Source of the DNA: Gaiellaceae bacterium
GTDB taxonomy: Bacteria > Actinomycetota > Thermoleophilia > Gaiellales > Gaiellaceae
Assembly (NCBI GenBank): GCA_026002995.1
Contig: BPGK01000001.1
Location: forward strand, 310,001-374,000
Direction of reading: 5' to 3'
DNA length: 64,000 nucleotides
The position numbers were made by a program, and so were the translations under genes. Below are positions 1 through 64,000 of this stretch, piece by piece; position 1 is the stretch's first letter, and each line of letters starts with the position of its first letter. The notes beneath the pieces are model-generated. The model was given only the letters and a program-made list of their open reading frames with translations, ran no database searches and was not told the DNA's origin.

Positions 1-1148
1 GGAACCGAGGCGAGGAGCAGGAGGTACGCGGGCCAAGCCGGCATCAGGAGTCGCCAGAAGGTGTTGGACTCGATGCTCGCGCGTGGCGAGAACCCTTTGA
101 CGACGAGAAACGCGGCGAGCCATCCGGCGAGCAGAGCCGCGATCGCGTGGCGGCGTATCCGAACGACAGCGAGCAGGCCCGCGATGGGTGCCCACTGAGC
201 GAGACGAGGGCTCCAGAAGAACTCGCGCAGCTCGTTCATCTGCGAGCGCCAGTGCTCGAAGCTCATGTCGAAGTAGCGCTCGAGGTTCAGGTCGAGGGCA
301 AGGGGCGACACGGAGGAGAGGGCGAGCCGGGTCTCCTCGAGCGCGAGCACGGGGAGAGCTCCCAGGCCGCGGATCTTCCAGAACGCGAGCACGACGACGC
401 TCGCGCCCACGATCGCGGTGAACACGGCGCCCTCGCGCCAGCGGCGCGCGAGCGCGTACGCGGCAAGGGCGCCCGCGAGGAAGAGGTAGTTCGGTGGCTT
501 CAGGCCGCCGGCCGCGCCGGCGAGCACTCCAGCGAGTGCTGCGTCGGTGACCCGCTCGCCCGGAAGCGATCGCACGACGAAGAGAGCGGCTGCCAGCACC
601 GCGACCATCGACGGGAAGTCCGCCATCGCCGTCAACCCCAATGCCTGGGGCAGGAACTGATCGATCCAGCGCTCCTGGTAGCGATCCACGAACAGCGGAA
701 TCGCGACGAACGGAGCGGCCACCCAGGCAGCTCCGGCCCAGTAGCCCAAGAGCCTCCCGCCGATATGGGTTGCTATCCCGTAGACGCAGAAGAGAGCGAT
801 CGGCGCGAGGACGAGCACCTGGAGCAGGACGAGCGGAGGGAGCGCCTGGACGTAGGTGGGGCCTGTGGCCCAGGTGATCGGCGCGAGCGAGAAGGGCCAC
901 AGGTACGAGCTCACGGTCGGCGGGAGCTCGAGTCGTCCGACGAGCCACCCGGTGGTCGTGAGCCCGATCTGGTCGCCGCCCTGGAAGTAGACCCAACCGT
1001 TGTGGGTCGCCGCGATCGCGAGCGCGGCGGTCGTCCCGAGTTGGGCGAGGACGAGGGCGCCGAGAACGACGCGCGGCCGCTCGAGCAGGCGATCCGCGAG
1101 GTCGCTCGCAGTCCGTGCCACTGCCACCGTCGTGTCCGTGACCGACAT
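1..1148 (-). CDS. Polytopic membrane protein, GT-C-like (partial)
   Basis: About 382 residues are open on the minus strand before the window ends, so the C-terminus is missing. The protein is a string of hydrophobic segments (VVLGALVLAQLG near residue 29, PLVLLQVLVLAPIALF, LAGALAAYALA, FTAIVGASVVVLAF) separated by short loops. This layout matches polyprenol-phosphate-sugar dependent (GT-C) glycosyltransferases and related membrane proteins of polysaccharide loci. No acidic catalytic motif can be assigned with confidence. The ATG start follows the fcl stop by 4 bp, so it should share the gmd-like/fcl transcript and the role in surface glycan assembly. It could equally be a flippase or an O-acyl modifier; the family call is inference. 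Confidence 0.7.
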   Translation of the reverse strand, partial: MSVTDTTVAVARTASDLADRLLERPRVVLGALVLAQLGTTAALAIAATHNGWVYFQGGDQIGLTTTGWLVGRLELPPTVSSYLWPFSLAPITWATGPTYVQALPPLVLLQVLVLAPIALFCVYGIATHIGGRLLGYWAGAAWVAAPFVAIPLFVDRYQERWIDQFLPQALGLTAMADFPSMVAVLAAALFVVRSLPGERVTDAALAGVLAGAAGGLKPPNYLFLAGALAAYALARRWREGAVFTAIVGASVVVLAFWKIRGLGALPVLALEETRLALSSVSPLALDLNLERYFDMSFEHWRSQMNELREFFWSPRLAQWAPIAGLLAVVRIRRHAIAALLAGWLAAFLVVKGFSPRASIESNTFWRLLMPAWPAYLLLLASV

Positions 1149-1152
1149 CGCG

Positions 1153-2088
1153 CTAGCCGCGGACGCCTGCGGCCCGGTGGGCTCGGTACCAGGCGACCGT
1201 GCGGGCGAGTCCTTCCTCGAGGCCGACTCTGGCCCGGAAGCCGAAGCGCTCCGCTGCGCGACTCGTGTCGAGCCGCCTGCGCGGCTGCCCGTTCGGCTTC
1301 GTCGTGTCCCACGTAATCTCGCCGGAGTAGCCGGTGAGCTCGGCCACGAGAGCGGCGAGGTCGCGGATCGAGATCTCCTCGCCGGTTCCGAGGTTGACCG
1401 GGTCGGCTCCGTCGTAGCGCTCGGCAGCGAGGACGAGACCCTCGACGCAGTCGTCGACGTAGAGGAACTCGCGGGTCGGCGAGCCGTCTCCCCAGAGAAC
1501 GATCTCCGTCGCTCCCTGCTCTTCGGCCTCGACCATCTTCCGGATCAAGGCCGGGATGACGTGCGAGGTCTCGAGGTCGAAGTTGTCGCGCGGCCCGTAC
1601 AGGTTCACCGGCAGGAGGTAGATCGCGTTCAGCCCGTACTGCTCGCGGTAGGCCTGCGCGCCGACGAGGAGCGTCTTCTTCGCGATCCCGTACGGCGCGT
1701 TCGTCTCCTCCGGGTAGCCCGACCAGAGGTCGTCCTCTCGGAACGGGACCGGCGCGTGCTTGGGGTACGCGCAGATCGTCCCCGTGAGCACGAGCTTCGG
1801 GGTCGAGTGGAGGCGTGCCTGCTCGAGCACGTGCGCGCCCATGAGCAGGTTCGAGAACCAGTAGCGGCCGGGATTCGCGCGGTTGGCGCCGATCCCGCCG
1901 ACCTCGGCGGCGAGGTGGAACACGAGCTCCGCGTCGGCGTCGGCGAAGAGGCGTGCGGTGTCGGCCATCGATGTGAGGTCGTAGTCGGCGCTCCGCGCGA
2001 CGACGACGTCGTGCCCGTCCGCTGTCAGCCGCTCGACGAGGTGCGAGCCGAGGAAGCCGCCGCCGCCCGTGACGAGGACGCGGCTCAC
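1153..2088 (-). CDS. fcl: GDP-L-fucose synthase (GMER family)
   Basis: Extended short-chain dehydrogenase that epimerises and reduces GDP-4-keto-6-deoxymannose to GDP-L-fucose with NADPH. The 311 residues match the family length. Visible features are the glycine-rich nucleotide motif GGGGFLG near residue 7, the catalytic Thr/Cys region TGTICAYPK, the YGIAK dyad, and family-typical strings [10 protein letters not shown] and REFLYVDD, with a late TKPNGQPRR segment. The start is a GTG overlapping the TGA of the upstream dehydratase (GTGA), so the two are translationally coupled. The context, a sugar-nucleotide dehydratase immediately upstream and a glycosyltransferase cluster nearby, supports supply of fucose or a related 6-deoxyhexose to a surface glycan. 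Confidence 0.88.
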
Positions 2089-3227
2089 GTCGTCGTGAGC
2101 GGCGCTCCGGTTGGCAGCCAGTCCACGCGCCCGATCCAGCGCTCGCGGTTCTCCGCGTACCAGCGAATCGTCTCCAGGATCCCTTCTTCCCAGGAGACCT
2201 TGGGCTGCCAGCCCGTCTCCGCCGTGAGCTTCTCGTGACCGACGCGCAGCGCGAGGACCTCGCTCGCGCCGGGTCGGTAGCGAGCCGGCGTCGACACGAC
2301 CTCCCGGTCTCCGGGCCAGAATCCGTGCTCCTCGCCGACGCGGAGGATCAGGTCGACCCAATCCCGCATGGAGATGTTCTTCCCCTGGCCGTACACGTAG
2401 ACGTCGCCGGGGATGCCGTGGGCGGCGACGGTCAGGTGGCCGCGGACTCCATCGGTGCAGTAGCAGAAGTCCCGGAGCGGCTCGAGCTGTCCGAGCTCGA
2501 TGAGCTCGCGGGAGAGCGCCTGGGTGATGATCGTCCCCGTGACGTAGCGCGGGTTCTGGCGCGGCCCGTAGTTGTTGAACATCCGGGTGACGACTCCCGG
2601 CACGCCGAACGCGTCGAAGTAGTTCATCGTCAGGAAGTCGGCGGCGACCTTCGAGGTCGCGTAGATCGACTTCGGGTTGATCGGAGAGCGCTCGTGGAGG
2701 ATGAGACCGCCCTCGTCGTCGAAGTCGTGGTGGTGCGAGACGGCGTCGCGGACGTTCCCGTACTCCTCGGACGTCCCGGCGGTATCGAACTTCTCGATCT
2801 CGAGCTCCCAGTCGACGATCGCCTGGAGGAGGTTGAGCGTGCCGAGCACGTTCGCGGCAACGGTCTCGTAGGGCCGGTGCCAGGACTCGCCCACGTGTGC
2901 CTGCGCGCCCAGGTGGAAGACGTACGGACGGTCCGGGGCGGAGCGCAGCTCGCGCACGAGGTAGTCGACGGATGTGCGGTCGGTCAGGTCGGCGAAGTGG
3001 ACTTTGAGGCGATCCCGGAGGTGCGCGATGTTGTTCAAGGCGCCGCTCGAGTTCGCGCGCACGAAGGCGTGGACGTGGGCACCGAGCTCGACGAGCGCGT
3101 CGGTCAGGTGGGAGCCCATGAAGCCGTCGGCGCCGGTGACGAGCACGGTGCGGCCGGCGTAGACGTCGCCGAACTCTGCTCGCAGCTCGGCGAGCGCGGA
3201 TCCTGTCCAGAGGGTGTCGTTCGGCAT
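2085..3227 (-). CDS. NAD-dependent sugar-nucleotide dehydratase/epimerase
   Basis: Extended SDR enzyme of 380 residues. The NAD-binding motif [11 protein letters not shown] lies near residue 31, the catalytic region [10 protein letters not shown] near 150, and the active-site YATSK near 190. The [12 protein letters not shown] segment is typical of the dTDP-glucose 4,6-dehydratase/UDP-glucose epimerase branch. It is coupled to a GDP-fucose synthase (overlapping GTGA), so its probable job is to make the 4-keto-6-deoxy intermediate, as GDP-mannose 4,6-dehydratase does. It lacks the usual Gmd signature strings, so the substrate is inferred from context only. It heads the minus-strand operon and starts 21 bp from the divergent flippase gene. 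Confidence 0.75.
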
Positions 3228-3248
3228 TCGGCGTACGCTTCCGCGTCG

Positions 3249-4742
3249 GTGAGCAAGCGTAGCGCCTCACCCGGACTCGGCTCGCTTCGCGCGGGCGGCG
3301 TTACGGCGCTCTCTCTCGCCATCGTGACTGCGGTGTCCGCGATCATCGGCGTCGTCATCGCCCGCGAGTTCGGACGGAGCGCCGAGACCGACGGCCTCCT
3401 CTCAGCCTACGGTGTCTTCCTCGTCATCGTCATCGCGGCGCAGTCGATTCGGGTAGCCGTGCTTCCCCAACTGGCCGCCGCGGAGGGCGACGGGCGACTC
3501 GCCGGCGAGGTGGCAGGGGCGACGGTCGCTCTCCTCGTCGTGGCTACGCCCCTCGTCCTCGTCGCCGAGCTCGCCGCCGGGCCTCTCGCGGGTGTTCTGA
3601 CCGGCGCGGACGCCGGCCTCGCGCGCGAGACAGCCGAGCACGCGCTGCGCTGGATGGTGCCGGCGGCCTGCGCCTACCTCTTCGCCGCTCTCGCGGCGAG
3701 TGCCCTCGCGGCCCTCGACGACTACGGGACGGCTGCGCTCGGCTTCGCCGCGGGCAGCATCTCGGGGCTCACCGTGATCCTCCTGCGCGCCGAGCAGGAC
3801 GGCATCCTCGCCGTCGCGTGGGGGATCGCCCTCAACGGCACGATTGCACTCGCCGTGCCTACCGTGGCCCTTGCGGTCAAGGCAGCGCTCGCGCGGATGC
3901 CCGTCCGTGCGGTGCGGCCGACGGGTCCGCCGCTGACCGCCCGCCTCGGCGCGTTCGCGGTCGCCGCGTCGCTCCCGCTCGCTCTCCAGCTCCTGTACGT
4001 CGTCTGCCTCCCCTTTGCAGGGCGGCTCGGGGAGGGCGCCGCGACGAGTTTCGTCTACGCCTACCTCGCGGCGGCGTCGCTAGTCGCTGTCGCTGCCTCC
4101 TCGCTCGGTCTCGTCACCTCCGTCCCGCTCGCGCGCATCGGACTCGATGCAGCGGGTGTAGCGCGCCACGTCCTCGCTTCCTCGTGGCTTGCGCTCGCGT
4201 TCATCGGAGGCGCCTGTGGCGTCGTCGCCGTCGCCGGAGCCGAGATCGTCGAGGGGGTTCTCGGCGCCGCGTACGGGGAGGACGTCGGCTTCGAGCTCGG
4301 GCGGGTCATCGTCCTCCTTGCCCCCTGGATGGCCGTGTCGGTAGGAGTCACCGTTGCCTTTCCGCTCGCGTTCGTCGTCGGGAGGACGCGGCAGCTGCCC
4401 CTGATCGCGATCACCGCTCTCGCGGTGCAGGTACCCCTCGCCTGGGCCGGCTCGGAGGCGCTCGGCTTGGACGGCCTGGCGCTGGCGCTCGGGGTCTCGA
4501 CAGGTGCCGTCCTCGCGACGCTGCTCGTCTCCCTCGATGCACTCGGGGCTGTCGCGCGAGATCTCGCCGTCGCCTCCTTCGTCGTCGTTGCGCTCGTGGT
4601 TGGTTCGTACGTCGTGCCGTCTCTCGTGCTCGGCCCCTGGCTCGCTGCGATCGTGGGGCTGATCGTGTACGCGGGCGCGTTCTTCGTCCTCAGGCCGGAG
4701 GGGCTGAGACGGTCGTGGGCATACCTGCGCGCGCTCGCGTAG
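3249..4742 (+). CDS. MurJ/MVF-like lipid flippase
   Basis: Membrane protein of 497 residues with about 13-14 hydrophobic segments and few charged loops. The N-terminus ([12 protein letters not shown], then [13 protein letters not shown]) matches the first two helices of MurJ/MviN and MOP-superfamily flippases, which turn undecaprenyl-linked sugars across the membrane. In this cluster it may flip a lipid-linked oligosaccharide rather than lipid II. A GTG at 3249 is chosen as start because it begins just before the first helix; the frame stays open upstream only through sequence antisense to the dehydratase gene. A possible -10 (TACGCT, 3234-3239) lies 9 nt upstream. Confidence 0.78.
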
Positions 4743-4754
4743 CTCCGGATGTCG

Positions 4755-5453
4755 TCAGCTCGGTGGCCGGAGCTTGCGGACAACCCAGATCCCGGCCCGG
4801 GTCGAGAAGACCCGGGTTCGGACGGACGCGACGGCGCGACGCCCCGGCGGAAGGTACGTGAAGCTCATGCGGCCGCGCGCTGCCCTGGCGTCCGCATCGT
4901 CCGGCGGCTCCTCATCCGAGAGCTTGCGGATGCAAGCCGTTCTGAAGCTCGCAGGCTTCTCGACCACCCACGCGGCGCTCGTGCGCGCGAAATCGACGAT
5001 GGCGGCCACGGCCGGCAGGTACGCGTCGTCGAGGAGCATGCGCCCGCCCGTTCGGAGGTGGGGAGCGAGATGCCACCAATCGAGCACGGGGTAGGGAAAT
5101 CCGTGCGCTCCGTCGAGGAGCACCACGTCGAGTGGAGGGAGCTCGAGCGAGGGCAGCACGTCCTGAGAGCGGCCGATGTGGAAGGTCACGCGCGCGTCGT
5201 CGACTCCGAGCTCGGCGCACATACGGCGGATCCGCTCCGCCTCCTCCGAGCTCGGGGTCACGGCGATGTGGTCGGCGCCGGCCGCGGCGAAGATGATCGT
5301 GCTCGCCCCGGCGCCGGTCTCGAGCGTCGCCATGCCAGGCTGGACTGTGCGCTCGAGCCATGCCAGGGCTTTCCAGGCGAGGCCCCAGAACTCGCCGGCG
5401 CCGTGGAGGCTCGGCGGCTTCCGTTTGAGGGACTCGGTCACGGGGGCATCCAT
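4755..5453 (-). CDS. Class I SAM-dependent methyltransferase-like protein
   Basis: Rossmann-fold protein of 232 residues. Motif I reads LETGAGASTIIFA near residue 44, the post-I acidic region and the DVVLLDGAHGFP segment near residue 120 resemble Methyltransf_24-type enzymes, and MLLDDAY follows. Such proteins methylate sugars or small molecules; the substrate is unknown. The ATG at 5453 was chosen because the motif I spacing is then normal. A longer in-frame extension would run through sequence antisense to nothing conserved. It lies 82 bp downstream of a GT4 gene on the same strand, so it is likely part of that two-gene transcript of the polysaccharide locus. Confidence 0.75.
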   Translation of the reverse strand: MDAPVTESLKRKPPSLHGAGEFWGLAWKALAWLERTVQPGMATLETGAGASTIIFAAAGADHIAVTPSSEEAERIRRMCAELGVDDARVTFHIGRSQDVLPSLELPPLDVVLLDGAHGFPYPVLDWWHLAPHLRTGGRMLLDDAYLPAVAAIVDFARTSAAWVVEKPASFRTACIRKLSDEEPPDDADARAARGRMSFTYLPPGRRAVASVRTRVFSTRAGIWVVRKLRPPS

Positions 5454-5535
5454 CTGCGTATCATGGCTTGGCCTGGAGCGGCGGGCTCCGGAGCTCCGGA
5501 TTCGAGGGCACCGAGCTCGGGGCGTCGCGATCCCG

Positions 5536-6585
5536 TCAGGCGACGAGCTCGGAGTAGACGGCGCAGTGAGCGCGGGCCGTTGCCTCCCAGGTGAACGCGG
5601 TTGCACGAGCACGGCCGCGTTCCGACCACTGCTCGGGCTCGGCGAGCACGTCCTCGACTGCGGCGACGATCTCCTCGACGGACTCCGGATCGAAGAGGCG
5701 CGCCGCGTCCCCGACGACCTCTGGCAGTGAGGCGGCGTTCGAGCAGGCGACGGGACAGCCGCATGCCATCGCCTCGAGCGGTGGCAAGCCAAAGCCTTCG
5801 TAGAGGCTCGGGAACACGAGCGCCGCCGCGGTGCGGTAGAGACGCGCGAGCTCGCTGCGGGAGACGTGCCCGACGGCGCGGGCGCCCTCGGGTACCGGCC
5901 CCTCGTACGAGGGGAGGACGAGCTCGAGGCCTCGGTGTCTGCGCCTGAGCTTCGAGAAGGCGCGAAACAAGAGCTCGTGGTTCTTGTGCGGCCACGGTCG
6001 CGCCGGATAGAGGAGGAAGTCGCCGCGCCTCTCGTCTCCAGGCCGGTAGAGCTCGTGGTCGACCCCGAGGTGGACTACGTGAACCCGCTCGGGGTCGAGG
6101 TCGATGAGCTCGATCGCACGCCCCCTGACGAACTCGCTGATCACGACGACAGCGTCGGCCATGCGAGCGGCTCTGTCGTACGCGAGCCTCCGAAAGGCCC
6201 GCTCGGCCCGCGAGAAGTTCCGCGGCAGGTCGAGGTGCTGGACGTCGTGCAGGGTGACGACGGTCGGCGCGTGGACTCTCGGGATGGGCACCGTGAGCGG
6301 GAAGTGGACGAGATCGAGATCGGCGTAGTGACGGCGTAGGCGGCCTGGCCACAGGGTCGCGTGCACCATCGAGACCGCTCGGCGGAGGGATCCCCGGCCG
6401 GCGCGGTACGCGTCCACGACCCGCGTCGGAAGGCCTTCCCCCGCGTCGGGGGCAAGCGTGGGTACGAGCGCGACGGCGTCGACCTCGCCGCGCCGAGCGA
6501 GCTCCCGAGCCAGGGCTCGGGCGTACGTCTCGCTGCCTCCGGAGACGGCGGGGACGAGCGTCAGGAGCGAGAGGCCGACGCGCAC
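5536..6585 (-). CDS. GT4 family glycosyltransferase
   Basis: GT-B fold glycosyltransferase of 349 residues. The N-terminal acceptor domain begins [12 protein letters not shown] with a [11 protein letters not shown] loop that would hold the nucleotide-sugar phosphates. The C-terminal donor domain has [17 protein letters not shown] and the retaining-enzyme E-x7-E motif in [17 protein letters not shown] near residue 270. It should transfer a hexose or deoxyhexose to a membrane-linked acceptor on the cytoplasmic side; donor and acceptor are not predictable. The GTG start is preceded by a -10-like TACGAT with a 6-nt gap, so the mRNA is probably leaderless. It is divergent from the gene at 6635. 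Confidence 0.88.
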
Positions 6586-6591
6586 GCGCCG

Positions 6592-6597
6592 ATCGTA
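6592..6597 (-). promoter_or_regulatory. -10 box, leaderless promoter of GT4 gene
   Basis: TACGAT on the minus strand ends 6 nt before the GTG at 6585. That places the transcription start at or next to the start codon, and no ribosome binding site is visible. No clear -35 is seen. Confidence 0.55.
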
Positions 6598-6622
6598 CTC
6601 GGGGCCGGTCCATCCGCCCGGC

Positions 6623-6628
6623 TAAGAT
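6623..6628 (+). promoter_or_regulatory. -10 box, leaderless promoter of the 6635 operon
   Basis: TAAGAT ends 6 nt before the ATG at 6635, so the long glycosyltransferase operon probably begins with a leaderless mRNA. It is 26 bp from the opposing -10 box of the divergent GT4 gene. Confidence 0.55.
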
Positions 6629-6634
6629 GCCTCG

Positions 6635-7051
6635 ATGCCGTCCGACGAGGCCGAAACCGCCGACGGTGCAGGGGTTTCCGTCGATGTCGAGGAGCTCTTC
6701 CGGAGGCTGAAGGAGGAGGTCCGCCGCTCCGGGTCGGATCCGGGAGCAGCCGCCGGCACGGAGGACGATCGGCGTCTCGCGCGCGCGGAGGCCGAGCGTC
6801 TCTGGGCCGTGTCGGCCGATCGTGCGCTCCGGCTGCGCCCGGGGTGGCGCGGCGGCCTCGGAACGCCGGTGAAGGCCGTGCTCCGCAAGCTCATGCGCTG
6901 GTACGTCGAGCCTCTCGCCTACGACCAGCGCTCGTTCAATGCCGCCGCGCTCCGTCTGATCGACGACCTCCAAGAGCAGATCGACCGGCTGCGCGCGGAG
7001 GTCGACGAGCTCCGAGGTGAGGGCGCTCGCTCCGGCTCCCAGTCGCCGTGA
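6635..7051 (+). CDS. Conserved small protein of polysaccharide locus
   Basis: I do not recognise a named family for this 138-residue protein. The first 60 residues are acidic and polar (VDVEELFRRLKEEVRR). The second half has a basic segment with LMRWYVEPLAYDQRSFN near residue 85, then a heptad-like helix (LIDDLQEQIDRLRAEVDELR) that should form a coiled coil. A similar RWYVEP..QxxFN segment is, from memory, seen as a linker in front of methyltransferases and glycosyltransferases of O-antigen loci. Here it stands alone, as the first gene of the operon, and its TGA overlaps the GTG of the next gene. It may be a scaffold or membrane-associating partner (inference). Confidence 0.65.
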   Translation: MPSDEAETADGAGVSVDVEELFRRLKEEVRRSGSDPGAAAGTEDDRRLARAEAERLWAVSADRALRLRPGWRGGLGTPVKAVLRKLMRWYVEPLAYDQRSFNAAALRLIDDLQEQIDRLRAEVDELRGEGARSGSQSP

Positions 7052-8073
7052 GGATCGCCGTGTGCAGGCCGCAGGTGCCCTTCGTCCGGGGCGGCGCCGA
7101 GCTCTTCACCGACACGCTCGTCGAGGAGCTGCGGACGCGGGGGCACGAGGCCGAGCTCGTGACCGTTCCCTTCAAGTGGTACCCGGGAGCCCGAGTCCTC
7201 ACGCAGGCCTTCCTCTGGCGCCTCCTCGACCTCGAGGAGGCGGACGGACGGCGCATCGACCTCGTGGTCGCGACGAAGTTCCCCTCGTACCTCGTCCGGC
7301 ATCCCGAGAAGCGGGTGTGGCTCGTCCACCAGTTCCGCCAGGCGTACGAGCTCGATCGCACCGAGCTCGGCCAGTTCGGGGAGTCGGCCGAGGAGCGCGC
7401 GCTCCGGCGCCGCGTGCAGGCGCTCGACCGGGTCGCGCTCGGAGAGGCGACGAGGCTCTTCGCCACCTCGCGGAACGTCGCCGATCGCCTCGAGCGCTCG
7501 ACGGGCCTCGTAGCGGAGGTGCTCCCGCACCCGCCCCAGGCGCTCGACTACCGGTGCGAGGCCTCCGAGGGCTTCGTCCTCTCCGTCGGCAGGCTCGACC
7601 GGGCAAAGAGGGTCGACCTCCTGCTCGAGGCTGCCGCGCTCGACGCCTCGCTCGAGGTCGTTGTCGCCGGGGACGGCCCCGATCGTCGACGGCTCGAGAC
7701 CCTCGCGCGCGATCGCGGGCTCGACGGTCGGGCGCGCTTCCTCGGGAGGGTCGCCGAGGACGAGCTCGCCGACCTGTACGCGCGCTGCCTCGCCGTCTAC
7801 TACGCCCCCGTCGACGAGGACTTCGGGATGGTGCCGTACGAGGCTTTCCTGGCGCAGAAGCCGGTGCTGACGACGACCGACGCCGGTGGCCCGCTCGAGG
7901 TCGTGACCGATGGGGTCACCGGTCGCGTCGTGGCGCCGGAGCCGCTGGCGCTGAGCGAGGCGGCGAGGTGGCTGCGCGCGCACCCGCAGGAGGCGGCAGC
8001 GCTCGGCCGGGCGGGGCGAGCGCTCGCGGTGACGGTTACCTGGGAGCGGGCGATCGAGAGGCTCCTCTCGTGA
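7048..8073 (+). CDS. GT4 family glycosyltransferase
   Basis: GT-B enzyme of 341 residues, starting at a GTG that overlaps the previous stop. The N-terminus shows VRGGAELFTDTLVEELR, the donor half shows LSVGRLDRAKRVDLLLEAA near residue 180, and the E-x7-E motif lies in DEDFGMVPYEAF near 254. It transfers a sugar from an activated donor to a growing glycan in the cytoplasm. It belongs to the tightly packed plus-strand operon running from 6635 to 16307. The next gene starts 22 bp downstream. Confidence 0.87.
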   Translation: MRIAVCRPQVPFVRGGAELFTDTLVEELRTRGHEAELVTVPFKWYPGARVLTQAFLWRLLDLEEADGRRIDLVVATKFPSYLVRHPEKRVWLVHQFRQAYELDRTELGQFGESAEERALRRRVQALDRVALGEATRLFATSRNVADRLERSTGLVAEVLPHPPQALDYRCEASEGFVLSVGRLDRAKRVDLLLEAAALDASLEVVVAGDGPDRRRLETLARDRGLDGRARFLGRVAEDELADLYARCLAVYYAPVDEDFGMVPYEAFLAQKPVLTTTDAGGPLEVVTDGVTGRVVAPEPLALSEAARWLRAHPQEAAALGRAGRALAVTVTWERAIERLLS

Positions 8074-8095
8074 GAGCGCAGGCGATGATGCGGTC

Positions 8096-9331
8096 GTGAA
8101 GGTCGCGTACTTCTCCCCGCTTCCCCCGGAGCAGACCGGGATTGCCGACTACAGCGCGCTCCTCGTCCCCGCGCTCCGCGAGCGAGTCGAGCTCGCGGTC
8201 GTCCGGCGGGGGCGGAAGCGGCCGCCGCGTGGGACCGACGTCTGCCTCTACCACGTCGGGAACAACCCGGACGCGCACGCGTGGATCGTCGATGCGCTCA
8301 GGCGCCGACCGGGCGTCGTCGTCCTGCACGACTTCGTCCTCCACCACCTCGCCGCGGGGATGACGGTGGGACGGAGGGACGGGCACGGCTACCTCGATCT
8401 GATGGAGCGCGAGCACGGCGTCGTCGGCCGCCTGCTCGCGCACGGCGTCCTCGACAAGCGCATCCCCCCGCTCTGGGAGTCGCGACCCGAGGAGTTCCCG
8501 CTCGCCGGCCTCGTCCTCGAGCACGCGACCGGGGTCATCGTCCACTCACGGACCGTGCGCGACCTCGTGCGCGGTGCGGGCTACGACCGCCGCGTGTGGG
8601 TCGTCCCGCACCCCGCCTGGGCGCCGCCTCCGGTGGAGCCGGAGCGCGTCTCGGCGGGCCCGCTCTTCGGCTGCTTCGGGGTGCTCAACCAGAGCAAGCG
8701 CATCCCGGAGCTCCTGAGCGCCTTCGCCGAGATGCGCGCCCGCCACCCGGAGGCGACGCTGCTTCTCGTCGGCCCGACCGCGCCGGGGTTCGACCTCGAC
8801 CGCAGGCTCCAGCGCCTCGGGCTCCGCGAGGACGGAGTCGTGCGCGAGGGCCGCGTCAGCGAGGGCCGACTGTGGGCGCTCATGGCCGGGGTGGACGTCT
8901 GCGTCAACCTCCGCCACCCGACGATGGGGGAGACGTCGGGGGTGGTGATTCGGGCGCTCGGGCTCGGAAAGCCGCTCGTCGTGAGCGATATCGGCTGGTT
9001 CTCCGAGCTCCCGCCGGAGGCGGCGCTGAAGGTGCCGGTGGACGACGCCGAGGTGGAGACGCTCGCCGCAGCGCTCGAGCTCCTCGTCACCCGCGAGGAT
9101 GTCCGAGAAGCGATGGGCCGTGCCGGCGCCGCGCTCGCGCGACGCGAGCACGATCTCGGTCGCGTCGCCGACCTGTACGCGGCCGCGCTCGAGGAGGCGG
9201 CGGGAGGCGATGCCGTCGCTGACGCCGTGCTCCGGGAGGTGAGCGGCGCGGCAGCCGAGGTCGGGATCGAGCCCGGATCGGCCGAGGCGCGCGAGCTCGC
9301 ACGCCGCCTGGCCGAGGTCGAGCTTGGGTAG
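8096..9331 (+). CDS. GT4-like glycosyltransferase (atypical E-x7-E)
   Basis: GT-B protein of 411 residues. The N-terminus (FSPLPPEQTGIADYS) and the donor half (FGCFGVLNQSKRIPELLSAF, then GETSGVVIRALGLGKP near residue 280) match a GT4 subgroup. The first Glu of the E-x7-E pair is present but the second position is Ala, a variation I have seen in this subgroup, so activity is still likely. It follows the previous GT4 by 22 bp and overlaps the next gene by 8 bp. The GTG start at 8096 has a weak -10-like GATGAT 6 nt upstream, which could be an internal promoter. Confidence 0.82.
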   Translation: MKVAYFSPLPPEQTGIADYSALLVPALRERVELAVVRRGRKRPPRGTDVCLYHVGNNPDAHAWIVDALRRRPGVVVLHDFVLHHLAAGMTVGRRDGHGYLDLMEREHGVVGRLLAHGVLDKRIPPLWESRPEEFPLAGLVLEHATGVIVHSRTVRDLVRGAGYDRRVWVVPHPAWAPPPVEPERVSAGPLFGCFGVLNQSKRIPELLSAFAEMRARHPEATLLLVGPTAPGFDLDRRLQRLGLREDGVVREGRVSEGRLWALMAGVDVCVNLRHPTMGETSGVVIRALGLGKPLVVSDIGWFSELPPEAALKVPVDDAEVETLAAALELLVTREDVREAMGRAGAALARREHDLGRVADLYAAALEEAAGGDAVADAVLREVSGAAAEVGIEPGSAEARELARRLAEVELG

Positions 9332-11453
9332 CGCTTCGGCCTCGGGCCCGGCGATCCGTGGCCTCGAGCTCGTGCGGCGCGTTCCGCCGTGGGCGTGGCT
9401 CGCCGGCATCGTCGTCGCCTCGGCCGCGTTCCGAGCGCTCGTCGCGCGTGGCCTCGTCGCGCCCTTCATCTTCGTCGACGAGCTGATCTGGTCGGAGATC
9501 GCGCGCGGGCTCGCGGACGAAGGCCGACCCTTGCTGCGCGGCGAGCCCGATCCCGGCTACAGCATCGTCTACCCGCTCCTCGTGAGCCCGGCCTACGCGC
9601 TCCTCGACACGCTCCCTTCGTCCTATGCCGCTGTGAAGACGCTGAACGCCGCGCTCATGTCGCTCGCGGCGATCCCGGCCTACCTCCTGGCGCGTCGGGT
9701 CGTGAGCGAGGGCCTCGCGCTGCTCGCCGCGCTGCTCGCGGTGGCGATCCCGTCGCTCGTCTACACGGGGACGGTGATGACCGAGAACGCCTTCTACCCG
9801 CTCTTCCTCGTGTTCGCGCTCGTTTTCGCCCTCGTCCTCGAGCGTCCGACGGGGCCTCGGATCGCGCTCCTCTTCGCGCTCGCCGGGCTCGCGTACGCGA
9901 CGCGGGTCCAAGCGGCCGCGCTGCTCCCGGCGCTCGTGCTCGCGCCCGTCGTGCTCGCGCTGCTCGCGGGGATCGGGGCGCGTGAGCTCCTCTCGCGGTT
10001 CAGGTGGCTCCTCGGCCCGGCCCTCGGGCTCGGAGCCCTTGCGCTGATCGCGCGACTCGTCGCCGGCCGCTCGTCCGGCGACCTGCTCGGGGCGTACGGC
10101 CCGGTTGGGGAGGCGACCTACGACCTCGGCGAGGTCCTGCGCTACCTCCTCTGGCACGCCGCGGAGACGAGCCTCTACGTGCTCGTCGTTCCCCTCGCGG
10201 CGACGATCGTCCTCGTCGGCCGCGCCCGCTCCCTCGACGAGCGGCTGCAGACGTTCCTCGCCGTCACGCTCGCGCTCACGGCGTGCCTCCTGCCTGCGGT
10301 CGCCGCCTTTGCGTCGGTCTTCTCGCAGCGGATCCAGGAGCGGAACCTCTTCTACCTCGCCCCCTTCTTTTCGATCGCTCTCCTCGCCTGGGTCGATCGC
10401 GGAGCTCCCCGCCCGCGCGTGCTCGCCCCGGTCGCTGCGGCGATCTCCGTCGCGCTCGTCGCACTCGTGCCGTTCGAGCGCTTCATCACGACCTCGGCGA
10501 TCACGGACACGCTCATGCTGCTCCCGTTCTGGTCGCTCCAGGACCGAATCGGGGCGACCGCCACGGAGCTCGCCGCGCTCGGACTGGCGCTCGTGCTCGC
10601 GGCGGTGTTCCTCGTCTCGCCGCGTCGCTTCGCCATCGTCCTGCCGCTCCTCGTGCTCGGGCTCTGGGCCGCTGCGCTCAAGCCGATCTGGTGGGGAAAG
10701 CACGGCTTCGAGCGGGCGAGCCGGGGCGCTCTCTTCCAGGGCATTCGCGAGGTGGAGCGCGACTGGATCGATCGCGCGCTTCCTCGGGGCACACAGGCCG
10801 CCTTCCTGTGGACCGGGCTCACCGATCGGCTGACGGTGAACCAGAACGAGTTCTTCAACCGCGCCGTAGGTCCCGTGTACTACCTCGTCGAGCCGACGCC
10901 CGGCGGCCTGCCCGAGACGCGTGTCGTCGTCGACCGAGCGACCGGGCTCGTCCGCTTACCGGACGGGGCACCGGTTCGCGACGCCTACCTGCTGAGCGAC
11001 GACTCCTTCGAGCCGATCGGTACGCGGGTCGCTCGCGACCGGGGGTGGGGGGTGACGCTCTGGCGCGTCGATCGTCCGCTCGTCGCCGCGAGCCGCGTCG
11101 ATGGCCTCTACCCGAAGGACACGTGGTCGGGAGAGACGGTGAGCTACACGCGCCGCCGCTGCGAGGGTGGGCGACTCCGCGTCTCGCTCTCGAGCGACGC
11201 GAACCTCTTCCTCGAGCCGCAGACGGTGAGCGCGCGCGTGAACGGTGAGCGCGTCTCCCGCGTCACGTTCGAGCCCGACGAGCGCGTCACTCTCACGGTG
11301 CCCCTCGCGCCGCTTCCAGGCCGCGACGAGTGCCGGGTCGTCTTCCGGGTCTCGCCGACCGCCGTCCCGGCCGAGGTCTCGCCGGGATTGAGCGCCGACG
11401 ACCGCGTGCTCGGCGCACACTTCGATCGCTTCGTGTACCTCCCGCCCCGCTGA
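9324..11453 (+). CDS. GT-C-like polytopic membrane protein
   Basis: Large membrane protein of 709 residues with about 11 helices in the first 460 residues, then a soluble domain of about 240 residues on the far side of the membrane. The early loop FIFVDELIWSEIARG near residue 50 carries the acidic pair typical of GT-C enzymes (Asp/Glu after the first helix). It is closely similar in layout to the protein at 16329-18521 (IFIDELELTQLARAI). The proposed start is a TTG overlapping the previous gene by 8 bp; a GTG about 48 bp further in is an alternative. The likely role is transfer of a polyprenol-phosphate-linked sugar in the periplasmic-side space. The substrate is unknown. Confidence 0.75.
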   Translation: MGSASASGPAIRGLELVRRVPPWAWLAGIVVASAAFRALVARGLVAPFIFVDELIWSEIARGLADEGRPLLRGEPDPGYSIVYPLLVSPAYALLDTLPSSYAAVKTLNAALMSLAAIPAYLLARRVVSEGLALLAALLAVAIPSLVYTGTVMTENAFYPLFLVFALVFALVLERPTGPRIALLFALAGLAYATRVQAAALLPALVLAPVVLALLAGIGARELLSRFRWLLGPALGLGALALIARLVAGRSSGDLLGAYGPVGEATYDLGEVLRYLLWHAAETSLYVLVVPLAATIVLVGRARSLDERLQTFLAVTLALTACLLPAVAAFASVFSQRIQERNLFYLAPFFSIALLAWVDRGAPRPRVLAPVAAAISVALVALVPFERFITTSAITDTLMLLPFWSLQDRIGATATELAALGLALVLAAVFLVSPRRFAIVLPLLVLGLWAAALKPIWWGKHGFERASRGALFQGIREVERDWIDRALPRGTQAAFLWTGLTDRLTVNQNEFFNRAVGPVYYLVEPTPGGLPETRVVVDRATGLVRLPDGAPVRDAYLLSDDSFEPIGTRVARDRGWGVTLWRVDRPLVAASRVDGLYPKDTWSGETVSYTRRRCEGGRLRVSLSSDANLFLEPQTVSARVNGERVSRVTFEPDERVTLTVPLAPLPGRDECRVVFRVSPTAVPAEVSPGLSADDRVLGAHFDRFVYLPPR

Positions 11454-12526
11454 TGCGCATCGCCTTCGACGTCAGCCCGCTGAGCCACCCTCCGCTCGGG
11501 ATCGGGAACTACCTCCGAGGCTCGCTCGCCGGCCTCGTCGAGGCCGCAGCCGGAGAGCACGAGGTCATCGCCTTCGCGCCGACGAGCGTCCACGGCCCGC
11601 AGCGGATCCGGGCCGCGCTCGCGGGGATCGACGTCGAGCTCCGCACCTGGCGGCTTCCGTTCTCTCACGCGATCCGCACGGCGTGGAGCATGGCTGCGCG
11701 TCCCGCGGCCGAGCGGCTCCTCGGCGCCTTCGACGTCCTCCACTTCAGCGACTGGATGTACCCGCCCCAGCGGGCCGGCGTGCGCGCGACGACGATCCAC
11801 GACCTCGTGCCGCTGCACCATCCCGAGTGGACGACGCCGCGCACCCGTTCCATGCACACGCGCAAGTACGCGAACGCCGCCCGAACCTGCGACGTCGTCT
11901 TCGTGAACTCCGCCTTCACCGGCCGGGACGTCGTCGAGACGCTGCACATCCCGGTCGAGCGCGTTCGCGTCGCGCATCCGGCGCCGAAGCCCGTGTTCTC
12001 GCCGCAGGGAGAGCGCGCCGACCTCGGGGCTCCGTACGCGCTCACGGTCGCGACGCTCGAGCCCCGGAAGAACCTCCAGACGCTCGTGGAGGCGCACCGT
12101 CTCCTCGGGGGCGAGCTCCTGCTCGCGATCGCGGGCGGGGAGGGGTGGGGCGAGCAGCCCGAGCTCGACGCGCCCCGGATCCGTCGCCTCGGATTCGTGA
12201 GCGACGAGGAGCTCGCGCGGCTCTACCGGGGCGCCGCGGTCGTTGTCTACCCCTCGCGCTTCGAGGGCTTCGGCATCCCGGTGATCGAGGCCATGGCCTG
12301 CGGCTGCCCGGTCGTCGTCTCCTCGCACCCCTCGCTCGACGAGGCGGCGGGGGAGGCGGCAGTGCGCGCCGACCCCGACGATCCGGCCGCGATGGCCGCG
12401 GCGATCGAGCGCGCGCTACGAGAACGCGACGCCCTCGTCGTGGCCGGGCTCGAGCACGTCCGCCGGTTCAGCTGGCGCGCGGTCGGCGAGACCTTCCTGC
12501 GTGGGTACGAGGAGGCGCTGCGCTGA
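11453..12526 (+). CDS. GT4 family glycosyltransferase
   Basis: GT-B enzyme of 357 residues, ATG overlapping the previous TGA. Features are the N-terminal PLGIGNYLRGSL loop, the TTIHDLVPLHHPEW segment near residue 110, the donor-site TVATLEPRKNLQTLVEA near 195, and the E-x7-E motif in SRFEGFGIPVIEAMACG near 264. The LEPRKN string is typical of mannosyl-/rhamnosyl-type GT4 enzymes such as WbaZ-like proteins, but the sugar cannot be assigned. It is close in sequence to the GT4 genes at 12921 and 13886, so these three probably arose by duplication inside the operon. Confidence 0.88.
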   Translation: MRIAFDVSPLSHPPLGIGNYLRGSLAGLVEAAAGEHEVIAFAPTSVHGPQRIRAALAGIDVELRTWRLPFSHAIRTAWSMAARPAAERLLGAFDVLHFSDWMYPPQRAGVRATTIHDLVPLHHPEWTTPRTRSMHTRKYANAARTCDVVFVNSAFTGRDVVETLHIPVERVRVAHPAPKPVFSPQGERADLGAPYALTVATLEPRKNLQTLVEAHRLLGGELLLAIAGGEGWGEQPELDAPRIRRLGFVSDEELARLYRGAAVVVYPSRFEGFGIPVIEAMACGCPVVVSSHPSLDEAAGEAAVRADPDDPAAMAAAIERALRERDALVVAGLEHVRRFSWRAVGETFLRGYEEALR

Positions 12527-12540
12527 GCCGGCGCGAGGTC

Positions 12541-12924
12541 GTGATCGTCGTGCGCCGTCCCGGCCCGGAGTACCTCGTCGTGCTGCGCTCGCCGGAGCGG
12601 GGCGGGTACTGGAACCTCGTCGCCGGCGGGGTCGAGCCGGGCGAGACGCCGGCCGAGGCCGCCGCACGCGAGCTCGCGGAGGAGACCGGGCTCGAGGCCT
12701 CGGTCGTCCCGCTCGGGCTCGACCTCTCGTACGAGGGCCCACGGGGCCGCGTCCGTCTCGATGCCTTCCTCGCCGAGGCTCCTGCGGGATGGGAGCCGGT
12801 GCTCGACGCCGAGCACGTCGACTACCGCTGGTGCTCCGCAGACGAGGCGGTCTCGCTCCTCCACTACCCGGAGCCTCGCGCGGCGGTCGCTGCGGCCGCC
12901 GGACGCACGGAGGCGCGGCGATGA
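12541..12924 (+). CDS. NUDIX hydrolase
   Basis: Small protein of about 127 residues with a full Nudix box: G-x5-E-x7-R-E-L-x-E-E-x-G-L in the segment from GVEPGET to ELAEETGL. It hydrolyses a nucleoside diphosphate linked to another group; in a polysaccharide operon a GDP- or UDP-sugar is plausible. I chose the GTG at 12541. The frame is also open back to a CTG at 12523 that would overlap the previous TGA in the same way as neighbouring genes, so the true start may be 6 codons upstream. Its own stop overlaps the next ATG (ATGA). Confidence 0.82.
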   Translation: MIVVRRPGPEYLVVLRSPERGGYWNLVAGGVEPGETPAEAAARELAEETGLEASVVPLGLDLSYEGPRGRVRLDAFLAEAPAGWEPVLDAEHVDYRWCSADEAVSLLHYPEPRAAVAAAAGRTEARR

Positions 12925-13889
12925 AGGTGGGCGTCGACATCGCGCCCCTCGTGCAGACGCGCGCCGGTACCGCGCGCCACGTCCGCGGGCTCGTGTCGAA
13001 GCTGCGCGGCCGCCGTGAGGTCGAGCTCGAGCTCCTCTCCTTCGGCGGCCCGGGCCGGCCCTCGAGCGTCGTCCGCGACGCGCTCTGGTACCCGGTCGGC
13101 CTCGGCCTTCGGGCACGCCGACTGGACGTTCTCCACTGCACGACCTTCCGGGGCCCCGCCCGAGCGCAGGCGCCGGTGGTGCTGACGGCGCACGATCTCG
13201 CCGTCGTGCGCTACCCCGAGGCGTTCCCTCGCTGGCACCGCATGTACGGGCGCGTGGGGCTGCGCTCGATCCTGCGCTCGGCGGACGCTGTGGTGGCCGT
13301 GTCCGAGTTCACCCGCGACGAGCTCGTCGATCTCGCGAACGTTCCCCGCGAGCGCATCCGCGTCGTTCCGAACGGCGTCGACCCGATCTTCCGCCTCGAC
13401 GGCCCTCGCTCTGTCGGGGAGTACGTGCTCACGGTCGCCACGCTCGAGCCGCGCAAGAACCTCACGCGCGCTGTGGAGGCTGCGCGCATCGCGGGCGTCG
13501 AGCTGCGCGTCGTCGGGACGCGCGGCTGGGGCGGGGTGGCCGTTCCCGGTTGGGTCGGCGAGGTGTCGGACGCAGAGCTCGCCGCGCTCTACCGCGGCGC
13601 TCGCTGCGTCCTCTACCCCTCGCTCTACGAGGGCTTCGGCTTGCCCGTGCTCGAGGCGATGGCGTGCGGCGCCCCGGTCGTGACCTCGCGGGGCACCGCG
13701 ATGGAGGAGGTCGCGGGCGGGGCGGCCGTCCTCGTCGATCCGCACGACGCCGAGGCGATCGCGGCGGGGATCGTGGAGGCGATCGAGCGTCGGGACGAGC
13801 TCGTCCCCCGCGGTCTCGCCCGCGCCTCCGAGCTCACCTGGGAGCGTGCTGCCGACGCCGTGGTCGCCCTCTGGGAGGAGCTCGCGTGA
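12921..13889 (+). CDS. GT4 family glycosyltransferase
   Basis: GT-B enzyme of 322 residues beginning MKVGVDIAPLVQ, with RAGTARHVRGLV as the phosphate-contact loop, VVPNGVDPIF near residue 145, TVATLEPRKNLTRAVEA near 172, and E-x7-E in [17 protein letters not shown] near 233. It is short for the family but both domains are present. The ATG overlaps the NUDIX stop and its own stop overlaps the next GTG. It is a paralogue of the flanking GT4 genes. Confidence 0.88.
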   Translation: MKVGVDIAPLVQTRAGTARHVRGLVSKLRGRREVELELLSFGGPGRPSSVVRDALWYPVGLGLRARRLDVLHCTTFRGPARAQAPVVLTAHDLAVVRYPEAFPRWHRMYGRVGLRSILRSADAVVAVSEFTRDELVDLANVPRERIRVVPNGVDPIFRLDGPRSVGEYVLTVATLEPRKNLTRAVEAARIAGVELRVVGTRGWGGVAVPGWVGEVSDAELAALYRGARCVLYPSLYEGFGLPVLEAMACGAPVVTSRGTAMEEVAGGAAVLVDPHDAEAIAAGIVEAIERRDELVPRGLARASELTWERAADAVVALWEELA

Positions 13890-14923
13890 GTCGTCTCGTC
13901 GTCGTCGACGCGGACGTGCTCGGCCGGAGACGTACCGGCGACGAGACCTACGTCCGCAACCTCCTGCGCGAGCTCGCTCCGCTCGGGGAGCCGGGCGGCC
14001 TCCGGCTCGCCGCGGTGACGCGGCATCCCGAGCTCGTCCCCGCGGGGATCGAGCCGGTCGAGCTCGCCGCGCGCTCGCAGGAGCTCCGGATGGCGGTCTC
14101 GTTGCCCCGCCTCCTGCGTCGTCTCGGTGCGGCACTCGTCCATACGCAGTACGCCCTGCCGGCCCGCTGCCCGTGTCCAGCGGTCGTGACGGTGCACGAC
14201 GTGTCCTTCGCGCGCGACTCGTCGCTCATGGGGTTGCGCGACCGGGTCGTCTTCCGCGCGGTGGTGCCTCGCGCCGTGCGCGCCGCCGCGCGCGTGCTGA
14301 CCGTCTCCGAGCGCACGAAGCGCGACCTGGTCGAGCTCTACGGGCTGGAGGAGACCCGCATCGTCGTCACGCCGAACGGCGTCGACCCTGCCTTCCAGCC
14401 CGCCGCGCCGGAGGCGGGTGCCAGTCACGCGCGCGCCGGGTACGTCCTCGCGGTCGGGGCGATCCAGCATCGTAAGAACCAGCTCGCGGCGCTCGAGGCG
14501 GCGAGCGCCGTCGGGCTCCCCCTCGTTCTCGTCGGGCCGGAGAAGGATCGAGCGCTCGCGGGCGAGCTCCGCCGCCGAGGCGCCCGGCTCGAGGGCTACG
14601 TCGATCAGCGTCGGCTCGTGGATCTCTATCGCGGCGCGGCCTGCGTGATTCAGCCGTCTCGGTTCGAGGGCTTCGGCCTGCCCGTGCTCGAGGCGATGGC
14701 GTGCGGCACGCCCGTGGTGGCCGTCCGCGAGCCCGCGCTCCTCGAGGTCGCAGGCGATGCAGCGGTGCTCGTCGGCGAGTCCGAGCTCGCCGACGGGATC
14801 CGGCGAGCGCTCTCCGAGCGGGAGCGCCTCGCGGCGGCCGGGCTCGAGCGTGCGCGAACGTTCAGCTGGCGAGCGACGGCGAAGCGGACGCTCGCCGTGT
14901 ACCGCGAGGTGCTCGGCACGTGA
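13886..14923 (+). CDS. GT4 family glycosyltransferase
   Basis: GT-B enzyme of 345 residues, GTG start overlapping the previous stop. Visible are the RRTGDETYVRNLLREL loop, TVHDVSFARDSSLM near residue 105, VTPNGVDPAFQ near 165, AVGAIQHRKNQLAALEA near 190, and E-x7-E in SRFEGFGLPVLEAMACG near 255. It should add one sugar residue during repeat-unit assembly. Its stop overlaps the start of the GT2 gene. Confidence 0.88.
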   Translation: MSRLVVVDADVLGRRRTGDETYVRNLLRELAPLGEPGGLRLAAVTRHPELVPAGIEPVELAARSQELRMAVSLPRLLRRLGAALVHTQYALPARCPCPAVVTVHDVSFARDSSLMGLRDRVVFRAVVPRAVRAAARVLTVSERTKRDLVELYGLEETRIVVTPNGVDPAFQPAAPEAGASHARAGYVLAVGAIQHRKNQLAALEAASAVGLPLVLVGPEKDRALAGELRRRGARLEGYVDQRRLVDLYRGAACVIQPSRFEGFGLPVLEAMACGTPVVAVREPALLEVAGDAAVLVGESELADGIRRALSERERLAAAGLERARTFSWRATAKRTLAVYREVLGT

Positions 14924-15678
14924 AGGTCTCGGCGATTGTCGTCTCGCACGGGCACGCCGACGAGGTCGCGAGGCTCCTCCCAGCGCTCGCCCCGCAGGTC
15001 GACGAGGTCGTCGTCATCGCAAACGTGCCGGGCTCGGTGGGCGCCCTCGCCGAGTCGGTGCGCGTGCTCGAGAACCCTCGGCCACGGTCGCTTGCCGCGA
15101 ACGTCAACCGCGGCACCGCGGCGACGAGCGGTGAGTACGTCCTGAACGTGAATCCCGACGCGATCCCCGAGCCCGGCGCAGTCGCCGAGCTCGTCCGCTT
15201 CGCCGATGCGCATCCCCGGTGCGGGATCGCGGGGCCCGAGATCCGCTGGCCCGACGGCTCGTGGCAGCCGTCGCGGCGGCGGTTCCCGACGGTGCGCGGA
15301 ACGATCGTCCGTCGCACCCCGCTCCGCCTGCTGCGCCCCCCGTACGAGACGCAGGTCGAGCACTACGGCCTCGACGAGCGCCCGACGAGCCCGGTCGAGG
15401 CCGACTGGCTGCTCGGCGCCTTCCTCCTCATGCGGCGGACGATGCTCGACGAGCTCGGTGGTTGGGACGAGGGGTACCGACACTACGTCGAGGACATCGA
15501 TCTCTGCTACCGCGCGCAGCGTGCAGGGTGGGAGCGCTGGTACGTCCCCGCGGCCGTCGTCGTCCACGAGTACGCCGCTGTCATCGACAAGCGCTTCCTC
15601 TCTCGGCATACGCTCTGGCACGCGCGTGGCATGGCCCGCTTCCTGCGCAAGCACCCGGAGCGTCTGCTCGTCTGGTGA
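14920..15678 (+). CDS. GT2 family glycosyltransferase (rhamnosyltransferase-like)
   Basis: GT-A enzyme of 252 residues. It begins VKVSAIVVSHGHADEVARLL, has the NPDAIPEPGAVAELVRF metal/nucleotide region near residue 75, an AFLLMRRTMLDELGGWDEGY segment near 170, and the acceptor-site VEDIDLCYRAQRAGW near 190. These are the hallmarks of the dTDP-rhamnosyltransferase (WbbL/RfbF-like) branch of GT2. It is inverting, cytoplasmic and possibly membrane-attached. The GTG start overlaps the previous stop and the TGA overlaps the next GTG. A rhamnose donor is inference from sequence style. Confidence 0.85.
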   Translation: MKVSAIVVSHGHADEVARLLPALAPQVDEVVVIANVPGSVGALAESVRVLENPRPRSLAANVNRGTAATSGEYVLNVNPDAIPEPGAVAELVRFADAHPRCGIAGPEIRWPDGSWQPSRRRFPTVRGTIVRRTPLRLLRPPYETQVEHYGLDERPTSPVEADWLLGAFLLMRRTMLDELGGWDEGYRHYVEDIDLCYRAQRAGWERWYVPAAVVVHEYAAVIDKRFLSRHTLWHARGMARFLRKHPERLLVW

Positions 15679-16307
15679 CCGAGAAGAGCCGCCAGTACGC
15701 GCGTCAGGCGAAGGAGTGGACCGAGCGCTCGTACGCCGACGCGACCGCCTACCTCGGGCATCGGGCGGAGCTCGTCGTCTCGCTCGGGCCGCGTCTCGAG
15801 CCGGGCGACGAGGTCCTCGACCTCGCGTGCGGGGACGGCGGCTTCGGGGAGGCGCTCCTCGCGCGCGGGCTCCGCTACCGGGGTGTGGACGCGACGCCGG
15901 AGATGGTCGCGCAGGCCCGCAGTCGGCTCCGGGGACGCGCTCCCGTCGAGCTCGGCGATCTCGACGACTACGAGCCACCGGTGCCGGTCGCCGCGACGAC
16001 GCTCTTCAGGGCTCTCTACTACGCGCGCGAGCGACGGGCCTTCTTCCGCCGCGTCGCGGAGTACACCGAGCGAAAGCTCGTGTTCGACGTGAATCCGCGG
16101 CAGTACCGCATCGACTACGTGCTTGCCGATCTCCGCGAGGCAGGGCTCTCGCGCGTCGAGCTGCGGCCCTTCTTCGTTCCCCAGACGGTCGCGTTGCCAA
16201 GGCCCGTCCTCGCTGCGGCGGTCGCTCTCGAGCGCTCGGGCCCGCTCGCCCGGCTGGCGCTTCGCTTCCGCTTCACGTACGTCGTCGCCGCCTCTCGGGA
16301 AGCCTGA
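15675..16307 (+). CDS. Class I SAM-dependent methyltransferase
   Basis: Protein of 210 residues with the SAM-binding glycine motif VLDLACGDGGFGEALL near residue 47, GVDATPEMVAQAR as post-I, and a hydrophobic C-terminal third. It resembles Methyltransf_11/25 enzymes that methylate sugars or lipids. It is the last gene of the plus-strand operon (GTG overlapping the GT2 stop) and ends 21 bp from the convergent GT-C gene. A capping or sugar O-methylation role in the glycan is plausible but unproven. Confidence 0.82.
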   Translation: MTEKSRQYARQAKEWTERSYADATAYLGHRAELVVSLGPRLEPGDEVLDLACGDGGFGEALLARGLRYRGVDATPEMVAQARSRLRGRAPVELGDLDDYEPPVPVAATTLFRALYYARERRAFFRRVAEYTERKLVFDVNPRQYRIDYVLADLREAGLSRVELRPFFVPQTVALPRPVLAAAVALERSGPLARLALRFRFTYVVAASREA

Positions 16308-16328
16308 GCGCGAGGCTCTCGGCGTCGC

Positions 16329-18521
16329 TCAGTCCCCGAAGAGCGGCCTGAACCCGGCGTCGACGACGGCGCCGAGCTTACGCGCGTCGCTCTGTCGCGG
16401 GTCGACCTCCTTCGGCACGAATGTCGGTTCGAGCTCGATCTCGATCCGCCATGGCCTCTCCGGCACCGGGAGCAGGAACGGCGTGATCACGCAGTCGCGG
16501 ACGGTCGCAGTCTGCTCGGCGGTCACGCGTCCGATCGCCGGCTGCTTGTCCGGGCCCACGACGACGGGCCCGATCCGGACGACCGCGCGCGCAGGAGTCC
16601 GCTTCTCCGGGCTCGGGCACCACTCGACGCGCGAGAGCTTGACGAGGGCGAAGCCGGGGCCGTCGCGCGAGACGTCGTAGCGCGTGTACGCCGCCCGCGC
16701 CACGCGCTCCTCCGAGTCGCTCGGCGCCGCCATCCAACCGTCGGATTGGACACCGGTCAGCGCAGCCTTCAGCCTGAGGGGCTTGCCGTCGATCCGGTGC
16801 AGCAGCTGGCCGCCGTGCCGAGCGACGATCGGCGCGTCGAGCTCGACGCCCTTGAGGGCGAGCGCGTAGCGCGTCCCCGGTGCCGGAGTCAGCGTGCCGT
16901 CACTCGTGGCGAGATCCGGGGTGAGGACGGGCGCACCGGCTCGGATCGCCGTTCCGTCGAGGCTCCACACCTTCCGGATCGAGCGGTTGAAGAACTCGGT
17001 GAGCCAGATGTTGGTCGGGTCTGTGATCTGTTGCCCGAGGACGACGACCGGGGCGCCGTGCGTCGCCTCGTCCACCCACTGGTAGGGCTTGGGAAAGTTC
17101 CGAGCGGCCTGATCGGAGAGCGTCCGCTCGCCCTCGGCCGCATAGACCTGCGTGGTGAGGCTCCAGACGACGACGAGGGCCGCGGCGCTCGCGGCCACGG
17201 TGCGGAAGGCAGCCGACCCCCGAGGCAGCACTCGCAACGCGACCGCGGTCGTAAGTGCGACGAGGAAGGCGACGGCGATCGCGGTCTCGATCCGGCCCTC
17301 GGGCCAGCCCAGCTCTCGGTTGGCGAACGCGAGGATCGCGAGCCCATGCGCCTCGTAGTAGGGGTGCTCGAGCTGGATCGGAACCGTGAGAACGACGTAT
17401 CCGGCGACTGCGGCGGCCGCTCCGATCGACCACCAGCCGCCAATGCCGCGAGCGACGGCGAGCGCCGTCGCAGCGGCGAGAACGGGCACGAGGTAGATCA
17501 CGTTTCGCTCGACGATGAGGGTTGCGAACACCGTCGATAGGTGCGCGCCCTTGATGCCGGCGTAGGTCACGAACGTGGCGAGCGAGGCGACGGTCGTCGT
17601 CACGAAGGCGCGCGTTCTCGGATCGTGCGGCTCGGCTCGTGGTCTCGCGAGCGCAGCGAGGCCGACGAGCACGGGCACGATCCCGATCCCGACCGCCAGC
17701 GCACCGAGCGCCCAGCTTCCGTGCTCGACGATGCGCTCTTTGAAGAAGCCCGTCGTCTCGCGCCAGCTCCGAGACAGGCTCCCCATAGCCGCGGAGAAGG
17801 CGAGGGCGACGCCGATCGCGAGCGTCGCCGCACCCACCCAGTCCCACCGTGACCACGTCGCGCGCCAGCGTCGGACAGGCCCGGACTGCCAGCCGATCCA
17901 GAGCAGTCCGAGCGCGAGGACGGCGAGGAGGATCGAGAGCTGCGTGCGCGTCAGCGCCGCGAGCCCGGACGCGAGGACCGCGACGCCCAACCGCGTCCAG
18001 CTCGGCTCGACGAGACAGCGGGCGATCGTCCACAACGCGAGGGTCGAGAGCGGGTAGGCGAGCGGCTCCTCGACGAGGATCGGCGAGTAGGCGAGCGCTG
18101 GGACCGCGATCGAGGCGCCGGCCGCCCCGACCGCGTACCAGTAGGGCACGACGAGCCGGGCGAGTGCGAAGGCCGGGAAGATCGTCGCAGTCATCGCGAG
18201 CACGAGGACGAGCTTCGCCGTCGCGTACGCGGTCGTCGTCGAGTCGATCCACCACACGGGCGCCAGGGCGTACGCGACGAGCGAGGCCAGGCCCCCGTAC
18301 GGCTCTCCTCGGCGCGCGGGCTCGCCCGTCTCCGCGATCGCCCGGGCGAGCTGGGTCAACTCGAGCTCGTCGATGAAGATGGTCGGAACGAGGCGGCGTG
18401 ACGCCTGCCAGGCATACAGCGTCGAGAGCGCGAAGTAGAGGACGAGTAGCGGGATCGCGGGCCAGAGCCGCGCGAGGAGATCCGGCTTCGGACCGGCCGC
18501 GTGCGCTCCGCCGGAGGTCAC
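16329..18521 (-). CDS. GT-C-like polytopic membrane protein
   Basis: Protein of 730 residues: about 11-12 helices over the first 490 residues, then a soluble domain of about 230 residues. The first external loop IFIDELELTQLARAIAETGEPARRGEP carries the acidic residues expected of a GT-C enzyme. The soluble part contains LTEFFNRSIRKVWSLDG, which matches VNQNEFFNRAVGPVYYLVE in the protein at 9324-11453, so the two are paralogues in both halves. The start is a GTG overlapping the stop of the upstream WecA-like fusion (GTGA), so they are cotranscribed. The donor sugar is unknown. Confidence 0.76.
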   Translation of the reverse strand: MTSGGAHAAGPKPDLLARLWPAIPLLVLYFALSTLYAWQASRRLVPTIFIDELELTQLARAIAETGEPARRGEPYGGLASLVAYALAPVWWIDSTTTAYATAKLVLVLAMTATIFPAFALARLVVPYWYAVGAAGASIAVPALAYSPILVEEPLAYPLSTLALWTIARCLVEPSWTRLGVAVLASGLAALTRTQLSILLAVLALGLLWIGWQSGPVRRWRATWSRWDWVGAATLAIGVALAFSAAMGSLSRSWRETTGFFKERIVEHGSWALGALAVGIGIVPVLVGLAALARPRAEPHDPRTRAFVTTTVASLATFVTYAGIKGAHLSTVFATLIVERNVIYLVPVLAAATALAVARGIGGWWSIGAAAAVAGYVVLTVPIQLEHPYYEAHGLAILAFANRELGWPEGRIETAIAVAFLVALTTAVALRVLPRGSAAFRTVAASAAALVVVWSLTTQVYAAEGERTLSDQAARNFPKPYQWVDEATHGAPVVVLGQQITDPTNIWLTEFFNRSIRKVWSLDGTAIRAGAPVLTPDLATSDGTLTPAPGTRYALALKGVELDAPIVARHGGQLLHRIDGKPLRLKAALTGVQSDGWMAAPSDSEERVARAAYTRYDVSRDGPGFALVKLSRVEWCPSPEKRTPARAVVRIGPVVVGPDKQPAIGRVTAEQTATVRDCVITPFLLPVPERPWRIEIELEPTFVPKEVDPRQSDARKLGAVVDAGFRPLFGD

Positions 18522-20329
18522 CGCAGCGTGGCCTCGACGGCCCGCGGCGACGAGAACTCGGTGCGCCTGCGCACGATCCTGCACTCGACGCCGGCGTGCG
18601 CTGCTGCGGCGACGACGAGCTCGAGGCGCTCGGCCGGCGCGTCGGGGATGGCGATCAAGACCTCGCTCGCACGGGTGCTCGTGATCGCCCGCTCGGCCTC
18701 GTCGAGGCTCCCGACGACGCTGACGCCGAGGATCCGCCGGCGACGGACGCGAGGGTTGTCGTCGAGGAAGCCGACCGGTCTCCCATCGCCGCTCTCGCGG
18801 AGCTCGCGCACGAGCCAGCGACCCGCGCGCCCTGCCCCGACGACGAGAACGCGCGGCCCTCCTCGCCGCTCGCGCGCCTCGGGGAGGAGCCGCAGCGCAA
18901 GGCGGGACCCGCCGACGAGGAGCGTGCAGAGCACCGCCTCGACGACGAGCACCTCCAGGAGCGGGAACGGGCCGACGAGCTTGAGCGCGTCGACGGCGAC
19001 GTAGGTCAGGCCCGCTCCGAGGACGCACGCGAGCGCGATCGGGACGGCGTCGCGGGCGGTGGCGAAGCGCCACACCCGCCGATAGATCCCGAGGAGCACG
19101 AAGAGCGCGTACTGGATGGCGAGCAGGAGGGGCAGCGTGGCGAGGAAGAGCGAGCGCTCGAACTCGTTGCCGAGCCCGCCGACGACGAGCACGTAGGCGG
19201 CGAGCAGAGCGACGCCGATGGCGGCGAAGTCGACGACGACCTCGACGAGCCGGCGAGGCTCGAAGACGAGCGCCCGCCAGAGCGGGGGCTCCTCCGCCTC
19301 GAGACCCTGCCGCGTGCGCTCTTCGACGTCGCTGAGGAAGCTCCCGAACTGGACGAGGATCACGAACGTCACGAGGACGCCGAAGGCCGTGAGCCGGCTC
19401 GAGTCGAGCACGTTGTACGCCAGCGCCGTCGCTCCGATGGCGGCGGCGACGAGCGCGAGCAGCAACACCGCCTTCGTCTCGGACAGCCCGTAGTAGACGA
19501 GGCGGTGCGACGTGTGGTCCTTGCCCCCCTGCGCCACTGGTCGCCGCTCGACGAGGCGGACGAGCGTGACCAGAGCCGTGTCGAGGATCGGGACGGCGAG
19601 CACGAGGAGCGGCAGGAGGACGGTCGCCGTCGTCGCGCCCGCGGCGGTCCAGCTCGAGGCGAGCGCGAGGCAGGCGAGCCCGAACCCGAGCACCTGGCTC
19701 CCCGAGTCGCCCATGAAGACGGCCGCCCCGCGTCGCGGGCGGAGGTTGAAGGGCAGGAAGGCGACGCACGCCGCCCCCAGCGCGAGGGAGAGGGCGAGCA
19801 CGAGCTCGTTCGGATGCTCGGTGAGCGCGTCGATCGCGAAGTACGCGCAGGCGATCGCCGCCAGCGTCGCGGCGAGCCCGTCCATGTTGTCGAGGAGGTT
19901 GAAGGCGTTCGTGATCCCGACGAGCCAGAGGAGGCCGATCCCCCAGGCGAGGACGTCGTTGCGCACGAGTTCCACGGAGAGCCCGCTCGCGAGCACGACG
20001 ACCGCCGCGGCGACCTGCGCCACGAGCTTCGCGAGCGGGCGCAGGTGGCGGAGGTCGTCGACCAGGCCGGCGACGAAGAGGAGCGCGAGGCCCACGAGGA
20101 TCCCCGCGAGCTCGGAGCTCGGCTCCACCGTCCCCGCTGCCAGTGCCGCCCCGACTCCGACGGCGAGGCCGGCGGCGATGCCGACTCCTCCGAAGGTGGG
20201 GGTGGGTCGCTCGTGCCAGCGCTCTCCCGTCGGCTCGGCCACGAGCCGGCGTCCGGCCGGCGAGCGGAGGAGCGCCGAGAGGACCGTGATCGTGACGGAG
20301 AGCGCGGCGATCGCGACGATCGCATCCAC
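18518..20329 (-). CDS. WecA/MraY-type phosphoglycosyltransferase fused to WbpM-like N-region
   Basis: Protein of 603 residues with two joined parts. Residues 1-310 are a polyprenyl-phosphate N-acetylhexosamine-1-phosphate transferase with the family motifs DDLR (91), NAFNLLDNMDG (141), MGDSGS (206) and HTSHR (272), and about 10 helices. Residues 355-603 are four further helices plus a Rossmann-type nucleotide-binding unit (VLVVGAGRAGRWLVREL near 494), the pattern of the N-terminal half of WbpM/CapD and of WcaJ-type transferases. The catalytic SDR or PHPT domain that normally follows is absent. It likely starts glycan synthesis by making undecaprenyl-PP-sugar. The GTG start has TACCCT 9 nt upstream. 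Confidence 0.85.
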   Translation of the reverse strand: MDAIVAIAALSVTITVLSALLRSPAGRRLVAEPTGERWHERPTPTFGGVGIAAGLAVGVGAALAAGTVEPSSELAGILVGLALLFVAGLVDDLRHLRPLAKLVAQVAAAVVVLASGLSVELVRNDVLAWGIGLLWLVGITNAFNLLDNMDGLAATLAAIACAYFAIDALTEHPNELVLALSLALGAACVAFLPFNLRPRRGAAVFMGDSGSQVLGFGLACLALASSWTAAGATTATVLLPLLVLAVPILDTALVTLVRLVERRPVAQGGKDHTSHRLVYYGLSETKAVLLLALVAAAIGATALAYNVLDSSRLTAFGVLVTFVILVQFGSFLSDVEERTRQGLEAEEPPLWRALVFEPRRLVEVVVDFAAIGVALLAAYVLVVGGLGNEFERSLFLATLPLLLAIQYALFVLLGIYRRVWRFATARDAVPIALACVLGAGLTYVAVDALKLVGPFPLLEVLVVEAVLCTLLVGGSRLALRLLPEARERRGGPRVLVVGAGRAGRWLVRELRESGDGRPVGFLDDNPRVRRRRILGVSVVGSLDEAERAITSTRASEVLIAIPDAPAERLELVVAAAAHAGVECRIVRRRTEFSSPRAVEATLR

Positions 20330-20363
20330 AGCCAGGAAAGGGTAGTCGAGCGCGCTGCGGGCC

Positions 20364-20369
20364 TACACT
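20364..20369 (+). promoter_or_regulatory. -10 box, leaderless promoter of wzm
   Basis: TACACT ends 7 nt before the GTG at 20377. No ribosome binding site lies between it and the start codon, so wzm is probably translated from a leaderless mRNA. It lies in the 47-bp divergent gap with the WecA-like fusion gene. Confidence 0.55.
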
Positions 20370-20376
20370 CCCCGCG

Positions 20377-21177
20377 GTGTCCGTCTACGTCGACGTCCTG
20401 CGCTACCGGGAGCTGTTCGGAAGCCTCTTCCGGCGCGACCTGCGCGCGAAGTACCGCGGCTCGGTCCTCGGCCTCGGCTGGTCGCTCCTGCACCCGCTCG
20501 TGCTCATGCTCGTCTACCTGCTCGTCTTCTCCGTCCTCTGGCGGGTCGCCGAGGTGGGGACCGAGGACTACTGGCTCTTCCTGCTCTGCGGGCTCCCGGC
20601 CTGGGTCTTCTTCGCGACGAGCTCACAGGCCGCTGCGCGGAGCTTGCTCGAGAACGCGAATCTCATCCGCAAGGTGCGATTCCCCCGGCAGCTCGTTCCG
20701 CTCTCGATCGTGGGGACGAACCTCGTCGCCTTCGGCGTCATGCTCGCGGTCGTCGCTGTGCTCAGCGTCGCGACACGTCCCGAGGCTCGAGACACGGTGT
20801 GGCTCGTCGTCCCGCTCGGCGCGCTCTTCGCATGCCTCGTCGCGGGCTTCGCGCTCGCCGTCGCCTCGCTCAACGCGCTCTTCCGCGACGTCGAGCACCT
20901 CCTCGCGGCGCTTCTGCTCCCGTGGTTCTTCCTCACGCCCATCCTCTACTCGCTCGACCAACTCCCGGGGGTCGACGAGTACCCCGTCGCAGCCTTCGCG
21001 CTGCACTGGGCGAACTTCCTCACCCCTCCCATCGAGGCGATGCGCGCCGTCCTCTTCACCGGGGCTGCGCCGGCGCTCGCCGACGTTCTCTACACCGCGT
21101 GCGCCGCGCTCGTCGGGCTCGCGGTCGGCGCCTTCGTCTTCAGCCGCTCGGACGACCGGATCGCGACCGAAGTCTGA
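20377..21177 (+). CDS. wzm: ABC-2 type polysaccharide exporter permease
   Basis: Membrane component of 266 residues with six hydrophobic segments (LLHPLVLMLVYLLVFSVLW, LVAFGVMLAVVAVLSV, LLLPWFFLTPILYSL and others). The N-terminal amphipathic start RRDLRAKYRGSVLGLGWSLLHP is a signature of Wzm/TagG/KpsM exporters. It forms the channel for a lipid-linked glycan with the Wzt ATPase. Unusually, the ATPase gene is not adjacent but lies beyond an 825-bp gene on the other strand. The last 38 bp overlap that gene tail to tail. Confidence 0.88.
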   Translation: MSVYVDVLRYRELFGSLFRRDLRAKYRGSVLGLGWSLLHPLVLMLVYLLVFSVLWRVAEVGTEDYWLFLLCGLPAWVFFATSSQAAARSLLENANLIRKVRFPRQLVPLSIVGTNLVAFGVMLAVVAVLSVATRPEARDTVWLVVPLGALFACLVAGFALAVASLNALFRDVEHLLAALLLPWFFLTPILYSLDQLPGVDEYPVAAFALHWANFLTPPIEAMRAVLFTGAAPALADVLYTACAALVGLAVGAFVFSRSDDRIATEV

Positions 21178-21964
21178 CGATCGCGCGTCCCTCGAAGAGC
21201 GCGTCAGCGCCGCGGTAGGCGGGGAGACCCTCGTGCTCCTCGGGCTCGAGGCCGTCCAGGAGCGAGGGGAGGAGGAGGGGATGCGCGAAGCGCGGGTTGC
21301 GTCCTCCCCCGGGCGCCCAGGGCGCGAGCCGTCGGCGATCGGCGCGGGAGGACGCCGCGATCGATCCTCCCACCGCCAGGTACCCCTCCTCGTGAGCGTC
21401 GAGCAGGCGGCGCGACCAGTCGGGGGCCGGGATCGAGCCGGCGACGAGGTGGGCGACGGCCTCGGCCTCTCTGTCGACGACGGGCTCCTCCTGGGCGGCG
21501 AGCGCGGCGCTCGTCTCGTCGTCCGGCCCCCCGTGCACGACCACTGCGAGCCGGCGCTCGCTGATGCGGGGCCGAACTGCGACGGGGAGCTCGAGCGGCC
21601 AGGAGCCGACCTCCTGGAACCAGAAGCGGTGCTCCTCGACGAGGTCGAAGGCGAGCCGGTACTCGCCCGGCGGCCGGGGCGCTTCGACGGCGATCTCGAG
21701 CTCGACCTCCTCGCCCGGGGCGACCGGGCGCAGGAACGCGCTGCGCGCGCCGTCCCAGACGATCGGGTTCCCGAGCGGATCGAGCCAGTGGTAGGAGAGT
21801 TGGACGCCGTCGCGGCCGCGCGAGCGCCAGCAGGCGGTGCCGGCGTTCTCGAGCCGCAGGCGCGCGCGCGTGGCGACGCCAGCCCGCGGCTCCTCGAGCT
21901 CGTAGGCGATCCAGCGAACCGCGAGCGGACCCACGGGGACGGGGTGCTCGCCGACCCGGTGCAT
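21140..21964 (-). CDS. Unknown protein between wzm and wzt; Ig-like N-domain
   Basis: No named family recognised for this 274-residue protein. Residues 10-105 look like an immunoglobulin-type beta domain (ATRARLRLENAGTACW, VQLSYHWLDPLGNPIVWDG, PPGEYRLAFDLVEE), the style of NBR1-like or carbohydrate-binding modules. The YHWLD string also occurs in the C-terminal Wzt domain of the neighbouring ATPase. Residues 110-274 contain VHGGPDDETSAALAAQE and IPAPDWSRRLLDAHEEGY, which faintly recall a degenerate GT-A domain (weak inference). It is divergent from wzt, with overlapping -10 boxes, and convergent with wzm. A role in recognising or modifying the exported chain is the best guess. Confidence 0.7.
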   Translation of the reverse strand: MHRVGEHPVPVGPLAVRWIAYELEEPRAGVATRARLRLENAGTACWRSRGRDGVQLSYHWLDPLGNPIVWDGARSAFLRPVAPGEEVELEIAVEAPRPPGEYRLAFDLVEEHRFWFQEVGSWPLELPVAVRPRISERRLAVVVHGGPDDETSAALAAQEEPVVDREAEAVAHLVAGSIPAPDWSRRLLDAHEEGYLAVGGSIAASSRADRRRLAPWAPGGGRNPRFAHPLLLPSLLDGLEPEEHEGLPAYRGADALFEGRAIVRLRSRSGRPSG

Positions 21965-21972
21965 GCGGTCAC

Positions 21973-21979
21973 TACTCTA
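21973..21979. promoter_or_regulatory. Overlapping divergent -10 boxes (wzt / 21964 gene)
   Basis: On the plus strand TACTCT (21973-21978) ends 7 nt before the wzt ATG. On the minus strand TAGAGT (21979-21974) ends 9 nt before the ATG at 21964. The two boxes share five base pairs, so RNA polymerase can probably serve only one gene at a time. Confidence 0.5.
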
Positions 21980-21985
21980 GATCGC

Positions 21986-23194
21986 ATGCAGGCGGGCGAG
22001 ATCACGGTCGACGGCGTCTCCCGCCGGTTTCGCGTCTATGCGCGCGAGGCACGGACGCTGAAGGACCTGTTCGTCCAACGGGGACGCTCGGAGGCGACCG
22101 AGGTGTGGGCGCTTCGCGACGTGACGCTCCGCGTCGAGCCGGGGGAGGCGGTCGGGCTGATCGGACGCAACGGCTCGGGCAAGACGACGCTCCTGCGCCT
22201 GATCGCCGGGATCATCAAGCCGACGACGGGCGCGGTCGCCGCCGGTGGGCGGATCGGCTCACTGCTCGAGCTGGGAGCCGGGTTCCACCCGGACTTCACC
22301 GGCCGGGAGAACGTGTTCCTGAATGGCGCGATCCAGGGGTTGCGTCGTGACGACATCAAGCGGCGGTTCGACGAGATCGTCGCCTTCGCCGAGCTCGAGC
22401 ACGCGATCGACCGGCCCGTCCGGACCTACTCGTCCGGGATGACGATGCGCCTCGGCTTCGCGATCGCGGCGTTCCTCGACGCGGACATCCTCCTGCTCGA
22501 CGAGGTCTTCGCCGTCGGCGACGAGGCGTTCCAGCGCAAGTGCTTCGGTCGGATCTTCCGCTTCAAGCAGGACGGGGGGACGATCGTCTTCGTCTCGCAC
22601 GACGCCGCCGCCGTCGAGCGGCTGTGCGAGCGCTCGGTCCTCCTCGAGCGAGGGCGCGTTTCGTACGACGGGCCGACTCGCGAGGCGGTCGCGCGCTACC
22701 GGCGGTCCCTCGCCGACGAGGTCGATCCCGCCGAGCGCGGTGTCGGGCTGCGGGAGTGGGGCTCCGGCGAGGCGTCGATCCGCTCGGCCGCGCTCGTCGG
22801 TCGGGAGGGGAGCGAGCGGCTTCAGTTCCTGTCCGGCGAGCCGTTCGTCGTCGAGGTCGCGATCGAGGCGACGCCCGGGCTTCGGGCGCCACGGCTCCAG
22901 CTCGAGCTCCGCGACGACGCGGGCACGCTCGTCGGGGGCGAGGCGGTCGACCTCGAGGCGATCGGCTGGTCGGCGACAGACGGCTCGGCTGTCGTCCGCT
23001 ACGAGCTCGACCCCCTCCCCCTTGCCGACGGCCGCTTCCACCTGCGTCTTGGACTGACCGATTCGTCTGGAGAGCGTCTCTACCACTGGCTGGACGACGC
23101 ACTCGCCTTCGTCGTCTACCCCGGCGGCGAGGAGCGCGGCGTCGTCCGCTTTGCAGGGACGTGGACGCTCGAGGAGAAGATCACCGTCCGATGA
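21986..23194 (+). CDS. wzt: ABC polysaccharide exporter ATPase with Wzt C-terminal domain
   Basis: Protein of 402 residues. The nucleotide-binding domain has Walker A GRNGSGKT (60-67), signature YSSGM (148-152), Walker B ILLLDE (168-173) and the switch His in FVSHD. The motif GSLLELGAGFHPDFTGRENV is typical of the polysaccharide/teichoic-acid exporter class. Residues from about 265 to 402 form a beta-rich Wzt_C domain, which in characterised systems binds the capped end of the glycan, so the exporter should be selective for a terminal modification. It drives export through Wzm. Its TGA overlaps the ATG of the next small gene. Confidence 0.9.
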   Translation: MQAGEITVDGVSRRFRVYAREARTLKDLFVQRGRSEATEVWALRDVTLRVEPGEAVGLIGRNGSGKTTLLRLIAGIIKPTTGAVAAGGRIGSLLELGAGFHPDFTGRENVFLNGAIQGLRRDDIKRRFDEIVAFAELEHAIDRPVRTYSSGMTMRLGFAIAAFLDADILLLDEVFAVGDEAFQRKCFGRIFRFKQDGGTIVFVSHDAAAVERLCERSVLLERGRVSYDGPTREAVARYRRSLADEVDPAERGVGLREWGSGEASIRSAALVGREGSERLQFLSGEPFVVEVAIEATPGLRAPRLQLELRDDAGTLVGGEAVDLEAIGWSATDGSAVVRYELDPLPLADGRFHLRLGLTDSSGERLYHWLDDALAFVVYPGGEERGVVRFAGTWTLEEKITVR

Positions 23195-23538
23195 CCGCAC
23201 GCACGTGTCCCGACTGGCCCGAGCTCATGGAGCTCGACCCCGACCTCCAGTTCAAGCACTACACAGTCGCGGAGGCGCAGCTCCCGGCCGATGCGCTCAC
23301 GCGCATTCCGCACGTCTCCCTCGGCGAGGTCGAGATCTGCTGCGATCGCGAGAAGCACGTCTTCAACCCCGCGCACACGGACCCCGACGTGGCCGCTGCG
23401 CTCGCCGCCTCGCATTGGTTCGACGTGAACGAGTGGGCGACGTCCGGCCCCGGCGCATCGCAGACGGGGCCATCCGTCACGAGCCTCGACGTCGAGATCG
23501 ATCCTGAGATCGACCTCGGCACCTCGAACGCGGCGTAG
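23191..23538 (+). CDS. Conserved hypothetical protein after wzt
   Basis: 115 residues, family not recognised. There is no signal peptide or membrane segment. A central part reads VEICCDREKHVFNPAHTDP, with two adjacent Cys and two His that could bind a metal or act in redox. The C-terminus is acidic and low complexity (SLDVEIDPEIDLG). The ATG overlaps the wzt stop (ATGA), so it is coupled to the exporter ATPase. Functional link to export is inference from coupling only. Confidence 0.7.
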   Translation: MTARTCPDWPELMELDPDLQFKHYTVAEAQLPADALTRIPHVSLGEVEICCDREKHVFNPAHTDPDVAAALAASHWFDVNEWATSGPGASQTGPSVTSLDVEIDPEIDLGTSNAA

Positions 23539-23563
23539 CCCCTTCGCCGCCTCGCGCCGCGAC

Positions 23564-23569
23564 TACGCT
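23564..23569 (+). promoter_or_regulatory. -10 box, leaderless promoter of F420 operon
   Basis: TACGCT ends 6 nt before the ATG of cofC at 23576, with no ribosome binding site between, indicating a leaderless transcript for the cofC-cofD-fno-cofE operon. Confidence 0.55.
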
Positions 23570-23575
23570 TCGCGC

Positions 23576-24118
23576 ATGCCCACGATCGTCGTGCCGTACC
23601 GGGGCAATGCCAAGCGTCGGCTCTCTCCGCGGCTGCGCGCCGGCGCAGCGGTCGCGATGCTCGGCGACGTCGTCGAGGCCGCGCTCGACGTGGGTCGGGT
23701 CCTCGTCGTGACCGACGACCCCGACGTCGTCCCGGCCGACGCCGAAGTGGTTCCGGATCCCGGATGCGGGCTCGGCGAGGCGGTGCGCGCAGGCCTCCGC
23801 CGCGTCACCGGTCACGCGCTCGTCGTGAACGCCGACCTGCCCTGCGCGACTCCTGCCTCGCTCCGCCTCCTCGAGGATGCCGGTCTCGCCTTGGTCGAGG
23901 CTCCCGACGGGACGACGAACGCGCTCTCCCTGCCGGATCCCTCCCGCTTCGCGCCGCTCTACGGCGCCGGGAGCGCGGCTCGCTTCCGCAGGCACGCCCC
24001 CTTCGTCACCGTCGCCGTGTGGGAGCTCGAGCACGACGTCGACACGGACGCAGACCTCGAGCGCCTGGCCGGGCGCGTCGGACCGAGGACGCGCGCGCTC
24101 CTCGCCGTCCCGGTGTGA
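23576..24118 (+). CDS. cofC: 2-phospho-L-lactate (or PEP) guanylyltransferase
   Basis: Nucleotidyltransferase of 180 residues that activates 2-phospholactate or, in actinobacteria, phosphoenolpyruvate with GTP for the first F420 assembly step. The N-terminal IVVPYRGNAKRRLSPRL corresponds to the CofC/FbiD signature, VLVVTDDPDVV and VVNADLPCATP to the metal-binding and product-site segments. It is about 25-30 residues shorter than typical CofC, mainly in the region after residue 100. The next gene, cofD, starts inside its final codon and stop. Family identity is firm from sequence plus operon; substrate choice (PEP or lactate) is not visible. Confidence 0.85.
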   Translation: MPTIVVPYRGNAKRRLSPRLRAGAAVAMLGDVVEAALDVGRVLVVTDDPDVVPADAEVVPDPGCGLGEAVRAGLRRVTGHALVVNADLPCATPASLRLLEDAGLALVEAPDGTTNALSLPDPSRFAPLYGAGSAARFRRHAPFVTVAVWELEHDVDTDADLERLAGRVGPRTRALLAVPV

Positions 24119-25029
24119 ACGTCGTCGTTCTCTCCGGCGGAGGCGGCGGCGCCCGCTTCGCCCGTGGCGTGTACGACGTCGTCGGGCCGGGCGAGCTCAC
24201 CGTCATCGGCAACGTCGGCGACGACCTCGAGTTCCTCGGGCTCCACGTCTCCCCCGATCTCGACAGCCTGCTCTACACGCTCGCCGGGCTCCTCGACGAG
24301 GGACGACGCTGGGGCCGCGCCGGGGAGACGTGGAACGCGCTCGCGGCGGCGGGGGAGTGGGGCGGCGAGACCTGGTTTCGGCTCGGCGATCGAGACCTCG
24401 GTCTCCACCTCGTTCGCTCGGAGGCGCTGCGCTCGGGTCGATCGCTCGCGGAGGTGACGGCTGAGCTCGTGCGACGCGCCGGAGTGAGTGCGCGCATCGT
24501 GCCGGCGACGAACGACCGCCTCCGCACGCACGTGCTGACGGAGACCGGCCGCGTCTCGTTCCAGGAGTGGTTCGTCGGGCGCGGCCACGAGGACGAGGTC
24601 GTCGCCATCGAGTATGAGGGAGCGGAGGCCGCGTCACCCGCTCCCGGGGTCGTGGAGGCGATCGAGGAGGCCGACGCGGTCCTCCTCGCGCCCAGCAACC
24701 CGTTCCTCTCGATCGGCCCGATCGTCGCCGTTCCCGGGATCCGCACCGCGCTCGAGAGACGGACCGTGCGCTGCGTCGCCGTCAGCCCGCTGATCGGAGG
24801 TGCCGCGGTCACGGGCCCGCTCGCCCGTATGCTCTCACGCATGTCCGGCGGAACAGCCCCTCGCCAGGTCGCAGGGTGCTACACGGGGCTCATCGACGCC
24901 CTCGTCATCGACGAGGCGGACGTGCCGGCGGAGGCGGACGTCCCGCTCGTCGTCGACTCGACTCTCATGGCCGACCGCGCCGCCGAACGGCGAGTCGCCG
25001 AGGTCGCCCTGGAGGCCGCGTGCGCGTAG
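24115..25029 (+). CDS. cofD: 2-phospho-L-lactate transferase (F420 biosynthesis)
   Basis: CofD/FbiA of 304 residues, transferring the activated phospholactyl or enolpyruvyl group onto Fo. It begins with the family glycine stretch VVVLSGGGGGARFARGV, followed by VIGNVGDDLEFLGLHVSPDLDSLLYTLAG, which is near-diagnostic and holds the GDP and metal contacts. APSNPFLSIGPI near residue 200 and the VSPLIGGAAVTGP loop near 223 complete the set. The GTG start overlaps the cofC stop and its own stop overlaps fno. Part of a complete F420 tail-assembly operon; fbiC (Fo synthase) is not in the window. Confidence 0.92.
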   Translation: MNVVVLSGGGGGARFARGVYDVVGPGELTVIGNVGDDLEFLGLHVSPDLDSLLYTLAGLLDEGRRWGRAGETWNALAAAGEWGGETWFRLGDRDLGLHLVRSEALRSGRSLAEVTAELVRRAGVSARIVPATNDRLRTHVLTETGRVSFQEWFVGRGHEDEVVAIEYEGAEAASPAPGVVEAIEEADAVLLAPSNPFLSIGPIVAVPGIRTALERRTVRCVAVSPLIGGAAVTGPLARMLSRMSGGTAPRQVAGCYTGLIDALVIDEADVPAEADVPLVVDSTLMADRAAERRVAEVALEAACA

Positions 25030-25640
25030 CGCTCGTCGGCGGGACGGGAGCGTTCGGCGTCGCCCTCGCGACGCGGCTCCTCGCGGCGGGCCACGAGCCC
25101 GTGATCGGATCGCGCGACGCCGAGCGGGCGGCCTCGATCGCCGCCGATCTCGGCTGCGAGGGCGCTGCGAACGAGGACGCGGTCCGCTCGGCCGAGCTCG
25201 TCGTGCTCGCGACGAAGGCCGACGGCGCGGTCGAGGCTGCGAGGTCGCTGCGCGAGGCGATCGGGACGACGCCGGTCCTCTCGGTGGCCGCGGAGCTTCG
25301 CTTCACGAAGGAGGGCGTTCTCCCGACCCCCGAGCCCACCTCGATCGCCGAGCGCATCCAGGCGGTTCTGGACGCACCGGTCGTCGCAGGGCTCCACTCG
25401 CTCGCGGCGTCGAACTTGGGAGGCGCGGAGCCTCCCGACGAGGATGCGCTCATCTGCGGCGACGACCCGGCCGCGAAGGCGCTCGTCCTCGAGCTCGCCT
25501 CGAGCCTCACGGCGGGCCGCGCGCTCGACGCCGGGCCCCTAGCCGGGGCCCGCGCCCTCGAGGGGATGACCGCGGTGATCGTCAACCTGAACAAGCGCTA
25601 CAAGGCGCATGCCGGGTTGCGTGTGACCGGGATTCCTTGA
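25020..25640 (+). CDS. npdG: NADPH-dependent F420 reductase (Fno)
   Basis: 206-residue dehydrogenase that moves hydride between F420 and NADP. The N-terminus RVALVGGTGAFGVALATRLLAAGHEPVIGSRD gives the NADP Rossmann motif (GGTGAFG) and the Arg after strand 2 that favours NADP. VVLATKADGAVEAARSL and the GLHSLAASNLG segment fit the family. It lies between cofD and cofE with 10-bp and 4-bp overlaps, so cofactor and user enzyme are made together. The GTG at 25020 is chosen by overlap and by the start of the Rossmann strand. Confidence 0.87.
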   Translation: MRVALVGGTGAFGVALATRLLAAGHEPVIGSRDAERAASIAADLGCEGAANEDAVRSAELVVLATKADGAVEAARSLREAIGTTPVLSVAAELRFTKEGVLPTPEPTSIAERIQAVLDAPVVAGLHSLAASNLGGAEPPDEDALICGDDPAAKALVLELASSLTAGRALDAGPLAGARALEGMTAVIVNLNKRYKAHAGLRVTGIP

Positions 25641-26380
25641 TCGACGAGGTGCGCGTCATCCCGCTGCGCGGGATTCCGGAGCTCGAGGAGGGGGACGATC
25701 TCGCTGCGCTCCTCGCCTCCGCCGCCGCCACCGCGGGAGGCCTCGAGCACGCCGACATCATCGTCGTCGCGCAAAAGGCCGTCTCGAAGGTGGAGGGTCG
25801 GGTCGTCCACCTCGGATCGGTCTCGCCCTCCGAGCGCGCCCGCGAGCTCGCGGGGCCGGGTGATCCGCGGCGCGCCGAGGTGATCCTCCGCGAGTCGCGG
25901 ACGATCGTCCGCTCCCGCCCGCCGCTTGTCATCGCCGAGACGCGACACGGCTTCGTGTGTGCGTCGGCCGGCGTCGACGCATCCAACGCGAAGGGCGTCG
26001 ACACCCTCGTCCTCCTCCCCCTCGATCCCGACGCCTCGGCCGCGCGACTGCGCGATCGGCTCCACGAGCTGACCGGCGCGCGGATCGGCGTCATCGTCTC
26101 CGACTCGTTCGGTCGCGCCTGGCGTCGAGGGACGACCGACGTCGCGCTCGGGGTCGCCGGCATCCGCCCGCTCCTGAGCCTCGCCGGCGAGGTTGATGCG
26201 GCGGGCTACGAGCTGCACGCGACGGAGATCGCGGTCGCGGACGAGATCGCCGGCGCCGCGGAGCTCGTCATGGGCAAGACCGCGGGGATCCCGGCTGCGA
26301 TCGTCCGCGGGCTCTCCCTGGAGGGCGTAGGGCGCGGGAGCGACCTCCTCATGCCGCGGGAGCGCGACCTCTTCCGCTGA
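25637..26380 (+). CDS. cofE: F420-0:gamma-glutamyl ligase
   Basis: CofE of 247 residues, adding glutamate to F420-0 with GTP. Diagnostic parts are RVIPLRGIPELEEGDDLAALL at the N-terminus, IIVVAQKAVSKVEGRVV near residue 40, the GVDASNAKG segment near 115, and VIVSDSFGRAWRRGTTDVALGVAG near 155 with the metal-binding Asp. The C-terminal nitroreductase-like domain found in mycobacterial FbiB is absent. The proposed start is TTG overlapping the fno stop; a GTG four codons further is possible. Last gene of the F420 operon. Confidence 0.9.
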   Translation: MIDEVRVIPLRGIPELEEGDDLAALLASAAATAGGLEHADIIVVAQKAVSKVEGRVVHLGSVSPSERARELAGPGDPRRAEVILRESRTIVRSRPPLVIAETRHGFVCASAGVDASNAKGVDTLVLLPLDPDASAARLRDRLHELTGARIGVIVSDSFGRAWRRGTTDVALGVAGIRPLLSLAGEVDAAGYELHATEIAVADEIAGAAELVMGKTAGIPAAIVRGLSLEGVGRGSDLLMPRERDLFR

Positions 26381-26412
26381 GGCCGCGAGGTGGAGCCGCG
26401 TTCGCGCCTCGC

Positions 26413-26418
26413 TAGACT
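26413..26418 (+). promoter_or_regulatory. -10 box, leaderless promoter of aldolase gene
   Basis: TAGACT ends 6 nt before the GTG at 26425. No ribosome binding site is present in the short gap. Confidence 0.55.
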
Positions 26419-26424
26419 CACTGC

Positions 26425-27480
26425 GTGCGCAAGTACGCGATCTTCGGCACGGCGACCTCGCCGGCTCACGAGGAGTGGGTGCGCTCGGTTGCGAGGGAGT
26501 TCGAGCGCGCCGGCTTCACCGAGGTCGACGACGTCGCGGAGGCGGACTTCGTCCTGAATATGTTCGACCCCGCCGCGCCGAAGGCGTTCCGGCGGGCGTC
26601 GCGCGGCACGTACTCGGCCGCCTTCTACGAGCTTCCCGAGGTCCCCGAAGACCCGCTGAAGGCGAGCTACCCGATGCTCGTGCGGACGCTCTCGAACGTC
26701 GTCCTCCTGCGCGTTCCCGGTCAGGGCGTCTGGTTCACGACCATGGAGCAAGGCACCTACCGCGTGGCGGAGGATCCGGCTGCGATCTACGAGCGCCTCG
26801 AGCCACTCGCGACCTCGCGGCTCGTGATCGACAACGAGTGGATCCCGGACCTCGAGCCCGAGCTCTGGGACGGAGACGAGATCACCGCCGACCTCGCCGC
26901 GGCGGGTCGCAGGTTGGACGAGCTCGATCTGCTGCCCTCCCCGTTCCCGGTCGAGGAGTACCTCTCGGAGCGCGACCTCCGTCACGTCATGCGGCTCTAC
27001 AGCGTCGGCGGGATGTCCTACGGGAACCTCTCCGCGCGCAAGGACGAGAAGCGCTTCTGGATGAGCGCGAGCGGGGTCGACAAGTCGAAGCTCTCCTCCG
27101 TGGGGCGCGACATCCTCCTCGTCAAGGACTTCGACGAGGAGCGGGGCGTGATCGTGCTGAGCGTTCCGCCCGGTATCGAGCCCAGGCGCGTCTCGGTCGA
27201 CGCCATCGAGCACTGGATGATCTACCAGGCGCATCCCGACGTCGGCGCGATCCTCCACGTCCACGCGTGGATGGAGGGCATCGCGGCGACCGACGTGAAC
27301 TACCCGTGCGGCACCCAGGAGCTCGCCATGGCCGTAGCGGAGCTCGTCGCCGCCGAGCCCGATCCTGCGCACGCCGTCATCGGGCTGCGCAACCACGGCA
27401 TCACGTGTACCGGAGAGAGCCTGTCGGAGATCCTCGACCGCGTCGCGCCGAAGGTCCTCCGCCAGGTTCCTATGACCTGA
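26425..27480 (+). CDS. Class II aldolase/adducin family protein with extra N-domain
   Basis: Protein of 351 residues. The C-terminal half (about 175-345) is a class II aldolase domain with GNLSAR near 200, the zinc-ligand pair in HVHAW near 286 and a third His in LRNHGITCTG near 322; the general acid region is SVDAIEHWMIYQAHP. Zn-dependent cleavage or epimerisation of a phosphorylated sugar is expected. The first 165 residues (starting YAIFGTATSPAHEEW, with ADFVLNMFDP and GQGVWFTTMEQGTY) are not part of the aldolase fold and I do not recognise them. The 3' end overlaps the convergent VKOR gene by 11 bp. Confidence 0.8.
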   Translation: MRKYAIFGTATSPAHEEWVRSVAREFERAGFTEVDDVAEADFVLNMFDPAAPKAFRRASRGTYSAAFYELPEVPEDPLKASYPMLVRTLSNVVLLRVPGQGVWFTTMEQGTYRVAEDPAAIYERLEPLATSRLVIDNEWIPDLEPELWDGDEITADLAAAGRRLDELDLLPSPFPVEEYLSERDLRHVMRLYSVGGMSYGNLSARKDEKRFWMSASGVDKSKLSSVGRDILLVKDFDEERGVIVLSVPPGIEPRRVSVDAIEHWMIYQAHPDVGAILHVHAWMEGIAATDVNYPCGTQELAMAVAELVAAEPDPAHAVIGLRNHGITCTGESLSEILDRVAPKVLRQVPMT

Positions 27481-27874
27481 GCCGGAGCGCGGTCAGCAGC
27501 GCGAGAGCGGGGGCGATCAAGACGTCGTTCGCGACGCACCAGGTGCAGAACGCCTCGATCACGAAGGCCTGCACGACGAGCAGATAGATGCTGAAGAGCA
27601 TCCCGAAGAGCGCGATCGACGCAGCTCCGAGCCGCGCGAGGGGCGCGTCCCAGGCGATGAGCGCGAGGATGACGGCGTACGTTCCGAGCCCCAGCACGGC
27701 GACGGGAACGCCGAGGAGCTCCGCGTAGTCCGAGCTCTGCACCGTCTCGCAGCCGCCGCCGGCCACGCAGATGACGGTCGCATCCGCGACACGGGCCCAC
27801 GAGAGGTACCCGGCGATACCGATCCCCGCGAGGCAGACCGCGGCCGCGCCGATGCGCAGGAGGCGGTCGCTCAA
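27470..27874 (-). CDS. Vitamin K epoxide reductase (VKOR) homologue
   Basis: Membrane protein of 134 residues with four helices. It has the four family cysteines: C36 and C42 in the loop VICVAGGGCETVQSSDY, and the redox pair C110-T-W-C113 near the C-terminus. Bacterial VKOR replaces DsbB: it reoxidises a DsbA-like partner with quinone. The partner gene is directly upstream and the TTG start here overlaps its TGA. The lack of a fused thioredoxin domain fits this split arrangement. Confidence 0.9.
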   Translation of the reverse strand: MSDRLLRIGAAAVCLAGIGIAGYLSWARVADATVICVAGGGCETVQSSDYAELLGVPVAVLGLGTYAVILALIAWDAPLARLGAASIALFGMLFSIYLLVVQAFVIEAFCTWCVANDVLIAPALALLTALRLRS

Positions 27875-28575
27875 CCCCGCAGGGCGTCGTCGAGGGCGGC
27901 GCGGAAGGGATCCGGCTCGAGCGGAACCTGAATCAGGTATGGGTCGTCGTCGCCGATCTTGACGAAGAAGGTCGGCGTGCCCGGCACGCCGTCCACCTGC
28001 CCCTGTCGCGCCATCTCCCGGATGCGAGCGGTCACCTCGGCGCTCTGGGCGTCCTCGAAGAGTCTGTCGACGTCGAGGCCGGCGATGCCCGAGGCGAGCT
28101 CGCGGACGAGCTCGTCCGTCACCCAGCCCGAGTTCTCCTCGCCCTGGGAGCGGTAGAGCGCCTCCTGGAGCTCCCAGGCGTGATCCTGGAGCCCGGCGGC
28201 AACGACGAAGCGCAGCGCCTTCTCCGAGTCCGGACCGAGGAAGGCGAGGCCGCGGAGCTCCATCCGCACCGTGCCGGGGCGGACGTACTCCGCAACGAGC
28301 GTCGGGAAGACTTGCGTCGAGTACTCCGCGCAGAACGGGCACTGGAGGTCGGCGTACTCGATGAGGAGGACCTCCGCGTCCGGATTGCCGAGGAACATGC
28401 CGTCCTGCGGGATGCCGCTCAGGTCGCTTGCAGGCCCGCTCCGATCCTCGTCGCCGCTCTGTGCGAGGAGCGCGATGGCGATGATCGCCGCAGCGGCCGC
28501 GACCGCCAGGCCGAAGGCAAGTCCGACCGCGCGCCTGGAAATACCCGAGCCTGCGCCGGGCCTCACGGAAGCCAT
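27871..28575 (-). CDS. DsbA-like thiol:disulfide oxidoreductase, membrane-anchored
   Basis: Protein of 234 residues. An N-terminal helix (about 17-38, VGLAFGLAVAAAAAIIAIAL) anchors it outside the membrane. The thioredoxin fold has the active site C79-P-F-C82 in EYADLQCPFCAEYS and the cis-Pro loop GVPGTPTFFV near residue 200, typical of DsbA/DsbG-like (Thioredoxin_4) proteins. It introduces disulfides in exported proteins and is recycled by the VKOR encoded next to it. The ATG is the only start placing the anchor at the N-terminus. Confidence 0.9.
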   Translation of the reverse strand: MASVRPGAGSGISRRAVGLAFGLAVAAAAAIIAIALLAQSGDEDRSGPASDLSGIPQDGMFLGNPDAEVLLIEYADLQCPFCAEYSTQVFPTLVAEYVRPGTVRMELRGLAFLGPDSEKALRFVVAAGLQDHAWELQEALYRSQGEENSGWVTDELVRELASGIAGLDVDRLFEDAQSAEVTARIREMARQGQVDGVPGTPTFFVKIGDDDPYLIQVPLEPDPFRAALDDALRG

Positions 28576-28636
28576 GGAGCACAGTCTGCCGAGAGCGACG
28601 GATCGAGCCGGCCGAGAGCCGTCGGGCGTCCTCGCG

Positions 28637-29287
28637 TCATCGGGACGTGGCCGCCGTGCGGGCTCGGACGTTCGACCGCACCGAGACCACTCCCGGCACT
28701 CGCGACACGAAGACGGGCAGGAGCTCGGCGTCGGCCTCGGAGTCGACCTCCCCGTCGAGCGTGACGGCGCCGTCTTCGACCGTCACGGTCACGCTCCCGG
28801 GCTCGAGCCACAGCGTCCGTCGGAGGATCTCGTCGTGGATCTCCTCGGCGATCTCCCCGTCGGAGCGCGCGAACGCTCGGACGACATCGGCGCGGGTGAC
28901 GATGCCGACGAGCCGCCCGTCGTCGACCACGGGCAGGCGGTTGACGCCTTCGGCAGCCATGAGCTTGGCGGCCTCGTGGACGCGCCGGTGGGCGTCGATC
29001 GTGATCGCGGGCGCGCTCATCGCGTCGCCCACGGTGCGAGCCGCGATCTTGTCCGCGAGATCGATGTCTCCCTCGAGCAGCCATCCGAGCAGCCGGTGCT
29101 CGCGCGGCGCGCCACCGGCCTTCACCACGATGTCCGCCTCCGAGAGCACGCCGACGACGTGACCCTGATCGTCCACCACCGGCAACCCCGAGATCCTGCG
29201 TTCGGCGAGCAGGCCGGCGGCGTCGCGGAGCGGCGTCTCCGGCGTGACTGTGACGACGTCGGTCGTCATCAGATCGGCAACCCTCAT
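28637..29287 (-). CDS. CBS-pair protein with C-terminal BON domain
   Basis: 216 residues. Two CBS motifs at about 5-60 (MTTDVVTVTPETPLRDAA, GLPVVDDQGHVVGVLSEADI) and 85-145 (MSAPAITIDAHRRVHEAA, RLPVVDDGRLVGIVTRAD), then a BON domain at about 150-210 (GSVTVTVEDGAVTLDGEV, VPGVVSVRSNV). CBS pairs bind adenosine nucleotides and BON domains associate with membranes or polymers, so this is probably a stress or energy-state sensor. A clear ribosome binding site (AAGGAGGTTCG) precedes the ATG, so this gene has a leader, unlike many others here. Confidence 0.9.
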   Translation of the reverse strand: MRVADLMTTDVVTVTPETPLRDAAGLLAERRISGLPVVDDQGHVVGVLSEADIVVKAGGAPREHRLLGWLLEGDIDLADKIAARTVGDAMSAPAITIDAHRRVHEAAKLMAAEGVNRLPVVDDGRLVGIVTRADVVRAFARSDGEIAEEIHDEILRRTLWLEPGSVTVTVEDGAVTLDGEVDSEADAELLPVFVSRVPGVVSVRSNVRARTAATSR

Positions 29288-29446
29288 CTCGAACCTCCTT
29301 CGTCCCGTCCAGCGTTGCGACGAGGGGCCGTCGCCGCATCGGTGGTTTGCGCGGCCTGCGCTTCGGGTTTTCCGTCGCGATTACACCCCTCCCTACACCC
29401 GCCGACGAATAGTCGTCCCTCGACCGAGGGAGTACCGTCTGCCGAC

Positions 29447-29719
29447 ATGATCGAGCTGACGACGCACACGAGGCCGACGGAGATCACGCCACGCCAGCGT
29501 GAGATCGTCGCACTGATCGCAGCCGGATGCTCGAACGACGAGGTCGGAGCGCGCCTCGGCATCTCCCCCAGAACGGCGAAGGCGCATTGCGACGCGTTGC
29601 GCCAGAAGCTGGGCGTCAAGCGCAGGCGCCAGATCCCGATCGCGTTCCGGCTGCTCACGGGAGAGGATCCGCTGTCCGCGGGGCAGCGACTCGCCTTCGG
29701 CGTGCGACTGCTCCGCTGA
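29447..29719 (+). CDS. Small LuxR-type HTH protein
   Basis: Only 90 residues. The central part (about 13-70) is a complete LuxR/GerE helix-turn-helix: ITPRQREIVALIAAGCSNDEVGARLGISPRTAKAHCDALRQKLGV. No receiver or sensing domain is present. It could be a free-standing regulator or a remnant of a larger one; no upstream sensor remains readable. TACCGT (29433-29438) lies 8 nt before the ATG, so the mRNA is nearly leaderless. A strong hairpin follows. The broken LuxR gene downstream shows little similarity beyond the HTH, so they are not simply duplicates. Confidence 0.78.
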   Translation: MIELTTHTRPTEITPRQREIVALIAAGCSNDEVGARLGISPRTAKAHCDALRQKLGVKRRRQIPIAFRLLTGEDPLSAGQRLAFGVRLLR

Positions 29720-29724
29720 CCCAG

Positions 29725-29758
29725 GCGCCCGCGGCCCATAAGCCGGGGCCGCGGGCGC
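29725..29758 (+). terminator. Hairpin terminator after small LuxR gene
   Basis: A perfect 13-bp inverted repeat (GCGCCCGCGGCCC / GGGCCGCGGGCGC) with an 8-nt loop begins 5 bp after the stop. There is no T-run, as is common in high-GC actinomycetes. Confidence 0.6.
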
Positions 29759-29814
29759 TCCTCCGCGCTTCCGGTGGTAGGGTCGTGCCTCCGATCTCCC
29801 TGACGAGCCAGGAG

Positions 29815-32440
29815 ATGACGACGGAGACGACGATCGGGCGCGCGCCGAGGCGGCTCAAGACTCGGCGGATCATCGAGCGGCCCCGTCTGTTCGCGCTCCT
29901 CGACGCCTCCTCGGCCCGCCTGAAGACGTTGGTGGCCCCTGCGGGCTACGGCAAGACCACGCTCGCCGAGCAGTGGGTCGCGCGCGACGGGCGCCGCAGC
30001 GCGTGGTTTACCGCCCGGCACTCCTCGACCGACGTCGCGGCGCTTGCGCTCGGCATCGCCGAGGCGGCGAAGGCGCTCGTCCCCGACTGCGATGTGCGCC
30101 TCCGCGAACACCTGCGGGCGCTCCCGGCTCCGGCCGACGTGCGAACGATCGCGGAGATCCTCGGAGAAGACCTTGCCTCGTGGCCGGAGGACGGGTGGCT
30201 CGTCATCGACGAGTACGACGAGATCGCGCGAGGCGCGAGCTCCGAGCGGCTCGTCGCGATGCTCATCGAGCTCGCCCCGGTGCAGGTGCTGATCGCGAGT
30301 CGACAGCGACCGGCGTGGATCTCCGCTCGCGACATCCTCTACGGCGACTACCTCGAGCTCGGCCAGTCGGCGCTCTCGATGGACAGCTCCGAGGCTGCGC
30401 AGGTGCTCGCGGACGAGCAAGGGCGGGTCGCTTCCGGGCTCGTGGCGTTGGCAGACGGCTGGCCGGCCGTGATCGGGCTCGCGGCAGTTGCCGGAGCCGA
30501 CGTCGACCGCGACGTCGAGCAGGTTCCCGAGTCGCTCTACCGCTTCTTCGCCGACGAGGTCTACCTCGCGCTCCCGGAGGTCGTGCGTGCCGGACTCGCG
30601 CAGCTCGCTGCGGCTCCCGTCCTGGACGACGAGCTCGTCGTCGAGCTGCTCGGCACCGAGACTGCAGCGACCGTGCGCGACGCCGCGGTCGAGGTCGGGA
30701 TCCTCGTGGAACGTGGAAGGCGTCTCGACCTGCATCCGCTCTGCCGATCCTTCCTCGAGGAGCGGAGCGAGCAGCTCGGCTTCGTGCTCACCGGCGACTC
30801 GCTCATCTCCTGTCTCGAGCACTACCGAGCGCGGCGCGATTGGGACGCCGCGTTCGACCTGATCGATCGGCGCGGTCTCGTCGATCAACTCGAGGGCGTT
30901 CTACGCGACGCGCTCGACGAGTTCCTCGACACGGCCCGTCTCTCCACGATCGAGGAGTGGTGTCGCGCGGCGGCTTCGAGGGATCTCGATCGTCCGCTCT
31001 TTCTCCTCGCGCGGGCGGAGGTCTCGCTCCGTCGGGGTCGCTACACCATGGCACAGTCGCTCGCCGAGGCGGCGGCCGTCCACCGCGACTCGGATCTCGT
31101 CTTCCGGGCCCTCTCCGTCGCCGCTCGGTCGGCGCACCTCGCATCACGAGAGGAGGAGGGCCTCGAGCTCTACCGCCGTGCCGAGGCGGTTGCGAAAGGC
31201 GAAAGACCGAGCGGCGCGACGCCCTCTGGGGTCAGCTCATGTGTGCGTCTGATCTCGAACTGCCCACGTGTGACGCCATGTACCTCGCGCTACTCAAGGG
31301 AGTCAGGCGATCGGATGCGCGCGACACAGTTCGCGCTGCTGCGTGCGGCTTGGCGTACTCGGTGAAGTTCGGGAAGCTCTCGCTCGCGGGCGCCGACAGC
31401 GCGTACGAGCTCCTCGAGCGCGTATCGGACCCCCTTGTCGTGTCGTCGTTCCAGAGCACGTACTCAGTCGCCCTTGCGCTCTCTGCAATGGTACGACGAG
31501 GCGCTATCGGATTTCTGCGGAGTTCCTCAGCACGAGCGAGCAGTATCGGCTCGACTTCGCGCGGCCATACGCGCTCTGTTCCTTCGCTCTCGCAAGCGTC
31601 GGCCTTCGCCATTGGGGAAGAGCTCGGGCAGCCCTCGAGGAGGCTCACAGGCTGGCACGGAAGCGCAAGGACTCGAACGCCGGTCATCTCGCGCACGCGC
31701 AGCTCCTGCGGCTCTTCGCGCAGCGGGGCTCGATACGGATCCGCCCTTGCGCTCGAGACGCCATCGCTCGAAGGCGCGCTGTCTGCGTCAAGGGCGGAGG
31801 TTCTCCTCTCACGAGCGCTCGTACTCGCCTGCGCAGGTCGCGTCGATGAAGCTCTGGCACTCACCGACAAGGCACGGACCTTGAGTCGGGCAGTCGAGCC
31901 GCGGGTGCTCGTCGCGGCGGTGGAGGCGAGTCTCGGCGGTTCGGTCGCGCGATCGGAATATGTTGGAACGGCTCTCTGCGCTCGAGCTTGCGGCATTTGA
32001 CACGCGGAGGAGTCGACCTCCTCGTCACGACGTACCGAGCCTGCCCAGAGCTCCTCCGCGTTGCTGCTCAAAGTCACCGTCGAGCGAGACAGACTCCATG
32101 CTCTTCTGAGGCGCGCCCGACGATGGCGATCTAGCAGCGAGCGTCGGCTACTCCGTAAGCTCCGGAGAACGATCCGCCTCGATCGTTTGACCCGCACGAG
32201 AGCGTCGAGATCTACGAGTTCCTCCTCCGCGGCGTGAGCAACCAGGAGATCGCTGAAGCGCTCTACATCAGTCGCGCCACGGCGAAACGGCACGTGCAGA
32301 ACATCTACAACAAGCTCGGTCTCCGGTCGCGTGCTGCGATCGCGGTACAGGCGGCGCTCGCACGCTCGAGTCAGGCGACGGCGGCGACCGAGGCGTCGCC
32401 GTCGTCGGACTCGTCGTCGCGGGGGTCGCGCCCAAACTGA
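29815..32440 (+). pseudogene. MalT-like LuxR regulator, broken by many frameshifts
   Basis: The first 460 residues are open from an ATG at 29815 and form a STAND/AAA-type ATPase regulator: Walker A APAGYGKTT near residue 45, Walker B WLVIDEYDE near 130, then helical repeats. From about 31,200 the protein continues only by changing frame: near 31,200 (ERRDALWGQLMCASDLELP), 31,490, 31,510, 31,726 (ALALETPSLEGALSA), 31,945, 31,998 (RGVDLLVTTYRACPELLR), 32,090, 32,130 (DGDLAASVGYSV) and 32,185 (FDPHESVEIYEF). The C-terminal LuxR HTH is intact from about 32,200. All pieces are in the right order, so this is one gene damaged by small indels or by poor sequence. The DNA-binding part cannot be made from the main frame. 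Confidence 0.88.
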
Positions 32441-33048
32441 AACTCTGGCGCACGCGCGAGGCGGTAGTCCTCCGTCGCGCTTGCGAGGATCGCCTCGAAC
32501 GCCATCACGACGTCGGTATCGAGCTGGCTTCCGACCGCCTGACCGAGACGATGCCTCGCGGTACTGCTCGGCATGGCGTCGCGGTATGGCCGGTTGGACG
32601 TCATGGCGTTGTACGCGTCGGCCACGGCGATGATGCGCGAGACGAGCGGGATCTCGTCTCCGGCGAGGCCGTCCGGATATCCCTCTCCGTCGATCCGCTC
32701 GTGGTGGTGCCTGACGATGGTCGCGACCTCCGAGTACTCGTCGACGTTGCGGAGGATCCGCTCGCCGATCGCGGAGTGCTCCTGCATCTGTCGACGCTCC
32801 TCGAGCGTGAGCGCTCCCGGCTTCTCGAGGAGTCCCGCGGGGAGGCCGATCTTGCCGATGTCGTGGACGAGCCCGCAGAGGTACGCCTGCTCTTGGATCT
32901 CCTCTGGGAGCCCCATGCGCGCGGCGATGTCGCGCGAGTAGATCGCGACGGCCGCGGAGTGCCCCGCCGTGTACTCGTCTCTCGCGTCGAGGGTCGTGAT
33001 CAGCGCGCCCGCGAACTGGAGATTCGCCCTCTCGAGTGTCGCGTTCAC
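32371..33048 (-). CDS. HD-GYP domain protein (N-terminus lost)
   Basis: The open part is 225 residues and contains a whole HD-GYP domain: ARDEYTAGHSAAVA, the HD of GLVHDIGKIGLP near residue 62, HHHERIDGEGYPDGL near 112, and DAYNAMTSNRPYR near 147. Such domains hydrolyse cyclic-di-GMP. The ORF starts at an ATG inside the linker that normally follows a membrane sensor; the preceding sequence still encodes pieces of such a sensor but in shifted frames. The C-terminal tail is acidic and overlaps the 3' end of the broken LuxR gene. It may still produce a soluble phosphodiesterase, or be a dead fragment. Confidence 0.82.
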   Translation of the reverse strand: MNATLERANLQFAGALITTLDARDEYTAGHSAAVAIYSRDIAARMGLPEEIQEQAYLCGLVHDIGKIGLPAGLLEKPGALTLEERRQMQEHSAIGERILRNVDEYSEVATIVRHHHERIDGEGYPDGLAGDEIPLVSRIIAVADAYNAMTSNRPYRDAMPSSTARHRLGQAVGSQLDTDVVMAFEAILASATEDYRLARAPEFQFGRDPRDDESDDGDASVAAVA

Positions 33049-33804
33049 CGCTGGTGAGGTCGTGCGGCCAGCCGGCGCTCCTGTTGGTAGAGCCCGTAGA
33101 GACGCTGTGCTGCCGATTGCCGGGACTGAGGAACAGGACGAGTGTCCATGGCGACACCTCTGACGTAGCAGTGACGCCGAGGAGCGCGACGAGTGGCGTG
33201 TATAGCGAGGCGCGGACCTCGAGCACCAGGTGGGCTGCTAGCGTCCGCAGTCCGCGCTCGATCATTGGTCGACCTCGTCACCCGTGCCCGGTCAGCAGCG
33301 GCGAACAGCTCGTTTCGAGCGTCTCGCCCGACTATGCGCGCCCGTCGTGCGGCTGCGACCAGTAGGCCCCCGCACTGTCGAAGGCCCAGTTCTCGTCAAG
33401 TGCGTTGGCCGCGATCAGACCCATCGCCGCGCCGGTCGATGAAGCGCGTGCTCGTGTAGGCCGCCCACTTCAGTCTGGGTGCCCGCGTGGCATCGCCCGC
33501 TTCGCGATACGAGCTTCTGAAGTCGCCGAGCATCGACGCTCCGCCCACGACGGCCGCTGCCAGCGGGCCGAACACGACTGCGGCGAGAGGAGCGTCGGAA
33601 GGACCGATGGATCGATTGCTCCTCGGTCTCCGCGCGACCCCGGCGTGTTACTGCGCAGCGGATGCTGGCGCGCTCCGCTAAGGCCGCCGAGGCGGCGACC
33701 ACAGCGAGCGCGTTCGGTCCGGTGAGCTTCGAGCTCGTGTCCCGGCAATGAAGCAGAGCCAGCCGCCGATGCGCTGGCGCCGAGCACGAGGCGCCATCAC
33801 CCAT
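33049..33804 (-). pseudogene. Frameshifted membrane-sensor half of the HD-GYP gene
   Basis: No single frame is open, but reading leftwards on the minus strand, protein-like pieces appear in order in different frames: ALAVVAASAALAERASIR near 33,700; LKWAAYTSTRFID near 33,450; GLIAANALDENWAF near 33,410; SLYTPLVALLGV and SPWTLVLFLSP near 33,180; AAQRLYGLYQQERRLAAR near 33,080, leading directly to VNATLERANLQFAGAL of the HD-GYP ORF. This is the order of a multi-helix sensor joined by a short coiled linker to HD-GYP. At least five indels are needed to restore it. Confidence 0.7.
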
Positions 33805-34043
33805 AGGCTGTCGGTCCTCGCTTCGATCTTGAGTCCCGCGTTCGCTGGCATGCCGCTTGAACTATCCCTCGAACGGGGTATACGATGCGGCTGCCGTCAG
33901 TACCCAATCGAGGAGTCATCGTCTATGGCCAGGGGCGCGAAGGTCTGGTAGCGCCGTCACATCCTCGGTTCTCCGCCGAGGGTGGGCATCCCTCTTTCGG
34001 GGGGTCCACGAGCTCTCGGCGCGGGAAGAGAGGCTGCTGACGG
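33805..34043. other. Non-coding gap, no clear feature
   Basis: 239 bp without a supported gene. It holds a short inverted repeat around 33,863-33,882 (TATCCC, then TCGAAC, then GGGGTATA), and an unconvincing stem around 33,971-34,003. I see no tRNA, riboswitch or good promoter. Confidence 0.4.
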
Positions 34044-34463
34044 CTACGCGATGAGCCCACGCCGGAAGCCGACCGCTACGGCGTGGGCTCTGCTTCTTGC
34101 CTGCAGCTTCGCGAGCAGATGTCGGACGTGGGACTTCACGGTCTCCTCCGAGAGGAAGAGCCGCTCGCCGATCTCGCGGTTCACGAGCCCGTCGGCGACG
34201 AGTTGGAGCACTTCGATCTCCCGCGCCGTCGGATCGGGCCCGACCTCGCGAGCCGAGGGTGGGTTGAAGGGGATCACCGATCCATGTCGGCGTGCGCTTC
34301 GGCGTGCGGCCGCGGCCTCGAAGCGGCGGCTGTGATCGCGGTATCGGTTCAGTATCTCCTTGCGCTCCGCGGCGTCCACGTGTGCGGTATCGGCCGGGCC
34401 CGTCTCCCCCTTTAGGTCGAACCGCGAACGTTTCGCTCGAACGAGGGAGTTCTGTGCATCCAC
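34044..34463 (-). CDS. LuxR-type HTH transcriptional regulator
   Basis: 139 residues as drawn. Residues 75-135 form a LuxR/GerE helix-turn-helix (PTAREIEVLQLVADGLVNREIGERLFLSEETVKSHVRHLLAKLQARSRAHAV). The N-terminal part is charged, without a receiver domain. The start is uncertain: a GTG at 34463 gives the length used here, but a GTG near 34,381 would remove an untypical segment and leave CGAAC-rich sequence (34,412-34,440) as a regulatory region. It lies downstream of the sigma factor gene on the same strand, separated by a strong hairpin. Confidence 0.75.
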   Translation of the reverse strand: MDAQNSLVRAKRSRFDLKGETGPADTAHVDAAERKEILNRYRDHSRRFEAAAARRSARRHGSVIPFNPPSAREVGPDPTAREIEVLQLVADGLVNREIGERLFLSEETVKSHVRHLLAKLQARSRAHAVAVGFRRGLIA

Positions 34464-34470
34464 GAACGCA

Positions 34471-34494
34471 AGCGGCCCCGTCTCCGGGGCCGCT
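34471..34494 (-). terminator. Hairpin after sigma factor gene
   Basis: Perfect 10-bp inverted repeat (AGCGGCCCCG / CGGGGCCGCT) with a TCTC loop, 25 bp beyond the sigma factor stop. No T-run follows. Confidence 0.6.
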
Positions 34495-34518
34495 GGTCGA
34501 TCCTCGGCCTCCGCTCGC

Positions 34519-35592
34519 TCAGGCGGCGAGGCCGGCGAGGTCGCGCAAGGCTTCGAGGCGCTTCAGCGCCTGGCCCTCGAGCTGACGCACGCGCTCGCGC
34601 GTCAAGTCGAGCTCGTGGCCGATCGCCTCCAGCGTCCAGGGCTCGCCCTCGAAGCCGAAGCGGAGCTCCAGGATGCGGCGCTCGCGCTCGGGGAGCGCGT
34701 CGAGCGCGCGCCGGATGCTCTGGCGTCGGAGCGACTCCTCCGCCTCGTCGAAGGGGTCGGTCGCCTCGCGGTCGGCGAACAGGTCACCGAGCTCGCCCTC
34801 GTCATCGGCTCCCACGGTCTGGTTCAGGGAGACCGACGCGTGCGCGGCGCCGAGGGCCTCGTCGACGTGCTGGATCGGCAGTCCGGTCGCCTCCGCGAGC
34901 TCCTCCTTCGTGGGCTCGCGGCCGAGCTCGACCTCGAGCCGCCGGGCGGCGCGCGAGAGCTTCTGCTGGCGCTCGACGACGTGCACCGGCACCCGGATCG
35001 TCCGAGCGTGGTTCGCGACCGCGCGCTGCACCGACTGGCGGATCCACCAGGTCGCGTAGGTCGAGAACTTGAAGCCGCGCCGCCAGTCGAACTTCTCCAC
35101 GGCTCGGTTCAGCCCGAGCGTGCCCTCCTGGATGAGGTCGAGGAACGGCACACCCAGGCCGCGGTAGCCCTTTGCGATCGAGACCACGAGGCGGAGGTTC
35201 GACTCGATCATGGTGCGCTTGGCGACCGGGTCGCCGCGCTCGATGCGCTTCGCCAGCGCGACCTCCTCGGCTGCGGTGAGCAGCTTGTGCCGGCCCACGT
35301 CGGCGAGGAAGAGCTGCAGGCTGTCGGCCGCGCCGGAGACTGCGCCCGCCTCGTACTGTGCCTTTGCGACGGCCTCCTCTCGCGCGATCTCGGCGTCGGG
35401 CACCGTGATCTCGATTCCGTGCGCCTCGAGCTCGCGCTGGAGCAGCTCGGCCTCCTCCTCGGCGAGCTCGTGCTCGAGCGCGAAGGCCTCGAGCTCGGCG
35501 AGCTCGAGCTGGCCGCCGTGTTCCTCAGCGCGCTCGACGAGCGCCTTCACGTGCTCGGACTCGAGCAGTTCGATCAACTGGTTCTGGGTCAA
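34519..35592 (-). CDS. rpoD: RNA polymerase sigma factor, RpoD/SigA type
   Basis: 357 residues. A short region 1.1-like acidic N-terminus (about 1-60) precedes region 1.2 (SLQLFLADVGRHKLLT near 92) and region 2 (NLRLVVSIAKGYRGLGVPFLDLIQEG, with 2.3-2.4 GFKFSTYATWWIRQSV), region 3 (RTIRVPVHVVERQQKL) and region 4 (LEAIGHELDLTRERVRQLE). The presence of all regions and the 2.4 sequence point to the principal sigma factor that would read the TAnnnT boxes found across this window. The TTG start lacks a strong ribosome binding site. It lies downstream of topA on the same strand but 282 bp away. Confidence 0.9.
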   Translation of the reverse strand: MTQNQLIELLESEHVKALVERAEEHGGQLELAELEAFALEHELAEEEAELLQRELEAHGIEITVPDAEIAREEAVAKAQYEAGAVSGAADSLQLFLADVGRHKLLTAAEEVALAKRIERGDPVAKRTMIESNLRLVVSIAKGYRGLGVPFLDLIQEGTLGLNRAVEKFDWRRGFKFSTYATWWIRQSVQRAVANHARTIRVPVHVVERQQKLSRAARRLEVELGREPTKEELAEATGLPIQHVDEALGAAHASVSLNQTVGADDEGELGDLFADREATDPFDEAEESLRRQSIRRALDALPERERRILELRFGFEGEPWTLEAIGHELDLTRERVRQLEGQALKRLEALRDLAGLAA

Positions 35593-35874
35593 GTCGGTGT
35601 CTCAGTCCTTTCGCATTCCCGGGTTGAGTGCAACAAACGTACGGAGCTTAGGGTGTCTTTTCCTTTGTTTCCAGGGGGATCACTCTCGATGAGGCGTCAC
35701 AAGCTCGAGAACGCTCGCACACCGCTACGGTATTCCGCCGATCGGAGATCGGAGCGGCCCGAGTCGCGTGCGCTCGAGTCCCGTGCGCCCGGTTTCCACC
35801 TGAGACGTCGATGGGTTCCAGCGGTTAGATGATGACGCGTTCGAGGGGGGCGCGAAACCCCCTTTCGGAAGGCT
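35593..35874. other. Gap between topA and rpoD, probable rpoD leader
   Basis: 282 bp with no supported gene. On the minus strand the half next to rpoD is unusually A-rich for this DNA (GGAAACAAAGGAAAAGAC followed by TAAGCT), which may be the rpoD promoter. A G6/C5 stem near 35,845-35,862 (GGGGGG-CGCGAAA-CCCCC) may end the topA transcript. Confidence 0.4.
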
Positions 35875-38400
35875 TTACCCGCTCTTAGCGCGCTTCTCGG
35901 CGAGGAGCTCCGCGGCACGCTCCGGGGTGATCCCCTCGACGGTGTCGCCGCGTCGCAGGCTTGCGTTCGTCGACCCGTCCGTGACGTAGGGGCCGAAGCG
36001 TCCGTCCTTGACGACGATCGGCTTGCCCGTCGCTGGGTCGGTCCCGAGCTCGCGGAGCGGCGGCCGCGCCGCGCTACGGCCCCGTCGTCGTGGCGGCTCG
36101 GCCAAGAGCGCCAGCGCTTCCTCGAGCGTGATCGTGAACAGGTGCTCCTCGCTCGCCAGCGAGCGCGACTCCGATCCCTTCTTCACGTACGGCCCGTAGC
36201 GCCCGTTCTGCACCGTCACCTCCTCGCCGTCGACGACGCCCAGTACTCGCGGGAGAGAGAGGAGGCGCAACGCGTCCTCGAGGGTCACGCTCTCGGGCGA
36301 CTGCGACGCAAGCAGGGACGCCGTCCTGGGCTTCTCACCCGCGCCCTCGGGGAGGATCTCGGTCACGTACGGGCCGTACCTCCCGGCGCGCACGACGATC
36401 TCGCGCCCCGTCTCCGGATCCCTGCCGAGAACGCGTCCGTTCGGTTGCGAGAGGAGCTCCTCGACCTTCGCCGGGGTCAGCTCGTCTGGCGCGAGATCCG
36501 CGGGCAGACTCACCCGCTCCTCACCGCGCTCGAGGTACGGCCCGTAGCGACCGACGCGGACGACGGCGTCCGTGCCCGGGATCGGGATCGAGCTCACGGC
36601 CCGCGCATCGATCTCATCGAGATGGCTCGTCACGAGGTCGTGCAGCCCCGGGTCGGAGCCGTCCCCGAAGTAGAAGCGCGTCAGCCATGCCACCCGGTCT
36701 TCGTCGCCGGCGGCGATGCGGTCGAGGTCTCCCTCCATCTTCGCGGTGAAGTCGAAGTCGACGAGCTGCTCGAAGTGGCGCTCGAGGAGGTTCACGACCG
36801 CGAAGGCGAGGAACGTGGGGACGAGCGCCGTTCCCTTCTTGAATACGTAGCCGCGATCGACGATCGTCGAGAGGATTGCCGCGTACGTGGACGGCCTGCC
36901 GATCCCACGATCCTCGAGCGCCTTCACGAGCGTCGGCTCCGTGTAGCGGGGCGGAGGTGAGGTGGCGTGCCCCTGTGGCTCGATCGAGATCGCCGTCACC
37001 TGTTGCCCCACCTCGAGCGCCGGGAGCCGACGCTCCTCCTCGTCCTCGGCGGGTTCGTCACGCCCGGGCTCGTACGCCGCGAGGAAGCCGCGGAAGGTGA
37101 TTACCGTCCCGGCTGCGGCGAACTCGACGTCCTCCCCGCGGCTCGACGTGCCGGCGATCCGAAGCGAGACGGTCTTGCCCACCGCATCCTCCATCTGCGA
37201 GGCGAGCGTCCGCTTCCAGACGAGCTCGTAGAGCGCGAGCTCGTCGCGGGAGAGCTCGCCGCGCACCTCTTCCGGCGTGCGGAACGTGTCGCCGGCAGGG
37301 CGGATCGCCTCGTGTGCCTCCTGCGCGTTCACCACCGCTCGCCCGTAGCGCCGAGGCTTCTCGGGGACGTACTCGGGCCCGAAGAGCTCGGCGGCCTGCG
37401 CGCGCGCCGCGGCGAGTGCCGACTCCGACAGGGTGGTGGAGTCGGTGCGCATGTACGTGATGTAGCCGCCCTCGTACAGACGCTGGGCAATGCGCATGGT
37501 CGTCTGCGCGGTGAAGCGGAGCTTGCGGCTCGCTTCCTGCTGGAGGGTGGCCGTCCGGAACGGTGCCGCGGGGCGACGCCGGTAGGGCCGCTCCTCGACA
37601 GACCGCACGGCGAAGGACGAGCCCTCGAGACTCGCCGCGAGCTCGCGCGCTGCCGTCTCGTCGAGGCGCAGGAGCCGGTCGTCTGTGAGCGTTCCGAGGG
37701 GGGAGAAGTCGCGGCCCTGAGCGATTCGGCGGCCGTCGACGGCGACGAGCTTGGCCTCGAACGCGCCTGGGTCGAAGACGGCGACGAGGTCCCAGTACTC
37801 AGCGGAGACGAACGCCATCCGCTCGCGCTCTCGCTCGACCACGAGACGCGTCGCAACGGACTGCACGCGCCCCGCAGAGAGCCCGCGCATCACCTTCTTC
37901 CAGAGCACAGGGGAGACCTCGTAGCCGTAGAGCCGGTCGAGGATGCGGCGCGTCTCCTGAGCATCGACGAGTCGCTGGTCGATCTCCCGTGTGTGCTCGA
38001 GCGCGCGCGTGATCGCGTCCTTCGTGATCTCGTGGAAGACCATGCGCCGGACAGGCACCTTCGGTGAGAGCACCTCCACGAGGTGCCATGCGATCGCCTC
38101 TCCCTCCCGGTCTTCGTCGGTCGCGAGGAGGAGCTCGTCGGCCTCCGCGAGGCGCTTTTTCAGCGCGGCAACGACCTTCTTCTTCTCCGGGTCGATGACG
38201 TAGAACGGCTCGAACCTGCCCTCGACGTCGACACCGAGCGCGCCAAAGCGCTTCCGCTTCGACTCGGGCACGTCGGAGGCCCGGTCGGGCAGGTCGCGGA
38301 CGTGGCCGACGCTCGACTCGACCGCGAAGTCGTCTCCGAGGTAGCGCGCGATCGTCCGGGCCTTCGCCGGAGACTCGACGATGACGAGTGGCTTCCCCAT
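35875..38400 (-). CDS. topA: DNA topoisomerase I
   Basis: Type IA topoisomerase of 841 residues that relaxes negative supercoils. It begins with the Toprim domain (KPLVIVESPAKARTIARYLG; DxD region in LLATDEDREGEAIAWHL near 92). The catalytic Tyr is in EGGYITYMRTDSTTLS near 310. RGIGRPSTYAAILSTIVDRGYV near 490 is family-typical. The C-terminus lacks zinc fingers and has three or four TopA_C repeats containing GRYGPYV/GRFGPYV, and ends in a basic tail, as in actinobacteria. On the minus strand TAAGGT lies 9 nt before the ATG. Confidence 0.95.
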   Translation of the reverse strand: MGKPLVIVESPAKARTIARYLGDDFAVESSVGHVRDLPDRASDVPESKRKRFGALGVDVEGRFEPFYVIDPEKKKVVAALKKRLAEADELLLATDEDREGEAIAWHLVEVLSPKVPVRRMVFHEITKDAITRALEHTREIDQRLVDAQETRRILDRLYGYEVSPVLWKKVMRGLSAGRVQSVATRLVVERERERMAFVSAEYWDLVAVFDPGAFEAKLVAVDGRRIAQGRDFSPLGTLTDDRLLRLDETAARELAASLEGSSFAVRSVEERPYRRRPAAPFRTATLQQEASRKLRFTAQTTMRIAQRLYEGGYITYMRTDSTTLSESALAAARAQAAELFGPEYVPEKPRRYGRAVVNAQEAHEAIRPAGDTFRTPEEVRGELSRDELALYELVWKRTLASQMEDAVGKTVSLRIAGTSSRGEDVEFAAAGTVITFRGFLAAYEPGRDEPAEDEEERRLPALEVGQQVTAISIEPQGHATSPPPRYTEPTLVKALEDRGIGRPSTYAAILSTIVDRGYVFKKGTALVPTFLAFAVVNLLERHFEQLVDFDFTAKMEGDLDRIAAGDEDRVAWLTRFYFGDGSDPGLHDLVTSHLDEIDARAVSSIPIPGTDAVVRVGRYGPYLERGEERVSLPADLAPDELTPAKVEELLSQPNGRVLGRDPETGREIVVRAGRYGPYVTEILPEGAGEKPRTASLLASQSPESVTLEDALRLLSLPRVLGVVDGEEVTVQNGRYGPYVKKGSESRSLASEEHLFTITLEEALALLAEPPRRRGRSAARPPLRELGTDPATGKPIVVKDGRFGPYVTDGSTNASLRRGDTVEGITPERAAELLAEKRAKSG

Positions 38401-38443
38401 CGGCGCGACACCTTAGCGCCGTTGCTTCCGACGGACGGCGCGC

Positions 38444-38449
38444 GATACT
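38444..38449 (+). promoter_or_regulatory. Possible -10 box of plsC-like operon
   Basis: GATACT ends 6 nt before the GTG at 38456. It keeps A2 and T6 of the -10 consensus but has G at position 1, so it is weaker than the other leaderless boxes. Confidence 0.4.
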
Positions 38450-38455
38450 CCGGAC

Positions 38456-39085
38456 GTGGCGCGCGCGCACCGCCCGAGTTGGCTCTACTTCGTCGTCGGC
38501 GCCGTGAGCTGGCCGGTGGTGAAGATCGTGTTCCGGCTCCGCGCGTCCGGCGTCGAGAACCTTCCGCAGAGCGGGGGCTTCGTCCTCGCGGCGAACCACT
38601 GGTCGAACGTCGACCCGTGGCCGCTCGGGGTGCCGCTCTTCCCGCGCAGGTTCCTGCGCTTCATGGCGAAGTCGGAGCTCTACTGGTTCCCGCTCGGCCG
38701 GGTCATCGACGCCGCAGGCGGCTTCCCGGTGCGTCGCGGCGAGCGCGACGTCGAGGCGATCGAGACGGCGGTCGCACTGGCTCGCGACGGCCACGTGGTC
38801 GTGATGTTCCCCGAGGGTACGCGACGGCGCAAGGGGCTCCGCAAGAAGCACCGGCCGCACTGGCACACCGGGGCGGCGCGGATCGCGCTCCAGGCCGGCG
38901 TCCCGCTCGTCCCCGCCGCCGTCGCGGGCACCGACCGGCTCGCCCGGCTCGGGCCGCTCCGGGTCGCCTACGGCCCGCCGATCGTCCTCGACGATCTCCG
39001 GGAGGAGCCGGCGTTGGAGGCGGCACGGATCGCCACCGATCGGCTGCGCGAGGCCATCCTCGCTCTCGAGGAGGCCATCGCGTGA
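38456..39085 (+). CDS. plsC: 1-acyl-sn-glycerol-3-phosphate acyltransferase (PlsC family)
   Basis: 209 residues. The acyltransferase signature H48-x4-D53 lies in AANHWSNVDPW and the glycerolphosphate-binding motif in VVMFPEGTRRRKG near 119. It acylates lysophosphatidate to phosphatidate at the membrane; a hydrophobic N-terminal stretch (WLYFVVGAVSWPVV) would anchor it. GTG start. Its TGA overlaps the GTG of the exonuclease gene, forming a plsC-exonuclease-deacetylase operon whose members have no obvious common pathway. Confidence 0.88.
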   Translation: MARAHRPSWLYFVVGAVSWPVVKIVFRLRASGVENLPQSGGFVLAANHWSNVDPWPLGVPLFPRRFLRFMAKSELYWFPLGRVIDAAGGFPVRRGERDVEAIETAVALARDGHVVVMFPEGTRRRKGLRKKHRPHWHTGAARIALQAGVPLVPAAVAGTDRLARLGPLRVAYGPPIVLDDLREEPALEAARIATDRLREAILALEEAIA

Positions 39086-39909
39086 GACCGCTCCTCGTCG
39101 TCGACGGCGACTCGTTCGCCCACCGCGCCTACCACGCGCTCCCGAAGACGATGCGCCGCTCGGACGGTGGCCCGGCGAACGCGCTGACCGGCTTCATGGA
39201 CATGCTCCACCGCCTCTGGTCGACGGAGCGCCCGCGCGCGGTGCTCGTCGCTTGGGACACGCTCGACCACCCGACGTACCGACACCGCGTCTCTCCCGAC
39301 TACCAGGCGGGGCGCGAGTTCGACGCGGAGCTCCTCGAGCAGCTCGACCTCCTGCCTTCGCTCGTTGAGGCTGCGGGCCTCGTGGTGGCGAAGGGGCCCG
39401 GGTACGAGGCGGACGACTTCCTCGCTGCAGCCGCCGCGCGCGAGGAGGGCGAGGGCGGATCCTGCCTCGTCGCGACGTCCGACCGCGACGCGTACCAGCT
39501 CGCGAGCGCGCGGACGACGATCCTCCAACCGGTGCGGGGAGGCGGGCCCCCGGCGAGGATCGGGCCGGACGAGGTGCTGGCCCGCTACGGTGTGCGTCCG
39601 GAGCAGGTCCCGGACTTCATCGCACTGCGCGGCGACCCCTCCGATCGGATTCCGGGAGCACGGGGGATCGGTGCGGTGCGCGCTGCTGCGCTCCTCCAGG
39701 AGTACGGTAGTCTCGACGCGCTCCTCGCTGCGGGGCGCTTCGCGGCGGAGGCCGATCTCCTGCGGCTCTACCGATCGATCGCGACGCTCGACCGGTCTGC
39801 TCCGGTGCCCCCCTGCCCCGACGTCGCCCCCGACTGGTCGGCCGCGGCCGCCTACGCGCGTGACCTGGGGCTCGACGGTCTGGCCGCTCGGCTCGAGAGG
39901 GCGCGGTAG
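39082..39909 (+). CDS. 5'-3' exonuclease (PolA N-domain type)
   Basis: 275 residues matching the free-standing FEN/5'-3' exonuclease domain of DNA polymerase I. Metal-binding acids are visible in [45 protein letters not shown] and [11 protein letters not shown]; the helix-hairpin-helix lies at [25 protein letters not shown] near 175. It removes RNA primers or flaps. The PYN..K arch Arg/Lys region SPDYQAGRE is present. GTG start overlapping plsC; the next gene overlaps by 1 bp. Confidence 0.9.
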
Positions 39910-40772
39910 TGAAGGTCGTCAGCCACCCCGCCCTCGCCCACCTGCATCCGACGGGGCACCACCTGCACCCCGAGCGCCCGGGGCGCCTCGCGCGCCTGCT
40001 CGAGCGGTTCGCCGGCTACACGGAGGGCGCGCCCGCGGCGCGGGAGCAGCTCACCGCTGTGCACGAGGAGCGCTACGTCGACGCCATCGATGCGTTGCAC
40101 GACGAGGTCTGGCTGGACGCGGACACGCTCGCCGGCCCGACGACCTGGGAGGCGGCTCGACTCGCCGCCGGGTGCGCGATCCGCGCGGTCGAGGAGGGCG
40201 GCTTCGCGCTCGTCCGCCCACCGGGGCACCACGCGTTGGCTGCGCGCGCGATGGGGTTCTGCATCTTCAACAACGTGGCGATCGCGGCCAGGTACGCGCA
40301 GCGGGAGCTCGGGCTAACGCGGGTCGCGATCGTCGACTTCGACGTCCACCACGGCAACGGGACGGAGGCGCTCTTTCGCGGAGACGACACCGTTCTCGTC
40401 GTGTCGCTGCATCAGTGGCCGTTCTGGCCGGGGAGCGGTGGGCCTGGGACGAGCGACGAGTCGACCCTGAACGTCCCGCTCCCCGAGGGCTCCGGCGACG
40501 CGGACTACCGCCGGGCGTTCGTCGAGGAGGTCGAGCCGACGGTACGCCGCTTCGAGCCCGAGCTCGTGCTCGTGTCCGCCGGCTTCGACGCGCACCTCCA
40601 CGATCCGCTCGCCGGCATGGCCGTCACGAGCGAGGGCTTCCACGAGCTCGCCCGTCGCTGCGCCGCACTCGCCCCGCGCCTCGCGGCGGTGCTCGAGGGC
40701 GGCTACAACCTCGAGACGCTTCCCGGGCTCGTCGAGGCGGCCCTCGAGGGCTTCGCGGCCGAGCTCGGCTGA
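39909..40772 (+). CDS. Histone deacetylase-family hydrolase (AcuC/acetylpolyamine type)
   Basis: 287 residues. Zinc hydrolase signatures are in order: [20 protein letters not shown] near 102, [10 protein letters not shown] near 140 (Zn Asp/His), [14 protein letters not shown] near 217 and [11 protein letters not shown] near 260. The catalytic His pair (HH of PPGHH) and Zn ligands are intact. Bacterial members deacetylate acetylated lysines or acetylpolyamines. The nearby GNAT/acyl-CoA synthetase fusion (45721) is a potential opposing acetyltransferase, though 5 kb away. GTG start shares one base with the previous stop. Confidence 0.88.
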
Positions 40773-40778
40773 CCCCGC

Positions 40779-41426
40779 CTACCCGCTCACCCGCGCGCGC
40801 TCGAGATGCTGGAGCGCCTCGCGCCGCGAGGAGACGCCGAGCTTCCGCAGCAAGCTCTTCACGTGCGAGCGCACCGTGTGCTCCGAGATGAACAGGCGCT
40901 CGGCGATCTCGTCCGTCCCGAGCCGCTCGTCGAGCAGGAGGAGCACCTCCACCTCGCGTGCCGAGAGCGTTCGGGCGATCGACTCGGGCACGCCCGCGGG
41001 CCTTCCACCCTCGCGGACGCGCTCGAGGAGCCGGCGCGCGACGCCGCCCGAGAGCGCCGCGTCGCCGCGCACGACGCCGTGGAGGAAGGCTGCGATTCGG
41101 TGCGGCGGCTCCGTCTTGAGGACGTACCCGGAGGCGCCGCCGCGGATCGCGGCGAGCAGCGTCTCCTCGCCGTCTGAGGCCGTGAGGACGACCACCTCCG
41201 AGCGCGGCGAGCGCTCGCGGATCATCGGGAGCGCGGCGAGCCCGTCCATGCCGGGCATGGCGAGGTCGAGGAGCACGAGGTCGGGCTGGAAGGCCTCGGC
41301 GCGCTCGATCGCCTCGTCGCCGCTCACCGCGGTCGCGACGACGTCGAAGCCTTCCCGGTGGAGGAGCGCCGTGAGCGCATCCCGGGTCAGCGGGTGGTCG
41401 TCGACGATGAGGACACTCGAGGACAC
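40779..41426 (-). CDS. NarL/FixJ-type response regulator
   Basis: 215 residues. The receiver domain has the acidic pair in LIVDDHPLTRD, the phosphoacceptor Asp in DLVLLDLAMPGMDG near 55, and the Lys in GYVLKTEPP near 105. The C-terminal LuxR HTH reads LSAREVEVLLLLDERLGTDEIAERLFISEHTVRSHVKSLLRKLGV. The GTG start has AAGGA six bases upstream. It is divergent from a histidine kinase gene and probably its partner; its 3' end is 6 bp from the convergent deacetylase gene. Confidence 0.92.
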   Translation of the reverse strand: MSSSVLIVDDHPLTRDALTALLHREGFDVVATAVSGDEAIERAEAFQPDLVLLDLAMPGMDGLAALPMIRERSPRSEVVVLTASDGEETLLAAIRGGASGYVLKTEPPHRIAAFLHGVVRGDAALSGGVARRLLERVREGGRPAGVPESIARTLSAREVEVLLLLDERLGTDEIAERLFISEHTVRSHVKSLLRKLGVSSRREALQHLERARVSG

Positions 41427-41468
41427 GCGTTCCTTATCGGCAGCCCGATCGATGCCGACAAGTGGGGT

Positions 41469-42845
41469 GTGGAGCAGGAGCGCCCCCTCGGATACCGCTC
41501 GTGGCTGCTTGGCGAGTGCATGCTCGTCGGTCTCCTCGCCTCAGCTACCGCGCTCTTCGCTGTGAGCGACTGGCTCGAGCCCGCCTACGTCGTCCCGGAG
41601 GCGCGGTTGGCGATGGACACCGCGATCGCCGTGGTCGCGACGATCGTCGCCGTCCTCGCGGCGGTGCGGTTCGTCGTCGAGGGCCGCGTGTCCGATCTCC
41701 TGCTCGGCGCCGGGTTCTGGAGCATCGCGCTCGGTACCTCGACCTTCGTCTTCGCCACCCTCGTGGGCGGAGGATCGCTCCCCGCGGAAGCGGGCTGGGC
41801 GGCACTCGGCTCCCGCGTCCTCGGGGCATCCCTCATTGCGCTCGGCCCGGTCGTGGAGAGCCGAGTCGCAGCCCGTCGGAGGCTTCTCGTCGCGACGGGC
41901 TCGGCGGTCGTGGCAGCGGTCGCCGGGCTCTGGCTCGCACCGGTGTACGCGCGTGCTGGCGGAGAGAGTCTCGCGGGTGGGCTCATCGAAGGGCCGTCGG
42001 TCGTCCTCGCAGCGACCCTGCTGGCGTGCCTCTGGCTCGTTGCGCTCGCGGGATTTGCGCTGCGCTACCGCCGCCATGGGCGCGAGCTCGACGCCTGGAT
42101 CACCCTCGCCGTCACGCTCGCGTTCTTCGCCGACCTCCACCTGGCGGTGACGCCCGTCGTGTCTTCCGACTACGTGCTCCAGGGGGACTTTCTGCGGCTC
42201 GTCGCCTACGCGATCCTCCTCGTCGGCGTCTGGCGCGCGATCGCCGAGGCCGAGTTCGGTCGCGCTGTCGCCGACGAGCGGGCTCGCGTCGCGCGCGAGA
42301 TCCACGATGGATTGGCGCAGTACCTGTTCGCGATCTCGGCGCAGGTGAGCATGCTCGACGCGGGCGCGGAGCTCGACGAGGTGCTCCCTCTGCTCAGGAA
42401 GGCCTCCGCCGCCGCGCAGCAGGAGGCGCGCTTCGCCGTGCTCGCGCTGTCGAGCGCGGGCGGGGCGGCACGCTTCGACGCGTCGCTTCGGCGGTACGTC
42501 GAGGTGCTCACCGCCGATGGCGAGCTCGCCGTCGATGTCGAGGTCGACCCGCGCGTCCGCCTCGCGCCCGACGAGCAGATCGAGGTCTTCAGGATCGTGC
42601 AGGAGGGCCTCGGCAACGTGCGGCGGCATGCGCGCGCGCGCCACGCCGTCGTCGAGATCCGTCAGGTCGACGGACGCAGAGTCGTGGTCGTGCGTGACGA
42701 CGGGGTCGGCTTCGACGAGCGTGCGGAGGTGGGCCAGGGCCTCGAGAACATGCGACGTCGAGCCGAGGCCATCGAGGGAACGCTGCACGTGAGGTCGGTC
42801 CCGGGTCGAGGGACCTCGCTCGAGGTCGTCTTGCGAGCTGTCTGA
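41469..42845 (+). CDS. Membrane sensor histidine kinase (HisKA_3 type)
   Basis: 458 residues as drawn. The first 250 residues hold seven or eight hydrophobic helices (LVGLLASATALFAVSD, AIAVVATIVAVLAAVRFVV, LALTVTLAFFADLHLAVTP) forming a membrane sensor without a recognisable external domain. HisKA_3 follows with the phospho-His in RARVAREIHDGLAQYLFAI near 275, then the ATPase domain with N box EGLGNVRRHARA and G box VRDDGVGFDERAEVGQGLENM. The start is uncertain: GTG at 41469 or ATG at 41520. It faces the response regulator gene across 42 bp. Confidence 0.88.
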   Translation: MEQERPLGYRSWLLGECMLVGLLASATALFAVSDWLEPAYVVPEARLAMDTAIAVVATIVAVLAAVRFVVEGRVSDLLLGAGFWSIALGTSTFVFATLVGGGSLPAEAGWAALGSRVLGASLIALGPVVESRVAARRRLLVATGSAVVAAVAGLWLAPVYARAGGESLAGGLIEGPSVVLAATLLACLWLVALAGFALRYRRHGRELDAWITLAVTLAFFADLHLAVTPVVSSDYVLQGDFLRLVAYAILLVGVWRAIAEAEFGRAVADERARVAREIHDGLAQYLFAISAQVSMLDAGAELDEVLPLLRKASAAAQQEARFAVLALSSAGGAARFDASLRRYVEVLTADGELAVDVEVDPRVRLAPDEQIEVFRIVQEGLGNVRRHARARHAVVEIRQVDGRRVVVVRDDGVGFDERAEVGQGLENMRRRAEAIEGTLHVRSVPGRGTSLEVVLRAV

Positions 42846-42847
42846 AC

Positions 42848-42875
42848 GACGGGGGCCGGCGAGCCGGCCCCCGTC
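42848..42875. terminator. Bidirectional hairpin terminator
   Basis: Perfect 13-bp inverted repeat (GACGGGGGCCGGC / GCCGGCCCCCGTC) with a 2-nt loop between the convergent kinase and fasciclin genes, placed to stop transcription from both sides. Confidence 0.7.
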
Positions 42876-42897
42876 TCGGGATCCCGCGACGAGCCCG

Positions 42898-43404
42898 CTA
42901 GCTCGACTTCGGGATCAGCACCGTGTTGATCACGTGGATCACGCCGTTCGACGCCATGACGTCGGGCGTCGTGACCCGGGCGCCGCCCACGAAGACCTTC
43001 CCGCCGCGGACGCGGATCGCGACCGACTGACCGTTGAGCGTCTTCACCGACGAGCGCTTCACGACCTTCGCGGCCGGGAGCTTCCCGGCGGCGACGTGGT
43101 AGAGCAGCACGCTGCGCAGGGCCGCCTTGTCCTTGGCGAGGGCGTTCAGCGTCGACTTCGGGACCTTCGCGAACGCGGCGTCGGTGGGGGCGAAGACCGT
43201 GAACGGGCCCTTGCCCTGGAGCGTCTTCGCAAGACCCGCCTGCTTCAGGAGCGTGGCGAGCGTCGTGAACTGGCCGGCCGCGACCGCGGTCTGCACGATG
43301 TTCTGCGTTCCGGCCTGCTGCGGCGCAGTCGGGGCGGCGACGCCGGCGCCGACGACGGCAAGGGCGAGCACAGCGCCGGCGAGGGTGGTGACGATCGAGC
43401 GCAT
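42898..43404 (-). CDS. Secreted fasciclin (FAS1) domain protein
   Basis: 168 residues. A signal peptide covers about 1-24 (LAGAVLALAVVGAGVAAP). The rest is one FAS1 domain: IVQTAVAAGQFTTLATLLKQ, the H1 motif FTVFAPTDAAFAKVP near 68, LLYHVAAGKLPAAKV near 100 and the H2 end NGVIHVINTVLIP. FAS1 proteins are extracellular adhesion factors. It has a textbook ribosome binding site (AAGGAGGAA) and a strong promoter (TTGACA-17-TACAAC) that overlaps the candidate CarH operators, so it may be the light-controlled target of the neighbouring regulator. Confidence 0.92.
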   Translation of the reverse strand: MRSIVTTLAGAVLALAVVGAGVAAPTAPQQAGTQNIVQTAVAAGQFTTLATLLKQAGLAKTLQGKGPFTVFAPTDAAFAKVPKSTLNALAKDKAALRSVLLYHVAAGKLPAAKVVKRSSVKTLNGQSVAIRVRGGKVFVGGARVTTPDVMASNGVIHVINTVLIPKSS

Positions 43405-43435
43405 TGTCTTCCTCCTTGTCCAGATTGCGTCTAGA

Positions 43436-43464
43436 GTTGTACAGGGTTAGACGCGAGTTGTCAA
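43436..43464 (-). promoter_or_regulatory. Sigma-70 type promoter of fasciclin gene
   Basis: On the minus strand a perfect -35 TTGACA (43464-43459), a 17-bp spacer and a -10 TACAAC (43441-43436). A leader of about 25 nt with AAGGAGGAA follows. The -10 lies inside the TTGTACA motif. Confidence 0.7.
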
Positions 43465-43509
43465 GTTTTCGTACAAAGTGATGCCACGTACTTCGGACAG
43501 GATCTGTAC
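43437..43509. promoter_or_regulatory. Candidate CarH operator: four GTAC cores
   Basis: GTAC occurs at 43439, 43471, 43488 and 43506 in a 71-bp stretch. The first two form the inverted pair TTGTAC / GTACAA. The cores overlap the fasciclin -10, flank its -35, and the last lies in the -10 of the MerR gene. Binding by the adjacent MerR/B12 protein is inference. Confidence 0.45.
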
Positions 43510-43512
43510 GAT
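43507..43512 (+). promoter_or_regulatory. -10 box, leaderless promoter of merR-B12 gene
   Basis: TACGAT ends 6 nt before the GTG at 43519. No ribosome binding site is present. Confidence 0.55.
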
Positions 43513-43518
43513 GCGCTC

Positions 43519-44397
43519 GTGGGCGGCAACGGCTACATCCGGATCGGCGAGCTCAGCAGGCGAGTCGGCGTGAATCCCGAGCTCCTGCGGGCCTGGGAGC
43601 GGCGCTACGGCCTGCTCGAGCCGAGCCGCTCGCCGGGCGGCTTCCGTCTCTACTCGGACGCCGACGTCGCGCGCGTCGAGCAGATGAAGCTCCACCTCGC
43701 GGAGGGGTTGTCCGCCGCGGAGGCGGCACGGCTGGCGAAGACGTCCGAGGTCGCAGCGCCCGGCGGACGCGATGCGGCCCCGCTCCTCGACTCCGCGCTC
43801 GCCGACCTCCGCCGGGCCCTCGCGTCGTTCGACGAGCCTGCGGCGCACGCCGCGCTCGACCGTCTCCTCGCCTCGTTCGGGCTCGATACGGTCCTGCGCG
43901 AGGCGGTTCTCCCGCTGCTCCGCGAGCTCGGCGAGAGCTGGGCGCGCGGCGAGACGACGGTCGCCCAGGAGCACTTCTCGAGCAACCTGCTGCGAGGGCG
44001 GCTCCTCGCGCTCGGTCGCGGCTGGGGTCGGGGCAGCGGGCCGCACGCGCTCCTCGCCGCTCCGCCCGGCGAGCTCCACGACCTCGGGCTCGTGGTGTTC
44101 GGGCTCGCCCTGCGCAACCGGGGTTGGCGCATCACCTTCCTCGGAGCCGACACGCCGATCGAGACGATCGCGGAGACGGCCGAGCGCGTTGCGCCGCAGC
44201 TCGTCGTGCTCGCCACGCTGCTCCCGTCGCGCATCGGGAGCGTGCTCGACGGGGTGCGATCGCTCGCCGCCCGCTGGCGCGTCGTGCTCGCGGGGGCGGG
44301 TGTGACGTCCGAGCTCGCTGAACAGGTCGGCGCCGAGCAACTCGCGGACGGACCGCTCGAGGCCGCTGATCGCCTCTCCAGCGCGCTCGGTCGTTGA
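43519..44397 (+). CDS. MerR family B12-binding photoreceptor-like regulator (CarH/LitR type)
   Basis: 292 residues. MerR-type HTH at 6-72 (IRIGELSRRVGVNPELLRAWERRYGLLEP, then GFRLYSDADVARV), a four-helix cap at about 85-165 and a cobalamin-binding domain at about 175-290. The CarH light-sensing signature W-x9-E-H is exact: W141, E151, H152. The B12 motif E185-L-H187 supplies the ligand His, followed by LGLVVFGLALRNRGWRITFLGADTP. In CarH the residue after the Trp is a His that ligates cobalt after illumination; here it is Ala142. It is predicted to bind DNA as an adenosylcobalamin-bound oligomer in the dark and let go in light. Its stop overlaps the photolyase start. Confidence 0.9.
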   Translation: MGGNGYIRIGELSRRVGVNPELLRAWERRYGLLEPSRSPGGFRLYSDADVARVEQMKLHLAEGLSAAEAARLAKTSEVAAPGGRDAAPLLDSALADLRRALASFDEPAAHAALDRLLASFGLDTVLREAVLPLLRELGESWARGETTVAQEHFSSNLLRGRLLALGRGWGRGSGPHALLAAPPGELHDLGLVVFGLALRNRGWRITFLGADTPIETIAETAERVAPQLVVLATLLPSRIGSVLDGVRSLAARWRVVLAGAGVTSELAEQVGAEQLADGPLEAADRLSSALGR

Positions 44398-45677
44398 GCA
44401 GGGTCGTCGTCCTCTTCACCCGCGATCTGCGCACGCGCGACCACCCGGCGCTCGCCGCGGCTGTACGCGATCACGACGAGGTCGTTCCGCTCTTCGTGCT
44501 CGACGACCGCCTGCTGGCGCGGAGCGCGAATCGGGCCGCCTTTCTCCTCGACTCGCTCGAGGCGCTCCGCAAGGCGCTTCGCGGCGCACTCGTCGTGCGG
44601 CGCGGCGACCCTGCGCAGGCGATCGCGAGCCTGCGCGCCGACTCGGTGTACCTGACCGCCGATGTTGGTCCCTACGCACGGGCGCGCGAGCGCCGCCTCG
44701 CGGCGGTCGCCCGGCTGTCGACGTTCTCCGGGAACGCGGTTGTCGATCCCGGAGAGGTGGCGCCGGGCGGTGGTGATCACTATCGGGTCTTCACGCCGTA
44801 CTGGCGCGCGTGGAGCACGGCTCCGCGGAGGGAGCTCGCCCCGCCGCCTCCGCCGCTCGAGCTCCCTCCTGACGTCGAGCCCGGAGAGCTGCCCGAGCTC
44901 CGCGCTCTCGTCACTGCCGAGCCCTCCCCGCATCTCCCGCGCGGCGGGGAGCCCGAAGGACGCCGTCGGCTCGCCGCTTTCCTGGAGAGCGGTCTCGACC
45001 GCTACGGGGAGCTGCGCGACGTCCCCGGGGTGGAGGGGACTTCGCGCCTCTCGCCGTACCTTCGCTTCGGGTGCGTCTCTGCGCTCGAGGTCGCCGAGTC
45101 GGCGGCTGCGAGAGGTGGAGACGAGCTCGTGCGCCAGCTCGCCTGGCGCGACTTCTACCGGCAGCTTCTCGCGGCGTTCCCGAGCCTCGGCCGCGACGAC
45201 TACCGTCCGCGCGGGCGTCGCTGGAGGCAGGATCCGGACGCCCTCGAGGCTTGGAAGAGCGGTCGCACCGGGATCCCGATCGTCGACGCCGGGATGCGGC
45301 AGCTCGCGACTGAAGGCTGGATGCACAACCGCGTGCGTCTCCTCGCCGCCTCGCTCCTCGTCAAGAGCCTCGGGATCGACTGGCGCGCCGGGGCGGCGCA
45401 CTTCTCCGAGCTGCTCGTCGACGGAGATCTCGCGAGCAACGCGGGCAACTGGCAATGGGTTGCCGGGACGGGAACAGATACGCGGCCGAACCGCGTCTTC
45501 AACCCGGTTCGCCAGGCTCGGCGCTTCGACCCGGACGGGGCGTACGTCCGTCGGTACGTTCCCGAGCTCGCCGAGCTCGGGCCGGCGGAGGTGCATGAGC
45601 CGTGGCGGCTCGGTCCGCTCGGGCTCGAGGAGCTCGGCTATCCGCCACCGCTCGTCGAGATTCCCGCTTCCAGGTGA
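44394..45677 (+). CDS. phr: Deoxyribodipyrimidine photolyase
   Basis: 427-residue cryptochrome/photolyase family enzyme repairing cyclobutane pyrimidine dimers with blue light. The N-terminal antenna domain begins RVVVLFTRDLRTRDHPAL. The FAD-binding domain has LAWRDFYRQLL near 245, GIPIVDAGMRQLATEGWMHNRVRLL near 292, and DLASNAGNWQWVAGTGTDTRP near 345 with Trp residues of the electron chain. A 427-residue length is slightly short for class I. The TTG start overlaps the stop of the MerR-B12 gene, so sensor and repair enzyme are coupled. Confidence 0.93.
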   Translation: MSRVVVLFTRDLRTRDHPALAAAVRDHDEVVPLFVLDDRLLARSANRAAFLLDSLEALRKALRGALVVRRGDPAQAIASLRADSVYLTADVGPYARARERRLAAVARLSTFSGNAVVDPGEVAPGGGDHYRVFTPYWRAWSTAPRRELAPPPPPLELPPDVEPGELPELRALVTAEPSPHLPRGGEPEGRRRLAAFLESGLDRYGELRDVPGVEGTSRLSPYLRFGCVSALEVAESAAARGGDELVRQLAWRDFYRQLLAAFPSLGRDDYRPRGRRWRQDPDALEAWKSGRTGIPIVDAGMRQLATEGWMHNRVRLLAASLLVKSLGIDWRAGAAHFSELLVDGDLASNAGNWQWVAGTGTDTRPNRVFNPVRQARRFDPDGAYVRRYVPELAELGPAEVHEPWRLGPLGLEELGYPPPLVEIPASR

Positions 45678-45720
45678 CGTCTCGGAGACGCACGGCGCGT
45701 CCAGGCGGGAGAATGGGGCG

Positions 45721-48372
45721 GTGACGATCGACGTCGCCGACGTGATCCTCCGAGACGGGACGACGCTGCGGCTGCGGCCGCCGACCCGAGAGGACGCCGA
45801 CGCGCTCGTCGACTTCTTCCGCGCGCTCTCGGAGCGCAGCCTGTACCTGCGCTTCCACGGGTTCCCGCGCCTCGGCCCCGAGCTCGTCGAGCGCCTGCTC
45901 GACCCGGACTGGACCGAGCGGGGCGCGCTCGTCGGAACGTTCGCCGAGGACGGCCGCGAGCGCGTCGTCGCCGTCGGCAACTACGAGCGGCTCCGCGATC
46001 CGACGGTCGCCGAGGCAGCCTTCGCCGTCGCCGACGAGTTCCAGCGTCGCGGCGTCGGCACGCGACTCGTCGAGCAGCTCGCCCAGCGCGCCGGGAGGCA
46101 GGGGATCGAGCGATTCGTCGCCGAAGTACTGCCCGACAACCGGGACATGATCGGCGTCTTCGAGGGGCTCGGGTTCGAGGTCTCGAGGCAGCTCGCCGGA
46201 GGCGAGGTGGAGATCGAGTTCCCGATCGCGATCACCGCGGAGTTCGAGGAGCGCGTGGACGAGCGCGATCACGTCGCCGTCACCGCGTCGCTGCGTCCGT
46301 TCTTCGAGCCTCGGAGCGTCGCGGTCGTCGGAGCCTCGCGCCGGCGCGGGTCGATCGGCGGCGAGCTCTTCCGGAACATCGTCGAGGGGGACTTCGTCGG
46401 GGCCGCATACCCGGTGAACCGGCACGGGAACCCGGTCGCCGGGGTGCGGGGTTACCGCGCAGTCTCCGAGATCCCCGACCCGGTCGACCTCGCCGTCATC
46501 TGCGTCCCGGCCGAATCGGTGAACCGGGCGGCGAGAGACGCCCTCGAGCACGGCGTTCGAGCGCTCGTCGTCATCTCCGCCGGTTTTGCGGAGATCGGCC
46601 GAGAGGGCGTCGAGCGGCAGGAGGAGCTCCTCGCGCTCGTGCGCGCGCACGGGGCGCGGCTCATCGGGCCGAACTGCCTCGGGATCTCGGTCGCGCGCGT
46701 CAACCTCAACGCCACCTTCGCCGCTCGCGCGGCGCCACCCGGGAACATCGGCTTCTCGTCGCAGAGCGGCGCGCTCGGGCTCGCGTTGCTCGAGGCCGCC
46801 GTGACGCGCGGTCTCGGCCTCTCGGCGTTCGTCTCCATCGGCAACAAGGCCGACGTCTCGTCCAACGACCTCCTCGAGTGGTGGGAAGACGACGAGTCGA
46901 CAGACGCGATCCTCCTCTACGTCGAGTCGTTCGGGAACCCGCACCGCTTTGCCCGGATCGCCAGGCGCGTCGCTCGGCGGAAGCCCATTCTCGCCCTGAA
47001 GAGCGGCACCTCGACGAGCGGCCAACGCGCCGCGAGCTCGCACACGGCTGCCCTCGCCGGGTCGGAGGCGGCGGTCGATGCCCTCTTCCACCAAGCGGGC
47101 GTGATCCGGGCGACGTCGCTCGAGGAGCTCATCGACGTGGCGACGCTTCTCTCGCGCCGCTTCAGGGTCTCGGGTCGCTCGGTCGCGCTCGTGACGAACG
47201 CGGGTGGGCTCGGCATTCTCGGCGCGGATGCGTGCGAGGCCGCGGGCCTCCAGCTGCCACCGCTCGGCGAGGAGACGCGCAGGGCGCTCGCCGCGCTCCT
47301 CCCGGCCGAGGCGAGCCTCGCGAACCCCGTGGACATGCTCGGCGGGGCGACGGCCGCGACGTACGCCTCGGTTCTTCCACACCTGCTCTCCGATCCGGTC
47401 GTCGACGCCGTGATCGTGCTGTTCGTCCCCGCGGTGAGCGCGACCGCGGAGGAGGTCGCCGAGGCGGTCGAGCGGTCGGTGCGGGAGTCCGGCTCGGACA
47501 AGCCGGCGCTCGCCGTCATCGTCTCCGCCGACGGCGTGCCTGCGGTGCTTCGCGATTCGAAGCACGTCGCCGCCTTCGTCTACCCCGAGTCGGCCGCCAA
47601 GGCGCTCGGCCACGCGGCCGCTCGTGCGTCCTGGCTACGGAGGCCGCAAGGCGTCGTGCCGCGGCTCGACGGGATCGACCGCGACGCTGCCCAGGCGGTG
47701 ATCGCGTCGACGCTCGCCGAGACGGACGACACCTGGCTCGACCCCGCTGCGACGAGAGACGTGCTCCTGGCGTACGGCATCCCACTCGTTCCCGAGCGGG
47801 TTGCCGCGACCGTCGAGGAGGCGGTCGAGGCAGCGAGGGAGCTCGGTTTCCCGGCGGTTGTCAAGACCGCCGAGGCCGGCGCGCACAAGACCGAGACCGG
47901 TGGTATCGCGCTCGACCTCGCCGACGAGCACGAGGTGCGCGCCGCAGCGGAGCGCATCGGACCGCCGGTCGTCGTGCAGCCTCTGATCTCGGGCGGGACG
48001 GAGCTCTTGGCCGGTGTCGTCCAGGATCCCGTGTTCGGGGCCCTCGTCGCGTTCGGTCCCGGCGGGGTGTTCGCGGAGCTGATCGGCGAGGCTTCGTTTC
48101 GGATCGCCCCGCTCACGACGGTCGACGCGGAGGAGCTCGTGACCTCGGGGAAGGCCGGGCGGCTCGTCGCCGGGTTCCGGGGTGCGCCACCTGCGAGCGT
48201 CGAAGCGCTCGAGCAGCTCCTGCTCCGCCTCTCGCGGCTCGGAGAGGACCTCCCCGAGCTCGCCGAGCTCGATCTCAACCCGGTGCTCGCGCTCCCCGAC
48301 CGCTGTCTCGCCGTTGACGCTCGCGCTCGCGTCCGACGGATCGAGGCAGTCGTGCGCGCGAAGACCTGGTAG
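45721..48372 (+). CDS. GNAT acetyltransferase fused to ADP-forming acyl-CoA synthetase (Pat-like)
   Basis: 883 residues. Residues 1-180 are a GNAT domain (RLRPPTREDADALVDFF; acetyl-CoA motif QRRGVGTRLVEQLAQRAG near 102). Then come a CoA-binding Rossmann domain (FFEPRSVAVVGASRRRGSIG near 196), a succinyl-CoA-synthetase-like flavodoxin domain (GPNCLGISVARVN, SSQSGALGLALLEA, SSHTAALAGSEAA with the His of the swinging loop), and an ATP-grasp domain (LLAYGIPLVPERVAATVEEAVEAA near 680, AVVKTAEAGAHKTETGG). This N-GNAT order matches one class of protein lysine acetyltransferase (Pat). It is probably a cytosolic regulator of acetyl-CoA synthetases. GTG start with GAGAAT six bases upstream. Confidence 0.88.
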   Translation: MTIDVADVILRDGTTLRLRPPTREDADALVDFFRALSERSLYLRFHGFPRLGPELVERLLDPDWTERGALVGTFAEDGRERVVAVGNYERLRDPTVAEAAFAVADEFQRRGVGTRLVEQLAQRAGRQGIERFVAEVLPDNRDMIGVFEGLGFEVSRQLAGGEVEIEFPIAITAEFEERVDERDHVAVTASLRPFFEPRSVAVVGASRRRGSIGGELFRNIVEGDFVGAAYPVNRHGNPVAGVRGYRAVSEIPDPVDLAVICVPAESVNRAARDALEHGVRALVVISAGFAEIGREGVERQEELLALVRAHGARLIGPNCLGISVARVNLNATFAARAAPPGNIGFSSQSGALGLALLEAAVTRGLGLSAFVSIGNKADVSSNDLLEWWEDDESTDAILLYVESFGNPHRFARIARRVARRKPILALKSGTSTSGQRAASSHTAALAGSEAAVDALFHQAGVIRATSLEELIDVATLLSRRFRVSGRSVALVTNAGGLGILGADACEAAGLQLPPLGEETRRALAALLPAEASLANPVDMLGGATAATYASVLPHLLSDPVVDAVIVLFVPAVSATAEEVAEAVERSVRESGSDKPALAVIVSADGVPAVLRDSKHVAAFVYPESAAKALGHAAARASWLRRPQGVVPRLDGIDRDAAQAVIASTLAETDDTWLDPAATRDVLLAYGIPLVPERVAATVEEAVEAARELGFPAVVKTAEAGAHKTETGGIALDLADEHEVRAAAERIGPPVVVQPLISGGTELLAGVVQDPVFGALVAFGPGGVFAELIGEASFRIAPLTTVDAEELVTSGKAGRLVAGFRGAPPASVEALEQLLLRLSRLGEDLPELAELDLNPVLALPDRCLAVDARARVRRIEAVVRAKTW

Positions 48373-48509
48373 TCGCGGCTCCGTACTTCGCCGCATCGGG
48401 TGCAGGGTTCGTCCGCCGAGGGAAGCGTGCTCTCTGCGGATGGAGCGAGGCCCCCGTTCGCACATGCTCCGCTCCGATAGACAGTCACTACCCATCGGGA
48501 GGTGGAGCG

Positions 48510-49112
48510 ATGAGAGGCAGCAGGTGGTGGGAGATCGGCGGGTTCATCGCCGGCGCCGTGCTGGTCGTCTTCGGCGCGGTCGCGATCTACATGGGCGTGA
48601 GCGGGTTCACCACCGTTCGCGACAGCATCGATCAGGAGAACATCGTCTTCGGCTCGGCCGACGATCCGGCGGTCGCTGAGCACGCGAAGCAGTGGGCAGG
48701 TGAGCAGGTGAAGACCGGCGAGCAGGCCCGGGCGTTCGCGCTCATCATGCGCGAGCACGCGCTCGAGGCGAGCGGCGGCCTCACGTACGCCGAGATGGGG
48801 CGCTACGTCGCGGCGGACGATCCGGAGAATCCGGCCGGGACGAGCGATCCCGAGGCTGCGCTCGAGGACGAGGAGGGGAACCCGGTGCCCAACGCCGCCC
48901 GGAACACATGGGTGACTGCGACCGCGCTCTCGACCGCCCTGAACATGAGCTACATGGCGGAGCAGCTCGCGATCTTCGGCATCGTGGTCGGAATCGCGCT
49001 CCTGCTGACCGGTATCGGCCTCGTCATCCTCGCGTTCGCGGTCTTCGGCCGCTCCGCGGAGGCGACGCAGAGAGCACGCGCACCGATGCCCACGACCGCA
49101 GCGACGGCCTGA
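48510..49112 (+). CDS. Two-helix membrane protein with external domain
   Basis: 200 residues, family not recognised. One helix at about 7-28 (GGFIAGAVLVVFGAVAIYMGV) and one at about 154-180 (IFGIVVGIALLLTGIGLVILAF) enclose a hydrophilic domain of about 115 residues rich in acidic residues (QENIVFGSADDPAVAEHA, GGLTYAEMGRYVAADDP). The domain probably faces outside. The ATG has GGGAGGTGGAG as ribosome binding site. It stands alone between two hairpin-bounded units. I cannot assign a function. Confidence 0.8.
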   Translation: MRGSRWWEIGGFIAGAVLVVFGAVAIYMGVSGFTTVRDSIDQENIVFGSADDPAVAEHAKQWAGEQVKTGEQARAFALIMREHALEASGGLTYAEMGRYVAADDPENPAGTSDPEAALEDEEGNPVPNAARNTWVTATALSTALNMSYMAEQLAIFGIVVGIALLLTGIGLVILAFAVFGRSAEATQRARAPMPTTAATA

Positions 49113-49169
49113 CCCGGGAAGGACGGGAGGCTTCTCGGGTCGATGAGAGCTCCGACCTCCCGGAGCGAG

Positions 49170-49197
49170 CGAGGGGGCGGCGCCCGTCGCCCCCTCG
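49170..49197 (+). terminator. Hairpin terminator after membrane protein gene
   Basis: 10-bp inverted repeat (CGAGGGGGCG / CGCCCCCTCG) with an 8-nt loop, 58 bp beyond the stop at 49112. No T-run follows. Confidence 0.5.
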
Positions 49198-49281
49198 TCG
49201 CGCTGCGTGCGTGATTTCCCGCAACGGGACTGCGAGCTGCTTCGGACGACGCTTCCGCCTCGCGGCTCCACGATCGGCGGA

Positions 49282-49656
49282 GTGGCGGCGCAGCCGAGAC
49301 GCATCCTCGTGGGCTTCGACGGCTCGGAGGCGGCGTGGCGCGCCCTCGACGCCGCGATCGAGCTCACCGGGTATGGCTCGACGCTCACCGTCGCTACGGT
49401 CGCACCGGAAGGACAGAGCCCACCGGACGTGCCTCTCGAGGTGCGCGAGCGCGTCCACGCGAGAGGGCTCACGGCGGCGTACGTCCGGCGTGCCGGCGAC
49501 CCAGTCGAGGAGCTCCTGCGCGCCGCCGACGAGCTCGGCGCCGAGCTCGTCGTCGTCGGGCGGAGCACGCGCGCTTCGGAAGCCGGCGAGCCGTCTGACT
49601 CGGTTGGCGCGGCGCTCGTACGCAGGGCGTGGTGCGACGTGCTCGTCGTCGGCTGA
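49282..49656 (+). CDS. Universal stress protein (UspA) family
   Basis: 124 residues from the chosen GTG. The fold is clear from RRILVGFDGSEAAWRALDAAIEL at the start, LTVATVAPEG, and ELVVVGRSTRAS followed by VRRAWCDVLVVG at the end. The ATP-binding loop G-2x-G-9x-G-S/T is degenerate (GRSTRASEAG...), so it may belong to the non-ATP group. The frame is open further upstream to a GTG at 49207, but the added residues look non-conserved. It ends 3 bp from the convergent response regulator. Confidence 0.85.
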   Translation: MAAQPRRILVGFDGSEAAWRALDAAIELTGYGSTLTVATVAPEGQSPPDVPLEVRERVHARGLTAAYVRRAGDPVEELLRAADELGAELVVVGRSTRASEAGEPSDSVGAALVRRAWCDVLVVG

Positions 49657-49659
49657 GAG

Positions 49660-50298
49660 TCAGCGCTCGATGAGGTCGTGGTCGAGCGCGTAGCGGACGA
49701 GCTCGGCGCGGCTCGAGAGGCCGAGCTTCTGCATGATGTGCGCGCGGTGCGTCTCGGCGGTGCGGACGGAGATGTAGAGGAGCGCCGCGATCTCCTGGTT
49801 CGTGTGTCCGAGGGCGAGCAGGCGGAGCACCTCTCGCTCGCGCTCGGAGAGTGGATCCGCATCGGCCCGACGCCGCTCCTCGGCCTCTGCGGAGACGAGG
49901 CGCGCGCCGAGCGCCGGGTGGAGGTAGCGCGTCCCCGCGGCGACCGCTCGCACCGCCTCGACGACCTCGGTATCCGCCGCCTCCTTGAGCACGTAACCGC
50001 TCGCGCCGGCCTCGAACGCCTCGCGGACGTAGCGCGGGTCGTCCTGCATGGAGAGGACGAGCACGCGCGCGTCCGGGACTGCTTGCAGGATCGCGGGCAG
50101 CCCCTCGATCCCGCCCTTCCCCGGCATCACGAGGTCGAGGAGGACGACGTCCGGCTTGAGCTCGATCGCCTCGAAGACGGCCCGTTCCGCACTCGGCGCC
50201 TCGCCCACGGTCTCGATGTCCTCCTCCGCGTCGAGGACGCGGCGCAGGCCGGCTCGTACGACGGCGTGGTCGTCGACGACGAGGACGCGGATGCTCAT
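49660..50298 (-). CDS. NarL/FixJ-type response regulator
   Basis: 212 residues. Receiver: VLVVDDHAVVRAGL, phosphoacceptor in DVVLLDLVMPGKGG near 55, Lys in GYVLKEAAD near 105. LuxR HTH: LSEREREVLRLLALGHTNQEIAALLYISVRTAETHRAHIMQKLGL. Together with the overlapping upstream kinase gene (4 bp, ATGA) it forms a DevS/DevR-like two-component pair. Confidence 0.93.
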   Translation of the reverse strand: MSIRVLVVDDHAVVRAGLRRVLDAEEDIETVGEAPSAERAVFEAIELKPDVVLLDLVMPGKGGIEGLPAILQAVPDARVLVLSMQDDPRYVREAFEAGASGYVLKEAADTEVVEAVRAVAAGTRYLHPALGARLVSAEAEERRRADADPLSEREREVLRLLALGHTNQEIAALLYISVRTAETHRAHIMQKLGLSSRAELVRYALDHDLIER

Positions 50299-51950
50299 GG
50301 GAGCGGCACCTCGGCGGCGATCGTCGTCCCGCGCCCGGGCGCCGTCTCGAGCCGCAACCGGCCTCCGACGAGCGCGAGCCGCTCGCGCATGCCTGCGAGT
50401 CCGAGGCCGGCTCCGGGCTCCTCGGGGTCGAATCCGACTCCGTCGTCTTCGATGACCACGATCACCGCCTTTCCCTTCCCCGTGAGCAGGACGCTGACCC
50501 GCTCGGCGCGGGCGTGCTTCGTCACGTTCGTGAGCGCCTCCTGGACGATACGGTAGAGCGTCGTTTCCACCTCGGCGGGGAGGCGCTCCGCCGGGAGGCG
50601 GAGCTCGAGGTCGATCTGGATCTCGGCCTGCGTGCGGTACGTGTCGACGAGCCGCTCGAGCGCGGGCCCGAGCCCGAAGTCGTCGAGGGCGGCCGGTCGG
50701 AGCTCGACCGCCAGACGACGGACGTTCTGGAGCGTCGTGACGACGATCTCGCGCAGCTCTGTGACTGCGCCGCGGCCTTCGGGTGACTCGATCGACTGCT
50801 CGAGGCTCTTGAGCCCCAAGAGGATCGAGGTGAGCGCTTGACCGGTCTCGTCGTGGAGCTCGCGCGCGAGGCGTCGACGCTCGAGCTCCTGCGCCTCCAC
50901 CACCCGCCGGACTGCGTCGCGGCTCACGCGCTGCGAGAGGGCGACCGCGATCGCCGCTCGTTGCGCGAGCGACTCGCCGAGGAGGAGGTCTTCCTCGTCG
51001 AAGCGCGGATCTGCTCCGAGCTTGTCGTGCGCGACGATGACGCCGAGCGGCCGCGCCTCCGTGAGGAGCGGGACGTAGAGCGCCGTTCGCGCCCCGAGCC
51101 GTGCGACCGTCGCCTGATCCACCTCGGGATCGTCTGCGAGGGAGGGGACGAGCTCGCTGCGGCGGCGCTCGAGCACGCGCCCCGTCTTCGAGCCCGAGAG
51201 GGAGAGCCTGGTTCCGAGCAGCGGCTCGGAGCCCTCCCCGTGCGCGGCGACGACGCGCAGCGCCTCCTCCGACTCGGCGAGCGCGATCACGACGATGCGC
51301 GCGTTCACGAGTGCGCGGAGTCGCTCGGCCACGATCGCGAGCAGCGGCTCGAGCTCGACCTGGGCGGCGAGCGCGTTGCCGATCTCGTGGAGCGACTCGA
51401 GCTGGTGGAGCGAGCGGGTGAGCGACTCGTAGAGACGAGCGTTCTCGACCGCCACCGCTGCCTGCCCCGCGAGGAGCAGCGTGAGCTCCTCGTCTTCCTC
51501 TGTGAAGTCCTCGCCCCCCTCCTTCTCGGCGAGGTAGAGGTCACCGTAGGTGCGGCCGCGGAGCAGGATCGGGACGCCGAGGAACGTGTGCATCTCCGGG
51601 TGGTGCGGCGGGAACCCGACCGAGCTCGGGTGCTCGGCGATCTCGTGGAGGCGGATCGGGGTCGTGCTCCGGATCACCTCGCCGAGGAGCCCGCGGCCGT
51701 GCGGCGTGTCGCCGATCTTCGCGCGGGTCTCCTCGTCGATCCCGACGGTGAGGAACCGCTCCAGCCCTCGCCCCGAGCGCTCGACGACGCCGAGCGCCGC
51801 GTACCGCGCGCCGGTCAGCTCGGCGGCGGTCTCGACGATCTTCTGGAGGAGCGCATCGAGGGAGAGCTCGGAGCTGAGCGCGATCCCGGCGTCGACGAGC
51901 AGGCGGAGCCTATCGACATCGCTGGTTCGCTGGTCGGCTCGGAGGCTCAT
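50295..51950 (-). CDS. GAF-domain sensor histidine kinase (DevS-like)
   Basis: 551 residues. Two GAF domains (about 15-165, starting SELSLDALLQKIVETAAELTGA; about 185-340, with LAAQVELEPLLAIVAERL and ALYVPLLTEARPLGVIV). HisKA_3 has the phospho-His in ERRRLARELHDETGQALTSIL near 370. The ATPase domain shows LYRIVQEALTNVTKHARA and VIEDDGVGFDPEEPGAGLGLAGMRERL. There are no membrane segments, so it senses a cytoplasmic signal such as redox, gas or light through GAF ligands; a heme-type His could not be assigned. The ATG at 51950 has GAGG in front; the longer frame runs into the repeat cluster. Confidence 0.9.
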   Translation of the reverse strand: MSLRADQRTSDVDRLRLLVDAGIALSSELSLDALLQKIVETAAELTGARYAALGVVERSGRGLERFLTVGIDEETRAKIGDTPHGRGLLGEVIRSTTPIRLHEIAEHPSSVGFPPHHPEMHTFLGVPILLRGRTYGDLYLAEKEGGEDFTEEDEELTLLLAGQAAVAVENARLYESLTRSLHQLESLHEIGNALAAQVELEPLLAIVAERLRALVNARIVVIALAESEEALRVVAAHGEGSEPLLGTRLSLSGSKTGRVLERRRSELVPSLADDPEVDQATVARLGARTALYVPLLTEARPLGVIVAHDKLGADPRFDEEDLLLGESLAQRAAIAVALSQRVSRDAVRRVVEAQELERRRLARELHDETGQALTSILLGLKSLEQSIESPEGRGAVTELREIVVTTLQNVRRLAVELRPAALDDFGLGPALERLVDTYRTQAEIQIDLELRLPAERLPAEVETTLYRIVQEALTNVTKHARAERVSVLLTGKGKAVIVVIEDDGVGFDPEEPGAGLGLAGMRERLALVGGRLRLETAPGRGTTIAAEVPLP

Positions 51951-52003
51951 CGTGCCTCGTGAGACTACGTAAGCGGGCGCGGTCTGGCGCCGCCTCGCGC
52001 AAC

Positions 52004-52099
52004 ACGGGGTCAGGTCCCGTTTGTTGCACGCCCGACCCGTGCAACAAACGGGACCTGACCCCGTACCCGACCCGTGCAACAAACGGGACCTGACCCCGT
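52004..52099. repeat. Cluster of three 25-bp repeats (one inverted)
   Basis: Three identical copies at 52004-52028 (inverted) and 52040-52064 and 52075-52099 (direct, period 35). The core reads AACAAACGGGACCTGACCCC. Copies 1 and 2 can pair into one long hairpin. Between copies is the short spacer CCCGACCCG. The site lies between the kinase and TetR genes. It looks like a dispersed REP-type element. Confidence 0.85.
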
Positions 52100-52167
52100 A
52101 CCACGTGCCACAGTTGCGAGCCCCGACGCTCGGTGGCGGGCGCGGTCACCGGCTACCCAGGTGAGGG

Positions 52168-52800
52168 TCAGCGGTGGGTCGCTTGCGTCGGGGGCGGGTC
52201 CATCTCTGCGGCCGCCCGCGCGAGCGCGAGCATCAGTCGAACCGCCTCGTCGGTCGTACATCCTTGACGGCGGACGAGCGACTGCCAGGTCTGGAACTCG
52301 AGCGCATGTCCGACGGCTCGGCGGAGGCGGCCCCTGACTCGTCCGCGCGTCGGCCACGCCTCGAGAACACGATCCCGGACGTCCTGCAGGTAGCGGACGC
52401 GGTAGGCGTTCATCTCGGCGACGAGCGGCATGACGACCGCATCACGCTGCACGTTCTCGAGCAGTGGCTCGAGACGCTCGTAGTAACCGTAGAGATCTCG
52501 AAGCGCCGCCTCCAGGCGCTCACCCGGGTCGGTCAGCGCCTGCCAGCGGGTGGGATCCGGCGGCGGCACCATCTCGCGCACGTGCCCCGAGCACGCCTGG
52601 AAGAGCGATCGCTCGTCGGGGAAGTGCGCGTACACGGTGGGGCGTGTCACGCCGGCTCGCTCGGCGATAGCCGTCACCGTCGTCCGCGCAGGCCCGAGCG
52701 ACGAGTGGAGCTCCACGGCTGCCTCCACGATCCGCCGGCGCGTCTCCTGCTGCCTCGCGGCTCGCTCCTTGAGCTCGTAGGTTCGCTTGGTCGGGGACAT
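52168..52800 (-). CDS. TetR family transcriptional regulator
   Basis: 210 residues from the ATG at 52800. The N-terminal HTH reads TRRRIVEAAVELHSSLGPARTTVTAIAERAGVTRPTVYAHFPDERSLF, a complete TetR_N domain. The C-terminal ligand domain is helical and unassigned. An upstream in-frame GTG (52812) would begin inside the palindromic operator, so the ATG is preferred. It is divergent from the cupin gene, with a shared palindrome, and probably represses both. Confidence 0.88.
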   Translation of the reverse strand: MSPTKRTYELKERAARQQETRRRIVEAAVELHSSLGPARTTVTAIAERAGVTRPTVYAHFPDERSLFQACSGHVREMVPPPDPTRWQALTDPGERLEAALRDLYGYYERLEPLLENVQRDAVVMPLVAEMNAYRVRYLQDVRDRVLEAWPTRGRVRGRLRRAVGHALEFQTWQSLVRRQGCTTDEAVRLMLALARAAAEMDPPPTQATHR

Positions 52801-52805
52801 TTCGC

Positions 52806-52835
52806 TTGACACTAGTGTAGTCGATGTTCTATGCT
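52806..52835 (+). promoter_or_regulatory. Promoter of cupin gene with TetR operator
   Basis: -35 TTGACA (52806-52811), 18-bp spacer, -10 TATGCT (52830-52835). The perfect palindrome ACACTAGTGT (52809-52818) overlaps the -35 and also the probable minus-strand -10 (TAGTGT) of the TetR gene. Confidence 0.65.
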
Positions 52836-52880
52836 GCGGCGACTTCTTTACAGAGTTGTAAGGCGAAAGGAGGAGTGGCC

Positions 52881-53417
52881 ATGGAGTTGAAGACCGCAGG
52901 CGTCAAGGTCGTGACGCCGACCGGAGGGCAGGAGGGCTTCCTCGGGAGCATCGGCGTCCGCTTTCTCATCGACGGGCTCGAGGCTGGCGAGCGCTTCTCG
53001 CTCGTCGAGCACCCGATGTCGCCACGAGCGCTGGCGGCGCCGTTGCACCTGCACACTCGGGAGGACGAGTACAGCTTCGTCCTCGAAGGGCGCATGGGGG
53101 CCCTGCTCGGCGACCAGGTGGTCGAGGCCGGCCCGGGCGACCTCGTCTTCAAGCCGCGCAACCAGTGGCACACGTTCTGGAACGCGGGCGACGAGCCCGC
53201 CCGGATCCTCGAGATCATCTCGCCGGCCGGGTTCGAGCGCTTCTTCCGTGACCTCGACGCGCTGGGCGGCGCGATCGCGGCGGATCCGAGCGAGCTGACC
53301 GCGCTCGGTGCCCGCTACGGCCACTACTTCCAGCTCGAGAGCGTCCCCGAGTTGCTCGAGCGATTCGGGTTGCGGATCGGCGAGCGGCTCTCCGGGGGCT
53401 GGACTCCGGTGGGGTAG
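52881..53417 (+). CDS. Cupin domain protein
   Basis: 178 residues. The conserved double-stranded beta-helix motifs are visible: PLHLHTREDEYSFVLEGRMGAL near residue 52 (two His and Glu metal ligands) and GDLVFKPRNQWHTFWNAGDEPARILEI near 88 (third His). The C-terminal 60 residues are helical. A metal-binding role in a small-molecule oxygenase or isomerase is expected; the substrate is unknown. Ribosome binding site AAAGGAGGAG precedes the ATG. Divergent from and probably controlled by the TetR regulator. Confidence 0.88.
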   Translation: MELKTAGVKVVTPTGGQEGFLGSIGVRFLIDGLEAGERFSLVEHPMSPRALAAPLHLHTREDEYSFVLEGRMGALLGDQVVEAGPGDLVFKPRNQWHTFWNAGDEPARILEIISPAGFERFFRDLDALGGAIAADPSELTALGARYGHYFQLESVPELLERFGLRIGERLSGGWTPVG

Positions 53418-53469
53418 ACGGAGGAGTGGCGATACGCAGCTCTCGGGCGAGGATCGCACCGGACGACTG

Positions 53470-53502
53470 ACCGAGGCCGGCTCTGCGCTCGCCGGCCTCG
53501 GT
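53470..53502 (+). terminator. Hairpin terminator after cupin gene
   Basis: Perfect 12-bp inverted repeat (ACCGAGGCCGGC / GCCGGCCTCGGT) with a 9-nt loop, 53 bp after the stop. Confidence 0.6.
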
Positions 53503-53537
53503 CGGAGAACGCGGGATGGCCCAGCATCGCAAGCGAC

Positions 53538-54362
53538 ATGAAGATCGTTGTCATCGGTGGCACCGGCCTCCTGGGTTCGAGGCTCGTCGAGAAGGCGCGG
53601 GCGAGTGGTCACGAGGTGCTCGCAGCCTCACGGAGCTCGGGTGTCGACGCGTACACGGGCATCGGGCTCGAGCGGGAGCTCGTGGGGGCTACGGTCGTCG
53701 TCGACGTGTCGAATGCGATCTCCCGGGATGACGCGGCCGTGACGGACTTCTTCCGGACCACCTCCCGAGCCCTCCTCGCCGCAGAGGCAACCGCCGGCGT
53801 GGGGCACCACGTCGTGTTGTCGGTCGTCGGTGTCGAGCGCCTCCACGAGAGCGGGTACTTCCGCGCCAAGCTCGCTCAGGAGAACGTGGTGAGGGGTGGA
53901 ACGGTTCCGTACACGATCCTCCGCGCAACCCAGTTCTTCGAGTTCATCGCTCGCATCGCCGACGCGAGCACGAACGGCGATACGGTGCGGCTCCCGCCGG
54001 TGCTTGTCCAGCCGGTCGCTGCGGACGACGTCGCCGCGGCGCTGGTCGAGGCTGCCGTGAGTGCTCCCGCGAATGGGGTTGTCGAGTTGGCGGGGCCCGA
54101 GCGGTTCCGTCTCGATGTGCTTGCCGAGCGCGTGCTCGGCGCGAGCGACGACCCGCGTCGGGTGAGGGCTGACCGTCGCGCGCGCTACTTCGGCGCGGAA
54201 GTCGACGAGCGCTCGCTGCTCCCGGGCGCCGACGCACGCATCGGCCCGACCCGCCTCGGGGAGTGGCTCGGGAGTCGGCGGCGCGATGACGGACGTTCAC
54301 GCGCGGCCGAGCCTCGGCGGGGGCGACGACGTCGGTTCCATGGAAGCGTGCGCCCGTCGTGA
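53538..54362 (+). CDS. NAD(P)-binding NmrA-like protein
   Basis: 274 residues. The N-terminal KIVVIGGTGLLGSRLVEKARASGHEVLAASRS is an atypical-SDR Rossmann motif (GGTGLLG). VVDVSNAISRDDAAVTDFF, HHVVLSVVGVERLHESGYFRAKLAQE and PYTILRATQFFEF match the NmrA/azoR-like group that reduces quinones or senses redox. The last 40 residues are Arg-rich (AEPRRGRRRRFHGS) and look like an accidental extension. It stands alone between two hairpins. Confidence 0.82.
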   Translation: MKIVVIGGTGLLGSRLVEKARASGHEVLAASRSSGVDAYTGIGLERELVGATVVVDVSNAISRDDAAVTDFFRTTSRALLAAEATAGVGHHVVLSVVGVERLHESGYFRAKLAQENVVRGGTVPYTILRATQFFEFIARIADASTNGDTVRLPPVLVQPVAADDVAAALVEAAVSAPANGVVELAGPERFRLDVLAERVLGASDDPRRVRADRRARYFGAEVDERSLLPGADARIGPTRLGEWLGSRRRDDGRSRAAEPRRGRRRRFHGSVRPS

Positions 54363-54390
54363 CTGTACGCCGCACTTATGCCACGAATAG

Positions 54391-54418
54391 GAAGACCCTG
54401 CAGCTGCAGGGTCTTCCC
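54391..54418 (-). terminator. Terminator hairpin of rnpB
   Basis: A 28-bp perfect palindrome (arms GGAAGACCCTGCAG / CTGCAGGGTCTTCC) lies just beyond the 3' end of rnpB on the minus strand and is followed by TATTCG. Confidence 0.7.
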
Positions 54419-54419
54419 G

Positions 54420-54731
<312 letters not shown>

Positions 54732-54748
<17 letters not shown>

Positions 54749-54932
54749 CGGATGGTAGCTCCAACGGAGGGACCTCTCGACCTCGGGCGAGGATCGAGCG
54801 GCACTCCGGACACGCGATCGCGCCGCGCGTGTGGAGCACGAACTCGCCGCAGACGAGGCATTCGAGGCTCGCCCCGCGCACGAGGGCCGCGAGCTCCTGG
54901 TCGAGCGTGCGGTTGAGCGGCGCGACCGTCAT
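54732..54932 (-). CDS. Small zinc-ribbon protein
   Basis: 66 residues with two CxxC knuckles: C-L-V-C near residue 25-28 and C-P-E-C near 41-44, separated by GEFVLHTRGAIA, the layout of a zinc ribbon that may bind nucleic acid. The start overlaps the lexA stop by 4 bp, so it is coupled to lexA and should be SOS-controlled. Its last codons lie inside the 5' end of rnpB, an unusual overlap between a coding gene and an essential RNA. I do not recognise a named family. Confidence 0.75.
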
Positions 54933-55561
54933 TCGAGGCTCCTGAAGACGCCCGTCACCCTCCCGAGGATCCGCACGTGCTCCGGGTAGAGCGGCGCGAG
55001 CGCGCTGTTCTCCGGCTGGAGCCGGATGCGGCCGTCGGGCTCCCGGTAGAACGTCTTCACGGTCGCCTCGTCCGCGGCCTCGTCGTCGCCGACGAGCGCA
55101 ACGACGATGTCGCCGCTGCGGGCGGTCTCCTGCTTGCGCACGACGACGACGTCGCCGTCGAGGATCCCCGCCTCGACCATGGAGTCGCCGGTCACGCGGA
55201 GCAGGAAGTCGGCGTTGCGGCCGAGCGGCTCGGGGACGGCGATCTCGTCCTCGACCGCCTCCTCGGCGAGCAGCGGCCCGCCCGCTGCGATACGGCCGAC
55301 GAGCGGGAGCACCGGCGTGGAGTCGTGTCGCGCCGCGGGCTGCGCCTCGCGCCTCCGGCCCACGAGCTCGATCGCGCGCGGCTTCGTCGGATCGCGGCGG
55401 ATCAGGCCCTCACGCTCGAGATTCGCGAGGTGGGCGTGGACGGTGGAGGGGGAGGCGAGGCCGACGGCGTCTCCGATCTCGCGCACCGTCGGCGGATAGC
55501 CGTGCTCGTCCACGTACGAGGCAAGGAACTGCCAGATCTCCTGTTGGCGTGCCGTGAGCAT
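54929..55561 (-). CDS. lexA: LexA repressor
   Basis: 210 residues. Winged HTH at 1-65 (TARQQEIWQFLASYVDEHGYPPTVREIGDAVGLASPSTVHAHLANLEREGLI). Peptidase S24 domain with the Ala-Gly cleavage site in VGRIAAGGPLLA near 94, the catalytic Ser in LLRVTGDSMVEAGILDGD near 127 and the Lys in DEATVKTFYRE near 170. It represses SOS genes and cleaves itself with RecA. The ATG has GGGAGAG in front and a perfect SOS box 20 bp upstream, so it is autoregulated. Confidence 0.95.
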   Translation of the reverse strand: MLTARQQEIWQFLASYVDEHGYPPTVREIGDAVGLASPSTVHAHLANLEREGLIRRDPTKPRAIELVGRRREAQPAARHDSTPVLPLVGRIAAGGPLLAEEAVEDEIAVPEPLGRNADFLLRVTGDSMVEAGILDGDVVVVRKQETARSGDIVVALVGDDEAADEATVKTFYREPDGRIRLQPENSALAPLYPEHVRILGRVTGVFRSLE

Positions 55562-55581
55562 GGTCTCTCCCGAGTCGCTGA

Positions 55582-55595
55582 CGAACGTATGTTCG
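55582..55595. promoter_or_regulatory. SOS box (LexA operator)
   Basis: CGAACGTATGTTCG: perfect CGAAC-N4-GTTCG palindrome matching the Gram-positive/actinobacterial LexA consensus, located 20-34 bp upstream of the lexA ATG. I saw no second full copy in the window. Confidence 0.9.
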
Positions 55596-55686
55596 TGAGA
55601 GAGGCTAGAGATCCTGTCGGACGGCGTCAAGTCGGCGGCCGAACGAGACGACGAAGGCGGCTCCTCGAGCCGCCTTCGCAAACGCA

Positions 55687-55772
55687 TGCGCTGGAGAGGA
55701 CTTGAACCTCCACGGCCTCAAGCGGCCACTAGGCCCTCAACCTAGCGCGTCTACCAATTCCGCCACCAGCGC
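55687..55772 (-). tRNA. tRNA-Leu (GAG)
   Basis: 86 nt on the minus strand. The acceptor stem GCGCTGG pairs with CCAGCGC; the anticodon loop TTGAGGG gives anticodon GAG; a long variable arm and T-loop GTTCAAGTC are present, typical of a class II tRNA-Leu. CCA is not encoded. Confidence 0.95.
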
Positions 55773-55785
55773 GCGTAGAGAGATT

Positions 55786-56010
55786 CTAGAGGAGGTGGAA
55801 CAGTGCGACGGTGTTCGCGGTCAGGATAACGGCGACGACCACCGTGAGCCGCGTCAGGTTGCGCTCCACGATGTGCGTCCCGCCCTGCGAGTGGGGCGTG
55901 AAGCCGAGCCCGCCCATACCCGCCTCGCGGCCGGAATGCATGAGGACGAGCGTGATAACGGCTGCGCACAGGAGCACCTGCAGCACTGCGGAGATCTGAA
56001 GCCACGGCAT
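55786..56010 (-). CDS. secG: Preprotein translocase subunit SecG
   Basis: 74 residues with two helices (LQISAVLQVLLCAAVITLVLMHSG; LTRLTVVVAVILTANTVALFHLL) separated by the glycine-rich loop GMGGLGFTPHSQGG, the usual SecG layout. It assists SecYE during protein export. It sits between tRNA-Leu and a divergent small gene. Confidence 0.9.
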   Translation of the reverse strand: MPWLQISAVLQVLLCAAVITLVLMHSGREAGMGGLGFTPHSQGGTHIVERNLTRLTVVVAVILTANTVALFHLL

Positions 56011-56036
56011 CCGATGCGCGAGGATAGCAGCGCGCC

Positions 56037-56042
56037 TATGCT
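56037..56042 (+). promoter_or_regulatory. -10 box, leaderless promoter of small helical gene
   Basis: TATGCT ends 6 nt before the GTG at 56049. This near-consensus box supports the reality of the small downstream gene. Confidence 0.55.
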
Positions 56043-56048
56043 CGGACG

Positions 56049-56282
56049 GTGAGCGACTCCGGGGACGTGCGCGCGCGCATCCAGAAGCTCCTCGTGACGG
56101 GAGACAACCGTCTCAAGCAGGGCGTCGCTCCCGAGAAGGTGCGCGCCTCGTACGAGGAGGCGCTCGCGCTCGCGGAGGAGACCGGTCTCGCCGATGCGAT
56201 CCGGCCGCTCGTCGAGGTCAGGCTCGCCGACCTCCGGCGGCTCGCTCGAGGATCGCCTCTAGACGCTCCGCCTGACGCCTGA
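56049..56282 (+). CDS. Small helical protein of unknown function
   Basis: 77 residues, predicted nearly all helix (VRARIQKLLVTGDNRLKQG, RASYEEALALAEETGL, IRPLVEVRLADLRRLA), reminiscent of a single TPR-like hairpin. Evidence for expression is the TATGCT box at leaderless spacing. Its last 65 bp overlap the 3' end of a GT4 gene on the other strand. Function unknown. Confidence 0.62.
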   Translation: MSDSGDVRARIQKLLVTGDNRLKQGVAPEKVRASYEEALALAEETGLADAIRPLVEVRLADLRRLARGSPLDAPPDA

Positions 56283-57240
56283 CGTCGTGCTCCCCGGCGG
56301 CCGCACGTGCGGCGAGGTTCGGCCGCGGGAACTCGGCTGCGCGCGCGAGCGCCTCGACGAGCGCGACGTCGTCCAGCGGGTCGACGAGCACGCCCGCCTC
56401 GGGCGGCACGAACTCGGGCGGGCCGCCGATGCGGGTCGCGACCACGGGTCGCCCGGCGGCCATCGCCTCGAGCGTCGCGAGCCCGAACGGCTCGACGAGG
56501 CTCGGCTGGCAGACGACGTCGCTCGCGGCGATCCAGGTCGGCACCGCTTCGTGGGGGACACGACCGGCGAGGACGACCCGAGCGCGTCCCTCGAGGGCGG
56601 CCCGGAGCGGGCCGTCACCGACGAGGACGAGCGTGCCGCGGTCGAGCGTCTCGACGGCGCGGGCGAGACGGAGCACGTTCTTGCGCTCGGTGAGCGAGCC
56701 GAGACAGAGGAAGACGGGCTCGTCGAGCTCGAGCCGAAGCGCCGCTCGCGCCTCGGCGGCGTCGCGTAGTACGAACCGCTCGAGGTCGACGCCGCAGTCG
56801 ACCACGTCGATCTTCGGAGCGGCCTCTGGTAACCGCGAGGCGAGCTCCTGTCGCAGCCACTCCGAGACGGCGACCACTCTCGCCGCACGACGGATCACGA
56901 CTCGGGTCGCCGCTCGGACGCCCGGCACCGTCCCGACGTTGGCGACGTCCTGGCCGTGTGCGGTAACGACGAGCGGTGCGCGCGAGGCGAGCCCCGCGAC
57001 GAGTCCGGCGGGCACGAGGAAGTGCGCGTAGACGACGTCGGGTTCGAGCCGGCGGGCAGCCCGGCGCGCGTCGCGAGCGAGCGCCAGGTGGCGCAGGCGG
57101 CTGCCGCCGCGCCGGTCGACGACGGCGCGCGCGAGCTCGTGCCCGCGCTCGCGGAGCGCTCCCTCGAGGGTGGCGACGAAGACCCCGAGGTCGGGGTCGT
57201 CCGCACCCGGGTACATCTGCGAGACGAGGAGGATGCGCAC
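56218..57240 (-). CDS. GT4 family glycosyltransferase
   Basis: GT-B enzyme of 340 residues: RILLVSQMYPGADDPDLGVFVATLE at the N-terminus, TAHGQDVANVGTVPG near 92, LCLGSLTERKNVLRLARAVE near 182 and E-x7-E in SLVEPFGLATLEAMAAG near 255. It is isolated from the main polysaccharide cluster and could act on a lipid such as a phosphatidylinositol mannoside-type acceptor (inference). GTG start; neighbouring mutase gene is 51 bp upstream on the same strand. Confidence 0.85.
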   Translation of the reverse strand: MRILLVSQMYPGADDPDLGVFVATLEGALRERGHELARAVVDRRGGSRLRHLALARDARRAARRLEPDVVYAHFLVPAGLVAGLASRAPLVVTAHGQDVANVGTVPGVRAATRVVIRRAARVVAVSEWLRQELASRLPEAAPKIDVVDCGVDLERFVLRDAAEARAALRLELDEPVFLCLGSLTERKNVLRLARAVETLDRGTLVLVGDGPLRAALEGRARVVLAGRVPHEAVPTWIAASDVVCQPSLVEPFGLATLEAMAAGRPVVATRIGGPPEFVPPEAGVLVDPLDDVALVEALARAAEFPRPNLAARAAAGEHDVRRQAERLEAILERAAGGRRA

Positions 57241-57291
57241 CGTCGGGCAATCGTGACTGCTCGGTGCGGCTCTCTGCCGGCTCCGCCGCTC

Positions 57292-58872
57292 CTACGCGCG
57301 CTGGGCGTCGTAGGTGCCCCAGAGCTCACGCAGCGCGCCGCAGATCTCGCCGATTGTGCAGCGGGCGCGGAGCGCCTCGCGCATCGCGGGCAGCAGGTTC
57401 TCGGATGTCGTCGCGACCCGTCGCACCTCGGCGAGAGCCGCGTCGGCTGCCGCCTGGTCGCGCTCCGCCCGCACTCGGGTGGTGCGCTCGCGCTGCGCCC
57501 GTTCGCTCGCCGGGTCGACGTGGAGGAGCTCGACGCGCGTGTCCTCCTCCTCGACGAAGCGATTGACGCCCACGACGACGCGCTCGCCCGCCTCGATCTC
57601 CGCCTGGTACCGGAAGGCGGAGGCCTCGATCTCGGACTGGACGAAGCCCTGCTCGATCGCCGCCACGGCGCCGCCGAGCTCGTCGATCCGCTCGATGAGC
57701 TCGCGTGCCCTGGCCTCGAGCTCGTCGGTCAGCGCCTCGAGGAAGTACGCGCCGCCGAGCGGGTCGGCGGTGTCGGTGGTTCCCGCCTCGTGCTGGAGGA
57801 TCTGCTGTGTGCGCAGCGCGATAGTGGCGGCGTGCTCGGTTGGCAGCGCGAGCGCCTCGTCGAAGGAGTTCGTGTGCAGCGACTGGGCTCCCCCGCAGAC
57901 GGCGGAGAGCGCCTGGATCGCGACCCTGACGACGTTGTTCTCCGGCTGCTGAGCGGTGAGCGTCGAGCCACCCGTCTGGGCGTGGAAGCGCAGCGCGAGC
58001 GCGCGCGGATTCGTCGCGCCGAAGCGCTCGCGCATGATGCGGGCCCAGAGCCGCCGGGCCGCCCGGAACTTCGCCACCTCCTGGAAGAAGTGGTTGTGGG
58101 CGTTGAAGAAGAACGAGAGCCGCTCTCCGAACGCGTCCGGCGAGAGCCCGGCCGCGATCGCGGCCTCGCAGTACGCGATCCCGTTCGCGAGAGTGAAGCC
58201 GAGCTCCTGCGCGGCGCTGGAGCCTGCCTCGCGGATGTGGTAGCCGGAGATCGAGATCGTGTTCCAGCGCGGCAGGCGCTCGGCGCAGTAGGCGAAGAGG
58301 TCGGTCGTGAGCCGCATCGACGGCCGTGGGGGGAAGATGTAGTTCCCCCGCGCGATGTACTCCTTCAGGATGTCGTTCTGGACGGTGCCGCGTAGCCGCT
58401 CGCCGGGGACGCCTTGCCCCTCGGCGACGAGCTCGTAGAGCAAGAGCAGGAGCGCGGCGGGCGCGTTGATCGTCATCGAGGTCGAGACCTCGCCGAGGGG
58501 GATGCCCTCGAAGAGCGCCTCCATGTCCGCGAGCGAGTCGATCGCGACGCCGGTACGGCCGACCTCGCCCTCCGCCAGCGGGTCGTCGGAGTCGTAGCCG
58601 AGCTGGGTCGGCAGGTCGAAGGCCACGGAGAGCCCCGTCTGTCCCCGCTCGAGCAGGTAACGGAAGCGCGCGTTCGTCTCCTCCGCCGAGCCGTAGCCGG
58701 CGTACTGGCGGATCGTCCATGGCCGCCCGCGATACATCGTCGCGTAGGGGCCGCGGGTGAAGGGGTACTCGCCCGGGAGCTCGAGGGCCTCGCGCGCGAC
58801 GTCGTCGGCCGTGTAGACGGGCTTGATCTCGATGCCGGAGTCCGTCAGCCGGCGATCCTCGGTGGTCGCCAT
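57292..58872 (-). CDS. Methylmalonyl-CoA mutase, large subunit catalytic domain
   Basis: 526 residues forming the TIM-barrel part only: [34 protein letters not shown] near 34, [17 protein letters not shown] near 79, [10 protein letters not shown] near 131, the Tyr/His region [10 protein letters not shown] near 208 and [19 protein letters not shown] near 315. It rearranges methylmalonyl-CoA and succinyl-CoA with adenosylcobalamin. The B12-binding domain is not fused and must come from a separate small subunit gene outside the window. The neighbouring GntR gene ends 24 bp away and is transcribed toward it. Confidence 0.92.
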
Positions 58873-58878
58873 GACCGC

Positions 58879-58884
58879 ATCGTA
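58879..58884 (-). promoter_or_regulatory. -10 box, leaderless promoter of mutase gene
   Basis: TACGAT on the minus strand ends 6 nt before the ATG at 58872. It lies in the 24-bp gap after the GntR stop, so the mutase can be expressed separately from gntR. Confidence 0.55.
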
Positions 58885-58896
58885 CGGCCCCCGCGC

Positions 58897-59553
58897 TCAG
58901 AGCACGCCGCCGGCCCGTTCGATCGCCTCGAGCGCGATCTTTCGGCCCGTCTCGATGTGCTCGCGGATGGCCGTGCGCGCGGCCACTAGGTCCTCGGCCT
59001 CGAATGCCTCCACGATCCGACGGTGCTCGGTGACGAGGTTCGCGTGGCCCTCGACGCGGCCCCCGCGGATCACCTGCATGAGCAGGTTGACCGAGAGCTC
59101 GCGGTAGAAGCGAGAGAGGAGCGCGTTGCCGGCGAGATCGATCTGGAGCTCGTGGAAGGCCGCGTTCGCCGTGTCCCACTCCGCGTGCGAGATCGCGGCT
59201 GCCGTCGCCTCGAAGCGGCGGCGGAGCTCGTCCAGATCGCGGCCTCCGAGGCGTCCGACGGTCTGCTCGGCGGCGTGGAGCTCGAGCGCGAGCCGAACGT
59301 CGTAACTCTCGGCCAGTGCCTGCGCCGTCACGGGCGTCACGAAGTAGCCTCGCCGCGCCTGCACGCTCAGGAGCCCCTCGGACACGAGCCGCGTCAGCGC
59401 CTGGTGGACGGGGCTGCGCGAGACGCCGAGCTCGTCGGCGAGGACGTGCAGGCTGAGCTTCTCGCCCGGCCGATGCCGGCGCGTGAGCAGCCGCGAGCGC
59501 AACTCGTCGTACACCTGGTCGGCAAGGGGGGCGCTGCCGAGGGTCGAAGTCAT
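58897..59553 (-). CDS. GntR family regulator with FCD domain
   Basis: 218 residues. The N-terminal winged HTH is LADQVYDELRSRLLTRRHRPGEKLSLHVLADELGVSRSPVHQALTRLVSEGLL. The C-terminal FCD domain has the metal ligands spread over DVRLALELHAAE, ANAAFHELQIDLAGN and LVTEHRRIVEAFEAEDL (Asp/His pattern). FCD regulators respond to organic acids. Position next to the mutase gene suggests control of propionate or branched-chain amino acid breakdown. On the minus strand TAGGTA lies 7 nt before the ATG. Confidence 0.9.
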   Translation of the reverse strand: MTSTLGSAPLADQVYDELRSRLLTRRHRPGEKLSLHVLADELGVSRSPVHQALTRLVSEGLLSVQARRGYFVTPVTAQALAESYDVRLALELHAAEQTVGRLGGRDLDELRRRFEATAAAISHAEWDTANAAFHELQIDLAGNALLSRFYRELSVNLLMQVIRGGRVEGHANLVTEHRRIVEAFEAEDLVAARTAIREHIETGRKIALEAIERAGGVL

Positions 59554-59596
59554 CGTCCGCTACCTAACATGTCACGGCCGCGGAGGCAACCGCCGA

Positions 59597-59602
59597 TAGG
59601 CT
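59597..59602 (+). promoter_or_regulatory. -10 box, leaderless promoter of moaD-moaE operon
   Basis: TAGGCT ends 6 nt before the GTG at 59609, in the 55-bp divergent gap with gntR. No ribosome binding site is present. Confidence 0.55.
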
Positions 59603-59608
59603 CAGGGC

Positions 59609-60247
59609 GTGAAGATCCGCGTCAGGCTGTTCGCCGCGCTGCGCGAGCGTGCGGGCGTCGGGAGCCTCGAGCTCGAGCTCCCCGAGACCGCGTGCGTCGG
59701 CGACGTGTGGGCGGCGCTCGACCTCGGCGAGGAGCCGCCGGGCCTCCTCTTCGCCCGCAATCGCGAGTACGCCGATCGCGAGGCGGCGCTCACGGCGGGA
59801 GACGAGGTCGCGCTCATCCCGCCCGTCTCCGGCGGCGGCTTCCGGCTCTCGGCCGAGCCGCTCTCGCTCGAGGCCGTGGTGGACGAGGTGCGGGTCGACG
59901 AGGCCGGCGCAGTCGCGGTCTTCGTGGGCACGACGCGAGCGCACTCGCGCGGCCGCGAGGTCCTCCACCTCGAGTACGAGGCGTACGAGGGCATGGCCGA
60001 GCAGACGATGGCGGAGCTCGCCGCCCGTCTGCGCGAGCGTCACGAGCTCTGTGAGGTCGCGATCCACCACCGCGTGGGACGGGTCGAGATCGGCGAGACG
60101 AGCGTCGTCATCGCCGTGTCCGCGCCCCATCGCGCCGCGGCGCTCGCCGCCTGCGCCGAGGCGATCGACGAGCTGAAGGTCACCGTTCCCCTGTGGAAGA
60201 AGGAGGTCTACGTCGGTGGCGAGGAGTGGATCGGGCGTGGCTCCTGA
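59609..60247 (+). CDS. moaX: Fused MoaD-MoaE molybdopterin synthase
   Basis: 212 residues. Residues 1-82 are MoaD, ubiquitin-like, ending in PPVSGGG: the Gly-Gly that must be free to carry sulfur. Residues 85-212 are MoaE: AVAVFVGTTRAHSRGREV near 100, LEYEAYEGMAEQTMAEL near 120, IHHRVGRVEIGETSVVIAVSAPHRAAAL near 153 and VPLWKKEVYVGGEEWIG near 193 with the active-site Lys pair. Such fusions (MoaX in mycobacteria) are cleaved after the Gly-Gly to become active. The downstream LOG gene overlaps by 11 bp. Confidence 0.9.
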   Translation: MKIRVRLFAALRERAGVGSLELELPETACVGDVWAALDLGEEPPGLLFARNREYADREAALTAGDEVALIPPVSGGGFRLSAEPLSLEAVVDEVRVDEAGAVAVFVGTTRAHSRGREVLHLEYEAYEGMAEQTMAELAARLRERHELCEVAIHHRVGRVEIGETSVVIAVSAPHRAAALAACAEAIDELKVTVPLWKKEVYVGGEEWIGRGS

Positions 60248-60956
60248 CCCGCACGAGCACGACGTCGGGCCTGCGAACAACGAGCTCGACCGTCGCGTCC
60301 TGCGCCGCACCCACGAGGCGCTCGCGAGCGACGTCTCGCTCATCGCGTCCGAGTTCCTCGCCGGCTTCCAGACCGTCCGGCGGATCGACCGGCCAGCCGT
60401 CTCCATCTTCGGCTCGGCCAGGGTGAGGGAGGGCAGCGCGACGTACGAGCGCGCGCGGGCGGCGGGGCGGGCCTTCGCCGAGCGGGGCTTCGCCGTCGTG
60501 ACGGGCGGCGGGCCGGGCGTGATGGAGGCGGCAAACCGCGGGTGCAAGGAGGCGGACGGGCTCTCCGTCGGCTTCAACATCGACCTCCCCTTCGAACAGA
60601 AGCTGAATCCGTACTGCGACCTCTCGCTCACCTTCCGCCACTTCTACGCGCGCAAGGTGATGTTCGTGAAGGCTGCCGAGGGCTTCGTCATCTTCCCGGG
60701 CGGCTTCGGGACGCAGGACGAGCTCTGGGAGTCGCTCACGCTCATCCAGACCGGCAAGATCGGGCGCTTCCCAGTGGTGCTCGTCGACTCGGACTACTGG
60801 GACGAGCTCCTGCGCTGGATGCGCGACGAGATGCTGGACGACGGGCTCATCTCGCCGGAGGACGTCGAGCTCCTCTCCGTGACGGACGACCCCGTCGAGG
60901 CCGCGCGGCTCGTCGTCTCGCACTACGACGAGCGGGTCGCAGAAGGGTCGGTCTGA
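60237..60956 (+). CDS. LOG family protein (nucleoside 5'-monophosphate phosphoribohydrolase-like)
   Basis: 239 residues from a GTG at 60237. The LOG/TIGR00730 signature is complete: VSIFGSARV near 62, VVTGGGPGVMEAANRGCKE near 97, and FVIFPGGFGTQDELWESLTLIQTGK near 160 (PGGxGTxxE motif). These enzymes release the base from cytokinin or purine monophosphates. The gene touches purine nucleoside phosphorylase (next start immediately after the TGA), which supports a purine salvage role. An alternative GTG 7 codons upstream would lie inside moaE. Confidence 0.88.
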   Translation: MAPDPHEHDVGPANNELDRRVLRRTHEALASDVSLIASEFLAGFQTVRRIDRPAVSIFGSARVREGSATYERARAAGRAFAERGFAVVTGGGPGVMEAANRGCKEADGLSVGFNIDLPFEQKLNPYCDLSLTFRHFYARKVMFVKAAEGFVIFPGGFGTQDELWESLTLIQTGKIGRFPVVLVDSDYWDELLRWMRDEMLDDGLISPEDVELLSVTDDPVEAARLVVSHYDERVAEGSV

Positions 60957-61769
60957 GTGCTCGAGCGTGCGGTCGCGCGGATCCGCGAGGAGACGTCGCT
61001 CGAACCGCGGGTCGGGCTCGTGCTCGGCTCCGGGCTCGGCGGTGTCGCCGAGGAGGTCGCCGAGCGGGTCGTCGTCCCGTACGCCGACATCCCCGGCTGG
61101 CCGATCTCGACTGCGATCGGGCACGCGGGCCGTCTCGTTCTCGGCCGGCTCGGCGACGTCCCGGTCGCGGTCATGCAGGGACGTGTTCACCTCTACGAAG
61201 GCGTCTCGCCCGAGCACGCCGTCTTCGGCATCCGCGTGCTCGGGAGGCTGGGAGTGGAGACGCTCGTCGTCACGAACGCCGCGGGCGCCATCAACGATTC
61301 GTACCGCCCGGGGATGCTCGTCGTCATCTCCGACCACGTGAACCTCCTCGCGCGCTCTCCGCTCGTTGGGCCGAACGACGAGCGCCTCGGCCCGCGCTTC
61401 CCCGACATGAGCGACGCGTACGACCCGGCCCTGCGCGCGCTTGCGCGCGAGGTCGCCGACCGGCTCGGCCTGGAGACGGCCGAGGGCGTGTACGGGGCGT
61501 GGCTCGGCCCGCAGTTCGAGACGCCGGCCGAGATTCGGTTCATGCGCCTGATCGGCTGCGATCTCGCCGGGATGTCCACCGTGCCGGAGGTGATCGCGGC
61601 CCGACACATGGGCATCCGCTGCCTCGGCATCTCCGTCGTCACGAACATGGCCGCCGGGATCGCCGAGGGCAAGCTCGGGCACGAGGAGGTCCTCGAGGTC
61701 GGAGCACGGACGGAGCCGCGGCTGACCGCCCTGCTGCGCGAGCTCGTCCCCCTCGTCGCCGAGCTGTAG
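60957..61769 (+). CDS. punA: Purine nucleoside phosphorylase
   Basis: 270 residues of the trimeric class I type: VGLVLGSGLGGVAEEV near 19 (phosphate site), PGWPISTAIGHAGRLVLG, MQGRVHLYEGVSPEHAVF near 73, TNAAGAINDSYRPGMLVVISDHVN near 108, GPQFETPAEIRFMR near 184 and AGMSTVPEVIAARHMGIRCLGISVVTNMAAG near 202. It splits purine nucleosides with phosphate for salvage. GTG start directly after the LOG stop. Ends 28 bp from the convergent mmsA gene. Confidence 0.93.
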   Translation: MLERAVARIREETSLEPRVGLVLGSGLGGVAEEVAERVVVPYADIPGWPISTAIGHAGRLVLGRLGDVPVAVMQGRVHLYEGVSPEHAVFGIRVLGRLGVETLVVTNAAGAINDSYRPGMLVVISDHVNLLARSPLVGPNDERLGPRFPDMSDAYDPALRALAREVADRLGLETAEGVYGAWLGPQFETPAEIRFMRLIGCDLAGMSTVPEVIAARHMGIRCLGISVVTNMAAGIAEGKLGHEEVLEVGARTEPRLTALLRELVPLVAEL

Positions 61770-61797
61770 GGCGAGCTCCCGGCCGAAGCGCCCGCGG

Positions 61798-63309
61798 CTA
61801 CCGCGTCTGCGGGAAGCCGAGGTCGACCGTGCTCGTCGCCGGGTCGGGCCAGCGGCTCGTGACCGCTTTCGTCCGCGTGTAGAAGTCGATCCCCTCGGGC
61901 CCGTAGATGTGCCGGTCGCCGAAGAGGCTCTGCTTCCAGCCGCCGAACGAGTAGTACGCCACCGGCACCGGGATCGGGACGTTGATCCCGACCATCCCGA
62001 CCTCGACGTCGAACTGGAACTGCCTCGCGACGCCGCCGTCCCGCGTGAAGAGCGCGACGCCGTTGCCGTACGGGTTCTCGTTCACGAGTCGGAGCGCCTC
62101 CTCGTACGTCTTCACGCGCACGACGGACAGCACCGGACCGAAGATCTCGTCGCGGTAGCAGTCCATCTCCGGCGTGACGTGGTCGAGCAGCGAGACGCCG
62201 AGGAAGAAGCCGTTCCCCTCGGGCGCGGTCTCGCGCCCGTCGGCGACGAGCGTCGCTCCCTGCGCCGGCCCGGACTCGAGGTACGACGCCACCTTGTCGC
62301 GGTGCTCTCTCGTGACGAGCGGCCCCATCTCGGAGGAGGGGTCGAAGCCGTCTCCGACCTTCACCTTCGGCAGCCGCTGCTTGATCGCCTCGACGAGCGG
62401 ATCGGCGACGTCGCCGACCGCGACGAGGACCGACACGGCCATGCAGCGCTCGCCCGCGGAGCCGTAGCCCGCGCTCACGGCCGCATCCGCCGCCATCTCG
62501 ATGTCGGCGTCCGGGAGGACGATCATGTGGTTCTTCGCTCCGCCGAGCGCCTGCACCCGCTTCCCGTTCTTCGTCCCCGTCTCGTACACGTAGCGCGCGA
62601 TGGGGGTCGAGCCGACGAAGCTGATCGCCGCGATGCCGGGGTGCTCGAGGATCGCGTCCACTGCGACCTTGTCCCCTTGGACGACGTTGAAGACGCCGTC
62701 CGGAACACCCGCCTCCTTCAGGAGCTCGGCGGTCAGGATCGACGCCGACGGGTCCTTCTCGGAGGGCTTGAGCACGAACGTGTTGCCGCAGGCGAGCGCG
62801 GGCGCCCACATCCACATGGGCACCATCGCCGGGAAGTTGAACGGCGTGATCCCGGCGACGACGCCGAGCGGCTGGCGGATCGAGTACACGTCGATGCCGG
62901 TTGCCGCTTGCTCGGAGTAGTCCCCCTTGAGGAGCTCCGGGATACCGCAGACGTACTCGATCACCTCGAGGCCCCGCTGGACCTCTCCGAGCGCGTCCGA
63001 GAACACCTTCCCGTGCTCGGCGGTGAGCAGCGTGGCGAGGTCTTCGCGGCGCTCGTCGAACAGGTTGTAGATCCGGAAGAAGAGGTCTTGACGCTTCGAG
63101 AGCGACCAGCGCCTCCACTCCCGGTACGCCTCGCGCGCAACGGCGACCGCGCGGTCGACCTCCTCCGGCGTGGCGAAGTCGACCTCGCCGGTCTGCTCGC
63201 CGGTGGCCGGGTTGTAGACCGGGCCCCGCCGGCCTGAGCCGCCCTGGATCGGCTGTCCGCCGATCCAGTGGCCGATCAGCTTCAGCTCCGTGGTCACCGC
63301 TGCGTTCAT
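61798..63309 (-). CDS. mmsA: Methylmalonate-semialdehyde dehydrogenase (CoA-acylating)
   Basis: 503-residue aldehyde dehydrogenase family member. The MmsA subgroup is shown by GHWIGGQPIQGGSGR at the N-terminus, ITPFNFPAMVPMWMWAPALACGNTFVLKPSEKDP near 153, and the catalytic Cys in GSAGERCMAVSVLVAVG near 285. It converts malonate or methylmalonate semialdehyde to acetyl- or propionyl-CoA in valine and inositol breakdown. The product propionyl-CoA would feed the methylmalonyl-CoA mutase encoded 3 kb away. Ribosome binding site GGGAGG precedes the ATG. Confidence 0.93.
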   Translation of the reverse strand: MNAAVTTELKLIGHWIGGQPIQGGSGRRGPVYNPATGEQTGEVDFATPEEVDRAVAVAREAYREWRRWSLSKRQDLFFRIYNLFDERREDLATLLTAEHGKVFSDALGEVQRGLEVIEYVCGIPELLKGDYSEQAATGIDVYSIRQPLGVVAGITPFNFPAMVPMWMWAPALACGNTFVLKPSEKDPSASILTAELLKEAGVPDGVFNVVQGDKVAVDAILEHPGIAAISFVGSTPIARYVYETGTKNGKRVQALGGAKNHMIVLPDADIEMAADAAVSAGYGSAGERCMAVSVLVAVGDVADPLVEAIKQRLPKVKVGDGFDPSSEMGPLVTREHRDKVASYLESGPAQGATLVADGRETAPEGNGFFLGVSLLDHVTPEMDCYRDEIFGPVLSVVRVKTYEEALRLVNENPYGNGVALFTRDGGVARQFQFDVEVGMVGINVPIPVPVAYYSFGGWKQSLFGDRHIYGPEGIDFYTRTKAVTSRWPDPATSTVDLGFPQTR

Positions 63310-63364
63310 CGCGTCGCCTCCCGCACGTGTCGTGTCCAGGAAGCGTACCGCTCGCGCGCGTGAG

Positions 63365-63598
63365 CTACGCGCTGGCCTTCGCGCGGCGCTTGGGCTCCGG
63401 CCGGCGGATGATCGCGTCCTCGCCCGGGAAGAAGATCGACTCGTGGCCGTCTTCCCAGCGCACGCGGAAGCGAACGTGGTCGGGCTCCCCGAGAACCTCC
63501 AGGATCACTGCGGTCTTCGGAGCGTCTCCCACGGAGTGGCCCGCGATGACGATCTCGTCGCCGGGACGAGCCGGCTTGCCGTGAGCCGTCTTCGTCAT
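63365..63598 (-). CDS. DUF1918 domain protein (internal start)
   Basis: 77 residues from an ATG at 63598: PARPGDEIVIAGHSVGDAPKTAVILEVLGE, then HVRFRVRWEDGHESIFFPGEDAIIRRP, the full DUF1918 fold, usually encoded as a small separate gene in actinobacteria. It is preceded by a near-perfect ribosome binding site (AAAGGAGGT, 5 nt from the ATG), although it lies in the same open frame as the upstream ATP-grasp gene. Free DUF1918 is therefore likely made in addition to, or instead of, the long fusion. The basic tail (EPKRRAKASA) ends 55 bp from mmsA. Confidence 0.85.
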   Translation of the reverse strand: MTKTAHGKPARPGDEIVIAGHSVGDAPKTAVILEVLGEPDHVRFRVRWEDGHESIFFPGEDAIIRRPEPKRRAKASA

Positions 63599-64000
63599 GA
63601 CGACCTCCTTTCCGATTCCCTCTTCGAGTGTGCCACGTGCGGACGGGCGGTGCGGGATGCGAAGCCCCTCGAGGATCGCCGCGTACGGATCGAGCCCAGG
63701 CAGCGTGTAGCGGCGGTCGTAGTCGACCGCGCCGTTCAGCTCGAGGATCGTCCAGCCGCCGTCGACGGGGAGGAGATCCACGCCCGCGAAGTCGATCGCG
63801 AGCGCACGGGCTGCCGCCAGGGCGAGGACGTCCGTGCCGTCCGGGAGCTCTGCCCGGACGACGCGACCGCCGAGGGTGACGTTCGTTCGCCACTCGCTCG
63901 GGCCCGCGCTGCGACGTCCGGCGGCGACGACCCGATCTCCCGCCACGACGAGGCGCACGTCCGCGTCGACCGGCTCGACGAGCTCTTGCGCGAGCGCTCC
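63365..64000 (-). CDS. ATP-grasp (RimK-like) protein reading into DUF1918, partial
   Basis: The frame enters from the right edge and stays open to the stop at 63365. Visible residues 1-130 are the C-terminal part of an ATP-grasp enzyme: DVRLVVAGDRVVAAGRR, EWRTNVTLGGRVVRAEL, AIDFAGVDLLPVDGG and the metal-binding end WTILELNGAVDYDRRYTLPG. Without any stop the frame continues through HRPSARGTLEEGIGKEVV into a complete DUF1918 domain. It is either a real fusion or two proteins from one frame. RimK-type enzymes ligate amino acids to peptides or small molecules. Confidence 0.75.
   Translation of the reverse strand, partial: GALAQELVEPVDADVRLVVAGDRVVAAGRRSAGPSEWRTNVTLGGRVVRAELPDGTDVLALAAARALAIDFAGVDLLPVDGGWTILELNGAVDYDRRYTLPGLDPYAAILEGLRIPHRPSARGTLEEGIGKEVVMTKTAHGKPARPGDEIVIAGHSVGDAPKTAVILEVLGEPDHVRFRVRWEDGHESIFFPGEDAIIRRPEPKRRAKASA

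Follow-up and report, generated by a model that had tools for sequence, protein, structure and literature searches.

A conserved fusion of a WecA/MraY-type PGT with a membrane-anchored Rossmann module related to WbpM/CapD dehydratases

Analysis of a 64,000-nucleotide stretch of the genome of a Gaiellaceae bacterium (the window) revealed a gene, at 18518..20329 on the minus strand with a GTG start at 20329, whose 603-residue product joins a WecA/MraY-type phosphoglycosyl transferase (PGT) to a four-helix bundle and a Rossmann domain. An earlier note on this DNA had described an open reading frame here; its existence stands, but the strand has to be corrected to minus, the plus-strand frame at 18518..20329 being the antisense of the fusion gene. 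The fusion is a real, conserved variant of known parts. Our preferred reading, held with modest confidence, is that it is a functional WecA-type initiator regulated by a dehydratase-derived module that would bind a uridine nucleotide or a UDP-sugar.

The polytopic PGT (Glycos_transf_4) domain comprises residues 1–340 (19310..20329, minus strand, as for all segments of the gene) and is defined by Pfam, conservation in 74 homologues and the AF2 model. A variable linker of high dN and low pLDDT, residues 341–356 (19262..19309), leads into a four-helix membrane bundle of the WbpM/CapD type, residues 357–489 (18863..19261), delimited by conservation, the AF2 model and alignment with WbaP (8t53). 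There follow the Rossmann (CoA_binding_3, PF13727) domain, residues 490–588 (18566..18862), identified by Pfam, conservation, AF2 and fold matches, and a disordered tail, residues 589–603 (18521..18565), with a pLDDT of about 35; that of the whole-protein model is 84.6. Pfam, NCBIfam and AF2 thus agree on the complete PGT, four helices and Rossmann unit that the earlier note had proposed, and structure prediction, one of the checks suggested there, gives four helices and then the Rossmann unit, with low pLDDT at linker residues 341–356. The Pfam search found no match to Polysacc_synt_2 or Bac_transf anywhere in the protein, which bears out the claim that the usual catalytic domain is missing.

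In the N-terminal half, Glycos_transf_4 (PF00953) is matched at residues 75–225 with an E-value of 2e-31 and 109.6 bits against a curated cut-off of 27, and the NCBIfam WecA model matches residues 28–328. The cut-off of the WecA equivalog TIGR02380 is missed by the fusion, at 92 bits versus 326, and on these scores the PGT half is WecA-like and distinct from enterobacterial WecA. The domain has 10–11 TM helices and contains the catalytic Asp/His motifs DD, NxxDxxD, GDSG and HxxH; residues D91, D92, N144, D147, D150, D208, H272 and H275 are invariant among the 74 homologues. Its fold matches are to MraY (Z 31) and DPAGT1 (Z 29), in a range of 28–31. Residues 1–340 therefore have the fold and all the catalytic motifs of WecA, MraY and DPAGT1, but these enzymes are listed as 'PGT only' (PMC10942596, Table 1), whereas the fusion adds a membrane-anchored Rossmann module. 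In one chromosome (G401), a PF00953 search yielded no more than two hits, the fusion itself and a 363-residue protein that is probably MraY, and no protein other than the fusion has PF13727; for these reasons the fusion is likely to be a working initiator.

The C-terminal half matches CoA_binding_3 at residues 460–586 with 34.1 bits (cut-off 25). NCBIfam models of large monotopic PGTs (Lg-PGTs) match at residues 366–595 by their N-terminal halves only, TIGR03025 over model positions 2–230 of 445 and TIGR03023 over 2–232 of 453; the C-terminal monotopic PGT catalytic domain of Lg-PGTs is absent, and the protein stops after the Rossmann unit. In the AF2 model, helices at 358–383, 389–412, 425–449 and 457–489 precede a five-stranded Rossmann unit at 493–585. 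The GAGRAGR motif occupies residues 498–504 of the protein sequence, beginning where the earlier note had placed it, and D523 and D524 close strand 2; G498, A499, G503 and D523 are invariant in the 74 homologues. The bundle carries the signature 'GxYRxxWRY', its residues D367, Y416 and R476 are invariant or nearly so, and a motif at the membrane face, R359/R360/E363, is kept in fusions and much weaker in dehydratases. The nearest solved Rossmann unit is that of 3nkl, catalogued as UDP-D-quinovosamine 4-dehydrogenase (Z 14.9), after which the top structural matches are Rex repressors (13.7) and other NAD(P)-binding domains. WbaP (8t53) was also matched, its residues 11–241 aligning with the bundle and Rossmann unit of the fusion (residues 357–586).

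The Lg-PGTs WbaP and WcaJ share with the fusion the four-helix bundle and PF13727 and, most likely, a reaction between UDP-sugar and Und-P, but their catalytic domain is unrelated and lies C-terminally, whereas the polytopic WecA/MraY fold of the fusion is N-terminal. In WbaP, the Rossmann unit is followed by a β-hairpin, residues 251–268 (PMC10942596). The fusion, whose module is of the dehydratase branch, has no such hairpin: its last strand spans 582–585, the tail is disordered, and the WbaP alignment stops at WbaP residue 241. The protein stops where WbaP and the dehydratases run on into hairpin and catalytic domain, and its homologues terminate no more than about 55 residues from there.

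The fusion has 74 complete single-frame homologues, 29–74% identical, from at least seven phyla, and the architecture is genuine and ancient. Orthologues that were always split, which the earlier note had named as the sign of a sequencing error, are not what we find. The loss of a stop between two genes through a sequencing or assembly error can be rejected, and we give an artefact negligible weight: a single open frame occurs in dozens of independent assemblies, among them G111 (62% identical) and a complete Desulfosarcina chromosome, and nothing was found in favour of an error. The dN/dS of the bundle and Rossmann parts is mostly 0.02–0.14 in close pairs, similar to that of the GT4 part, and both halves are under purifying selection. 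These values exclude pairs with L143, L146, L147 and L148, which gave implausible figures, probably from a wrong reading frame. In most close pairs, dN is higher in the linker than in the other three segments. A few unfused relatives exist; some close ones have the same SDR neighbour as fusions (see below), so that the basic reaction can do without the module.

The module had been related in the earlier note to either WbpM/CapD or WcaJ; the kinship with the dehydratases stands, and a WcaJ/WbaP origin is rejected by both profile scores and tree. A profile of the C-terminal half scores about 1e-23 to 1e-76 against dehydratases, mostly below 1e-38, and only 1e-11 to 1e-26 against Lg-PGTs, and the tree of this half places fusions and dehydratases together, apart from the Lg-PGTs, with support of 99/93. 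Judged by sequence comparison, the ancestry of the C-terminal half lies with the N-terminal half of WbpM/CapD-type dehydratases. The WbpM/CapD/PglF dehydratases are its closest sequence relatives, with 'GxYRxxWRY' and 'FxDD' motifs in common, but they carry a Polysacc_synt_2 domain, whereas the fusion lacks this and has a PGT in front instead. Monophyly of the fusions has support of 66/70 in the C-terminal tree and is not rejected in the GT4 tree (p-AU 0.17); the module probably joined the PGT lineage once and later spread across phyla.

The order SDR, GT4, module-bearing protein is that of wbpV-wbpL-wbpM type O-antigen clusters in P. aeruginosa. It occurs as separate genes in loci L155, L156 and L157, where the GT4 and dehydratase genes lie head to tail with gaps of 51, 51 and 3 nt, whereas in the fusion GT4 and module are united in a single polypeptide that has no dehydratase. 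That the fusion descends directly from the wbpL-wbpM pairs in these three loci is unsupported, their GT4s being far from the fused ones. A triple fusion of GT4 with a full dehydratase, suspected from frames of 981–1039 residues in G354, G373, G541 and G579, was rejected: those of G354, G541 and G579 are adjacent separate genes, and in G373 a GT4 is joined to a region resembling an O-antigen ligase.

In the window, a Wzm-type ABC-2 polysaccharide export permease (20377..21177, plus strand) is divergent from the fusion and lies 47 bp from its start, an arrangement also found in about 27 actinobacterial relatives. Beyond it on the plus strand is a region encoding a Wzt-type ABC ATPase with a C-terminal glycan-binding Wzt_C domain (21899..23194; start codon not fixed). 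Downstream, on the same strand as the fusion, is a large membrane protein with no Pfam match (16329..18500, minus strand), whose place beside the fusion is conserved in 23 actinobacterial relatives. Outside Actinomycetota, the gene immediately upstream of the fusion is usually one for a UDP-sugar SDR (31 non-actinobacterial loci). Its product belongs to an NAD-dependent family, the nearest solved structure is UDP-glucuronate decarboxylase, and no equivalog cut-off is reached. No SDR adjoins the fusion in the window genome, where the best match to the upstream SDR sits elsewhere on the chromosome. We count the adjacency in the 31 loci as a probable link to UDP-sugar supply.

We propose that the WecA-type PGT half would move sugar-1-phosphate from a UDP-sugar to undecaprenyl phosphate, initiating a surface glycan that is here most likely exported through the adjacent Wzm/Wzt ABC transporter. 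The Rossmann module would be placed on the cytoplasmic side, beside the PGT active site, and its intact nucleotide-binding motif may bind a uridine nucleotide or UDP-sugar, most likely regulating initiation, for example through product inhibition by UMP, a ligand and direction that we infer from WbaP. In a screen of the isolated WbaP domain against 20 nucleotides, the uridine nucleotides gave a response: UMP, UDP and UTP are potential stabilising ligands and UDP-Gal is destabilising (PMC10942596). Full-length WbaP is inhibited by UMP with an IC50 of 4.1 µM (PMC10942596), although this inhibition may be partly competitive at the WbaP active site. The WbaP mechanism is not transferable unchanged because the hairpin, through which WbaP dimerises and reaches the active site of the partner, is absent from the fusion. 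It also weighs against a uridine ligand that Rossmann folds accept many ligands and that Rex, the nearest sensor fold, binds NAD(H) and not UMP.

The C-terminal half might instead be a scaffold, for oligomerisation of the PGT or docking of the SDR, a dehydratase or the next glycosyltransferase, its nucleotide motif being merely structural. The WbaP module holds most of the dimer interface (PMC10942596), that of EpsZ is linked with dimerisation and with the activator EpsW (PMC12802240), and the SDR gene adjoining the fusion in 31 loci and the conservation of R359/R360/E363 in fusions point the same way. However, the hairpin that builds the WbaP DUF dimer is missing here, MraY-type PGTs dimerise unaided (PMC10942596), and a pure scaffold would not need invariant G498, A499, G503 and D523. 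We regard a scaffold role as unlikely.

Less probable still is a redox or cofactor sensor of NAD(H), which would couple glycan initiation to sugar-modifying enzymes that depend on NAD, for example the neighbouring SDR. The matches to Rex and other NAD(P)-binding domains and the family of the upstream SDR would fit, but Rossmann folds resemble one another in general, the only relative tested, the WbaP domain, answered to uridine nucleotides, and the fusion of the window genome has no adjoining SDR. That the protein is an inert relic, left when a dehydratase gene was joined by chance to a WecA-like gene in front of it and later lost its catalytic part, seems very improbable: the gene pairs of L155–L157 offer an obvious route to fusion and the unfused relatives are viable, but the GT4s of L155–L157 are distant from the fused ones, and the spread over at least seven phyla, the invariant residues and a C-terminal-half dN/dS well below 1 all speak against it.

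The fusion is apparently undescribed, no PF00953 and PF13727 fusion having been found in the open-access literature that our search covered. The idea of sensing by PF13727, and its sharing with PglF/CapD dehydratases, are already published (PMC10942596); what is new is a third, unrelated catalytic host, the polytopic PGT, beside the monotopic PGT and the SDR dehydratase. On three unrelated hosts, 'portable' is a fair description of the module, and that it is a portable nucleotide-sensing regulator is plausible by analogy. More tentatively, and with somewhat less than even confidence, PF13727 and its bundle might be a general membrane-anchored uridine-nucleotide sensor on three unrelated folds, and the fusion the first allosterically feedback-regulated WecA/MraY-type enzyme, with a non-hairpin mechanism.

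Undecaprenyl phosphate is scarce and common to all envelope glycans, and so the control of its commitment is a question of interest. If the tentative proposal is true, that commitment would be controlled here by a mechanism other than the WbaP hairpin. It has been proposed that PF13727 restrains Lg-PGTs, and perhaps dehydratases, on uridine nucleotides (PMC10942596), and its conserved presence across phyla on an initiating enzyme of unrelated structure lends this independent evolutionary support. Well-studied homologues of the PGT part, and close relatives in nature, occur without the module, so that its effect can be isolated by truncation, and the fusion is a good test case for the module as a general regulator of glycan production.

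Pfam analysis of the 603-residue protein, encoded on the minus strand from a GTG start (20329 to 18518), revealed Glycos_transf_4 (GT4) at residues 75–225 (2e-31) and CoA_binding_3 at residues 460–586, the latter exceeding the cut-off, with no catalytic domain found C-terminal to it in a search of the whole protein. Among NCBIfam models, residues 28–328 match WecA and residues 366–595 match large monotopic phosphoglycosyl transferases (Lg-PGTs), the latter over their N-terminal halves only; nothing catalytic follows the Rossmann unit, as the earlier note had read from the sequence. An AlphaFold2 model calculated from a 74-sequence alignment (pLDDT 84.6) likewise bears out the proposed order of parts in one chain: a 10–11-helix membrane enzyme, a linker, four helices (358–489), a five-stranded Rossmann unit (493–585) and a disordered tail. 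The model was compared with known structures using Foldseek and VIA-align. Its first part matches the fold of MraY and DPAGT1 (Z 28–31), and its Rossmann unit that of 3nkl, catalogued as UDP-D-quinovosamine 4-dehydrogenase (Z 14.9), and of the Rex NAD(H) sensors. Residues 11–241 of the Lg-PGT WbaP (8t53) align with model residues 357–586, comprising the four helices and the Rossmann unit, with an rmsd of 9.3, indicating that the helices and the Rossmann unit are arranged differently in the two proteins. In dehydratases, the Rossmann unit is followed by 'ELIxGxVxVxxIRxVxxEDLLGR' and the catalytic domain, whereas the fusions end at that point.

The earlier note had allowed for a lost stop, in which case orthologues would always be split. 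They are not: sequencing or assembly error is ruled out by a 62% identical full-length homologue in genome G111 and about 75 further full-length homologues, each in one frame. Named sources of these include Thermoleophilia/Gaiellaceae and other Actinomycetota, Omnitrophota, Nitrospirota, Nitrospinota, Desulfobacterota/Myxococcota, Chloroflexota and Abditibacteriota. The window's own family yielded 17 nearly complete copies across 29 genomes, and none was seen in the 120 other genomes searched of its class; about 20 out of 148 genomes in the phylum of Desulfosarcina carry the fusion, as do 15/117 and 4/118 genomes of the phyla of an Omnitrophota and a Nitrospirales genome, respectively. Besides its single copy, the window genome encodes, at other sites, an unfused WecA-like protein and a WbpM-like dehydratase.

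Across the 74 sequences, D91, D92, N144, D147, D150, D208, H272 and H275 of the PGT, Y416 and R476 of the bundle, and G498, A499, G503 and D523 of the Rossmann unit are invariant. In close pairs with plausible values, dN/dS for the bundle and Rossmann parts is mostly 0.02–0.14, similar to the PGT part, and the linker is the sole loosely constrained segment. Both halves are maintained. Genome G401 encodes only two PF00953 proteins, the fusion and one of 363 residues that is probably MraY, and no PF13727 protein besides the fusion; the fusion is therefore likely to be the working initiator there.

With a profile of the C-terminal half of the fusion, dehydratases are hit at about 1e-23 to 1e-76, compared with 1e-11 to 1e-26 for Lg-PGTs. 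A 76-sequence tree places fusions and dehydratases together against all Lg-PGTs (support 99/93), with the fusions all on one side of one branch, not firmly (66/70). The fused GT4 halves also group (97/97), with one unfused protein inside, from G197, a genome of the window's order, and in a second GT4 tree a single clade of fusions was not rejected (p-AU 0.17). Taken together, these groupings make one ancient fusion, later spread and occasionally lost, the simplest though not a proven reading. At three loci (L155:1350–4319, L156:1453–4431 and L157:2186–5128), a GT4 gene ends 51, 51 and 3 nt, respectively, before a full WbpM-type dehydratase gene, a wbpL–wbpM-like order from which stop loss could yield such a fusion.

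The fusion gene lies 47 bp from a divergent Wzm permease gene; beyond the latter is a Wzt ATPase gene, whose product carries a glycan-binding domain at its C terminus, and glycosyltransferases are nearby. Actinobacterial relatives again show Wzm next to the fusion and a large membrane protein downstream of it. CofD and CofE (coenzyme F420 side-chain ligase) genes adjoin the export genes (23764–26380, plus strand), near which a NUDIX-domain frame is followed by two overlapping GT1-type glycosyltransferase frames (11683–12921 and 12501–14920, plus strand). Opposite Wzm/Wzt, a candidate minus-strand frame (21143–21964) has a weak, below-cut-off Ig-like domain match.

In 31 loci (16 from Omnitrophota, 10 from Nitrospirota, and others), a UDP-sugar SDR gene, whose nearest solved structures are UDP-glucuronate decarboxylases, lies directly upstream of the fusion; the window genome's match (53% identity) is unlinked. 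The same SDR precedes unfused close GT4 relatives in G197 and in Omnitrophota (L221, L222, L223, L224, L225 and L227), in the latter often overlapping the GT4 gene or sitting within a few bases of it. The same SDR family also stands beside WecA-like GT4s fused to an O-antigen ligase-like multi-transmembrane region, of 1039 residues in G373 (L158:1795–4911) and 760 residues in G710 (L226:2771–5050), with kinship weaker for the former; this is a different PGT fusion, possibly linking initiation and polymerisation/ligation. The unit is therefore a cassette of an SDR and a WecA-like PGT, with alternative extensions at the C terminus of the PGT.

Since its catalytic residues are conserved, the WecA-type domain is very likely to be catalytic, and the conserved Rossmann motif fits nucleotide binding. 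For WbaP, allosteric control was proposed in a study that also suggested it for PglF-type dehydratases (PMC10942596); for EpsZ, a response regulator was proposed to favour an active dimer, with cytoplasmic DUFs at the interface (PMC12802240). The WbaP dimer hairpin (residues 251–268; PMC10942596) lies beyond residue 241, the last aligned to the fusion. With no such hairpin in the fusion, a signal could reach the active site only by another route, for example within one chain via the short linker. Nucleotide binding would inhibit the PGT through intermediate steps that we infer. The six Omnitrophota GT4s without the Rossmann module are natural controls. Polytopic PGTs are tabulated as 'PGT only' in the WbaP paper (PMC10942596), and we found no description of the PF13727 module on one in the open-access literature searched. 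The parts of the fusion and the regulatory hypothesis are already known; what appears to be new is the module on a polytopic PGT.
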